A DNA stretch of 35,435 nucleotides from a virus: positions 1 through 35,435 of the IMG/VR virus record IMGVR_UViG_3300037285_000195, one strand, 5' to 3'. The notes under the pieces were generated by a model that searched no databases, was not told where the DNA came from, and saw only the letters and a list, made by a program, of their open reading frames with translations. Position 1 is the first letter of the stretch. Each line of letters begins with the position of its first letter. Below are positions 1-35,435 of the stretch, one piece after another. A program made the translations under genes and the position numbers.

Positions 1-102
1 ACACTAGGCCGCTGATCATCTTGCCGCCGGCGGCGGTCAGGTTGGATGGCATTTCGACACCCAGCCAGCCCATGACACCGCTGAAGGCTTTGTAGAACAG
101 GC
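1..102. repeat. Contig-end direct repeat, left copy (circular overlap)
   Basis: These 102 bases are identical to 35334-35435. With the overlap collapsed, the tape-measure reading frame runs uninterrupted from the left end into the right end. The genome is therefore circular or circularly permuted, about 35,333 bp long. An exact overlap of this size looks like assembly overlap rather than a biological terminal repeat. One caution: the overlap lies inside an imperfect internal duplication of the tape-measure gene, so a collapsed extra copy cannot be fully excluded. Confidence 0.9.
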
Positions 103-1768
103 CCAAAGGTGACCAGTTCAGAATGAGCTTGCCCACGCCGGCGATGCCGCCGCTAAAGGCGCCTTTGATCGTCTGCCAAACACCCGTGAAAAACTCCGAT
201 ATGCCGGCCCAGTTCTTGTAGATCAGGTAACCGGCGCCTGCAATTGCAGCAATGGCGATGCCGATCGGGTTGGCTGTGAGCGCCAGGCCAATGGCTTTTA
301 CGCCAGCAGCTATCGCGGGCAAGCCACCGGCAAGGCCAACCAACGCGGTACCGGCCGCAAACAGTGCTTTGCCGAACGCGAGTATTGCCAATGCTGGCTT
401 GAGCGCGAACAGAAACGCCAAGACCATGCTCAGGTTTTCAACGCCGCCTACTAATCCAGCTGCCTTACTAGCCAGCCACGCGACATTCTTAGCCGTACTG
501 GCAACGCCCAGAGCCAGGTCGCGGATGACGGGCAGTGCTGATTTCATTTTTTCACCAAAGGTGGCAGCAAAGGCCTTCACCTGGTCTTTGTTTTCGCGCA
601 TCCAGCCGGAAAGGTCACCCATCAGTTCGGTTACCGCGGGCATTAGTTCAGCGCCAATGGTGTTCTTCATGCCTGCCATGCCCAGTTGGGCGTCCAGCAT
701 TGCATCCTTGAAGGTTTCCGCGTCGCGTGCTGCCTTCTCGCTGAGCACGTAACCGGTGGCTAAGGCGTCTTTGCGCAGTTCCTTCAGGCCTGCACTTCCA
801 TCCTTTAGCATGTTGATCATGCCCACGCCTTCACGGCCAAACAACTGTGCGGCGAGTGCGACCTTCTGGGACTGGTTTTCGACGCTGCCAAGGCGATCGG
901 CGACCACGGCCAGACTGTCTTCCGGCGTCATCTTTGCCAGGTCTTCGGCAGATAAGCCCAGCTCATCGTAAGCTTTCTTTGCTGCACCGGTACCGCTGGT
1001 GGCTTCGCCCATTCGCTTAACAAAACGCTCCAGGCTGGAATCGAACTTCTGGGTGGAAACGCCAGAGCGTTCGGCCGCGTAACGCAGTTCCTGGAATGGG
1101 CCAAGTGCGATGCCGATTTTATCTCCAGTCTTCGCGAGTTCGTCACCCAGACTAGCGGTGGAATTTGCCAAGCCGAATATGCCCGCTGCAACACCGCCCG
1201 TGGCCACCAGGGCGCGCTTACTAAACTTGCCCACCTCACTGGTCATGCTATTGAACTTGCCGCTTACGTCGGCTTTGCCCAGCTGTTCTAGGTACCGCTT
1301 CTGGCGTTGCATGCGGCTGTTCGCCACTTTCATGCGCTCGGCCAGCTTGCGCTCTTCATCGGCCAGATTCCGTGTGCTGACGCCTGCGTCTTTCAGCCGC
1401 TTGCGCACTGCGCCCAGTTCTTTACGTTGTTTCTGGCCTTTGTCGTTGAAATTCTCCACTTCCTTACGGGCCTTGTTGTATTCGGCTCGCAATTTTGCAG
1501 TGGGTTTTGCAGTGGCTTTTAGCTCAGCGCCCAGCTGGCGCACACGCTGCTGGGAAGCGGAAAGCGCAGCTGAATTGGATTTAAGCGCCTTGTCGGCTTT
1601 GCGGTAGGAGGAAATGTCGCGCTGGGTGTTTTGCAGCTTGCGAGTTTCAGCCTGGGCCTGCTTTAGCGCCCGTGCTGTAGCACCGGTTGTGGCGTTGATT
1701 TTCTTGAGCGGGCCGGTAACCCGGTCTTTGGCGGCCAGGATGACCTGCAGATCCAGGCTTTTCGACAT
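1..1768 (-). CDS. T: Tail tape measure protein (gpT-like), N-terminal part, continues at 35333
   Basis: This encodes the tail tape measure protein, which sets tail length and occupies the tube lumen. The ATG at 1768 overlaps the E' stop as TAATG. The first residues read MSKSLDLQVILAAKDRVTGP and are followed by a long Gln/Lys/Ala-rich coiled-coil region. The frame stays open to the left edge and continues in frame at 35333, ending at 34633. The joined protein is about 822 residues, close to P2 gpT (about 815). The position after E/E' and before U and D matches P2. The C-terminal half holds imperfect repeats of a hydrophobic, glycine-rich module (LFYKAFSGVM...). The left-end part has no stop codon because it runs off the contig. 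Confidence 0.93.
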   Translation of the reverse strand, partial: MSKSLDLQVILAAKDRVTGPLKKINATTGATARALKQAQAETRKLQNTQRDISSYRKADKALKSNSAALSASQQRVRQLGAELKATAKPTAKLRAEYNKARKEVENFNDKGQKQRKELGAVRKRLKDAGVSTRNLADEERKLAERMKVANSRMQRQKRYLEQLGKADVSGKFNSMTSEVGKFSKRALVATGGVAAGIFGLANSTASLGDELAKTGDKIGIALGPFQELRYAAERSGVSTQKFDSSLERFVKRMGEATSGTGAAKKAYDELGLSAEDLAKMTPEDSLAVVADRLGSVENQSQKVALAAQLFGREGVGMINMLKDGSAGLKELRKDALATGYVLSEKAARDAETFKDAMLDAQLGMAGMKNTIGAELMPAVTELMGDLSGWMRENKDQVKAFAATFGEKMKSALPVIRDLALGVASTAKNVAWLASKAAGLVGGVENLSMVLAFLFALKPALAILAFGKALFAAGTALVGLAGGLPAIAAGVKAIGLALTANPIGIAIAAIAGAGYLIYKNWAGISEFFTGVWQTIKGAFSGGIAGVGKLILNWSPLGLFYKAFSGVMGWLGVEMPSNLTAAGGKMISGLV

Positions 1769-2192
1769 TATTCCTCCGGCTGGCTGCGCTTGCGTGCGTG
1801 TTCACGCCATTCCATCAATTCTGAGAGTGTCATGTGCTCCATGTCTGAGGGCCGCCAGTGAAATATGGCGGCCACGTCAGCCATGGCATCGTCAACGCGG
1901 TGCGGGATTAACCCTTGTGCCGCTTCTGCAGCAAAAAACCGGCGATCTCTTTTCCAGCCTCCACCAGGTCTGCGGGGTCCATGTTGCGCACTTCTTGCTC
2001 TGTGAGTGTGGGAGTGCTAATGCGCGGAATCAGCTTGGTTACGCTGTCTACGTCCAGGTTCAGCACTTCGGCCAGGCTCAGGCCGCGCAGTTCGCCGGCC
2101 ATGGGCTTGCGCAGTACCAGCTTTTCGATCTTATCGCCGTCGCGCTGGATGGGGGTGTCCAGCTGTACGGTTACGCTTTCGGGCTTGCTCAC
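1768..2192 (-). CDS. E+E': Tail assembly chaperone fusion gpE+E' made by -1 frameshift
   Basis: This is the predicted frameshift product: 87 codons of E, then a -1 slip at T TTT TTG (1932-1938), then 54 residues in the -1 frame ending at the TAA at 1770-1768. The total is about 141 residues, against about 142 for P2 E+E'. The -1 frame tail includes the segments IFHWRPSDMEHM and LSELMEWREHARKRS, the typical C-terminus of P2 gpE'. The long product and the short gpE together act as tape-measure chaperones in tail assembly. The start, slip site and TAATG coupling to T are seen directly; that frameshifting occurs is inferred from P2. Confidence 0.87.
1908..2192 (-). CDS. E: Tail assembly chaperone gpE (unshifted product)
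   Basis: This is a 94-residue protein (P2 gpE is about 91) encoded directly after the tube gene. It begins MSKPESVTVQLDTPIQRDGD and has the acidic/hydrophobic composition of P2-like gpE chaperones. It helps load and protect the tape measure during tail assembly and is not part of the virion in P2. The gene ends with GFLLQKRHKG; the GFL codons contain the slippery heptamer that gives the longer E+E' form. The ATG is preceded by AAGGAG at a normal distance. Confidence 0.9.
   Translation of the reverse strand: MSKPESVTVQLDTPIQRDGDKIEKLVLRKPMAGELRGLSLAEVLNLDVDSVTKLIPRISTPTLTEQEVRNMDPADLVEAGKEIAGFLLQKRHKG
1932..1938 (-). promoter_or_regulatory. Programmed -1 ribosomal frameshift heptamer
   Basis: The sense strand reads T TTT TTG in the E zero frame (codons GGT TTT TTG). 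This is the same slippery heptamer as in the P2 E/E' pair. The -1 frame downstream is open for 54 codons and encodes an E'-like tail. Confidence 0.87.
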
Positions 2193-2204
2193 GGGATTAG
2201 CTCC

Positions 2205-2714
2205 TTACAGGCCGATGTTCTGGCGGTGTTGTTCCAGGCGGTCTACACCGCGTACTTTTTCGACCATGCCGGGCACGTCGATTTCGATCACGTCTTCACC
2301 GTTAATGGTCAGCTTGAAATAACTGAGGGTGGTGGTAACGCTCTGGGTGTTGTTGCTGCCAGATTCCGCATCGCCCATGGCGATTTCGCGGTGTCGGCCA
2401 CGGGCCACGATTTCCACCGGGATGGTTTCGCCGGTGTCGTCTTGCTGGTAGCTACCGGCAAAGCGCAGCATATCGGTGTCCAGCTGGCTGGTGCCGAAGT
2501 TGTCGAAGATGCCGGGGATTAGCCCTGCCGGCGTCCACTGGAATTCCAACTTTTCCATGCCCATGTCGATGTCCACCGGGGCGTTCATGCCGCCCCCGCG
2601 GTACTCTTCCATCTGGCGCACCAGCGGTGGCAGCGTGAGCGAGCCGATCATGCCCTGCCAGTTGTCGCCGTTGCCGAATAAATTGAAGTGCTTAAGTTTT
2701 TTCGGGAGTGCCAT
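2205..2714 (-). CDS. FII: Major tail tube protein gpFII
   Basis: This 169-residue protein (P2 FII is about 172) begins MALPKKLKHFNLFGNGDNWQ, which is characteristic of P2-like tube proteins. It polymerises into the inner tail tube around the tape measure. It lies 12 bp downstream of the sheath gene and before E, as in P2. AAGGAGAA precedes the ATG. It shows no truncation or insertion, unlike the neighbouring sheath. Confidence 0.95.
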   Translation of the reverse strand: MALPKKLKHFNLFGNGDNWQGMIGSLTLPPLVRQMEEYRGGGMNAPVDIDMGMEKLEFQWTPAGLIPGIFDNFGTSQLDTDMLRFAGSYQQDDTGETIPVEIVARGRHREIAMGDAESGSNNTQSVTTTLSYFKLTINGEDVIEIDVPGMVEKVRGVDRLEQHRQNIGL

Positions 2715-2726
2715 TGCTTGTTCTCC

Positions 2727-4241
2727 TTATGCGTTTACGCGGCTGGCGAAGTCCACCAGGTACCGGTCTGTGATGCGCTGGCGCAACAGCAGGTTTTCCA
2801 GCGGCGGCACTGGGGTGTAGTCGTAGTCGATGTACAGTTTGCCGGCCTTTAGCGTGTCTTTGGTGTTGGCTACGTCATCGAACCATGCGCTGGCATCGAT
2901 AATCAGGCCCAGGGCTTTCAGCTCGCGGAACTTGGCGTTGATGCCTTCGATGATGTCTTTCGCAAGCGACGGGTGCATGGGTTTGTCGACGGCCCACATG
3001 TGCGCCTCTGCAATCGTGTCTGCCAGTATTTGCGCTGTGCGGGTGTAGTTCTCGAACTGGAACAGCGGGTCGGAACTGCAGGTGCGTGAGCCCCAGAAGC
3101 GGAAGCCGTCGCGCTGCACCAGGGTGGTTACTTCGTTGGCGTTCAGCAGCCCTGCGTCGGTGTTGGGGTCTTGCAGATCCCAGTGCACATCTTTGTTGAT
3201 ACCGGTCACGCCGTTCACGGCCACGTTAGACAGGGTTTTATGCCAGCCTACCTGTTGATCGATCTTGGCGCGCAATCCCATAGCGCGCGCTACAGCGAAG
3301 GCGGTGGAGGTGGATTCGGTGTTTACGTCAAACGCCAAGAAATCTGGCCAGATCAGCATCAGCTCGCGGGCACCATAGCTATTGCGATACAAGATGGCGT
3401 CTTCGATGACTTCGCAGCCGTGGCAGCTGGCGTACACGAACGCGCGCAACTTCTGAGCCATTGCGACGGCTTCAGCGGTTACGGCTGGCGTGTCCAGGCC
3501 TGGTGCACCGATGATGCGGGGTTTTACGCCCAGGTTCTGTTCAGCAGCCAGCAGCGCTTTCAGGCCGGTCTTCTTGCCCTGGGCGGTGACGGTTCCGATG
3601 ACGTTGGCGGTGGTCTCGCTTTCGGTGGCTCCCTGCTCTACCCGAACTACCACAACGGGGGTGTTGGCCTGGTCTGCAATGGCATCCAGTGCAGCCGGCA
3701 ATGTGCCGGTGGTGCCAGCCTTGCCGATTGCGTCAAAGACGTTTGTTACCAGAACGGGGGTGTTCAGCGGGAAGGCTTCGTTCTTGCCGCCCGACAGCGC
3801 GGCATAGTCAGCCCCGCCAACTACGCCGTCACCGCTGGCGCCGCCTGCAAGTGATGCGGCAACCAGTGCAGAAGCGTCTGGGCTAACGTTTACGGCCGTT
3901 ACGACTTGGGATGCGGTGCTGGTAACAGCCGCTGATGCGCTGGTTGCCAGGCTTACAGTAATTTCATTTCCCAAAGCAGTAACTTTTAGTGTTGCAGAAG
4001 ACTTTGCAGGGTCGACAAAGCGCACGCGGCGGGTGTTGCCGATGGCCCCTGGGTTTGCGGCTGTGAATAAAATATCGGCATTGTCAGCGACAGCCCGAAT
4101 GGTGGCTGATGCCTTTAAGCCTGCTGACGCTTCGGGCGCGGTGGCCACAAGGCCGATAATGGCGGTTGCAACGGTACGAATGGTGCGAGTGCCTTCGTTG
4201 ATTTCGAGCACTCGAACACCGTGGTGGTATTGATCGGGCAT
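2727..4241 (-). CDS. FI: Contractile tail sheath gpFI with an inserted domain
   Basis: This is a 504-residue contractile tail sheath. Residues 1-40 ([17 protein letters not shown]) and about 156-504 ([51 protein letters not shown]) match P2 FI closely. P2 FI is about 396 residues. The extra length is one block at residues 41-155, rich in Ala, Thr, Ser and Val with a [10 protein letters not shown] motif, sitting exactly where P2 passes directly from residue ~38 into the PLN strand. The block resembles a beta-rich add-on domain on the outer sheath surface (inference). The first 127 bases overlap the 3' end of the DGR reverse transcriptase frame. GGAGG lies just before the ATG. Confidence 0.95.
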
Positions 4242-5368
4242 GACGCCTCCTGGTGTGGTTTTACCGGGTATATGGGTGTCATGATGAACTGTGAGAAGTC
4301 TGGCGCCAGTGGCGTTTTTTGTGGGGTGGTCACCTCACAATTTGCCGCCCTCTGAAAGCAAGCCGACCCTAAAAGCATTGACCTGATTCGGTAGGTGTCA
4401 GCAAACTTCGCATGGCCAATCCAGGAGCTGATTCGGTTGCGAATATGCTGGCCATCGATTTTCCCTGCAGCGTACTCTTTCTGCATAATCTTGAGCCTGG
4501 ACTTCATTCTGCGCACGCTTCCATTGCGCAAGCGGCGGTGGGTTGTCCACATGCGATACCCCAGGAAGTCCAGGGCCCGGCCGTTTTTGGCTCCCACAGG
4601 AAACACTTGAGTTTTCCCGTTAAGATCCAGCGCTAAATTCTCTTTCAGCCATTGCTCAAGGTGCTGCCACATTTGGTGGAGGTGCTTTTTGTCGTTATGG
4701 ACAATGAGCCAGTCATCCATATAACGCATGTAAAGCGGCTCCCTGAGGTCTTGCTTTACGTGCTGATCCAGCTCATGCAGGTAAACGTTGGCTGCAAGCT
4801 GGCTTGTCAGGTTTCCGATGGGCAGCCCTGGCCCCCACGATCGGATGATCTCTTCCAACAATTTCATGGTGCGCTTACACGCGATACGGCGTGCGAACAG
4901 CTTCAGTATGATGTCGTGGTTTATGGAGGGGAAATACTTCCTGATATCGGCTTTTAGAACGTATACGCGACCGTGATTTCTCTCCACCTTTCTCAGCCAC
5001 TTCTGGGCCTGCAGCGCTCCGGAGTGCATGCCCCGGCCTGGGCGGCAGGCGTAGCTGTGGTTGATGAATCTTTTTTCCCAGATGAACTCCACGGCGCCAA
5101 CTAAGCTGTGCTGAACTACGCGATCGCGGAATGGCAGCGCTGCCACAAGCCGGGTTTTTGGTTCGTATACATAGAATTCCCGGTAAACCCCGGTTTTGTA
5201 CTGGCCCCATATCAGTTCGTTCTGCAGGTGTATTAGTTCACTCTCCAGATTCCTTTCAAATTTCAGCACTTCGACGTGATGCCGCTTGCCCTTCCGGGCC
5301 CTAAGATAGCCGTTATAAAGGCTTTCGAAGTCGTAAACTTGCGGGTAGATATTGTCATAGGTTTTCAT
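4115..5368 (-). CDS. DGR reverse transcriptase
   Basis: This 417-residue reverse transcriptase makes mutagenised cDNA from the TR RNA. Visible motifs are the catalytic Asp in [11 protein letters not shown] (D141), the DGR-specific [10 protein letters not shown] motif (181-190, with IGxxxSQ instead of the QGxxxSP of other RTs), the active-site YMDD (216-219), and the thumb region FLGYRMW (268-274). The start ATG follows TAAGGATC. Family members are usually 330-400 residues; recognisable RT sequence ends near residue 340. The last ~77 residues are unlike the family, and the final 42 codons read through the 5' end of the sheath gene. The original stop may have been lost. The order target-avd-TR-RT matches Bordetella phage BPP-1. 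Confidence 0.96.
4319..4340. promoter_or_regulatory. Candidate Ogr-type activator dyad upstream of the sheath gene
   Basis: TTGTG-N12-CACAA is a perfect 5-bp dyad centred 88 bp upstream of the FI start. P2 Ogr and P4 Delta act at TGT/ACA dyads about 55 bp upstream of late transcription starts, which would leave a leader of about 34 nt here. A second dyad of the same spacing lies upstream of V, and this genome encodes an Ogr-like protein. The site lies inside the 3' part of the RT frame. Confidence 0.45.
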
Positions 5369-5484
5369 TTTGATCCTTAGAAAGGCGGCGCCGGAAGAGC
5401 CTTGCCTGAGCTACTACACTACCGACGCCTGTTCATGTTTCGGCGCTGGGCCGGGGATTAGCCACCCTTTTGAAGGTGCACTGT

Positions 5485-5506
5485 CTGCAAAGCCTTGGCC
5501 TTGCAG
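5485..5506 (-). other. Hairpin in the TR-RT spacer (likely part of the DGR RNA)
   Basis: The arms CTGCAA and TTGCAG enclose an inner GCC-TT-GGC stem. It lies in the 152-nt spacer between the 3' end of TR and the RT start. In BPP-1 a spacer of similar length (about 140 nt) downstream of TR is needed for Avd/RT binding and cDNA priming. A role as an RNA structural element is inferred from that position. Confidence 0.4.
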
Positions 5507-5520
5507 CTTCTGGCTTACCT

Positions 5521-5640
5521 CAAGAGCGGGCCGGAACCCGATGTTCGTGTTCGAGTTCGACCGCGGGTTGTTCAAGTTCAACGCGGCCAGGCCGGCATTG
5601 GAACCGTTGTTCCAGTTGCCGCCACGATACGGAAGGCGCT
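5521..5640 (-). repeat. DGR template repeat (TR)
   Basis: The region 5526-5640 aligns without gaps to 6057-6171 (VR) at a constant offset of 531 bp, with 102 of 115 positions identical. All 13 mismatches are A on the TR sense (minus) strand: plus-strand 5542, 5551, 5556, 5557, 5569, 5577, 5578, 5598, 5599, 5608, 5610, 5616 and 5628. In the VR frame the TR carries ten Asn codons (AAC/AAT) and single TAT and ATC codons, the codons favoured for adenine mutagenesis. The identity continues to 5521 with one further non-A mismatch at 5524, in the IMH* end. The TR is transcribed and used as the RT template. Confidence 0.97.
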
Positions 5641-5646
5641 TTGTGG

Positions 5647-5982
5647 CTAACCCTTAATGCTTTTGATCCAGCCGCCAACCATTCGCCCAACTTCATCCAA
5701 GTGCCGGCTCCACACTTCGTACTTTTTCATCGGTAAATGGCCTTCTTTCATGGCCACTCTGACCCGATGGCGCATAACATCCAGTTCGTCGGACAGTGCG
5801 CCAAGCACGGTTTTCTTGTGATGTTGCCGGGCTGCCTTGATGGTTAATCGCATGAGCTCCGTCATTGATTGCCGGATCTCTGCGCTGGATACATGTTTTT
5901 CAGCCTTCGGAAAGTGCCGCAAAGCAGTGCGGCCGTAGAGCTCCATGTCTTCCAGTTTTTGGGCAATTTTCAGGTTGTGCAT
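5647..5982 (-). CDS. avd: DGR accessory variability determinant (Avd-like four-helix protein)
   Basis: This is a 111-residue, basic, helical protein in the Avd position between the target gene and TR. The segments KLEDMELYGRTALRHFPKAE, IRQSMTELMRL and WSRHLDEVGRMVGGWIKS match the Avd/S23-like four-helix bundle family (from memory of the family). Avd binds the RT and the TR RNA and is required for cDNA synthesis in BPP-1. I chose the ATG at 5982. A TTG at 6033 would extend the frame by 17 codons but would place the DNA hairpin 6001-6020 inside the gene and has no ribosome binding site. The gene ends 7 bp before the TR. Confidence 0.88.
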   Translation of the reverse strand: MHNLKIAQKLEDMELYGRTALRHFPKAEKHVSSAEIRQSMTELMRLTIKAARQHHKKTVLGALSDELDVMRHRVRVAMKEGHLPMKKYEVWSRHLDEVGRMVGGWIKSIKG

Positions 5983-6000
5983 GACTGTCCAGATTAATAA

Positions 6001-6020
6001 GGGCGCACTGTCGTGCGCCC
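6001..6020 (-). other. DGR target-recognition hairpin/cruciform downstream of VR
   Basis: A perfect 8-bp inverted repeat, GGGCGCAC and GTGCGCCC, encloses four bases. On the target sense strand the loop reads GACA, which fits the GRNA tetraloop of the cruciform elements known downstream of VRs in BPP-1-type DGRs. It lies 24 bp after the target stop codon and 37 bp beyond the end of the VR core. It has no U-tract, so it is not a typical terminator. Confidence 0.8.
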
Positions 6021-6043
6021 TGTCAGATTGCAAGGCTCAGAGA

Positions 6044-7024
6044 TCAGCCGGCAAAAGCGGGCCGGAACCCGAAGTTCGTGTCCGAGCCCGACCGCGGGTC
6101 GTTCAAGAGCAACGCGGCCAGGCCGGCACGGGAACCGTAGCTCCAGCTGCCGCCACGAAACGGAAGGCGCTCACCGGACGTGTTTGCATAGATTCGGCCC
6201 TGCGCTTCCGTTTCCGTTTGCGGGCTGATCATCAGGCGCTTCATGAGATCGCCTTCCGAGTACGCGCCCCCCTTAGCGAGCGCATTCCACTCGCTGTTAA
6301 TGCTAGCGTCTTCGGGGGTGCCCTTTGAGTTGGCCAGCGTTAATGTGCCGGAGTCATTGTTGAGGAAGTGACCGGCTGACAACCAGGCCGACTCTTCCGC
6401 GGTGTAATCATTGTCGGTGGTGCAGAATATTTCCCCATCAACCAGTTTGAACTGATCCTGCCACTCCCAGACGTTACCCACCAAGTCGGAAATGCCTGCG
6501 GCGGTGCCGTCGTGGCGCCAGCTTGCCGGGCCGCCGCCGGTTGCAGATCGACCGCCAGAGCCAGTCACAACCGCCGTTTCATGCTTTGCATCGTGTGCAC
6601 GGCCGTAGTCGGTGTTGCCGCGCGGGGTGAAGCCGTTGGCTTTGCACCACAGCGCAATTGCCGCCCATTCGTGCATGCTCATCAGGTGCCAGCCTGGGCC
6701 TTTGCCTTCGCATGCCGCCTTTGCCGTGTCGTAGTTGATGCTTGTTCTGGGATCTTTACCGGGCAAGCCAACCGCGCGGCCATCGTAAACTGACGCCTGG
6801 TACTGGCTGACGAAGATTTCCGATTTCTCCTGGCCATCGACTAGGAAGGCGGTGGCAACTCCAGTGCCCAGAATGGATTCCATGCCCAGGTCTTCATAGC
6901 GGAACTTGGGGATTACGCGCATGTACGACGGAAAGCCTTTATCGTCATACAGTACGGTGATGTATCCGCCGGTGGCGGCCTCAACCTGCTGGCGCAGGCT
7001 ATCAGGGCTAAAAATGATAGACAT
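6044..7024 (-). CDS. DGR target: C-type-lectin/FGE-fold tail tip (receptor-binding) protein
   Basis: This 326-residue protein is diversified by the DGR. Residues ~90-326 carry formylglycine-generating-enzyme/C-type-lectin fold motifs: GWHLMSMHEWAAIALWC, GNVWEWQDQF, FRGGSW and GFRPAF. The variable region is residues 285-323, with the stop codon 11 bp past the core VR. Residues differing from TR are 289 F(Y), 293 S(N), 295 S(N), 296 Y(N), 299 R(N), 306 L(N), 309 D(N), 313 G(N), 315 D(N) and 318 F(I), with the TR residue in brackets. N308 and N317 remain as in TR. The location at the end of the fibre genes suggests a receptor-binding tip like Mtd of BPP-1 (inference). AAGGAG lies 8 bp before the ATG. 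Confidence 0.95.
   Translation of the reverse strand: MSIIFSPDSLRQQVEAATGGYITVLYDDKGFPSYMRVIPKFRYEDLGMESILGTGVATAFLVDGQEKSEIFVSQYQASVYDGRAVGLPGKDPRTSINYDTAKAACEGKGPGWHLMSMHEWAAIALWCKANGFTPRGNTDYGRAHDAKHETAVVTGSGGRSATGGGPASWRHDGTAAGISDLVGNVWEWQDQFKLVDGEIFCTTDNDYTAEESAWLSAGHFLNNDSGTLTLANSKGTPEDASINSEWNALAKGGAYSEGDLMKRLMISPQTETEAQGRIYANTSGERLPFRGGSWSYGSRAGLAALLLNDPRSGSDTNFGFRPAFAG
6052..6171 (-). repeat. DGR variable repeat (VR) with IMH
   Basis: This is the C-terminal coding repeat paired with TR 5521-5640. All core differences correspond to A in the TR sense strand, with outcomes including G, C and T, so the repeat has been through mutagenic homing. The 3' end in the sense direction is GC-rich and invariant (GGGTTCCGGCCCGC), which fits the initiation-of-mutagenic-homing site. 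It is followed by the hairpin at 6001-6020. Confidence 0.97.
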
Positions 7025-7036
7025 CGTGCCTACTCC

Positions 7037-7360
7037 TTATCGTTGGGTGGTCCAGAGGGTGATCACCACCTGGTCTGGGTTTAGCGGTACACGCTGAGGT
7101 TCGATAACTGGGCTGCCTTCATCATCCACTTCACCGGTGTCCACTTCCTGGGTGATGTATGGCGGAATTCGTATGGATGCCACTTGAAAGCCGGTGGCAG
7201 CCTCGACGATGCCGCCGTTGGCTTCCTGGCGCAGGTCAATCAGCAGTTCAGATTCTTTCTGCCGGTGTTCAGCGTTGTAACTGTCGCCACCGATGGTGAC
7301 CAGCACTCCGGCTACCGATACATCTGGATGCGGCCCTGGGCCGCGCGTGATAATTCTCAT
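7037..7360 (-). CDS. Small fibre-region protein of unknown function
   Basis: This 107-residue protein has no family I can name. It begins MRIITRGPGPHPDVSVAGVL and is rich in Val, Ile, Pro and Gly with no membrane segment. It is encoded 10 bp after the fibre protein gene and 12 bp before the DGR target, in the same operon. In P2 the slot after the fibre gene H is taken by the fibre assembly chaperone G, but no similarity to gpG is visible. It could be a fibre subunit, an adaptor linking the lectin-fold tip to the fibre, or a chaperone. AAGGAG precedes the start. Confidence 0.75.
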   Translation of the reverse strand: MRIITRGPGPHPDVSVAGVLVTIGGDSYNAEHRQKESELLIDLRQEANGGIVEAATGFQVASIRIPPYITQEVDTGEVDDEGSPVIEPQRVPLNPDQVVITLWTTQR

Positions 7361-7370
7361 GATTTTCTCC

Positions 7371-8249
7371 TTACTGTTGCATCAGGTGCGCAACAAAGCG
7401 CACGCGAACGGAATCGGCCGAACCGCCCAGGTAAACCCGGAAAGTGTTGCTTGCGCGGTCTCCGGCTTCGTGCTTCAGGGTTGGCTTTTCGCCACCCAAA
7501 TAGTCAACAACGTCCAGTGCCAGGTGGTAATGGCTGCCGCCCATAACTTTTTTGAAGTCCTTTTGCTCAAACGCCGGCGATGTGTGGACAGATGGCCACT
7601 CCGGCTCGGTGCGCGCCACGCTAGTAATCGTTACGTCTTCTAACTCTGGGGAAGTGGTGCCGGTACTTCCGGCTGGAATCGAAAGCTTCGCCAGTACCAG
7701 GGCGTTATCTGGCGCACCTTCGTCCAAGTTCGTGACACCCAGCTGGACTTTGCCACTGACGATGGTTAAATAGGCTTCTGCGGTTGCAGACTCGGCACTG
7801 GAGTTGCTGGGCACGCTGGCCGCGTTATCTTGTGCGCTCACCGGCATTTCCCGGCCGCCCATAAAACACACGCCAGAGGCAATATTCAGGTTGCGGTTTG
7901 CGGTTGCTGACGCTGCAATGCCGCAGCCTTTTTTTACGCCTCGGTTTGTCAGCAAAAACTCGCCTTCTTGGTGGCGAACCGTCTGCTGGCGATCCATTTC
8001 CTTGTTCAGTAATCCTACTTCGGACGCTGCGCGCTCTACCGCTGACCAGAGCGCGTTTTGCCCGTCTGTGCCTACGGCTTCCAGGTCTTTTTGCGCCGCA
8101 GCAAGCTGCTGCTTGAGCCATTCGGTGCGGTTGCCAAGCTGTTTTGCCTGGATGTTACTGATACCGTCCGGGCCGCCTACAACGGGATCTTCCGGTTCGA
8201 TTTGATAAACGCCGGCCACCCACGCTGGGGTGATGTTCAGGTTTGCCAT
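7371..8249 (-). CDS. Tail fibre protein (gpH-like)
   Basis: This 292-residue protein has an N-terminal segment (PVVGGPDGISNIQAKQLGNR, about residues 22-41) seen in many P2-type and other tail-fibre proteins, where the start of the fibre attaches to the baseplate. A short helical region follows (EWLKQQLAAAQKDLEAVG) and then a Ser/Thr/Gly/Ala-rich beta region. It is much shorter than P2 gpH (about 669) and lacks an obvious receptor-binding tip, consistent with the separate DGR target supplying it (inference). It lies between the 147-residue tail protein and the 107-residue gene. Confidence 0.8.
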   Translation of the reverse strand: MANLNITPAWVAGVYQIEPEDPVVGGPDGISNIQAKQLGNRTEWLKQQLAAAQKDLEAVGTDGQNALWSAVERAASEVGLLNKEMDRQQTVRHQEGEFLLTNRGVKKGCGIAASATANRNLNIASGVCFMGGREMPVSAQDNAASVPSNSSAESATAEAYLTIVSGKVQLGVTNLDEGAPDNALVLAKLSIPAGSTGTTSPELEDVTITSVARTEPEWPSVHTSPAFEQKDFKKVMGGSHYHLALDVVDYLGGEKPTLKHEAGDRASNTFRVYLGGSADSVRVRFVAHLMQQ

Positions 8250-8264
8250 GGTTTTGCCTCGCTG

Positions 8265-8708
8265 TTAAAACGTGATGGTCCAAGTGCCCTCAAGGCTGAT
8301 ATCGCTATTTTTTTCAATACCACCCCTCACTTTCCGGCTAAATAGCTCGCCGGACGATGTTCTGAGACCGAATTCCCGGATAGTGAGCCCGTTGGCCTCG
8401 GTAGTGCCCAGATTAAAGCTGAACATTACTTGCCCTGGGGCCGGGTATGAGTGCCCAGACAACGGCCGCCAGTGCGTCGCTGTTAGTTCGGTGTCGTTTG
8501 GTGACGCCGGAGAAGATCCGGTTCCGAAACCGATGTGCGTTACGGAATCGCCAGAGCCAGCGCCTGAAATCAAGCGGGCCAGCATTTCCCGGGCACCGCT
8601 CACAATCAGGTTTTCATCTTTCCACCAATCGATCAGCATTCCGTCCGATCGGCGGACCACTGCAACTTCCAGTGTCCCGCTGAGCTTTATTGAGTCTTTG
8701 ATGTCCAT
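8265..8708 (-). CDS. Tail-associated protein, probably baseplate or fibre component
   Basis: This 147-residue protein is predicted to be beta-rich. It includes the segments DSVTHIGFGTGSSPASPNDT and ANGLTIREFGLRTSSGELFS, a pattern seen in small tail proteins encoded near fibre genes in other temperate phages. I cannot assign a specific P2 counterpart. It lies 12 bp downstream of I and 15 bp upstream of the fibre gene, so it probably joins or decorates the fibre base. The ATG follows CCGGAGACAAG, a good ribosome binding site. Confidence 0.75.
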   Translation of the reverse strand: MDIKDSIKLSGTLEVAVVRRSDGMLIDWWKDENLIVSGAREMLARLISGAGSGDSVTHIGFGTGSSPASPNDTELTATHWRPLSGHSYPAPGQVMFSFNLGTTEANGLTIREFGLRTSSGELFSRKVRGGIEKNSDISLEGTWTITF

Positions 8709-8720
8709 CTTGTCTCCGGA

Positions 8721-9707
8721 TTAGATGTTGGTGACGGTGCGGGTGGTGCCCGCGTAATGGCTGGCCCCGGCGTATGTCAGGCGGCGGTTGTGCTTTCTTC
8801 GCTCAGTCACTGTGATCAGCCCGGCATCTATTGCGCAGGGCTGTTGTGCGCCGTGGCTCATGGCGCCGTCGTGACTGGCAGCCCCTGAGTAATGCGGCTG
8901 TACTTGCTGGCTATCCGATGCCTGGTAACGTATGTCCAGGCTGGAGTGTTCCCACTGGTTATCGTGTCGAACGCCCGTCACCTGCCATTCGTAATGTGGC
9001 ATCAGTCCGTCGTGGGCCGCGTATCCGCTGTGCGCTAGCTGGGCGTTGTAATACGTTGGCCCTCGCGGCTGCTGCTGGGCCTGGCTGTGATTGATGCTGC
9101 CGTCGTATCGGATGCCGGCCGGGCGCACTTCGGCCAGGCTCTGTATCGCGGTTATTGAATATTCGTCGGCCATTTCCAGGGAATCGTTTACCGATGCCTG
9201 GTAGGCGATTTCGCGGAGCACAGATCGCACCGGTTTGGCCCTGCTGATAAGTCTTACCAACCTTTCGCGCTCGATGGCGCCAACGCCCCGGTCTTCGCCT
9301 ATGTCCGCGATTACACGGAACTGAGCCCACCGGGTGCCGCCCGAATAGTCGTCTTCGCCGTTATGAGACTCTGCCCCGTCGTGCCTTAAATGCGGCAAGC
9401 CCTCTTCTATGTGGGCGTCTGCGTACCCAGCGGAGCGCAAAGCTTCGCGCACCGCCCATACCGTGCCTCTGTGGCGGCGTATGTCTGGGGTGGCGGCAAT
9501 AACATCGCGCTTTATCTGCTCTGGCCACGCGGAATCCCACTCTTCAACGCCTACGGCGTAGGCCAGCCAGGGTAAGAAGTTGACCGGGCAGCGCTGCGGG
9601 TGCCACAGATCGCCCACGGGAACATCAACCAGAAGTGCGCCGCGGAATGTGGCTTCAAGGTCGCGCTCCAGCTCGGTGCTGCTCGGTGGCAGCAAGTGGT
9701 TATTCAC
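8721..9707 (-). CDS. I: Baseplate protein gpI with His-rich C-terminal extension
   Basis: The first ~180 residues match P2 gpI (about 176 residues in total): LLPPSSTELERDLEATFRGA, NFLPWLAYAVGVEEWDSAW and DIRRHRGTVWAVREALRSAG. The protein is 328 residues because of a C-terminal extension. This begins near residue 190 and is built of loosely repeated His/Gly/Asp/Tyr motifs (RYDGSINHS, HSGYAAHDG, PHYSGAASHDGAMSHG, YAGASHYAG). A further HDGAESHNG lies inside the gpI domain. The extension may be a fibre-binding or metal-binding region (inference). The GTG start lies within the last codons of J. Confidence 0.9.
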   Translation of the reverse strand: MNNHLLPPSSTELERDLEATFRGALLVDVPVGDLWHPQRCPVNFLPWLAYAVGVEEWDSAWPEQIKRDVIAATPDIRRHRGTVWAVREALRSAGYADAHIEEGLPHLRHDGAESHNGEDDYSGGTRWAQFRVIADIGEDRGVGAIERERLVRLISRAKPVRSVLREIAYQASVNDSLEMADEYSITAIQSLAEVRPAGIRYDGSINHSQAQQQPRGPTYYNAQLAHSGYAAHDGLMPHYEWQVTGVRHDNQWEHSSLDIRYQASDSQQVQPHYSGAASHDGAMSHGAQQPCAIDAGLITVTERRKHNRRLTYAGASHYAGTTRTVTNI

Positions 9708-10593
9708 TGATGGCCACCTTTATGCTTTCGCACCAGGGCGCCTCTACTGCTGAGCAGCTGATATCGTGTTCAGGGCTGGCAAGCCTTACTCGCTCAACTC
9801 CTGGCACGTACATGGCTGCGGCCAGGGCGTCTTTTACGATGTCTTCACCCAGGGCGTGACGGGCCTGCGTGTATTCTCGGGCAGCCCTCATAGCTTCGGC
9901 GCGAACAACATCAGGATCAGGGCCGCTGCGCAGTTCAAGCGAGGCGATTACCGCATAGGCTTTGATCTGGGCTGACTGCACTTGCACCTGGTCGTTCAAT
10001 GGGCGTGCGCGCTCGGCGCCGACACCGGCCTGTACCGCACTCAATAGCTCGACTGATGCCAGGCCAGAGCCTGCGCGGGACAACACAGTCACCTGGACGA
10101 TGCCGGCATACCTGTTGATGGCGGTTACGTCTTTCACGTCTTCGTGGGCGCTCAGGGCGTGGTACCGGTAGCCATTTTCGGAGCCAGCCGTAGACGGCGA
10201 ATCCATCGCCAGCATGATGCGGCGCTTGTAGTCGGGATCAGACTCCATGACAACGGGGACCGGGAGCTGGGCCAAAGGATCGGCGGGCCGCAGCGTTAGG
10301 CGCTCTGTGGCGTAATATGTAACGCCAATATGGTCAAGGGTGGTTCCGGTTGCGTAAGCCAGCAACAACGATCGCGAGTCCTCCTGGAACTGTTGGCGCT
10401 TGACCAGAGCAAAATAAGCGGCGGTTTCCAACAGCTTGGTGATGGGTTCGCTTTCCAGTTGTATCGTTTCGGCGGCCGCGGGGTAGCGGGCGACAAAGTC
10501 ACGCCGGACTTCGTTAAGCAACTGCTCGAAACTCAGTGATTCAATGATCTGGGGCGCGGGAAGCCGAGAAAGATCGATTTGGTTTGGCATCAT
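9700..10593 (-). CDS. J: Baseplate wedge protein gpJ
   Basis: This 297-residue protein (P2 gpJ is about 302) begins MMPNQIDLSRLPAPQIIESL. It contains the conserved GTTLDHIGVTYYATERL, DPDYKRRIMLAMDSPSTAGS and NGYRYHALSAH segments of P2-like gpJ, a relative of T4 gp6. It forms the baseplate wedge with gpW and gpI. Its start overlaps the W stop as GCATGATG, and its stop overlaps the I start, indicating translational coupling. Confidence 0.95.
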   Translation of the reverse strand: MMPNQIDLSRLPAPQIIESLSFEQLLNEVRRDFVARYPAAAETIQLESEPITKLLETAAYFALVKRQQFQEDSRSLLLAYATGTTLDHIGVTYYATERLTLRPADPLAQLPVPVVMESDPDYKRRIMLAMDSPSTAGSENGYRYHALSAHEDVKDVTAINRYAGIVQVTVLSRAGSGLASVELLSAVQAGVGAERARPLNDQVQVQSAQIKAYAVIASLELRSGPDPDVVRAEAMRAAREYTQARHALGEDIVKDALAAAMYVPGVERVRLASPEHDISCSAVEAPWCESIKVAISE

Positions 10594-10931
10594 GCTCCCC
10601 CAACGGGTATTTCATAGCTGGCCGGGCGACCATCCGTTACTTCCGTGGCCTCCACTTGCAATACGGCTTGGCCAGCGCTGTTTAGGCTGCGGGTAACCCG
10701 GGTTATTTTCACTCTCGGCTCCCATTCAGCAATGGCCACCACGGCGGCGCTGTAAAGGCGTAAAAGATTGGCGTTATTGAGCGGCTGGTCAATCAGCTGA
10801 GGGATAAAAGACCCATAGTTGCGGCGCATAACTCTACTGCCCAGGGGCGTAGATAAGATGTCAGCGATACTTTGCTGGATATGGCTATGACCGTCGATCT
10901 TCCGGCCTGATGCTGAGTTCATGCCCATCAT
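10590..10931 (-). CDS. W: Baseplate assembly protein gpW (gp25-like)
   Basis: This 113-residue protein (P2 gpW is about 115) has gp25/GPW fold motifs: IDGHSHIQQSIADILSTPLG, SRVMRRNYGS, PQLIDQP and EWEPRVKITRV. It joins the baseplate wedge to the first sheath layer. It is coupled on both sides: its start overlaps the stop of the upstream 65-residue gene and its stop overlaps the J start. Confidence 0.95.
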   Translation of the reverse strand: MMGMNSASGRKIDGHSHIQQSIADILSTPLGSRVMRRNYGSFIPQLIDQPLNNANLLRLYSAAVVAIAEWEPRVKITRVTRSLNSAGQAVLQVEATEVTDGRPASYEIPVGGA

Positions 10932-11125
10932 TCCACCTTGTACTTGCCAGCTGATGAACCGCCCATTACAGGCACTTCCGCGTTGCTCTGAACTTCATCA
11001 ACCACAGCGTTGGCAATCGCGGTTGCCATGCGATCGACCCAACTGTGCTTGCCCGATGCGGTGGCACCTTGCGCTTTCATTTCTGCAATGATGCGGCTTT
11101 TAAGCTGGCCTTTGCTCAGTGCCAT
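10928..11125 (-). CDS. Small protein of unknown function between V and W
   Basis: This 65-residue protein starts MALSKGQLKSRIIAEMKAQG and is mostly helical in appearance, with a C-terminal GGSSAGKYKVE. P2 has no gene between V and W, so this is an addition relative to P2. Tight packing (2 bp after V, 4-bp overlap with W) supports translation as part of the baseplate operon. No membrane segment or metal motif is seen, and no function can be assigned. Confidence 0.7.
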   Translation of the reverse strand: MALSKGQLKSRIIAEMKAQGATASGKHSWVDRMATAIANAVVDEVQSNAEVPVMGGSSAGKYKVE

Positions 11126-11127
11126 GG

Positions 11128-11688
11128 CTATTTACCTGCCGTTACTGTGCTGGAGCCATCGCCGTGCGGGTTACCGGTGAAGTGGCAAATGTGTCCAGTT
11201 GTTACAACGGGGTTGCCGTCGTTGTGGTGGATTTTCTCGGCATTCACTTTGCACACGCCGCCCACTGCTGTGGTTGCATTGCCGCCAATGTTGATGGTGG
11301 CGTCACCGGTAACGTTGATGTTCACTGTCCCAGGGAATGTGGCGACCAATTCTTTCTTCACGTGGTCGTAAGTGATCGTGGCGCCATCCGGATAGACCCG
11401 CTTGTGCTCGTTGGCGCTTTTGGAAGGTGCGTTCTGGGTGTAAAGGCCGGTGATGATGATCGCCTGGGCCAAGTCGCCCGCTGGTGACAGCAAAATAACT
11501 TGTTCGCCGGCCGTTGGCGGGTTCCACTCAAGGGTGCTGCCTGTTCTTGCGGATATCCACGGCTGCCATCCGGTGACGTTATCGCCGGATTTTACTTTCG
11601 CCCGCGCGCGGTCAACGTCCACTTCGGCGATGGTGCCGATGCGAACGATGTTGTTAATCAGGCGGATTGCTTCGGTGGTTTTGTCCAT
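11128..11688 (-). CDS. V: Baseplate puncturing spike gpV
   Basis: This 186-residue protein (P2 gpV is about 211) pierces the outer membrane at the tail tip. It has an N-terminal OB-fold region (VRIGTIAEVDVDRARAKVKS, WNPPTAGEQVILLSPAGDLA) and a central beta-helix stretch (TFPGTVNINVTGDATINIGG). The C-terminal tip reads HICHFTGNPHGDGSS, with closely spaced His residues like the metal-binding apex of phage spikes. The ATG at 11688 has no recognisable ribosome binding site; a TTG at 11721 is the alternative. An Ogr-type dyad sits about 56 bp upstream. Confidence 0.92.
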   Translation of the reverse strand: MDKTTEAIRLINNIVRIGTIAEVDVDRARAKVKSGDNVTGWQPWISARTGSTLEWNPPTAGEQVILLSPAGDLAQAIIITGLYTQNAPSKSANEHKRVYPDGATITYDHVKKELVATFPGTVNINVTGDATINIGGNATTAVGGVCKVNAEKIHHNDGNPVVTTGHICHFTGNPHGDGSSTVTAGK

Positions 11689-11732
11689 GCGGACAGTTTG
11701 TGCTGGGGCACTACACAACAATAGGCGCGCCA

Positions 11733-11756
11733 GTTGTCAGCCGGTAATGCGACAAC
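11733..11756. promoter_or_regulatory. Candidate Ogr-type activator dyad upstream of V
   Basis: GTTGTC-N12-GACAAC is a perfect 6-bp dyad between S and V, where P2 has its V late promoter in a comparable late-gene block. It is centred about 56 bp from the V ATG. Its inner TTGT/ACAA spacing (14 bp) equals that of the dyad upstream of FI. Confidence 0.5.
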
Positions 11757-11762
11757 TTCAAC

Positions 11763-12215
11763 TCAAAGCGTGACGTGTTCCAGGATCTTCTCGGCGATCA
11801 TGTCCAGGTCTTGGCGGCTGGTGCCTAGCAATGGGCGAGATGGGTAATCGTATTCTGGGCCATTCTTGTCGACTTTCGCTCTTAGCCCGTAATGGTGGAT
11901 TCGGGCAATACGCCCTACTGCACCACTGAACAGCAGTCCGGCAACGTCTGGCGAGGTATTAATCCGCAGAAACTTGGACGTGCGAATTTTGGTGAACATC
12001 GCTTTTTTCCGTATGCCTCCCGACTTGCCGCCAATACGGCTTTTTCGTGGCTCCCAGCTTTCACCGTTCGGGCCTTCCTGCTTTTTCATCCGTTCCTGGT
12101 TGGATTTGCGCAGCTCCCGGGCAATGGATTTCATCAGTTTTCGGCGTTCAGTTGGCTGAATTTTTCTTAGCAGGGGCTCGGCCCAGCCGGACAGTGCATC
12201 TATGTCGTCAGTCAT
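11763..12215 (-). CDS. S: Tail completion protein gpS
   Basis: This 150-residue protein is the same length as P2 gpS. Characteristic segments are LSGWAEPLLRKIQPTERRKL, NGESWEPRKSR, FLRINTSPDVAGLLFSGAVG and IARIHHYGLRAKV. With gpR it completes the tail tube terminus before head joining. It overlaps the end of R by 8 bp. It is strongly basic in its first half. Confidence 0.95.
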   Translation of the reverse strand: MTDDIDALSGWAEPLLRKIQPTERRKLMKSIARELRKSNQERMKKQEGPNGESWEPRKSRIGGKSGGIRKKAMFTKIRTSKFLRINTSPDVAGLLFSGAVGRIARIHHYGLRAKVDKNGPEYDYPSRPLLGTSRQDLDMIAEKILEHVTL

Positions 12216-12669
12216 CGAAATCTACGTCCTCTTTGAAGTGATGCAGATCCATTATTATTTCCCATTCGGTGGCTTCTATTTCCATGGGCGCTTCGGGCAG
12301 CACGTGCTCCACGTCCAGGCCCGCTTCGGTGGCCTTTACAATCACTCGCTCCGTTACGTTAACGGTGATCGCTATGTCGTAGCTGTTGTTGTTCAGCAGC
12401 TCGGCTTCAAAGCGAATGGTGTTCATGGGGTCATGGCCCGGCTCGCGCACTTGCAGCCAGGACAGTATGGGCAGGACCAGGTCATCCACGTTGCCGGCGT
12501 AGTCGGTCACAATGATCTGGATCGGGATGGCGTAGGCGTGGCTGAGGTTTTGCCCGGGCCAGAACTCTATGCTGCCGTCTTCGATAAATGTCAGCAGCTT
12601 GTCCGGGTTGCGCTTTAGGCCTGGAACATTGGCCAGTAAGTGATTGCGCAGGTCTTCAAGCTTTTTCAT
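12208..12669 (-). CDS. R: Tail completion protein gpR
   Basis: This 153-residue protein (P2 gpR is about 155) has the typical start MKKLEDLRNHLLANVPGLKR and the conserved LVLPILSWLQVREPG segment. It acts with gpS at the head-proximal tail end. The start overlaps the stop of the o-spanin gene as ATGA, so the lysis cassette and tail genes are translationally coupled. The C-terminus is acidic (HHFKEDVDFDD). Confidence 0.95.
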   Translation of the reverse strand: MKKLEDLRNHLLANVPGLKRNPDKLLTFIEDGSIEFWPGQNLSHAYAIPIQIIVTDYAGNVDDLVLPILSWLQVREPGHDPMNTIRFEAELLNNNSYDIAITVNVTERVIVKATEAGLDVEHVLPEAPMEIEATEWEIIMDLHHFKEDVDFDD

Positions 12670-12932
12670 GGCTGGCTCCGGAGCTGTAAATTAATGGCTT
12701 CAACCAGCCCGTTGTGGCGAATTTTACAACGGTGATAGATTTTGGCCCACTCGTTCATTGTGGCGCCGACTGTACCGCCCTTGCCGTCAGTCAGCTGCGG
12801 CAGCTGCTGCGGGCACGGAGTCAGCATGTTCTGCTGGTAGGCCTGCGGCCTGTCCTGTTGCGGCATTATTGAGCAGGCGGACAAACTCAGGCTCAAGGCA
12901 CACGCGCTGATAAATGGGCTTTTGAATTTCAC
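12666..12932 (-). CDS. lysC: o-spanin lipoprotein (Rz1/LysC-like)
   Basis: This 88-residue protein has a signal sequence with basic N-terminus MKFKSPF, a hydrophobic core, and the lipobox LSAC with the acylated Cys at residue 20. After cleavage it would be an outer-membrane lipoprotein of about 69 residues that pairs with the i-spanin to fuse membranes at lysis. The gene starts (GTG at 12932) inside the i-spanin gene in another frame and extends 121 bp past its end, the usual overlapping Rz/Rz1 arrangement. Its stop overlaps the R start. Confidence 0.88.
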   Translation of the reverse strand: MKFKSPFISACALSLSLSACSIMPQQDRPQAYQQNMLTPCPQQLPQLTDGKGGTVGATMNEWAKIYHRCKIRHNGLVEAINLQLRSQP

Positions 12933-13161
12933 GGATTATTCCTCTGTCGATAACCCGTTCGCTGGGTTCAAGGCGGGCCAGTTGGTGTTCCACTACCCGG
13001 GCCACTTCGGATTCCCGGCTCATTTCGGCTTCAATCACTTGGCGGGCCACCCGCTCTGCCGTCAGCACCTGGCTGTCTTCAAACCAGCCGCGGGCTTGCC
13101 AGCCTGAAAAAGCGATCGCCAGCATGAGCGCCAAGGGGCCCAGTATTTTCGCGTAGATCAT
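12787..13161 (-). CDS. lysB: i-spanin (Rz/LysB-like)
   Basis: This 124-residue protein has one N-terminal transmembrane segment (ILGPLALMLAIAFSGWQARG, about residues 6-25). A charged periplasmic helix follows (SQVLTAERVARQVIEAEMSR and beyond), then an Ala-rich C-terminus. It spans the periplasm with the o-spanin encoded in the overlapping frame. The ATG at 13161 overlaps the stop of the upstream holin-like gene as ATGA, which decides the start. An upstream in-frame extension of 40 codons lies inside the holin gene and is rejected. Confidence 0.87.
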   Translation of the reverse strand: MIYAKILGPLALMLAIAFSGWQARGWFEDSQVLTAERVARQVIEAEMSRESEVARVVEHQLARLEPSERVIDRGIIREIQKPIYQRVCLEPEFVRLLNNAATGQAAGLPAEHADSVPAAAAAAD

Positions 13162-13361
13162 TCGCGCTTCCTCCCGGTGTTCACGTAAAGCCCGAACCAG
13201 CCTGCGGCCGCCCCTACTACCGTGCTTACGAATGCGGACTGGGGCCCGGTTGGGTCGGGCAACGCCATAAACCATTCGCAAATTTGCCAGAACATGATGG
13301 CGTACATGGTTACCAGTACCCTGGGCACTGCGCGCCAGGCGTCTAACTGCTCAGGGGTCAT
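13158..13361 (-). CDS. Small holin-like membrane protein
   Basis: This 67-residue protein has two predicted transmembrane segments (VLVTMYAIMFWQICEWFMAL, about 15-34, and AFVSTVVGAAAGWFGLYVNT, about 43-62) and a basic tail GRKRE. Size, topology and position between endolysin and spanins fit a holin or antiholin. I chose the ATG at 13361 because it follows the endolysin stop and has GAGG upstream; a longer in-frame start overlapping the endolysin is less likely. The other cassette candidate for the holin is the coiled-coil membrane protein upstream. Confidence 0.75.
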   Translation of the reverse strand: MTPEQLDAWRAVPRVLVTMYAIMFWQICEWFMALPDPTGPQSAFVSTVVGAAAGWFGLYVNTGRKRE

Positions 13362-13371
13362 GGGCGCTGCC

Positions 13372-13806
13372 TCAGTCGATTCGGTTTTGGGATTTGGTGG
13401 CCCACCAGGGGCGAACATCGAAGTTAGGGCAGGTTTTGCGGGAATCCAGGTCACGGTGGCCAACGACTTCAGCATCAGGGTAATCAGCCAGCTTGGCGAT
13501 CAACCAGCCTTCCAGAATTAGGAGCTGGCCTGCATCGGGCGCTTTGTTGGTGATGATGCAAATGCCCAGGCTGTCGCTATTGTCGCCTTCGCCGTTTCCG
13601 TCAAAGTCGCGCACATGCGCGCCTTGCCAGTAGTCGGGACGGCCGGGCTGCAGTTGCGCATCGCCGGTAATCACGGCGTTATAGCCAATCCCTGACCAGC
13701 CACGCTGCTTATGCCACCGGTGGATGTCTGCGGCGGTATCGCCGCGATCGGCCGGGCTGTCGCTGATATGCACAACCAGGTACTTAACCTTAGAGCTGTT
13801 CGTCAT
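13372..13806 (-). CDS. Endolysin: N-acetylmuramoyl-L-alanine amidase (T7 lysozyme-like)
   Basis: This 144-residue zinc amidase cleaves the MurNAc-L-Ala bond of peptidoglycan. The T7-lysozyme zinc and catalytic set is all visible: H13 (VVHISDS), Y42 (GYNAVI), H117 (GHRD), K124 and C126 (SRKTCPNFD). The substrate-binding segments IHRWHKQRGWSGIGYN and NSDSLGICII also match. P2 instead uses a different lysin (gpK), so this cassette has a different origin. There is no signal peptide, so export depends on a holin. The start overlaps the stop of the upstream membrane protein as ATGA. Confidence 0.95.
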   Translation of the reverse strand: MTNSSKVKYLVVHISDSPADRGDTAADIHRWHKQRGWSGIGYNAVITGDAQLQPGRPDYWQGAHVRDFDGNGEGDNSDSLGICIITNKAPDAGQLLILEGWLIAKLADYPDAEVVGHRDLDSRKTCPNFDVRPWWATKSQNRID

Positions 13807-14234
13807 GGGCTTCCTCCAAGTACGGCTTTGATCATTGTCAGTAGTTCGACTCGGTAGGCCATTACCAGGCCGCCAATACCCATCAGCACATACAGCGCCC
13901 CTGTCGCGAAGGCTATCTTTCTAGTGAGCACGTCAACACGCTGAACGAGGGATGCAATTGCTCCCGTTGTTGCGCCGGCAATGTCGGTCATTGCGGCCAC
14001 AGTGCCGCGGTAATCGCTGTCCATGCGCTTGCGGAATGAATTCAGGGATTGCCGGGTTTCTCGGTGTTCTTCCTGCTGTTCGACGCGGGCTTCGCGTACT
14101 TCGCTGCGAATGTCGGTGACGGCGTGCTCCAGGGCGTGAACCCTCGGTTGCAGCTGCTCAAGCTCACGCAGCCGGGCGGCCCAGTCTTGAGCTACCATGT
14201 CGTGTAACAGGTTTTCATTGGAATCGTTTCTCAT
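13803..14234 (-). CDS. Coiled-coil protein with C-terminal membrane segment, lysis cassette
   Basis: This 143-residue protein has a long charged helix (about 15-80, rich in Glu, Arg and Gln; LRELEQLQPRVHALEHAVTD, EARVEQQEEHRETRQSL). A hydrophobic C-terminal region follows (KIAFATGALYVLMGIGGLVM, about 106-125). Its position just before the amidase suggests a lysis role, for example a holin partner or a pinholin-like regulator; XhlA-type proteins have a comparable layout. GGGGATTT precedes the ATG at 14234, which decides the start. Function is inferred from context only. Confidence 0.75.
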   Translation of the reverse strand: MRNDSNENLLHDMVAQDWAARLRELEQLQPRVHALEHAVTDIRSEVREARVEQQEEHRETRQSLNSFRKRMDSDYRGTVAAMTDIAGATTGAIASLVQRVDVLTRKIAFATGALYVLMGIGGLVMAYRVELLTMIKAVLGGSP

Positions 14235-14244
14235 AAATCCCCGC

Positions 14245-14451
14245 TTAGTCCCAAAGCTGCACGGTTTGCCGTGCCGGCTGAGCCGGAACCTCTGGCAATC
14301 GAACGCGGGTACCCATGGCAATTATCGGGCCCTGCTCTGCCAGGCCATGGTTGGCTTCCAGCACGGCTTCTGTAACGGCAGCTGTGTAGCCGTAATGGCG
14401 AAAGCAGATGCGGTCTACCGTGTCGCCCTGAATGGCTCTTACTTCAACCAT
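14245..14451 (-). CDS. X: Tail protein gpX
   Basis: This 68-residue protein (P2 gpX is about 67) has LysM-like character (IQGDTVDRICFRHYGYTAAV, VLEANHGLAEQGPIIAMGTR). It is a small tail protein essential in P2. It starts within the L stop as TGATG. The order L-X-lysis genes is identical to P2. Confidence 0.93.
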   Translation of the reverse strand: MVEVRAIQGDTVDRICFRHYGYTAAVTEAVLEANHGLAEQGPIIAMGTRVRLPEVPAQPARQTVQLWD

Positions 14452-14912
14452 CAGATCAGCTCCACGGTTGTGCGCCGATCGCCGCGAACATCCGACAGCG
14501 CCCAGGCAGCATTACGCCGGTAATCATCGTCTGCGGGTGCCAGTGCATCGGCTTTCTGGTGACCTTTGCCGGTGGTGTCGTAATCGCGGTAACGCTCGAT
14601 CAGGTCGGCTTTTGCCAGGCTATAAACCGCACGCAGATAGAGTTGCTGGTGATAACCCGGGCGCTGCCAGGGCTGAATGGGCATTCCAGTGATGTCGGTA
14701 ACGCCACTGGCAACCTGTTCCTGCACCCAGTTGCTCAACTGATCGTTGGCGTCAGAGATCGCAGCTTCCAGTGCGTGCTGGCAGCGCTCATTGGTCACCG
14801 TGCCATCCACGCGTGTTGCATCGCGGAATGATTCGACCGCGATATCGGGGAAAAACGGGGCGTTCGTGATGATTGCGGGCTCTGTAGGCCCGCCGGCGGC
14901 GATCAGGCTCAT
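14451..14912 (-). CDS. L: Head completion protein gpL
   Basis: This 153-residue protein (P2 gpL is about 169) includes PFFPDIAVESFRDATRVDGT, ITGMPIQPWQRPGYHQ, LYLRAVYSLAKADLIERYRD and RRNAAWALSDVRG. It forms the head-tail connector at the portal after packaging. I chose the ATG at 14912 (MSLIAAGG) because GGAG lies 5 bp upstream; an in-frame start 20 codons earlier lacks one. The C-terminus is coupled to X. Confidence 0.93.
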   Translation of the reverse strand: MSLIAAGGPTEPAIITNAPFFPDIAVESFRDATRVDGTVTNERCQHALEAAISDANDQLSNWVQEQVASGVTDITGMPIQPWQRPGYHQQLYLRAVYSLAKADLIERYRDYDTTGKGHQKADALAPADDDYRRNAAWALSDVRGDRRTTVELI

Positions 14913-15014
14913 GCTTGCTCCAATGAAGGCGGTGGACGGGGCCGAAGAGTTGCAGGCAAAGCCGCAAATCATGGCCCCGTGCCGCCTTGGCGTCGGGGGC
15001 CGACTCGGTACCGG

Positions 15015-15677
15015 CTATTCGCCGGAATCTTTCAGATTTCGCTCCAGGCGCTCAATGTCTTTCTTCACGCCCACCCGTTCATTCAAATCCAGAGCGCGGT
15101 TCAGGGCAGACAGCGCTTGCTCGTCATTCCCTTGGTCGCGCAGCAGGTATCCGTAGGCTTTGAACAGTTTGGCTTTCACCTGGTCCTGCATGTCCGCATC
15201 GGCAAACAGATCAACGGCCCGGCGCAGCTGCACCGGCAGGTCTTCCGCACCGGTTTCATTGGCCATGGCCAGCAAGCTGAACCCGGCAACCTCTTCAGCT
15301 GCGAGTGTTGCTGTGGTGCGTGCGTACTTGTCCGGGGTTTGCAGGCCGTGCTCTATCGCGTATTCCGCGATATCCAGTCCGGTTTTGATGTCGCCAATAT
15401 CCAGATACCAAACCATCAGGGTTACCAGGACATCGTCTTGCTGGCCGGTACCGGCTTCGAGTACACCCTGCACATAGCTGTCGTACTTCGGCAGCATTTC
15501 GCGCTTAGCGTCGATCTTGCGTTCGATGCTTTGGATGTCGTGCAGCCGTCGCGAGTCTTCAATTATTGCAATCCGGTGCAATTCGTGGGACTCGCCTTGC
15601 GGGCGTTCTGGCGAAGACTGCGCCGCCTCCACGGCGGCGCGTACTCGCAAGAAGTGTTTTCTTGCTGGGCTTGTCAT
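15015..15677 (-). CDS. M: Terminase small subunit gpM
   Basis: This 220-residue protein (P2 gpM is about 247) begins MTSPARKHFLRVRAAVEAAQ and contains HRIAIIEDSRRLHDIQSIER, DVLVTLMVWYLDIGDIKTGL and LDIAEYAIEHGLQTPDKYAR, as in P2 gpM. It binds cos DNA and pairs with the large subunit gpP. I chose the ATG at 15677 because GAGG lies 5 bp upstream; a TTG 5 codons earlier is possible. A helical, TPR-like C-terminal part (LLRDQGNDEQALSALNRALD) is visible. About 100 bp separate it from L. Confidence 0.93.
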   Translation of the reverse strand: MTSPARKHFLRVRAAVEAAQSSPERPQGESHELHRIAIIEDSRRLHDIQSIERKIDAKREMLPKYDSYVQGVLEAGTGQQDDVLVTLMVWYLDIGDIKTGLDIAEYAIEHGLQTPDKYARTTATLAAEEVAGFSLLAMANETGAEDLPVQLRRAVDLFADADMQDQVKAKLFKAYGYLLRDQGNDEQALSALNRALDLNERVGVKKDIERLERNLKDSGE

Positions 15678-15688
15678 ATCAACCTCGA

Positions 15689-16693
15689 TCAAACGATGGT
15701 GATGTTTTCAACCACGCAGCCGGCGCCGAAATCTTCAACCACATAGGCTTCGTTGGAAGACTCGTAGTTCTCGATGCGGTTACGCTTCGGGTTGTCGATC
15801 ACGTGACGGCGACGGGCGCCGGACTGGTAGTAAATCGACAGGTTTTCCAGCGTTGTGATCATCAGCGCGCCTTCTGGGAAGAACGGTGCTGAGACGGCAG
15901 GAAGGCCGCCCATTCGCTTCTGCGAGACGATAAGGTCCGTGGCTGATTTTTCAGACGGGGTCTGATTGTTGTTGATCAGCGGAAAATACTTGTCTTGCAG
16001 CAGCGCGCTGCCGATCATGACAACCAGGTCCGGATTTCCTTGGTGCCAGGTTTCAACCATGCTGTGCAGGGCATCGTAAACAAGGGCGTCTAAGTTCTTG
16101 TAGTCGCCAGTGGAACCAACATTCACCGCGCCGGACGCGGCCACTACTTCGGACATCACGCGCTCAGGAGCACTGGTGCGGTAGTGCTGTAGCCAGCCGA
16201 TGTTCACGTCCTGCAGCAACTGGTTTGTTGCACGGTCAGTTTCCACGGCCGCCGATGTGCCGTTAAAGCCGATCATGATTCGATCTAGCGCTTGCTGGCG
16301 CAAAATCGCATCGCGAACCAGGGCTTGGAAGTTCGGAAACTTCGCCCAAGCATCAATTTTGGCGTATGGCAGCGCGGTGTCGAACTCGGTCAGCAGGCAC
16401 TCGTAGCCGTTACTGCCCAAATCGCTAACATCCCGCGGAGTGCGGTCTTTGCTGGACACATTGGTGCGCCCGGCAATGCTGCCGACGCCAAGGCCAATTT
16501 TCTCGCCTTTGATTTCATCCACGCCAATCATGTTGATGGCCTGGAGCAAAGCACTGGATTCCTGAATTCGTTTTTCCAGGGTTTGCTGAACAGATGGCGT
16601 TACGTTGAACTGCTCAGCTGGATTTTCTGCGCCATTCAGCGTCGCGATCTGAGTGCGAAGCTTGTTAAAAAGTACCCGTGTTTCATTACGCAT
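15689..16693 (-). CDS. N: Major capsid protein gpN
   Basis: This 334-residue major capsid protein (P2 gpN is about 357, processed to N*) begins MRNETRVLFNKLRTQIATLN. It has conserved segments GSIAGRTNVSSKDRTPRDVS, YECLLTEFDTALPYAKIDAW, MIGFNGTSAA and PKRNRIENYESSNEAYVVED. It assembles the T=7 shell on the gpO scaffold. AAGGA precedes the start. It sits between O and M as in P2. Confidence 0.96.
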   Translation of the reverse strand: MRNETRVLFNKLRTQIATLNGAENPAEQFNVTPSVQQTLEKRIQESSALLQAINMIGVDEIKGEKIGLGVGSIAGRTNVSSKDRTPRDVSDLGSNGYECLLTEFDTALPYAKIDAWAKFPNFQALVRDAILRQQALDRIMIGFNGTSAAVETDRATNQLLQDVNIGWLQHYRTSAPERVMSEVVAASGAVNVGSTGDYKNLDALVYDALHSMVETWHQGNPDLVVMIGSALLQDKYFPLINNNQTPSEKSATDLIVSQKRMGGLPAVSAPFFPEGALMITTLENLSIYYQSGARRRHVIDNPKRNRIENYESSNEAYVVEDFGAGCVVENITIV

Positions 16694-16706
16694 TTCGTTT
16701 TTTCCT

Positions 16707-16739
16707 TCAGCAGTCGGTCAGAGTCAGCAGTCGGTCAGA
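16707..16739. repeat. 16-bp tandem duplication at the end of the scaffold gene
   Basis: TCAGCAGTCGGTCAGA occurs twice with a 17-bp period (16707-16722 and 16724-16739). The duplication covers the last codons and stop of O and lengthens the O-N spacer. It looks like a recent slippage event. Confidence 0.85.
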
Positions 16740-17536
16740 ATTTCGTCCTGCCCACCGGTGGCCGGTGCGCGTTGACTGTGGTTATGGGGGCTGGTTTCAA
16801 GATCGGTTTTCAGGGCAGTGAATTCCGTTTTAAGTGAGTCCAGCGCGGTCTTCATCTGGCTGTACTCACCGTTCATTTCATCCATGGATGCACGCAGTTG
16901 CTGGCCATCGGTGACAAACAGCTCCAGTGTTTTTTCCAGATCCGCACGGAAGTCACTGAATTTCGCCGCGCTCGCGTCGCGATGCTTTGAAAAAAGTGCC
17001 TTCACTTTGGTGAACAAGGTGTCGGTATCAGCGGCTGCGGGCTCTTCTGCAAAATCCAAATCCGCTTCCAGGGCCGCAGAAAAAAGGTTTTCCGGGCGTT
17101 GCTTACGATTGGCCAGCGGGCTGTCTTTTGCGGTGCTGCTGAACTGGAGCATTTCGGTGCCCAGGGATGCAGGGGAATCCGTCACGGCCAGGCCAACCAT
17201 GTAAGCCTCACCCGTGCCGGCGAAATCAGGATCCACTTCGATGGACGTGTAAATCTTCTGGCGGTCTTTCGACATTTTCACCAGGTCATCAGTGGGGTCG
17301 ATTTCTGCGAACAGCTCCAGCTTACCTTCCGCGTTTTCGCGGGTTTCCAAGCCAACCACATCGCCGAAAGCCTTGAAAGCGCCATCTGCCATCATGCTGC
17401 GCATGTGCTCAAGCCAAATCCGGGCCCCGTACTTCTCCGGGTTGAAGTTGGCAGCCATCTGTTCAATCCAGGTGCGGCTTATTGCGCGGCCATCAGTCGT
17501 GGCCCCTTCGGTTGCGACTCTAAATTTCTTTTTCAT
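16724..17536 (-). CDS. O: Capsid scaffold and maturation protease gpO
   Basis: This 270-residue protein (P2 gpO is about 284) has an N-terminal serine protease and a C-terminal scaffold. The P2 triad D19/H48/S107 aligns with D15 (TDGR), H44 (LEHMR) and S98 (IYTSIE). The conserved VGLAVTDSPASLGTEML follows at 114-130. Residues ~180-255 form the helical scaffold region. It is the first gene of the late minus-strand operon, divergent from P. The last codons fall in a short tandem duplication. Confidence 0.95.
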   Translation of the reverse strand: MKKKFRVATEGATTDGRAISRTWIEQMAANFNPEKYGARIWLEHMRSMMADGAFKAFGDVVGLETRENAEGKLELFAEIDPTDDLVKMSKDRQKIYTSIEVDPDFAGTGEAYMVGLAVTDSPASLGTEMLQFSSTAKDSPLANRKQRPENLFSAALEADLDFAEEPAAADTDTLFTKVKALFSKHRDASAAKFSDFRADLEKTLELFVTDGQQLRASMDEMNGEYSQMKTALDSLKTEFTALKTDLETSPHNHSQRAPATGGQDEILTDC

Positions 17537-17629
17537 GTTGCCACTCCAATGCTTTATGGGCGATTCTGTAAAACCTCATCATCAGCCCACAGATTCGCGG
17601 CATAGCCGTTCAATTCCAACGTGTTGCAC

Positions 17630-17650
17630 TTGTGCCGATCTATCGAACAA
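17630..17650. promoter_or_regulatory. Candidate late activator dyad in the O/P divergent region
   Basis: TTGT-N13-ACAA is centred 56 bp before the P ATG and about 104 bp before the O ATG. P2 has divergent late promoters for P and O here. The spacing is one base shorter than the FI and V dyads, so the assignment is weaker. Confidence 0.35.
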
Positions 17651-17695
17651 AACCTGAACCAATAACGGCACCGCCGCAGCCATTACGCTGACTGC

Positions 17696-19459
17696 ATGGA
17701 TAAAACAGTTGAATCGGATTACAGAGAGCACTTCGTCGAAGCCCGGACCTTGTATTGGTTGGGATGGCGTGCCGTGCGCATCTGTGAGCGCCTGGGCATA
17801 AGCCAGCAGCTGTTCAACAACTGGAAAAAACGCTTTGAATGGGACAAAAGCTCGCCGATTCAGCGGGTCGAGAGCTCTATTGAATCGCGTATGGTTCAGT
17901 TGGTTTTCAAAGATGAAAAAGAAGGTAAGGACTTCAAGGAAATTGACCTTCTGGGCCGGCAGATAGAGCGACTGGCGCGGGTAAACAAGTACGAGACGAC
18001 CAGGCGCGAATCAGATCTAAACCCTAATATCCTTGAAAGTAGCCGGGCGCCACGGAAATCGAAAAACGACATTGGCGAAGAAGGCCTGGAGCTGATCACC
18101 ACGGCTTTCAATGAATCGCTATTCGACTATCAGCACACATGGAAAGTGGCGGGGCTAACCCATCGCATTCGAAACATTCTTAAATCCCGGCAGATCGGCG
18201 CCACCTGGTACTTTGCCCGGGAAGCAATCGTTGATGCTTTTCACACTGGGAAAAACAAGATATTCCTGAGCGCGTCGAAGGCCCAGGCGCACGTTTTCAG
18301 GCAGTACATCGTGCAGTTCATCAAAGACACCTGCGATGTTGAACTGAAAGGCGACCCGCTCATTCTGCCGAACGGCGCCACCCTGTATTTTCTCGGTACC
18401 AACGTGCGCACGGCACAGAGTTACCATGGCGATCTGTTCATGGATGAGTACTTCTGGATCCACGACTTCCAGCAGTTCCGGAAAGTGGCCAGCGGCATGG
18501 CCATGCATAAGAAGTGGAGCCAGACCTACATTTCCACGCCATCGGCGGTCACCCACGATGCCTACCCGTTCTGGACTGGCGAGCTGTTCAATAAGCGCCG
18601 GGCGAAAGACAAACGGGTAATTGTTGAAACCTCGCACGCTGCACTGGCCAACGGCATGGCCTGCCCAGATGGACAATGGCGGCAGATCGTGACCGTTGAA
18701 GACGCGATGGCCGGAGGTTGTGATCTTTTCGACATAGAACAGCTGAGCATGGAATATTCGCCAGACGAATACGCCAACCTGCTGATGTGCCAGTTTGTCG
18801 ACGACACCCACGCTGTATTCCCGTTGGCAAAATTGCAGCCGTGCATGGTCGACAGCTGGATTGAATGGCGGGATTTGAAGCCCTACACCGACAGGCCGCT
18901 GGGTGATAGTCCGGTATGGATTGGTTACGACCCATCGGGGGCTGGAGAAGACGGAGATGGCGCGGGGCTGGCTATTATTTCCCCGTCGCATTCCAACAGT
19001 AAACCGCACCGCGTAATAGAAAAGCTTCGATTGCGGGGCCTTGATTACGAACAGCAGGCTGATGAGATCCGGAAGCTAACCTTCCGGTATAACGTCGAAT
19101 TCATTGGCATTGATGTGACCGGCCTGGGTGAAGCGGTGGCCGAATTAGTGGAGAAGTTCTTCCCGGGCGTTACCAGGTACCAGTATTCGCTGGATGTGAA
19201 AGCCAGGCTGGTCATCAAAACCCAGAACATCATCGACCGCGGCCGGCTACAGTTCGACGCTGGCGACACCGCGATCGCCCAGAGTTTCATGGCTATTCGC
19301 CGTGTAATGACAGATTCCCAGAAACACATAACCTACGCTGCCGGTCGCCGTGGCGACACCGGGCATTCGGACATTGCCTGGGCAATTATGCATGCCCTAG
19401 CGAATGAACCGCTTGAAGGCCCGGCAAAGCATGGCGGCAGCATGATGGAGATTTATTGA
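17696..19459 (+). CDS. P: Terminase large subunit (ATPase/nuclease) gpP
   Basis: This 587-residue protein (P2 gpP is about 590) drives DNA packaging. An N-terminal HTH-like region (WLGWRAVRICERLGISQQLF) precedes the ATPase, with a Walker A-type LKSRQIGATW (162-171) and Walker B DLFMDE (246-251). The C-terminal nuclease has GYDPSGAGEDGDG and IGIDVTGLGEAVAELVEKFF. No ribosome binding site is visible before the ATG. Its stop overlaps the portal start as TGATG. Transcription is divergent from O. Confidence 0.96.
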   Translation: MDKTVESDYREHFVEARTLYWLGWRAVRICERLGISQQLFNNWKKRFEWDKSSPIQRVESSIESRMVQLVFKDEKEGKDFKEIDLLGRQIERLARVNKYETTRRESDLNPNILESSRAPRKSKNDIGEEGLELITTAFNESLFDYQHTWKVAGLTHRIRNILKSRQIGATWYFAREAIVDAFHTGKNKIFLSASKAQAHVFRQYIVQFIKDTCDVELKGDPLILPNGATLYFLGTNVRTAQSYHGDLFMDEYFWIHDFQQFRKVASGMAMHKKWSQTYISTPSAVTHDAYPFWTGELFNKRRAKDKRVIVETSHAALANGMACPDGQWRQIVTVEDAMAGGCDLFDIEQLSMEYSPDEYANLLMCQFVDDTHAVFPLAKLQPCMVDSWIEWRDLKPYTDRPLGDSPVWIGYDPSGAGEDGDGAGLAIISPSHSNSKPHRVIEKLRLRGLDYEQQADEIRKLTFRYNVEFIGIDVTGLGEAVAELVEKFFPGVTRYQYSLDVKARLVIKTQNIIDRGRLQFDAGDTAIAQSFMAIRRVMTDSQKHITYAAGRRGDTGHSDIAWAIMHALANEPLEGPAKHGGSMMEIY

Positions 19460-20445
19460 TGAGCAACGGCAAGTTCGAAGCGTTCACATTCGGTGAACCC
19501 ACGCCAGTGATGGATCGGTATGAAATGCTGTACACCGGCTGCTGGGCAGCGGGACAGGATTATTACGAACCACCGGTTGACCTGGGCGCACTGGCAAAAT
19601 CATATCGTGCCACCGCACACCACGGCAGCGCGTTGCAGGTTAAACGGAATATCCTGGTGAAATCCTTCCAGCCAACGAAGTACCTAAGCCGGCAGGACTT
19701 TTCGCGTATGGCGCTGGATTACCTGGTGTTCGGTAACCTCTACGGCGAGATGATTACCAATCGGCTTGGTGGTCTGGTAAAGATAAAACCGGTTTTGGCC
19801 AAGTACTGCCGGCGCGGAATCAAACCAGACACTTATTGGTGGGTGCACGGCTGGCTGCAGGCAGAAGAGTTTGCAGCGGGCAGTATCATCCACCTGATGG
19901 AACCCGACCTGGACCAGGAACTTTATGGCGTGCCCGATTATATTGGCTCGCTGCAGTCTGCCTGGCTGAACGAAAGCGCCACACTATTCCGTCGCAAGTA
20001 TTACAACAACGGCAGCCACGCCGGGTTCATCATGTACATGACCGACGCGGCACAGCAGCAGGGTGACATCGATGAGCTGCGCACCGCATTACGCAACAGC
20101 AAAGGCCCGGGCAACTTCAAAAACCTGTTTATGTATGCCCCGAACGGGAAAAAGGATGGCTTGCAAGTCATACCGGTTAGTGAGGTGGCCGCGAAGGATG
20201 AGTTCTGGAGCATCAAGAACGCAACGCGTGACGACCAGCTGGCAGGCCACCGCGTGCCGCCGCAGCTGATGGGCATTATTCCCACCAACACCAGCGGGTT
20301 CGGTGATGCAGAAAAGGCGGCGCGAGTATTTGCCGCCAACGAACTGGAGCCGCTGCAGGAGCGCATGCTGGAGATGAACGACATCGCCGGCAAGGAGGTT
20401 CTGAAGTTCAAGCCGTATTCCCTGGGCGAGCCAGTCACGCCCTAG
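19459..20445 (+). CDS. Q: Portal protein gpQ
   Basis: This 328-residue protein (P2 gpQ is about 344) forms the dodecameric portal vertex. Conserved segments are PPVDLGALAKSYRATAHHGS, LVFGNLYGEMITNRLG, DYIGSLQSAWLNESATLFRR, YYNNGSHAGFIMYMTDAAQQ and LAGHRVPPQLMGIIP. It is translationally coupled to P (TGATG at 19457-19461), which decides the ATG at 19459. A strong terminator follows, so PQ is a two-gene unit. Confidence 0.96.
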   Translation: MSNGKFEAFTFGEPTPVMDRYEMLYTGCWAAGQDYYEPPVDLGALAKSYRATAHHGSALQVKRNILVKSFQPTKYLSRQDFSRMALDYLVFGNLYGEMITNRLGGLVKIKPVLAKYCRRGIKPDTYWWVHGWLQAEEFAAGSIIHLMEPDLDQELYGVPDYIGSLQSAWLNESATLFRRKYYNNGSHAGFIMYMTDAAQQQGDIDELRTALRNSKGPGNFKNLFMYAPNGKKDGLQVIPVSEVAAKDEFWSIKNATRDDQLAGHRVPPQLMGIIPTNTSGFGDAEKAARVFAANELEPLQERMLEMNDIAGKEVLKFKPYSLGEPVTP

Positions 20446-20467
20446 CCTCCACCACGCCAGACTTAAC

Positions 20468-20494
20468 AGCCCGCCATTGCGCGGGCTTTTTTTC
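20468..20494 (+). terminator. Rho-independent terminator after portal
   Basis: The stem AGCCCGC/GCGGGCT has a 6-nt loop and is followed by eight T residues. It lies 23 bp after the Q stop. Confidence 0.9.
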
Positions 20495-20540
20495 GCCTTC
20501 AGCAAACCATACGGGTGGGGTTGCTCGCAGTGCCAGCGCG

Positions 20541-20560
20541 AACTCCCCCCCGCCTCCGGT
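20541..20560 (-). other. Candidate cos site
   Basis: Read on the minus strand toward Q, the sequence GGAGGCGGGGGGGAGTTCGC resembles the start of the P2 cohesive end (GGCGAGGCGGGG...). It lies in the same place, about 100 bp beyond the portal gene, and in the same orientation as in P2. The exact nicking positions cannot be read from one genome. Confidence 0.45.
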
Positions 20561-20682
20561 TCTTGTATGCACTCCTGCCTTAATCCACACGGTATTTACA
20601 CGCTCCAACGGAGGCCTAGAGGGTGACGCAGACTGATATATCAGCTTTATGTTCTGTGGCAGCAGGGGGGCTTCGGAAAAGC

Positions 20683-20938
20683 GTAACAAGCGTAACAAGG
20701 GGAAATAATGCCCTGCAGGCCGCACCATTGCTCACTCTCCCTGTTACAAAAAAACGTAACACGGAGTAACAAAAACGTAACAGCATTGATTATAAAGGGT
20801 TTTTTATTTTTAAAAGTTACGTTCATAAAGTGTAACAGCGTTACGTGTTCGTTACAGATTACTTGCCACTACTAACGATTATAGGTAATTGATATATATA
20901 GATAATAATAATAGTGTTACATGTGTTACGTTTGTTAC
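20683..20938. other. Probable replication origin: GTAACA/TGTTAC iteron cluster
   Basis: Thirteen copies of GTAAC or its complement GTTAC lie in 256 bp. GTAAC starts at 20683, 20692, 20756, 20766, 20777 and 20832. GTTAC starts at 20743, 20816, 20840, 20851, 20916, 20925 and 20934. Chance predicts about one copy in this length. Most extend to GTAACA or TGTTAC. The left side is mainly one orientation and the right side the other, flanking AT-rich stretches (20786-20816 and 20876-20914). P4 origins have similar iterons (GGTGAACA type) bound by the alpha primase-helicase; this genome has an alpha-like protein. Confidence 0.65.
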
Positions 20939-21249
20939 TTCTTTCCGAACCCCCCCAGCATTCTGAGGGAAACCGCCCAACGCGCCTGCACGCACACGCG
21001 TAAACCATCAGTGTGTCTCGTCTCACAATAAACGGATTCACGCGATTAACGCTGGCGCCTACGTTTCAGTGGAGAGCAGTGGTGGTGCCGAAGTACTTCA
21101 GATCTCACGTAGGAGCGCGCCCCGACAGAGTATTCGTAGGTTATTGATTCTAAAAGGACTGGTTTGAGCAGAAAGAGGTGTTAAACAGGATTAAGATTGC
21201 AGTGCAGGTGATTCATTTGGCGTCACAAAAGGCTATCAGATGGAGCACA
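20939..21249. other. Gene-free stretch between iterons and attP core
   Basis: No credible coding frame is seen. A CCCGACA copy at 21121-21127 matches the triple repeat on the other side of the att core and could be the opposite-arm integrase site. The short frames here have neither ribosome binding sites nor recognisable content. Confidence 0.55.
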
Positions 21250-21293
21250 CTGCAACTCCGTTAACGCCGGTTCGATTCCGACCCGCGCCTCCA
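21250..21293 (+). other. attP: attP core: 3' half of a tRNA-Cys gene
   Basis: From the anticodon loop (CTGCAAC, anticodon GCA) to the 3' end, the sequence reads as tRNA-Cys: T loop GGTTCGATTCC and 3' end CGCGCCTCCA with discriminator T, typical of Cys. Bases 5' of the anticodon loop do not pair as an anticodon stem, so this is not a full tRNA. Integrases often use a tRNA segment from anticodon loop to 3' end, restoring the host gene on insertion. Location beside the integrase module supports attP. Confidence 0.8.
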
Positions 21294-21348
21294 TTTTTAT
21301 CGTTATATTCCAGTGCCTTGGGGCTGTCGAAATTTACCGGCGAACGTT

Positions 21349-21379
21349 CCCCGACAAGATCCCGACAATACCCCGACAA
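21349..21379 (+). repeat. Integrase arm-type binding sites
   Basis: Three direct copies of CCCGACAA (starting at 21350, 21361 and 21372) are spaced exactly 11 bp apart, one helical turn, on the integrase side of the attP core. A fourth copy, CCCGACA, lies on the other side at 21121. Confidence 0.75.
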
Positions 21380-21417
21380 TGAATGGCCAAATCTGGCGTG
21401 TTTTCTGACCCACCTAC

Positions 21418-22221
21418 TCAGGTTTGAGTAAGAGGCACGCCCTCAAATACCCAGCATCGAACCAGGTGGCCTTTGGTACTCCTAACGCTTCTGCTGGCTC
21501 CCAGGAACTGAGGGTCTCGACTCTGCCGTAGCGCGTGGGCCAGCTGCATCCTTGGCGGCAGGTCCAGGCCCCGCTGTTTCGCTACCTTGCAGACTTCAAC
21601 CAGGCTAATGGCAATGGTGTCGGGCTTTGCGGAGTGGTTGAGGTGCTGGGAGTCCTTTCCTGTGGTCAGTGCTTCGTATACACCCCAGAAGTCGTCAACC
21701 ATTGACGGTACTTCCGGCGCGTCGCTTCCAATGGCGCTGATTGGTGGTGGCTGAACGCCCAGCATGCGGCTGACGATGGTTAATTGATCGTGCAGATACC
21801 GGCGCGCATCCGGGTTGGTTTCTTTCCTCAGGGCCTGCAGCAACGTCAATGAATTGCGAGTCAAAGTAGACAGACGCGGAACATTCTGCGGCTTGCTGTA
21901 GCTACCGGTTTTCCTAATCGAAGGCAGCACTTCGTGAGTGATCCATCGCTTGAATCTTTTGGCCTCGGGCTTCCTTGATTTCAAAATCAGTGAATACAGC
22001 CCGAACTCGTTAATGAGATTCGTTGGCCTGTGGCTACCCTCGATAGTATCGAGGGTAGATTCATCTTCATCCAGTGATCGAATCACGTCAGAAACGTTTC
22101 CGATTTCGAGCGCCCGGCAAATATCGGCAGCTACAAACCAGGCTTCGCCCTGGCGATCGACCGTTCTTATCGGCGAGTCTTCAAAATCAAAAACAATTGG
22201 AAAGTCCGCGTTGTCGCTCAT
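21418..22221 (-). CDS. Bro-N domain protein with a primase-type C-terminal domain
   Basis: This 267-residue protein has an N-terminal Bro-N/antirepressor-type domain (about 10-105: GEAWFVAADICRALEIGNVS, NEFGLYSLILKSRKPEAKRF, WITHEVLPSIRKTGSY). The C-terminal part (174-261) resembles the last ~95 residues of this phage's own primase-helicase: FW, LNH, IAISL, LPP, SR...FLGASRSVRS and VRCWVFE recur in order. In P4 alpha the C-terminus binds origin iterons, so this protein may bind the iteron cluster near its gene and modulate replication or act as an antirepressor (inference). GGAG lies 8 bp before the ATG. Confidence 0.85.
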   Translation of the reverse strand: MSDNADFPIVFDFEDSPIRTVDRQGEAWFVAADICRALEIGNVSDVIRSLDEDESTLDTIEGSHRPTNLINEFGLYSLILKSRKPEAKRFKRWITHEVLPSIRKTGSYSKPQNVPRLSTLTRNSLTLLQALRKETNPDARRYLHDQLTIVSRMLGVQPPPISAIGSDAPEVPSMVDDFWGVYEALTTGKDSQHLNHSAKPDTIAISLVEVCKVAKQRGLDLPPRMQLAHALRQSRDPQFLGASRSVRSTKGHLVRCWVFEGVPLTQT

Positions 22222-22222
22222 G

Positions 22223-22492
22223 TCAGGCGCTCCGGTTCAGTTTTGACAAGTCAGTATTACGCCCCAGCTCCAGAACACCCTGGTTAATCTGGGTAACCTG
22301 CGCCTGGATGCGTTCTTCGATGAGGTTGATCAGAATTTCGAGGTCTTCGCCGTTTACCTGGCGTTCGTCCACGGCATAGTGAAGCCCAGCGCTGAATCCA
22401 CGGAGCGCGCCTATGGTGCGGTCCAGTTCATCGAGCTGATTGGTGATGTTCAAGTAGGTTTCTGCGGGTATTACGATGGTTTTCGTGGCCAT
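22223..22492 (-). CDS. Small helical protein of unknown function
   Basis: This 89-residue protein is largely helical (TYLNITNQLDELDRTIGALR, VNGEDLEILINLIEERIQAQ), with no Cys cluster, membrane segment or signal peptide. It lies 1 bp upstream of the Bro-N gene and is probably co-translated with it. GGAG lies 8 bp before the ATG. A partner or modulator of the Bro-N protein is possible on context alone. Confidence 0.7.
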   Translation of the reverse strand: MATKTIVIPAETYLNITNQLDELDRTIGALRGFSAGLHYAVDERQVNGEDLEILINLIEERIQAQVTQINQGVLELGRNTDLSKLNRSA

Positions 22493-22755
22493 GATGGCAC
22501 TCCGTTGATTTGCTTCGACACAAATGATTTCGCCTGTAAAGGCGACCGGGAGGGTCGAAACGGCTCAACGACACCGCCCTGCCTATTTCCCTTGCGGGTC
22601 TTGTATTTGGCAGGACTCCCGGCCATAAACTGGCAGGGTAAGCAATTCTTCAGGCACAAAAAAACCGCAGTGCTTTCGGGTGCGGGTGTCCGCGTTGACT
22701 CAAGGTTTCGACGCCTCTTATCCGGCACACTATCCGCATAGCGCATTGCTGTCAA

Positions 22756-24000
22756 TTACTCACCAACATCATTGCGCAGTGATTTAAGCGTGGATCGGCT
22801 GCGCTCTGGTGGTCGAATCAGCCGGTAGTGGTTCCGCATGGCTTCGGTTTCGTGGCCACCTTTGTTGTTCTCGCCCTGGGACACGAACTCGTCGGTTAAG
22901 CCTTTCTTGCGCAAATCTCGCAGCTGGTACTGGCCTTTGTAGCCGGCTGAATCACAAGCTTCTGCCCAACAGCTCTGCATGAACCGATGCTTCACCGGCT
23001 GGGTGCGGCTGCGCATGTCGAAGTAGCGGGGATACACCATCAGATACGGCGAAATAATGCCCTTCTCACGCTTCCAGGTGCGGAACCAATCAACCAGCTG
23101 GCGCAGTTCGGTGTTCATTTCCAGCAGAATACCAACGCCAGTTTTGTGCCGGGAGAAGGTGATCTCCCCAAATTCGCCACCATCATCGTTTATCTGGCTT
23201 TCTTTCAGGCCGAAAACATCAATTGGCTGTTGGCTCATCATGTAAATAAGGTCGCATATTTTCGCGCGCCAGGTGCCGTCGTATGTTCGGCGGTTCAGCT
23301 TGTGTGCCAGAAGGTGCTCAGTGATGGCCACGTAAACATCATCGGGTATCAGCACTTCGCGCTTTGGTTCGACGGCTTTCTGGATGTCGGGAATGGGGTT
23401 TCTGTCGATCACGCCATCTTGGATGGCATGGCCAAATACCCTGGATAACGTATTGCGCAGGCCGTTGTAGTGAGTGGGCTTGGTTAACCAGGGCGATAGG
23501 AGTTTGCGAACCTTGCGCAGGACGTGGGGATCGCACAGGAAGAACTGGCAATCGTCGCTGCCTGCCAGCTGCTGGGCGTCGGCTGCGTAATCGGTGCGGG
23601 TTGCCATGGCCACGGGCCGGCCTCGGTTGCGGCCGCGCTGGCTTAATACGTGGCACTCGTTCCAGGTAACACTGCCATCAGATAGTTGATGGCCAAGCAC
23701 CGTTGTGCGCCATTTTTCCAAGTAGGCCTTGAGGGTTATTCGTTTTATGGTTTCGGTAGATCTGGAAATGGCAAGGCTACCCGCTAACAGATCTGCCTCG
23801 AAATCGCCGCCGTCCTGCTCCCACATCTGCTGCAATATTCCCCAGCGCCGGATGGCCTGCTGCTTATCGCGGGTTTGTAGGCTGCCTTGCTTGCGGGTTT
23901 TGGGATGGCGCAAGTAAAAAACGCCACTGCGGGCGTCTATGTACAGGCCAGGGTAGCGCTGAAGCCACTCCTGACCTTGTTTCCTTTGGTTTTTGGCCAT
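22756..24000 (-). CDS. int: Tyrosine recombinase integrase (atypical active site)
   Basis: This 414-residue integrase has an arm-binding N-terminal part (FYLRHPKTRKQGSLQTRD), a core-binding SAM-like domain (~85-205) and a catalytic domain. K286 (SRHKTG), R364 (RDLRKK), H383 and Y392 (GHETEAMRNHY) are visible. The first catalytic Arg, normally in a TGQRP-type motif, aligns with Gln258 (MMSQQPIDVF), and the His of HxLR aligns with Arg361. The ATG at 24000 follows the excisionase stop (TAACATG); a longer in-frame extension lies within the excisionase and is rejected. The attP core is 1.5 kb downstream. Confidence 0.92.
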   Translation of the reverse strand: MAKNQRKQGQEWLQRYPGLYIDARSGVFYLRHPKTRKQGSLQTRDKQQAIRRWGILQQMWEQDGGDFEADLLAGSLAISRSTETIKRITLKAYLEKWRTTVLGHQLSDGSVTWNECHVLSQRGRNRGRPVAMATRTDYAADAQQLAGSDDCQFFLCDPHVLRKVRKLLSPWLTKPTHYNGLRNTLSRVFGHAIQDGVIDRNPIPDIQKAVEPKREVLIPDDVYVAITEHLLAHKLNRRTYDGTWRAKICDLIYMMSQQPIDVFGLKESQINDDGGEFGEITFSRHKTGVGILLEMNTELRQLVDWFRTWKREKGIISPYLMVYPRYFDMRSRTQPVKHRFMQSCWAEACDSAGYKGQYQLRDLRKKGLTDEFVSQGENNKGGHETEAMRNHYRLIRPPERSRSTLKSLRNDVGE

Positions 24001-24001
24001 G

Positions 24002-24241
24002 TTACTGCAGCTGCTGCGCGAGATTTTGAAGGAAACCCAGCTCCTGGTTGCTCTCAGGCAATCCTTTGAGCCGGCGTTCCATTGTCTCGAAATACGTGTC
24101 CAGGTCAATTCGCCACCGTCGACCATCACGGAAAGCTCCCGGGATGTCCGGACACCGGTTGCGAATGGACACCAGCGAAGGTGGCTGTTTGTCGTCGCAG
24201 TACACCACATCGATGAACGTTTGAAGGCTGACAGGTCTCAT
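24002..24241 (-). CDS. Excisionase-like DNA-binding protein
   Basis: This 79-residue protein begins MRPVSLQTFIDVVYCDDKQP. It has a winged-helix/MerR-type pattern (LVSIRNRCPDIPGAFRDGRR, WRIDLDTYFETMERRL) typical of phage excisionases and AlpA-like proteins. It sits 1 bp before the integrase start, so the pair is co-translated. It probably directs excision with Int and might also act on lysogeny promoters, as P2 Cox does (inference). Its start overlaps the previous gene by 4 bp. Confidence 0.8.
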   Translation of the reverse strand: MRPVSLQTFIDVVYCDDKQPPSLVSIRNRCPDIPGAFRDGRRWRIDLDTYFETMERRLKGLPESNQELGFLQNLAQQLQ

Positions 24242-24531
24242 CTGGTTGTTTCCTCCCTCCGCGCCTGCCGGCCTTGCCAGCGCAGGAAGTGTGACTTTAT
24301 GTGGCGAAAGCGAGTAGCGGCGCCCAGGTTGTGATCCAGTTCGGCACGGCTGGCGATGTTGCAGGCCGTAACGATCAGATCCCGGGCATCTTCTACTGTA
24401 TGGGTGCCGTCCGGAATGGTAACGCCGGCCTTTTTGCTTTGGGCCCTGTCCAGGTACACGCGGAACTCTGGATCTTGGCAGAGCATGGCGGCGGATCGGG
24501 CGAGGTGGCCGCCTTTCATTTCAGTCGTCAT
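24238..24531 (-). CDS. Early-operon protein of unknown function
   Basis: This 97-residue basic protein begins MTTEMKGGHLARSAAMLCQD and contains FRVYLDRAQSKKAGVTIPDG and DARDLIVTACNIASRAELDH. The first part resembles small phage proteins found upstream of recombination genes, but I cannot name a family. The start is chosen at 24531 because it overlaps the preceding stop; an upstream start is possible. The stop overlaps the excisionase start. Confidence 0.72.
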   Translation of the reverse strand: MTTEMKGGHLARSAAMLCQDPEFRVYLDRAQSKKAGVTIPDGTHTVEDARDLIVTACNIASRAELDHNLGAATRFRHIKSHFLRWQGRQARREETTR

Positions 24532-24766
24532 TGATCTGCTCCTGCACGCCCAGTTTCTCAACTGTTATCCGGTATTCAGGCTCGCCGTTTGCGTGGATCA
24601 CCACCGGCTTACCGAATTGCAGAGTGTGTTCAGCCGCGGCCACCAGTGCTTCCACCGTCACATCGCGCTTATTCGCAGCCCATACCCTGCCACACTTAAG
24701 AAGGGTTCCGGCATAGATTGTGCCAGTAAGAGGGCTTGCTGCTACGTGGATCGGCTTACTGATCAT
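24521..24766 (-). CDS. Early-operon protein of unknown function
   Basis: This 81-residue protein begins MISKPIHVAASPLTGTIYAG. It contains a segment with alternating strands and helix (LKCGRVWAANKRDVTVEALV, KPVVIHANGEPEYRITVEKL). It overlaps its neighbours on both sides by a few bases, indicating coupled translation. No catalytic motif, membrane segment or zinc site is seen. Confidence 0.72.
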   Translation of the reverse strand: MISKPIHVAASPLTGTIYAGTLLKCGRVWAANKRDVTVEALVAAAEHTLQFGKPVVIHANGEPEYRITVEKLGVQEQINDD

Positions 24767-25116
24767 CGGTCTTGCTCCTTATTAGCCTCGTTGCGCAGCC
24801 TTTCAACCTCTTCTTCAATAAGATCCATTGGGTCGGTTTCGCAATATATGCCTAGTTTTAATACTAATTTGTGAACTGCTTCTGCCTGTTTTGTAAGGAT
24901 AAAGGCTTTTGAATAGTCTATACCCATCTGAAAACTACTACTTTTAAGCCCATGACGACTGGCCTGCCAGCCCATCCATTTACCGTGATAAATCTTCACT
25001 TCATCAAACCCAGCAGCACCAGGCAGGGCATCGTACTGCTCGCTTGCATCATTCCAAAAGACCCCTTTCGGCACTGAAAAACACTTTTCGAAATCCTTCC
25101 TGCTAACACTAATCAC
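24763..25116 (-). CDS. Early-operon protein of unknown function (GTG start)
   Basis: This 117-residue protein starts with GTG at 25116, preceded by GGAGG at 6 bp. That is far better than the longer in-frame start, which would overlap the upstream gene heavily. It contains KDFEKCFSVPKGVFWNDASE, FDEVKIYHGKWMGWQAS and a helical C-terminus (QAEAVHKLVLKLGIYCETDP, LIEEEVERLRNEANKEQ). Aromatic segments such as KWMGWQAS suggest a soluble domain. No known family is recognised. Confidence 0.72.
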   Translation of the reverse strand: MISVSRKDFEKCFSVPKGVFWNDASEQYDALPGAAGFDEVKIYHGKWMGWQASRHGLKSSSFQMGIDYSKAFILTKQAEAVHKLVLKLGIYCETDPMDLIEEEVERLRNEANKEQDR

Positions 25117-25531
25117 AAGCCACCTCCGATGCCGCTTTGCGCTTCTGTTCAACGAACTGATCACGCCATTCCAGAGATTTTTCACAGGCTTCTTGATAGG
25201 TGTCGGCATAGATCCACTTTGCGGCGTAATAGCCCCATGACATGCGGTGCGACCCATCAGCCTTTATGTTTTGCGGTACCGGTGTTGAGAACTTAACCAG
25301 GAAGCCGCTTTTTTCGTTATCCATCAAGTGATCGAATATCAGCCCGGGGTCGTCCAGATCGTAAGGTGGCTCTATTCCGATAGACTCCCACAGGGGCTCG
25401 GGGTCTTCTTCCATAAAAGCTTCTGTTGCTACAGGAGGAAATAAATCCTGTGCCAGCATAGTGGCCAGATGAATGATTACTTCTGCCCTGATATTGCCTT
25501 CAAACATGCTATCGATTGTTTCGGTTTTCAT
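25109..25531 (-). CDS. Early-operon acidic protein of unknown function
   Basis: This 140-residue protein is acidic in the middle (FMEEDPEPLWESIGIEPPYD). The C-terminal segment SWGYYAAKWIYADTYQEACE is followed by helices (KSLEWRDQFVEQKRKAASEV). The start overlaps the previous stop as ATGA. Small acidic proteins can be anti-defence or host-takeover factors, but nothing here shows that directly. Confidence 0.72.
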   Translation of the reverse strand: MKTETIDSMFEGNIRAEVIIHLATMLAQDLFPPVATEAFMEEDPEPLWESIGIEPPYDLDDPGLIFDHLMDNEKSGFLVKFSTPVPQNIKADGSHRMSWGYYAAKWIYADTYQEACEKSLEWRDQFVEQKRKAASEVACD

Positions 25532-25926
25532 AATGCCATCCCCTGTCTTACTTCGTGATTCTGATAAACCGCCCGGGCTTTATTTGCTATGCGCTTATGC
25601 CGGCGCCGGTAAACCGTGTCTTCTTGCACGCGGTTCCGGCTGGCTATGGCCTTAATCCGGTATTTCGGCATTTCGTTGGCCTTGGCCAAGTGATATTCGC
25701 TTCGTAACCGTTGAATTTCCGCGTTCTGCCGGGCTGTTCGGCACTTCAGCTGCTTTGTTTCTGCTATCCAGATGGCCGTGGTGCTTACGAAAAACCGTTC
25801 GGCGAGTACCTGGAGCGATCGCTGCCGCAGGTAAGCCAGCCAGTAATCGCGCTGGTCCAGATCAGTGTCTATGCTCATTTGGCCGCCGATGGACGTGACC
25901 TTGAGAGTCTTATTTTTAGCGGTCAC
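25528..25926 (-). CDS. Putative DNA-binding early protein with two HTH-like segments
   Basis: This 132-residue, very basic protein has two HTH-like stretches: LQVLAERFFVSTTAIWIAET (about 38-57) and IKAIASRNRVQEDTVYRRRH (about 91-110). A charged helix lies between them. GGAGG at 6 bp supports the GTG start at 25926, overlapping the upstream gene by 11 bp. An ATG at 25878 is the alternative. It probably regulates transcription; its target is unknown. Confidence 0.75.
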   Translation of the reverse strand: MTAKNKTLKVTSIGGQMSIDTDLDQRDYWLAYLRQRSLQVLAERFFVSTTAIWIAETKQLKCRTARQNAEIQRLRSEYHLAKANEMPKYRIKAIASRNRVQEDTVYRRRHKRIANKARAVYQNHEVRQGMAL

Positions 25927-26146
25927 CGCGTGCCTCCAGTACCTTTAAGGCCCGGCGGGCATGCTTGCCTGCGAGATTGCGCAGGGTTTTGTGCTCGCAA
26001 CCGTTGCAACCGGAAAGGCACCACCAGTTGAAGATGGCCGCCACACGCTCCAGGCACTCGGCCGGGCGATTCTCGGCCAGGTTTGTCAGATCGATATCCG
26101 CGTCGGAAACCGACTGATTCAACTCTCTTGGGCGCTCAGTGCTCAT
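25916..26146 (-). CDS. Small Cys-containing early protein
   Basis: This 76-residue protein has LECLERVAAIFNWWC-like content, and WWCLSGCNGCEH places three Cys and one His close together, a possible zinc or Fe-S ligand set. A basic helical end follows (KHARRALKVLEARGDR). It is translationally coupled to its neighbours (ATGA at 26143-26146). No named family. Confidence 0.7.
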   Translation of the reverse strand: MSTERPRELNQSVSDADIDLTNLAENRPAECLERVAAIFNWWCLSGCNGCEHKTLRNLAGKHARRALKVLEARGDR

Positions 26147-26517
26147 GCCGCCACCTTCTTAATCTCAGCTTCAATCCGCGTGTTGCGGTCTATCAACCAG
26201 TCCAGGTAACGAATGAAGGTTTCAATCTCTACCATTCGGACTTGGTATTCTTCTCTACACCGTTCAACCGTAAACCAGTCGTAGAAATCCAAATCAATAC
26301 GGATAGCCGCGAGCTTTTCAGGCAACTCGAATTCTTTTTCGTAACGGGTGTTCGCTGGCATAACTTGAACATCAAAGCTTTTGCAGTGGGCGACGACATG
26401 TGCATGAAACTGAACAAGACCTCGGCGGTTAATGACCATGCCTTGCAAAAAAATCTCTTCCATAACCAGGTAGAGGTTATCGATCATCTGTTCTTTTGTT
26501 AGCGTCTGATTTTCCAT
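26143..26517 (-). CDS. Early-operon helical protein of unknown function
   Basis: This 124-residue protein begins MENQTLTKEQMIDNLYLVME and appears soluble, with FELPEKLAAIRIDLDFYDWF followed by a charged helix (VERCREEYQVRMVEIETFIR) and a basic end. I chose the ATG at 26517; an upstream in-frame start lies in the gene-free interval toward 26578. The stop overlaps the next gene. Confidence 0.72.
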   Translation of the reverse strand: MENQTLTKEQMIDNLYLVMEEIFLQGMVINRRGLVQFHAHVVAHCKSFDVQVMPANTRYEKEFELPEKLAAIRIDLDFYDWFTVERCREEYQVRMVEIETFIRYLDWLIDRNTRIEAEIKKVAA

Positions 26518-26577
26518 AATGTTCTCCCTATATACCGCGTGTTCGTTTTTGGTGTTACAGCGCTGCATGCAATCAAT

Positions 26578-26991
26578 TCAGGCTTTGCCTTTACGGCAGA
26601 TTTCCACAGCGGCTTCCAGGGATTCCGCCTCTCCCCACCAGGTGGGGCGATCCCATGCGCCGCCGTCCAGGCACTGCACCCAGTAATGAGTCTGATCGCC
26701 GTTCTGCCTGGTGATGATGTAGGGCCGGTACCACCAGAAACGGTGACTTTCGGGCCGCTCGTCGTTTGGGGTGACTGAAAATCCATCGGGTAAGATTGGG
26801 TCCAGCGCGTACCCTTCAATCACGGTAAGCACCTGCTTCCGTGCTATTGCTTCGGCCACATTCTCTTTGAGCGCTGTGGTCATCGACTCTTCCAGAATCT
26901 CAAGCTCTGCCAGAGTCATCTCGCCGGTGCTCTGCATTAGCACGTCAAGAATGTCCAGGGTCTGTTGAAGGTGACTGCTGTTCGTGTCCAT
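26578..26991 (-). CDS. Early-operon protein of unknown function
   Basis: This 137-residue protein has a helical N-terminus (LQQTLDILDVLMQSTGEMTL, ELEILEESMTTALKENVAEA). An aromatic beta-like region follows (SHRFWWYRPYIITRQNGDQT, HYWVQCLDGGAWDRPTWWG). The many Trp and Tyr residues suggest a small ligand-binding domain. TGGAGAT lies 5 bp before the ATG. The family is not recognised. Confidence 0.72.
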   Translation of the reverse strand: MDTNSSHLQQTLDILDVLMQSTGEMTLAELEILEESMTTALKENVAEAIARKQVLTVIEGYALDPILPDGFSVTPNDERPESHRFWWYRPYIITRQNGDQTHYWVQCLDGGAWDRPTWWGEAESLEAAVEICRKGKA

Positions 26992-27024
26992 CGGTTATCT
27001 CCAGTTAGCCTTTCCGGCTTTTAT

Positions 27025-27243
27025 CTATCGGTAGTTCCGGTTTTTCGCTTCCAGCAGCTGCTTGCACTCCACGCAAGTGGGGCAGCCTGGCAAGGCTTCG
27101 CGCCTGGCTTCGGGGATTAGCTCGCCGCACTGTTCGCAATCCGGGTCTGTGCTTAGGTAGCTGTTCAGTTCCAGCTGGTTGCGCAGCGCGGTTTCGAGGG
27201 ATTGCTCGATGTAGGCGTCGGCAACGTCGGCTTTATCGGCCAT
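27025..27243 (-). CDS. TraR/DksA-type zinc-finger protein
   Basis: This 72-residue protein has the four-Cys zinc finger of the TraR/DksA family: C36, C39, C57 and C60 (CEQCGELIPEARREALPG then CPTCVECKQ), spaced CX2C-X17-CX2C. An N-terminal helix (ADVADAYIEQSLETALRNQL) matches TraR, about 73 residues long. These proteins enter the RNA polymerase secondary channel and mimic ppGpp/DksA effects. The gene overlaps the upstream gene by 11 bp. Confidence 0.92.
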   Translation of the reverse strand: MADKADVADAYIEQSLETALRNQLELNSYLSTDPDCEQCGELIPEARREALPGCPTCVECKQLLEAKNRNYR

Positions 27244-27469
27244 CGTTCAGGTACTCCGTTGCGTTGGCGCTTAAATCTGTGGCGGGCACCAGGCGCACCA
27301 GGCCGGCTTCCATGCATGCGGCGGCCTGCTCTGCGGAATCGAACACCAGCACCATGGCCACGTGGTGGTGCACACGGCCGTGGTCTTCGTTGATGACTGT
27401 CAGCTCGCCAATGTCGTGCAGGCGGGCGGCTGGGGCTTGTTCGGTTGTTACTGCTACTGCTGGGTTCAT
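27233..27469 (-). CDS. Early-operon protein of unknown function
   Basis: This 78-residue protein contains GELTVINEDHGRVHHHVAMV and LVFDSAEQAAACMEAGLVRL and is encoded between the primase gene and the zinc-finger gene. The RVHHHV segment is the only distinctive feature. Its end overlaps the TraR-like start, so the two are co-translated. No function can be assigned. Confidence 0.7.
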   Translation of the reverse strand: MNPAVAVTTEQAPAARLHDIGELTVINEDHGRVHHHVAMVLVFDSAEQAAACMEAGLVRLVPATDLSANATEYLNDGR

Positions 27470-27502
27470 AAGGTTTTCCGGTTTTTAGGTAGAGGTTTAG
27501 GT

Positions 27503-30214
27503 TTAGGCTTCGGCTTCAAAAATCCAGCAACGAACGGTGGCGCTGCCCAGGGCATTTCCTTCGCGGCGGAGGACGCTGCGCACGGTTCGGCTCGAATCAA
27601 TAAATTTTCGGCTGCGGCTGGTTTTCAGGTGCCGCTTCAATTCGGTGATGGGCGGAATGCGCAGCTTTGCTTCGGCGCACACTTGCTCGAAGTGCTTAAG
27701 GTTCACGGCAATCAGGCTGTCGTCGTCGTAGTGGTTCAGGGTGGCGGTGCTGCTCTGGCCTTCGATGTAGTCGAACGCTTCCCAGAATTCCTGAACCATG
27801 GGGTGGTCGGCGTTCACGGCGGTTTGCCGCTCGATGGCCATGCCCTGCACCATTTCACGGGCGGGTTCCAGGTAACTTTCGGGCAGCAGCTGCAGGCCGT
27901 CTGGGCCCAGGCAGTCCAGCAGCGCCATAATCTGGCTGTGGTTTTTGGCAATCCGGTGAATGCGTATGTCTGGCAACTCGGAAAGCGCTTTTTCATAGAT
28001 AGGTGACCGCTCGCAGATAATCCGCATCAGCGAGGCTTCCGCCGTGGCCGCTTGCAGAATAAAGCCGCTCACCTGTTCCATGGGTGTGCGCTCCAGACGT
28101 TCGGCCAGGGCCTTGGTTGTTTCGCTGTGGCCCTGGCGCGTTACGTTCAGGTGCACAATCCGCTGCAGCACGGCATCGCTTGCCGACACCTGGGCGTTCT
28201 GGCTGATCACCACGGCGCCGCGGAACGGTGGCTCGTAGGTGTCGTTGCCGCCGTTCTTCATGCCACGGCTGCGAACAGACCGGCCGTTGTAGGCTGTTTT
28301 CAGTTCGTCCCAATCAAACTGGCGCTGCTTTCCGCCGGCGCCGTCCTGGTCCCGATCGGACTCGATCAGCACTACCGGCAAGTTGGACACCTGGGCGAAG
28401 TTACGAGCCCGGGCTGCCAGGGTGGCTTTGCTGGGGTCGAAGCCTTCGTAATCCTGCCGGCCAACCAGCTTCCACAGGAATTCAATCAGCGTGGATTTAC
28501 CGGACCCGGCTTCGCCCACTATCTCGATGAACGGGAAAGACTTGTGCGCCCGTCGGATCTGCTCGGCAAACAGGCTGCCCAGCCAGTACGCCAGGGCAAT
28601 AACGCCTTTAGGGCCAAAACAGTTGGCCAAGTCCAATGCCCAGTCGTGATGGTAATCGGCACGGTTGTTGTTGATGTTCAGCGCCACCGACTCAGACAGC
28701 GTTTTCACGCTCATGCGGCCGATGTCGTAATAGTCCTCGTCATTCAGTTCGTAGATGCTGCCGTGGCTTACGGCCAACTCTGGGAACACCCAGGTTTCGT
28801 GCTCTTTGCTATAGCCAATGAAGTCGATGGTCTCTACGGTTTTAATGCCGCTGATCTGCTGTTTCAGCAGCCGGTCTAGCTGCTGGCTGCTGCCGGTCCA
28901 TACCGCACCAGGTGCAACGCTTAGCAGGCGCTTTTTGAATTCGCTGGCGCTGGCCAGCTGGCCGCCACTGAAGGTGTTTTTTACCGGCCGGCCATCGTGG
29001 GGGAATTCCACGCGAGTGTAGTACCAGCTTTCATCCGTCACTTTGTTGGCCAGGTAATACAAAAAACTGACGTGGCTGTTGGCGATCTCAGATACCGCGT
29101 TGCACTGGTCCAGCGCTCTGTCGCGGATTTCGCGATCGGTTAAAGCCTCACTGGATTCTTCCAGGTCATTTACGGCCTTCTGAAATTCGTCCATGTTTAG
29201 GCGGAACCAGAACAGGCGGTTGCCGTAATCGAATGGGAAGTCGCGCTTGCCAGTGTGGTTAAAAATGTGAGTGGCTTTTTCGCCAGCGCTTCGTGAGATA
29301 ACCAGGTCACCCTGGTGCCGGGGCTCTTTTGTCAGCAGTTCGCCGTCTTCACTGACCAGTTCGCCGCGCTGCCAGGCGTCGTTCCAGTCGCGCTTTTCTT
29401 TGCCCACCGGCGCGATAACCGCGGCGCCGATCAGCCAGCCCGCGGCGCGGGAAATGCGGGCGAACTTCTGAACGTAACGAACACCAGCGCTGTCGCCGTC
29501 TAGCGCCCAGATCAAACGCGGGGGTTTATTGCCAGCGGCTTCGCAGAGGCCAGAGACCTGTTCCAGAAGCTTTTCCGGGTAGTTGTTGCAGCTGAACGCG
29601 GCAACGGCAGCAATGCCGGCGTGGTACAACGCGATGGCGTCGAATATGCCTTCCACAATCCACAGCTCTGACACCTGTGCAAGATCCAGCCCGGGCGGTA
29701 CCCATGCCTGGCCACGGAAGTTGGCGCCTTTGTTGAAGTGAGCTTTCATCTTGCCGAAGCGGTCCGGCTTATCGATGATGCGTTCCCAGTAGTCGGTACC
29801 GTTTATAGCAAAGCGCACGGTGGCCGATGAAATGTTGCGGTGGTAATCCCAGTAGGTTTCCTGGCTGTACCAGCCTTGAACCTTGTCCAGAGCAAAGCCG
29901 CGGCCGTGCTCCATGTACGCGTCTGCTACTTCGGTACCGCTGGCCTTTTCCCCAGGCTTTAAGTCGCGCTTTGCAAAGCGTTCTGTCCAGCTGTCGAACA
30001 GCTCCGGAAACAATTGCTTTACGTGGTGAGAATCGCCGCATTTCGATTCCCGCCCGCAGCGGATCATCCAGGGCGCATCCAGCGAGGTGAACGCCTCTTT
30101 TTTTCCGCAGCTTGGGCACAGTAACCGGCGCACGTATTTCGCGTCGGTGCTTTCTTTGCCGCCAAAATCGCTTTTTAGCCGGAAAATGATGTCCGACCGC
30201 AGGTGGTCTTGCAT
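27503..30214 (-). CDS. TOPRIM primase-helicase replication protein (P4 alpha-like)
   Basis: This 903-residue replication protein has a zinc finger at C33, C36, C53 and C59 (CPSCGKKEAF..., CGRESKC). A TOPRIM primase domain follows, with E188 (WIVEGIFDAI) and DGDSAG (239-244). An SF3/DnaB-type ATPase has Walker A GEAGSGKST (567-575) and the downstream VVLIESDRDQDG. Residues 806-903 form a C-terminal domain also present in the Bro-N protein, probably iteron-binding. The ATG at 30214 follows CCGGAGCAACCA; a longer in-frame start overlapping the previous gene is rejected. P2 uses gpA rolling-circle replication; no gpA is seen, so replication here is probably P4-like. Confidence 0.93.
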   Translation of the reverse strand: MQDHLRSDIIFRLKSDFGGKESTDAKYVRRLLCPSCGKKEAFTSLDAPWMIRCGRESKCGDSHHVKQLFPELFDSWTERFAKRDLKPGEKASGTEVADAYMEHGRGFALDKVQGWYSQETYWDYHRNISSATVRFAINGTDYWERIIDKPDRFGKMKAHFNKGANFRGQAWVPPGLDLAQVSELWIVEGIFDAIALYHAGIAAVAAFSCNNYPEKLLEQVSGLCEAAGNKPPRLIWALDGDSAGVRYVQKFARISRAAGWLIGAAVIAPVGKEKRDWNDAWQRGELVSEDGELLTKEPRHQGDLVISRSAGEKATHIFNHTGKRDFPFDYGNRLFWFRLNMDEFQKAVNDLEESSEALTDREIRDRALDQCNAVSEIANSHVSFLYYLANKVTDESWYYTRVEFPHDGRPVKNTFSGGQLASASEFKKRLLSVAPGAVWTGSSQQLDRLLKQQISGIKTVETIDFIGYSKEHETWVFPELAVSHGSIYELNDEDYYDIGRMSVKTLSESVALNINNNRADYHHDWALDLANCFGPKGVIALAYWLGSLFAEQIRRAHKSFPFIEIVGEAGSGKSTLIEFLWKLVGRQDYEGFDPSKATLAARARNFAQVSNLPVVLIESDRDQDGAGGKQRQFDWDELKTAYNGRSVRSRGMKNGGNDTYEPPFRGAVVISQNAQVSASDAVLQRIVHLNVTRQGHSETTKALAERLERTPMEQVSGFILQAATAEASLMRIICERSPIYEKALSELPDIRIHRIAKNHSQIMALLDCLGPDGLQLLPESYLEPAREMVQGMAIERQTAVNADHPMVQEFWEAFDYIEGQSSTATLNHYDDDSLIAVNLKHFEQVCAEAKLRIPPITELKRHLKTSRSRKFIDSSRTVRSVLRREGNALGSATVRCWIFEAEA

Positions 30215-30227
30215 TGGTTGCTCCGGA

Positions 30228-30569
30228 TCAGGCTTGGATGTGCGAAACGGCGCTGGCGCTGTCGCGCAGCTGGAGCAGTTCACGGATTGAAAAAACCGAT
30301 GTTCTGCCGGTGCCGGTGTCGTGAATAACCACGGCGTTTCCGGTGGTGTGGCTGACATCGATGTAAGCCGCAGGCAGGCCCACGCACTCAAGCTCTGCCC
30401 ATACCTTTGTAGCCAGCAGTGCCGCGCGCCGGCGGCTGCAGTTGAATTCTTCCATCAGGCTGAACACTACTTTCTCAACGCACTCCCTGGCGCTGTGGCT
30501 GTTCTTGCGCAGGGCCGTCAACTGGCTGTAAGTGGCGTCAGTCATGCTTTGTTTGGCGATAGCGGTCAT
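30228..30569 (-). CDS. Early protein of unknown function upstream of primase
   Basis: This 113-residue protein begins MTAIAKQSMTDATYSQLTAL and has ARECVEKVVFSLMEEFNCSR, ALLATKVWAELECVGLPAAY and a C-terminal SVFSIRELLQLRD. The layout of helix, Cys-containing middle and beta end suggests a small soluble regulator. I chose the ATG at 30569 with AGGA 7 bp upstream; a longer frame would overlap the Ogr gene. It lies 13 bp before the primase gene. Confidence 0.72.
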   Translation of the reverse strand: MTAIAKQSMTDATYSQLTALRKNSHSARECVEKVVFSLMEEFNCSRRRAALLATKVWAELECVGLPAAYIDVSHTTGNAVVIHDTGTGRTSVFSIRELLQLRDSASAVSHIQA

Positions 30570-30597
30570 GTTCGTGTCCTTTCGTGGTTGCGGTGCG

Positions 30598-30912
30598 TTA
30601 CTGCGTTTGTTCTTTTTCTTCACCGAGCAGGGCCATTTGCAGGTGGCGTTGTATGCTTTCGGTGAACGGAATCCGCTTGTCTTTTTCATGGCCGGTGTAG
30701 GAAAGCCGGGCTACGTGTTCGATGTGAATCACACCGCGGTAGCCGCATTCGATGTCTTGGCACATTACGTAACCGCGCTTCAGCAGTGGGTCTATCTCCT
30801 GGCTGGTGCGCATACGGCAGATGCCGCCGCAGTCCGGGCAGAAAATGCGCATGTAATTGCGCTTCATGGGCGTTTTAACTTTGGCTTTCACGGGTGTGGT
30901 CGCGCTCATCAT
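30598..30912 (-). CDS. ogr: Ogr/Delta-family zinc-finger late gene activator
   Basis: This 104-residue protein carries C25, C28, C51 and C56 in the exact CX2C-X22-CX4C spacing of P2 Ogr and P4 Delta (FCPDCGG..., MCQDIECGYRG). It also has the conserved RTSQEI segment after the first pair. These proteins contact the RNA polymerase alpha subunit and bind TGT/ACA dyads about 55 bp upstream of late promoters. It differs from P2 in a ~20-residue basic N-terminal lead and in being encoded in the early operon beside the replication gene. AGGAAAC precedes the ATGATG start. Confidence 0.93.
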   Translation of the reverse strand: MMSATTPVKAKVKTPMKRNYMRIFCPDCGGICRMRTSQEIDPLLKRGYVMCQDIECGYRGVIHIEHVARLSYTGHEKDKRIPFTESIQRHLQMALLGEEKEQTQ

Positions 30913-30928
30913 GTTTCCTGCTGTTTCC

Positions 30929-31126
30929 TTAATGCATTTGTCCGCTGGGCTTCTGGACCAAGTGAATTTGGGAGCCCCGATCGTCTATGGTTTTCAGAAA
31001 TCGGAACGCTTCCGCTATTGGCTGTCTGCTTTTAATTAGGTAAGCGCTAATCCGCCATTTCCTTTCCGAGTTTTGCTTGTCGAACCACTCCATCAGTTCT
31101 TTTTCAGTGCCGGCCTGTCGGTGCAT
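30929..31126 (-). CDS. Small early protein of unknown function
   Basis: This 65-residue protein starts at the ATG at 31126, preceded by GAGGA at 4 bp. A GTG at 31195 would add 23 residues but has no ribosome binding site. Visible sequence is EKELMEWFDKQNSERKWRIS then AYLIKSRQPIAEAFRFLKTI. It appears helical and charged. It lies 16 bp before ogr and is probably co-transcribed with it. Confidence 0.65.
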   Translation of the reverse strand: MHRQAGTEKELMEWFDKQNSERKWRISAYLIKSRQPIAEAFRFLKTIDDRGSQIHLVQKPSGQMH

Positions 31127-31230
31127 GCGTTCCTCGTTTTGCTTTTGGGAATCTCTTGGGAATCCCAAAAAACCCATAAAGATTCTGAACAACACCAGGT
31201 CAGCCGCTAAGCTGCCTGGCAGGCTTCGTA

Positions 31231-31557
31231 TTACAAGGGTGTTTGTGGGTGATGGCCTCGCAGCTCATCGGAGTCTGGGATTCCGGCCTCGTCCAGGAAG
31301 CGGTCGATAGCCCGGCGCCGTGGCCCGCGGTTATGGCTCGCTTTTATGATTTCTTCGGCTGAGGGCACACCTGCCTCCGCCAGAAACTGCTGAATGGCGA
31401 AGCGTGCCGCCTCTGCCCTGCGCCGGTTAGAGTCGCAACCACGGTTTCGCGCCCACCAGAGAATCCGAATGTGATCTTCAGTGCTCAAACGAATTGAGAA
31501 CTTGTGCTCCCTCACGGTTCTGGGAGGCACGTACTGGGCGTAAGCAGCGTCTATCAT
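31231..31557 (-). CDS. Early regulator-like protein of unknown family
   Basis: This 108-residue basic protein begins MIDAAYAQYVPPRTVREHKF and continues SIRLSTEDHIRILWWARNRG, a ribbon-helix-helix-like start. Then come two similar motifs, RFAIQQFLAEAGVPSAEEII and AIDRFLDEAGIPDSDELRG, an internal repeat of FL-EAG-P-(S/D)-(A/S)-(E/D)E. It is the second gene of the early operon, so a regulatory role is plausible. The ATG at 31557 is chosen because it follows the stop of the first gene by 16 bp. Confidence 0.72.
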   Translation of the reverse strand: MIDAAYAQYVPPRTVREHKFSIRLSTEDHIRILWWARNRGCDSNRRRAEAARFAIQQFLAEAGVPSAEEIIKASHNRGPRRRAIDRFLDEAGIPDSDELRGHHPQTPL

Positions 31558-31573
31558 TGTGTGGTCTCGCAAT

Positions 31574-31777
31574 TCAGCGGGTTTGATTGCACTGGTAATC
31601 AGCCAGGCCCTGCAGGAAGAACATGCGGGCCTGAGCGGCCATGGAACGGCCTTCCGTGCGGGATGCTTTTTCCAGTGAAGCCCTTTCATCGGGCATCAGA
31701 CGCAGGGCGATAGGCTTGGCTGTTAGCACACCATCTGGCGATCGGCGGCTGGCTCCGGGTTTCTTTGGATCCGTCAT
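31574..31777 (-). CDS. Ribbon-helix-helix regulator, first early gene (Cro/Cox position)
   Basis: This 67-residue protein has an Arc/CopG-like core: KPIALRLMPDERASLEKASR then TEGRSMAAQARMFFLQGLAD. It is the first gene transcribed divergently from the repressor, the position of Cro or Cox in temperate phages, so it probably represses lysogenic transcription or its own promoter. A perfect inverted repeat (31789-31811) lies directly upstream. The binding target is inferred. Confidence 0.82.
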   Translation of the reverse strand: MTDPKKPGASRRSPDGVLTAKPIALRLMPDERASLEKASRTEGRSMAAQARMFFLQGLADYQCNQTR

Positions 31778-31788
31778 GGTTGTACTCT

Positions 31789-31811
31789 CTGTGTAACTCT
31801 AAATTACACAG
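31789..31811. promoter_or_regulatory. Operator-like inverted repeat at the early promoter
   Basis: CTGTGTAA-N7-TTACACAG is a perfect 8-bp dyad overlapping the predicted start of early transcription. It is a candidate operator for the repressor or for the RHH protein. Confidence 0.65.
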
Positions 31812-31812
31812 C

Positions 31813-31842
31813 ATCATAGACTCCAATCCGCAAGTCTGTAAA
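31813..31842 (-). promoter_or_regulatory. Early promoter (sigma-70 type)
   Basis: On the minus strand, -35 TTTACA (31842-31837) and -10 TATGAT (31818-31813) are separated by 18 bp. Initiation would fall near 31806, inside the inverted repeat, giving a short leader before the ATG at 31777. Confidence 0.6.
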
Positions 31843-31857
31843 CAATTTGGTTATTGT
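31842..31857. promoter_or_regulatory. Second operator-like dyad
   Basis: ACAAT-N6-ATTGT lies about 20 bp upstream of the repressor ATG and next to the early promoter -35 box. It differs in sequence from the dyad at 31789-31811, so two proteins may bind here. Confidence 0.4.
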
Positions 31858-31878
31858 ATTTAGCTATTGGTATTCAAT

Positions 31879-32541
31879 ATGGGTGACAAACTTTTAAATA
31901 GTGAATCAATTATTCACAGAATGAGAGAAGTAATCGAGGCCAAAAACGACGGTCAGGTCGGTGAGTTCGTTGGCGCTTCAAAACAAGCGGTTTATAACTG
32001 GAAAAGTCGGGGATCTATCCCGATTGAGTACTGCGTCAAGTTCTGCGTGAAAACATCCAGGAGTATGGATTGGCTGATTTTTGGAGAAACAGCCTTAGGC
32101 GCAACAGAGATATCGCCTGGTATGGATAGCGAATATTCAGAAATACCGCTTTACGACATTGAAGCCAGTGCCGGTCATGGCGCGTTTTTCGATCACGAGC
32201 GTATAAGCAGCCGTTTGAAGTTCCGCAACGATTGGCTTACCCGCGAGGGATTGAACAAAAGCACCTTGGCAGCCATTCGCGTGGCCGGCGACTCTATGGA
32301 TGGCACATTGGCAGATGGTGATATGGTGCTGATTGACCGCTCCCGCATTAAGCCAGATGGCGTTTTTGCTATTCGGATTGGTGACGGACTGCGGATAAAG
32401 CGCTTGCAGAAAATGACGGATGGATCGTTGCGGGTGTCCAGTGATAACGAGATGTACCGCGAAGAGATAATCCACCCGGAGAATATGGGCCAGGTGGAGA
32501 TTGTGGGGCAGTGCTACTGGCGTAGCGGGCGTGTTTATTAA
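31879..32541 (+). CDS. CI/LexA-type autocleaving prophage repressor
   Basis: This 220-residue repressor has an N-terminal HTH (QVGEFVGASKQAVYNWKSRG, about 26-45) and a C-terminal S24 (LexA-type) peptidase. Visible elements are a cleavage site in EASAGHGAF (Ala98-Gly99), catalytic Ser139 (AGDSMDG) and Lys174 (RIKRLQ). It keeps the prophage silent and should be cleaved after RecA activation. P2 C is short (about 99 residues) and not SOS-cleaved, so lysogeny control here is of lambda type. The ATG at 31879 lacks a ribosome binding site; a TTG 12 bp upstream is the alternative. Confidence 0.93.
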   Translation: MGDKLLNSESIIHRMREVIEAKNDGQVGEFVGASKQAVYNWKSRGSIPIEYCVKFCVKTSRSMDWLIFGETALGATEISPGMDSEYSEIPLYDIEASAGHGAFFDHERISSRLKFRNDWLTREGLNKSTLAAIRVAGDSMDGTLADGDMVLIDRSRIKPDGVFAIRIGDGLRIKRLQKMTDGSLRVSSDNEMYREEIIHPENMGQVEIVGQCYWRSGRVY

Positions 32542-32568
32542 TGGAAGTTTTAGAGTAGGGAGTTTGTT

Positions 32569-33108
32569 GTGGCTTTAACAAAGTGCAAAGAGTGTAAAAA
32601 AGAGGTTTCAACACAGGCTAAGACCTGCCCGCATTGCGGCGTAAAGAGTCCCGGGGTCGGTAATAAGGAAATGCTGATCGGACTTGGCGCCATCGCACTG
32701 GTTACAGTGATTGGCTTTACCGCTTGTTCCTCCGAAGATGAAGTGGTTGAAAAGCCAGCCGGCCCTACGGCAGAGGAAATAGCGAAAACAGAAGTCGCTG
32801 AACAAGAACTTTGCCGGCAGGATATTGCGTGCTGGGGCGAGCAACATTGGTCAGCCGCAACTAACCGGTGCCAAAAAGAGATTGAGCGCCAGGCCAAGTA
32901 CGAAGTTAAGTGGACTGACGAATACCCAGACTTGAAGTTAAGCCGGCGCGGCTGGCTGGACAAGGATGAGGGCACTCTTACCTACTACGGCGACCGGGTT
33001 CAGTTCTCGAATGGCTATGGCGCTTTCGAAAATCACGCATACAGCTGTGGCTATGACCCGGCAACAAAGACTGTGTTGAGCGTGGTGTTGGAGCCCGGCA
33101 GGCTCTAA
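32569..33108 (+). CDS. Zinc-ribbon membrane-anchored protein, probably a lysogenic conversion gene
   Basis: This 179-residue protein has an N-terminal zinc ribbon (CKECKKEVSTQAKTCPHCG: two CX2C pairs) and then one hydrophobic segment (MLIGLGAIALVTVIGFTACS, about 35-54). The outer domain has several Cys (LCRQDIACWGEQHW, NRCQKE, YSCGYDP). It starts with GTG behind GTAGGGAG and follows the repressor by 27 bp on the same strand, so it is likely expressed in the lysogen. Possible roles are exclusion of other phages or surface change (inference). No enzymatic motif is seen. Confidence 0.8.
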   Translation: MALTKCKECKKEVSTQAKTCPHCGVKSPGVGNKEMLIGLGAIALVTVIGFTACSSEDEVVEKPAGPTAEEIAKTEVAEQELCRQDIACWGEQHWSAATNRCQKEIERQAKYEVKWTDEYPDLKLSRRGWLDKDEGTLTYYGDRVQFSNGYGAFENHAYSCGYDPATKTVLSVVLEPGRL

Positions 33109-33164
33109 TAGAAGTACTGAAAACGGCCTAGATGCCAGAGATGAATACTTTTGATAGATAAAAT

Positions 33165-34151
33165 CTACTGACTGATTGTTTCGGCATTTAAGGCTGTAAT
33201 CAATCCACTATCACTCAAACTATGGCTGGCCCTGGTAATCACCCACTGCCGGCCATTCACTTGCGGCTTCAGCCCGTTCACTGACATTTGCCACTCTGGC
33301 CCAATCTCGGGCCGGCCCACGGCCAGGGTAATGCTAAATTCTGCTTCTCCTCGAGCAAGCCTGTTCAGTTCGGCGCTTGCTGCCGCCAAGGCTTCCGGTT
33401 CGTTGGCGTAGGTTGCGCGCAGGCGCTTTATTCTGCCTTGGCTGCCTGCCAGTGCCTGCACCTGTTTGCCCTGCTCTAAGTCTTGCCAGAACGCCACCAC
33501 GCCGGTGTATTTTTCGCGGTCTACTTCGCGGTAGCTGTATTGGTCGCCGCTTTGCGGGGTAATTGCCACCAACGGTAAGGCGTTCCCGCTGGCTGTTTTG
33601 GCCTCGCCCCTGGGTGTGAACAGCAGGCGGCCGGCTTTTACGGCGGATATGGCGTCGTGCCTTTCGGCAAGGCGGTTCAGAAGGTTCAGGTCGGACTCGT
33701 CGGTTTGGTCCAGGTGCTCGATGGCGATCGCGCCCAGGCGGTCTGATACCACAACCTCCAGTTCGTTGTTGGCGGCGATTTCACCCACTATGTCGCCCAG
33801 GGTTACCTGGTCCCACGATCGTGTTCGCCGCGCGGGCAAGCCGTTGCGCATGTCGGCACTGCGGGCGGTGATGCTGATTCGGTCGGGCGGCCCGGCAAAG
33901 CTGGCTTCGTCTACCACGAACAGGCCTTTTTCGATCAGCTGCTGGTTCTTCCAGCCTATGGCCAGTTCAATCTCCGCACCCTTGGGCGGAATTTCTACGG
34001 CGCTGTCGTGGTCGCTGATGGTGATTGTAAGGGTGTCGGCTTCGTCGCCTGGGGTTTCGTCTAGGGTCAGGTCGATCAGGCGGCCGTTTACCCGCGGGGT
34101 GATGTTGGTGCCGTTAACGATCAGGCGGTAATACGGGGCGCGGTGTTCCAT
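33165..34151 (-). CDS. D: Tail protein gpD (baseplate hub)
   Basis: This 328-residue protein (P2 gpD is about 387) belongs to the phage late control D/baseplate hub family, with conserved APYYRLIVNGTNITPRVNGR, LIDLTLDETPGDEADTLTIT, AEIELAIGWKNQQLIEKGLF and EHLDQTDESDLNLLNRLAER. It forms the hub between tube end and spike. It is the last gene of the late operon and overlaps U. Fifty-six bases separate it from the converging zinc-ribbon gene; no strong terminator hairpin is seen there. Confidence 0.94.
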   Translation of the reverse strand: MEHRAPYYRLIVNGTNITPRVNGRLIDLTLDETPGDEADTLTITISDHDSAVEIPPKGAEIELAIGWKNQQLIEKGLFVVDEASFAGPPDRISITARSADMRNGLPARRTRSWDQVTLGDIVGEIAANNELEVVVSDRLGAIAIEHLDQTDESDLNLLNRLAERHDAISAVKAGRLLFTPRGEAKTASGNALPLVAITPQSGDQYSYREVDREKYTGVVAFWQDLEQGKQVQALAGSQGRIKRLRATYANEPEALAAASAELNRLARGEAEFSITLAVGRPEIGPEWQMSVNGLKPQVNGRQWVITRASHSLSDSGLITALNAETISQ

Positions 34152-34627
34152 TATGCGAGTAATCCTCCGCTGCGGCGTGGGTTGTAAAGCCCCAGGCCAA
34201 TGGCGGCATCGCGGCTGGTACCGGCCTGGCTGCGGAACTGTTCGAAGTTGTCTTCGTCTACCCGAACCAGCTCGATGCTGAATTCGATTTTGCGCGGCAC
34301 GCCGTCGCTGAAAAACACGGAGCTGGTTTCGCTGACGCCGGTGATGGCCCAGAAGCCGTAAACCCGGCCCGATCCTTCGATCAGAGGCCAGGCTTTGCCC
34401 TCGTCTGCCATGATTCGCACGTCATCCAGGGTTACGCGCCCGCCGGTGATTTCGGGGTGCAAGGTGCCAGACAGCGAGATGGTGTCTTCACCTGGGCCCA
34501 GGTATTGGTACCCGGGCCGCTGCCCTACCCGAGACTGGCTGGCGTGGCGCCATTGGCTTGCGCGCTGCAGCTGCTGATACGGCAGAGACTTTGTTTCAAA
34601 TACAAACATGCCCAACGTCATCATCAT
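34151..34627 (-). CDS. U: Tail protein gpU
   Basis: This 158-residue protein (P2 gpU is about 159) has TLGMFVFETKSLPYQQLQRA, SQSRVGQRPGYQYLGPGEDT, ISLSGTLHPEITGG and GRVYGFWAITGVSETSSVFF, typical of gpU. It binds DNA-free tail hub components and is required for tail formation. It follows T by 5 bp and overlaps D, as in P2. Confidence 0.95.
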   Translation of the reverse strand: MMMTLGMFVFETKSLPYQQLQRASQWRHASQSRVGQRPGYQYLGPGEDTISLSGTLHPEITGGRVTLDDVRIMADEGKAWPLIEGSGRVYGFWAITGVSETSSVFFSDGVPRKIEFSIELVRVDEDNFEQFRSQAGTSRDAAIGLGLYNPRRSGGLLA

Positions 34628-34632
34628 GGCGG

Positions 34633-35435
34633 TTAATCCCTGTCGTACAGTGCGCTGCGGGCGCGGGTGGCTTTGGCTCTGTCACGCACGGCCAGTATGC
34701 GCTGCACTTCGCCGGCGATTTCCTGGGCGCTTTGCCCGGGTGCTGCGTTGACGTGGATGGTGATGGTGTCGCCACCGGCTTGCTGTGTGGTTGGCGCGCC
34801 ACGGGAAATGGGCGGCCGGCTGTCGAATTCAACGTTACCGGCGGCGGCTGGCAGCGCTGCAGCGCCAATGGCAATGCCGGCACCGGCCTGGCGTACACGC
34901 TTACCAAAGCCGGTGACTTGCTTGAGCGTGTCGGGCTCTTTCTGTTCCAGGCCTTGGCGGTAGCCTTCCAGGGTGTCGTGGCCTGCGCTCATGAATACCC
35001 GGGACGGGGATTTGATGCCCAGGGTTTCCTTGAACCAGCCGATCGCTTTGGCGCCGGCGCCGGTGATGGTTTCCTTCACTTTGTTTAGGCCGCCAAGTAT
35101 GCCGCCCACCAGGCCGTCTAGGATCTGTTTGCCGAAGCCGGTGAAAGACTCGGGCAGGTCGACTCCGAACCAGCTCATGACGCCACTGAACGCTTTGTAG
35201 AACAAGGCCAATGGTGACCAGCTCAGAATTAGCTTGCTTACGCCTGCAATGCCGCCACTGAAGGCATCGCGCACGCCAGACCAGACCCCGGACAGCATGC
35301 TGCCCAGGCCACCAATGGCGCTACCGATACCGGACACTAGGCCGCTGATCATCTTGCCGCCGGCGGCGGTCAGGTTGGATGGCATTTCGACACCCAGCCA
35401 GCCCATGACACCGCTGAAGGCTTTGTAGAACAGGC
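34633..35435 (-). CDS. T: Tail tape measure protein (gpT-like), C-terminal part
   Basis: This is the end of the tape measure gene that begins at 1768 and crosses the contig join. This part begins inside the glycine-rich module (VMGWLGVEMPSNLTAAGG, SGIGSAIGGLGSMLSGVWSG) and contains a second, diverged copy of it (LILSWSPLALFYKAFSGVMS). A conserved TMP C-terminus follows (LGIKSPSRVFMSAGHDTLEG, RQGLEQKEPDTLKQVTGFGK). The stop at 34633 is 5 bp before U. Bases 35334-35435 repeat 1-102. Confidence 0.93.
   Translation of the reverse strand, partial: LFYKAFSGVMGWLGVEMPSNLTAAGGKMISGLVSGIGSAIGGLGSMLSGVWSGVRDAFSGGIAGVSKLILSWSPLALFYKAFSGVMSWFGVDLPESFTGFGKQILDGLVGGILGGLNKVKETITGAGAKAIGWFKETLGIKSPSRVFMSAGHDTLEGYRQGLEQKEPDTLKQVTGFGKRVRQAGAGIAIGAAALPAAAGNVEFDSRPPISRGAPTTQQAGGDTITIHVNAAPGQSAQEIAGEVQRILAVRDRAKATRARSALYDRD
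35334..35435. repeat. Contig-end direct repeat, right copy
   Basis: This is identical to 1-102; see the left copy. It marks the circular join inside the tape measure gene. Confidence 0.9.

Follow-up and report, generated by a model that had tools for sequence, protein, structure and literature searches.

A diversity-generating retroelement beside the tail-fibre genes of a P2-type phage, predicted to diversify a C-type-lectin tail tip

The closest described relatives of the locus analysed here are diversity-generating retroelements (DGRs) of phages. The Pseudoalteromonas phages ACA1 and ACA2 (Peduoviridae), described in 2023, are temperate and P2-like and have an antireceptor that is modulated by a DGR; their isolates differ mainly in VR, and the authors wrote that they were aware of no DGR in any other characterised P2-like phage (PMC10612066). 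The Vibrio phage VHML is among the phage DGRs in Figure 5 of a study reporting that phage DGR hairpins have GC-rich stems of 7-10 bp, GRNA loops and a spacing of 4-34 bp, and that the hairpin of Bordetella phage BPP-1 is required for efficient retrohoming (PMC3240598). KS5, a P2-like phage with a reverse transcriptase (RT), was weighed as a possible precedent and set aside, since those who described it saw no long repeats and classed the RT as retron-type.

The window, i.e. the whole stretch of DNA that was analysed, is the virus record IMGVR_UViG_3300037285_000195 of 35,435 bases. Its first 100 bases or so (1-100) are directly repeated at its end (35334-35435) and the tape-measure frame is continuous across the joined ends, so that the record looks like a complete circular genome, permuted and broken inside the tape-measure gene. 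The P2-type head genes are located on the minus strand (Phage_cap_P2 capsid N, Phage_GPO scaffold O, Phage_term_smal small terminase M and Phage_GPL completion L), the gpP-like terminase and the portal on the plus strand, opposite to the other head genes of the P2 family. The P2-type contractile tail is represented by Tail_P2_I, Baseplate_J, the sheath, Phage_GPD (D) and Phage_base_V (V). Over residues 157-504 the sheath shares 67-71% identity with those of Pseudomonas, Shewanella and Klebsiella P2-like phages; residues about 40-156 (some 115 residues) are unmatched in most P2-like sheaths and common to the close relatives. An integrase-like protein (phrog_1, 2.1e-13), a CI-like repressor and an antirepressor suggest a temperate phage; no integration site was seen in the genome. 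The phage resembles the P2 subgroup rather than the HP1 subgroup and carries a DGR. The cassette and its neighbours are as follows.

2727..4241, minus strand: tail sheath FI, immediately following the DGR (Pfam Phage_sheath_1 and 1C)
4340..5368, minus strand: DGR reverse transcriptase core, with the open frame running on to 4115 (Pfam, PHROG, motifs, tree)
5521..5640, minus strand: TR (template repeat) with 24 adenines, directly downstream of Avd (repeat alignment with VR)
5647..5982, minus strand: Avd (accessory variability determinant), 111 aa (NCBIfam, Pfam, PHROG)
6000..6021, minus strand: hairpin/cruciform downstream of VR, with a 9-bp GC-rich stem and a GACA (GRNA) loop
6052..6171, minus strand: VR, target codons 286-324 (repeat alignment with TR)
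6044..7024, minus strand: DGR target, predicted receptor-binding tail-tip protein, FGE-type C-type lectin, 326 aa (phrog_2889, 1.8e-119; FGE-sulfatase; TaqVP match)
7037..7360, minus strand: small protein upstream of the target (phrog_8734; order kept in close relatives)
7371..8249, minus strand: tail fibre-like protein, whose N-terminus matches tail fibre families (phrog_3100; conserved order)
8265..8708, minus strand: conserved protein, flanked by gpI and the fibre-like gene (phrog_5417; conserved order)
8721..9707, minus strand: baseplate/tail protein gpI (Tail_P2_I, 2.1e-34)
9700..10593, minus strand: baseplate gpJ (Baseplate_J, 8.4e-24)

An earlier note on this DNA had proposed that a P2-like phage carries a complete DGR in its tail-fibre region, and every part that it named is present at its place on the minus strand. 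These parts are a target gene with a C-terminal VR, a hairpin, Avd, TR and a DGR reverse transcriptase, lying between the fibre genes and the sheath gene FI. The P2-type myovirus setting proposed there is confirmed by the head and contractile tail genes described above. The part order of BPP-1 (mtd/avd/TR/brt), also claimed, was recovered: both loci run target-VR, avd, TR, RT and have a hairpin with a GRNA loop, and their RTs are 37% identical. BPP-1 differs in being another type of phage, and its Mtd has extra domains making a trimer.

TR and VR form a 120-nt repeat of 88% identity. Thirteen of their 14 differences fall on the 24 adenines of TR (A>G at seven, A>T at four, A>C at two), an adenine bias with a hypergeometric P of 3.6e-10. 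The remaining difference, one C>T, is located four bases before the 3' end and is common to the window and 12 of 12 IMG/VR relatives. By analogy with BPP-1 we read it as an IMH mark lying outside the copied stretch; it would be expected to be shared, because homing does not overwrite this mark. VR reads in frame. TR adenines are held by 13 VR codons, ten of them AAC or AAT, and eight of these ten differ from TR; none of the 13 is able to mutate to a stop at its adenines, which leaves about 4e13 possible proteins. When the genome was searched with the target for a second VR, the matches were VR and TR only. The hairpin, AGGGCGCAC-GACA-GTGCGCCCT, follows about 30 bp after the end of VR. An inverted repeat is found at the same place in 14 related loci including VHML, with a GRNA loop in all and one imperfect pair in a few.

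The most likely start of Avd is the ATG at 5982 and not the TTG at 6033. It scores 100.4 bits against the NCBIfam model DivGenRetAVD (NF033474; cut-off 80) and also matches Pfam bAvd and the PHROG 'Avd protein of DGR'; the RT matches Pfam RVT_1 and PHROG reverse transcriptase. The predicted DGR-type RT with IGxxxSQ and YMDD was also found, as IGNLTSQ and YMDD. A grouping with retrons or group II introns had been named as the outcome that would speak against a DGR. Our tree is used for its local placement only, since its deeper branching is poorly supported, with 12 of 35 inner branches left open and an outgroup on long branches. In it, the RT is located inside starred clades made only of DGR RTs, with those of tailed phages. 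The group II intron RTs make up a separate clade with a long branch and have the motif GGxISP instead of the SQ motif of DGRs. The nearest RT in the PDB by phmmer is 8ub7, 'Reverse transcriptase' (E 6.7e-65), from what we take to be the Bordetella series of DGR RTs; group II RTs reach E 2.4e-21 at best. The RT open frame had been given as starting at 4115. The intact core at 4340-5368 stands, but the extra tail at the RT 3' end (4115-4345) does not: set against four close relatives, the window is shifted by 1 nt after about codon 345, which removes the usual stop and lets the frame run over the opening 127 nt of the sheath gene. A genuine C-terminal extension was considered and rejected, as the tail is a shift into sequence conserved for the sheath and the RTs of close relatives end at 341-358 aa. 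The shift may possibly be a sequencing error.

The target was modelled with a mean pLDDT of 82, the low-confidence segment 136-166 being left uninterpreted. The model is a C-type lectin that very closely resembles TaqVP, the variable protein of a Thermus aquaticus DGR (5VF4). The phmmer match to 5vf4 has an E-value of 1.2e-70, and the model superposes on TaqVP with Z 36.6 over 307 residues (rmsd 2.5, 44% identity). TvpA follows at Z 9.6 and the Mtd variants at Z 8.3-8.6. The comparison with Mtd had been proposed in the earlier note; TaqVP is the far closer match. TaqVP shares the fold and the C-terminal position of VR with our target; the paper on TaqVP does not discuss a phage tail. In the window, as in many relatives, the target gene occupies the fibre slot, with gpI on one side and FI on the other, and its homologue in ACA1 is annotated as antireceptor. 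We infer that the target is the receptor-binding tip; VR variation would then probably change the host range or the host surfaces bound.

Direct evidence of recent mutagenic retrohoming in this lineage comes from VR-only variation in relatives of the window phage. IMG/VR contigs with an RT 59-84% identical to that of the window carry the same cassette, and some of them form near-identical pairs. L009 and L010 differ at 13 of 119 VR bases, each of the 13 at a position where TR has adenine, and agree at all of 4391 other bases. L012 and L013 have 20 VR differences, 18 of them at adenines, and none in 2600 other bases; for L007 and L008 the numbers are 13 VR differences (12 at adenines) and one in 3582 other bases. 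TR is identical in every near-identical pair compared. The pattern of a varying VR and a constant TR, suggested earlier as a population check, is seen in these related contigs, whose RTs are 59-83% identical to that of the window; no second sequence of the window phage itself was found. Two irregular loci were met among the relatives. At L005:2302-2419, VR is one base short at a TR-adenine position and the target is out of frame there, which could be a deletion borne by homing or an assembly error. At L106:4459-5300, the RT homologue is in two pieces and possibly interrupted; TR and VR are intact.

We consider it very probable that this DGR diversifies the C-type-lectin tail-fibre tip of a probably temperate, contractile-tailed phage of P2 type. 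The RT together with Avd would copy the TR-containing RNA, adenines would be misread during copying, and the mutated cDNA would replace VR of the target gene; the start of copying would be set by the IMH-like 3' end of VR, aided by the downstream hairpin. That the RT could instead come from a group II intron or a retron, with the repeat being a chance duplication, has a negligible probability in our eyes. The RT does match the group II model TIGR04416, at 137.8 bits and far under its cut-off of 300, but the SQ motif, Avd, the adenine-specific TR/VR differences and the placement among DGR RTs all argue against such an origin, and the adenine bias with the VR-only variation in relatives refutes it. 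In another reading the DGR works, but its target is some other diversified virion or secreted protein, e.g. an FGE-like enzyme. The FGE-type fold would suit an enzyme, and the virion location is deduced from gene position. However, the fibre slot of the gene, here and in many relatives, the antireceptor annotation in ACA1 and the opinion of the TaqVP authors that FGE activity is unlikely in DGR variable proteins make this reading improbable.

A further reading is a decayed element: VR would have mutated in the past, the shift would have silenced this copy, and the tip would now be fixed. Such decay is consistent with the lost stop and the overlap with the sheath gene, with the existence of DGR-less sister phages that have the same target (L108, L140 and L142, with no TR/VR pair), and with a prophage with a frameshifted RT reported in the ACA study (PMC10612066). 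The shift, however, leaves the conserved RT core untouched. In the relatives L009, L010 and L012-L014, which show VR-only variation, the RT ends at 341-346 aa, before or near the shift point. We expect the shift to have little effect on function, because the catalytic core is intact and these relatives end where they do. TR, VR, the hairpin, Avd and the catalytic motifs are also intact, and VR keeps the reading frame, with nearly all of its differences from TR at adenines. We therefore find decay unlikely. The retroelement is real and probably functional, and we infer that this very copy would be active in diversifying the predicted tip.

Related loci were searched for with an alignment-based RT scan of genome contigs; a scan with the single RT protein gave nothing. 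A P2-type capsid and a TR/VR pair with adenine-specific differences are present in the same record in L107, L109 and L130 (capsids 61%, 62% and 55% identical to that of the window), and a Craterilacuibacter genome (L021, 58%) has a P2-type capsid beside a DGR cassette. Related prophages are present in Craterilacuibacter sp. RT1T and in Vibrio injensis M12-1144. More distant loci with a P2-type tail and a DGR occur in many Proteobacteria. With VHML, ACA1/ACA2, these four further records combining P2 capsid, P2 tail and DGR, and the distant loci, the arrangement is not new but recurrent; the earlier note had overlooked VHML, VP58.5 and ACA1/ACA2. P2-type phages with a target homologue in the same slot before FI were also observed: L105, L108, L140, L142 and a Klebsiella Dagavirus (L178:6654-7736). 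No Avd, RT or good TR/VR pair was found in these loci, as if the tip were frozen. The chances are evenly balanced that, in the P2-subgroup lineage, the DGR and its own fibre adaptor genes have been repeatedly gained and lost in the fixed gpI-FI slot. If this is true, phages that are otherwise alike would allow a natural comparison between tail tips that are diversified and tail tips that are frozen. Sister phages that have or lack the cassette in this slot would be a way to test when tip diversification pays.

Among the known systems, the Vibrio phages VHML and VP58.5 (Vhmlvirus) resemble the window in having a P2-like tail operon with the same order of J, I, fibre, FGE-type target, Avd, TR, RT, FI and tube FII, and in TR/VR differences located at adenines only; their hairpin is GGCGCAC-GGTA-GTGCGCC. 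Identity to the window is 45% for the target, 39-47% for the RT and 38-39% for the sheath. They have an extra small gene between RT and FI that the window lacks and, unlike in the window, the remaining genome of VHML is not P2-like (PMC10612066). ACA1 and ACA2 share with the window an antireceptor diversified by a DGR, with Avd, TR and RT (target 41% and RT 44% identical). In contrast to the window, they have a tail module of the HP1 subgroup and a TR translated within the RT reading frame (PMC10612066). Their DGR does not adjoin the sheath gene, whereas that of the window adjoins a sheath resembling those of the P2 subgroup (about 70% identical to its counterparts in P2-like phages of Pseudomonas). 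The modest addition of this locus is thus a DGR in a phage resembling the P2 subgroup and not the HP1 subgroup, which extends tail-tip hypermutation to a subgroup whose biology is well known and which is genetically tractable.

Follow-up and report, generated by a model that had tools for sequence, protein, structure and literature searches.

A dense array of short repeats in a P2-like phage is very probably the origin of replication of that phage, to be read by the primase-helicase that the same genome encodes. The genome is an IMG/VR record of 35,435 bp, analysed at its full length and referred to here as the window; it carries terminase, portal and scaffold genes of its own and is a P2-like phage, not a satellite. 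A sequence-only reading had already suggested a probable replication origin here, and comparison with relatives argues for it: the array tracks one type of initiator, is absent from control phages with gpA, keeps its geometry when the repeat word changes and, in phages of the phi3 type, adjoins the initiator gene. Literature searches, covering mainly non-subscription journals, returned no iteron origin in P2-like phages.

The array and its surroundings

Within the array GTAAC occurs six times (20683, 20692, 20756, 20766, 20777 and 20832) and GTTAC seven times (20743, 20816, 20840, 20851, 20916, 20925 and 20934), and 10 of the 13 sites conform to the hexamer GTAACA/TGTTAC. A PWM scan recovered the identical 13 sites, in the orientation order ++-+++-+-+---. 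The earlier count of thirteen 5-mers in 256 bp of AT-rich DNA, in mixed orientation, is therefore exact, and it lies far beyond chance in simulations. Among 100 Markov-1 shuffles of the window, the biggest 5-mer cluster per 256 bp held 9 copies (mean 6.8) versus the 13 observed, GTAAC reached a maximum of 7 and never 13 in 5,000 Markov-1 copies of the array, and the largest 6-mer clusters in 300 bp held 4-6 copies over 40 simulations versus the 10 observed. The AT fraction is 0.65 in the array versus 0.44 in the window, and a cluster scan of the window shows this single array standing out. GC skew, proposed as a check, shows no switch at the array and is uninformative.

The array is intergenic, with the portal gene on one side and, ~330 bp away on the other, an attP core of the tRNA-Cys type (Table 1). 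Placement between portal and attP was thus correctly read from the sequence; the accompanying claim that the array lies beside cos was not confirmed by alignment, since the P2 and Smp131 cos sequences score no better near the array (12.5 and 11.5) than against random stretches of the window (null means 12.4 and 11.7). A short minus-strand ORF over the left end of the array has no Pfam match. Just past the portal gene, at 20465-20490, a GC-rich hairpin is followed by a T-run and is likely the portal terminator.

A 36-nt inverted repeat (83%), overlooked in the sequence-only reading, frames the array, and each of its arms combines TTCGGAAAA with two sites 9 bp apart. The array and its framing repeat are kept in relatives, with small indels. 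The motif CGG(G)AAA, frequently with a G-rich run, lies immediately outside the outermost sites, both in the arms of the window and at the ends of other arrays. Across 19 arrays, P4 crr included, it is present at 23 of 38 ends versus 1.6% of random 48-bp stretches, and in all 19 the AT content exceeds that of the genome or record to which the array belongs.

Table 1. Positions of the array, its parts and the genes discussed, in window coordinates
Feature	Position	Strand	Basis or content
Portal protein, adjoining the array on its upstream side	19456..20445	+	P2 Q-like
Left arm of framing inverted repeat	20662..20697	+	G-run followed by TTCGGAAAA and a tandem pair of sites at 9-bp spacing
Iteron array, proposed replication origin (oriV-like)	20683..20938	.	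13 GTAAC-core sites, both orientations
AT-rich inter-site gap, candidate unwinding element	20783..20814	.	Sequence
Second AT-rich inter-site gap, candidate unwinding element	20857..20914	.	Sequence
Right arm of framing inverted repeat	20924..20959	-	Mirrors left arm
attP core	21269..21293	+	25 bp identical to tRNA-Cys(gca) 3' end, Marinobacter oulmenensis (L118)
Bro-N antirepressor-like protein; C-terminus a second copy of the initiator C-terminal domain	21418..22221	-	Domain matches, beside attP
Integrase-like protein	22756..24210	-	Weak phrog_1 match
Proposed initiator (phrog_1139), joining a TOPRIM primase, an SF3/Cch-like AAA+ helicase and a C-terminal domain	27503..30214	-	Profile matches, model
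Initiator C-terminal domain, predicted winged-helix-like, proposed iteron-binding	27506..27844	-	Alignment + model

Occurrence and geometry of the array in relatives

Arrays were sought by an unbiased clustered-word search of complete relatives and further records, which mostly returned one dominating array per genome. Among the 27 records bearing phrog_1139, 22 have one array each, of 250-315 bp (G000, G001, G006, G012, G014, G019, G021, G025, G029, G030, G031, and the named phages W01 and W03-W12). The array of G014 was recognised by eye and with a PWM, and Microcystis phage Mae-JY29 (W09) has a weak word count and clear mirrored ends. Array-negative are G004, G008, G013 (where the sequence ends 3 bp past the portal ORF), G017 (1,036 bp past it) and Bacillus phage ZY1 (W02, L061), in which the primase is present and no array was found across the whole record. 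Four of these five records thus stop 3-1,036 bp past the portal ORF. ZY1 (OR820920) is a Peduoviridae phage; the match of its primase to the window's is about as good as the one given by a Halomonas phage, which it also resembles in gene order, and its 'Bacillus' host label looks doubtful.

The P2-type controls P2, 186, HP1 and Fels-2 all carry Phage_GPA (PF05840) and none carries phrog_1139, while Phage_GPA was found in none of the 27 phrog_1139 records, window included. No comparable array was found in these four controls, with cluster scores of at most 9.2, and the scan does recover the annotated ori and crr iterons of P4. Scored by a single 6- or 7-mer, the weakest true arrays reach ~10-12, near the controls, so the score alone separates poorly and the distinction is completed by the mirrored 9-bp pairs. 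A detector built to find double 9-bp repeats in inverted arrangement picked up most arrays and also GC-rich false positives; it missed G003, G006, G014, G029, G030, L060 and L065, and was dropped from the counts. A scan of the portal side, 3 kb downstream, was significant in 10 of 46 records, a low yield because other lineages place the array elsewhere and because degenerate arrays such as that of G014 escape exact 6-mers. The 80 genome_contigs loci cover ±10 kb around the primase and seldom extend as far as the portal; 3 of them (L117, L129 and L133) have a recognisable array.

The repeat word varies by phage (GTAACA, AGGTAATT, CGTCACA, CCGGAACA, TGGAAGG and others). It is AAAGGTAA in Halomonas phage 4908, AATTACC in Dobby, AGGTAAC in Smp131, CGTCACA in ESSI2, CTGACAG in UFJF_PfPro, GGAACA in phi3 and phita81A/2, CCTTCCA in PaBSM-2607-JFK and GTTAC-based in 2F_1. 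In phi3, phita81A/2 and PaBSM the array lies directly 3' of the primase gene. In UFJF_PfPro, which has the CTGACAG array, ACGTAACA forms a further small cluster close to int (L065, 1771-2071).

Conservation of the 6-mer had been proposed as a check on the origin reading; the word itself differs between phages, and it is the layout, spacing and orientation of the sites that are conserved. This was measured with per-array PWMs of 9-16 sites each, in 17 arrays after exclusion of G030, where one outer pair is missing. On average a fraction of 0.634 of the inner sites agreed in both orientation and position (±3 bp), compared with 0.442 under random placement (sd 0.009, maximum 0.469 of 200), and pairs of arrays with unlike words (77 of 136) still matched at 0.612 versus a null of 0.443.

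Covariation of word and protein was assessed after removal of near-identical primases (helicase part at least 90%), which left 18 arrays. Word similarity correlated at 0.55 with helicase identity and at 0.54 with C-terminal-domain identity; the partial rho values of helicase versus C-terminal domain were 0.26 and 0.23 (both p ~0.03), and being so similar they do not single out the C-terminal domain from the helicase. Extraction of this domain was overlong for 2F1 (231 aa) and L060 (119 aa), which adds noise to the comparison. The correlation of word with helicase persisted at a partial rho of 0.45 (p 0.001) given terminase P, 0.44 given portal Q and 0.53 given capsid N.

The proposed initiator and a second carrier of its C-terminal domain

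The gene proposed to encode the initiator lies 6.5 kb from the array. Its ORF (27503-30391, minus strand, 962 aa) matches phrog_1139, 'DNA primase', over its whole length and also matches TOPRIM models; the ATG at codon 60 (30214) is the likely start, because the alignment with most relatives begins near residue 60. A search of the primase sequence against the PDB gave a best match of E 0.68 only. The model of the middle, helicase part (pLDDT 79) is closest to SCCmec Cch (5dgk, E 2e-7), followed by the SF3 helicases pox D5/E5, AAV Rep and the SaPI5 primase-helicase. The C-terminal 113 residues, modelled from 36 sequences (pLDDT 80), have the order H-H-E-H-H-E-E, a predicted fold that we read as winged-helix-like. 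Structural matches to this domain are weak (TcpK Z 5.6, STY4665 Z 5.6, the Cch C-terminus Z 5.0 over 73 residues with rmsd 2.6, RepE 3.8), Pfam holds no such domain, and its profile found nothing in the PDB up to E 10. In the Smp131 record (L063, 25400-28091) the primase is divided between two reading frames that overlap, by a frameshift in the record or by a real lesion.

The Bro-N protein beside attP, whose C-terminus is a further copy of this domain, is possibly a second origin-binding protein. The same fusion of Bro-N and primase C-terminal domain occurs in G012, G013, G014, L045 and L197, whereas in L048 and L121 the domain is joined to other N-termini; a Bro-N alignment scan returned 80 loci, one of which, L197, has the fused domain. 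In six proteins the domain copy is 19-36% identical to the domain of its own primase, and five of the six are nearer to the primase of another phage (own versus best identity 34/39% in the window, 33/36 in G014, 33/35 in G012, 19/33 in G013 and 30/34 in L048); in L045 the own primase is the best match, at 36%. The Bro-N copy and the primase domain possibly share one target; the copies are mostly not closest to their own primase, and so these identities give no indication that the two read the same word.

Known origins and alternative roles of the array

The sequence-only reading had likened the array to the iterons that P4 alpha recognises with its C-terminal domain. The DNA side of this parallel stood up: P4 ori and crr are likewise AT-rich and contain short iterons that face both ways (type 1 iterons annotated as TGTTCACC), and crr, just 3' of alpha as the phi3-type arrays are 3' of their primase genes, starts with CGAAA followed by a 9-bp tandem pair. 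P4 has two regions, ori and crr; in the window the cluster scan showed one array standing out, and the geometry of crr compared with the arrays (0.17-0.57) is null-like beyond the 9-bp pair. On the protein side, alpha likewise unites a TOPRIM primase and an SF3-type helicase in one initiator and matches phrog_1139 at positions 27-311, the primase part (E 4e-23). No relationship could be detected between its origin-binding domain and the C-terminal domain of the window initiator (hhalign probability 0.2, Foldseek E at least 0.36, VIA Z at most 5.6); no P4 entry appears among the fold matches of that domain, an absence that proves nothing. Since no link between the C-terminal domains was found, and since the D5_N and Pox_D5 domains of alpha are unmatched in the window primase, we do not file the window initiator in the P4-alpha family. 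By analogy, then, the array would work like a P4 or PICI origin, and its initiator is not of the P4-alpha family over the C-terminal half.

In Gram-negative PICI origins two iteron sets flank an AT-rich region, as described in PMC6092414. PICI and SaPI origins resemble the arrays in having element-specific iteron sets around AT-rich DNA and a related helicase fold (SaPI5), and resemble the phi3-type phages in that the origin lies 3' of the initiator gene. They belong to satellites with the origin immediately 3' of rep, whereas the window is a whole P2-like phage with its array remote from the initiator. SCCmec, source of the best structural match to the helicase model, is another kind of mobile element, and the sequence identity to Cch is ~12%. 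With P2 and 186 the window shares the virion module and the gene order around the portal; unlike them it lacks gpA, annotated there as nicking a site within its own gene, and has an intergenic array.

If the array is an origin, the C-terminal domain of the primase-helicase would bind the GTAAC-core sites, and the outer site pairs with 9-bp spacing, together with the inner sites, would position the initiator around the AT-rich gaps. The SF3/Cch-like helicase part may then melt and enter the DNA at these gaps, and the TOPRIM primase part would lay primers. Replication of this kind, presumably of the theta type, would replace the rolling circle of P2. A theta origin would yield circular monomers, the form of DNA that P2 and P4 package.

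A wider proposal, offered tentatively and rather unlikely to hold as a whole, is that P2-like phages exchange two replication modules, gpA-driven rolling circle and a satellite-type iteron origin of fixed geometry whose word drifts freely along with the initiator. In the window's subgroup a copy of the initiator's DNA-binding domain would also have passed to a Bro-N antirepressor, a second origin-binding protein throttling or switching replication at the array. If the origin reading is right, an origin missing from the annotation of the records consulted would be placed in a large group of P2-like phages (Citexvirus, Simpcentumvirus, Evevirus, Phitrevirus and the Halomonas and Marinobacter phages), and a replication strategy would be common to helper-type phages and satellites. 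With a single geometry common to numerous natural word-initiator combinations, these phages would then form a test set for how initiators read DNA, and for the competition of phages and satellites over similar origins.

Three other roles for the repeats were weighed against an origin. Terminase-binding, cosB-like repeats that guide the small terminase subunit to cos would suit the position downstream of the portal in the window's lineage, where a P2-type cos is expected, as well as the Smp131 array, ~190 bp from the cos ends published in PMC3931495. Word similarity also retains a partial correlation with terminase P given helicase, weaker than that with helicase (0.35, p 0.006). However, the portals of gpA phages without an array are as similar to the window's (P2 55%, 186 55%, Fels-2 62%) as those of array-bearing phages (Smp131 52%, Dobby 56%, 2F_1 49%), so the array is not tied to the packaging genes, and in phi3-type phages it lies 3' of the primase gene, away from the terminase and portal genes. 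We regard this role as very unlikely. An array of operators bound by a repressor (the Bro-N protein or some other), with no part in replication, is suggested by the primase-type C-terminal domain of the neighbouring Bro-N protein, but the array follows the primase, and among the 27 records only G000, G012 and G014 (and, separately, G013) have non-primase proteins with the domain, which are thus not a general binder; an operator is highly unlikely.

The proximity of the attP core, and the use of repeated arm sites by tyrosine integrases, would fit arm sites for the integrase or an excisionase, a role that we consider very improbable. Thirteen sites over 256 bp speak against it, and arrays exist far from int (in phi3, int at 2887-4056 and the array at 7402-7718). 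The location directly 3' of the primase gene in phi3-type phages disfavours both an integrase and a terminase role and agrees with the origin reading. ESSI2 (L064) has, besides its own array, a separate cluster of GTCCACA directly after int (26741-26958), and GTCCACA also clusters at the annotated Int arms of P2.
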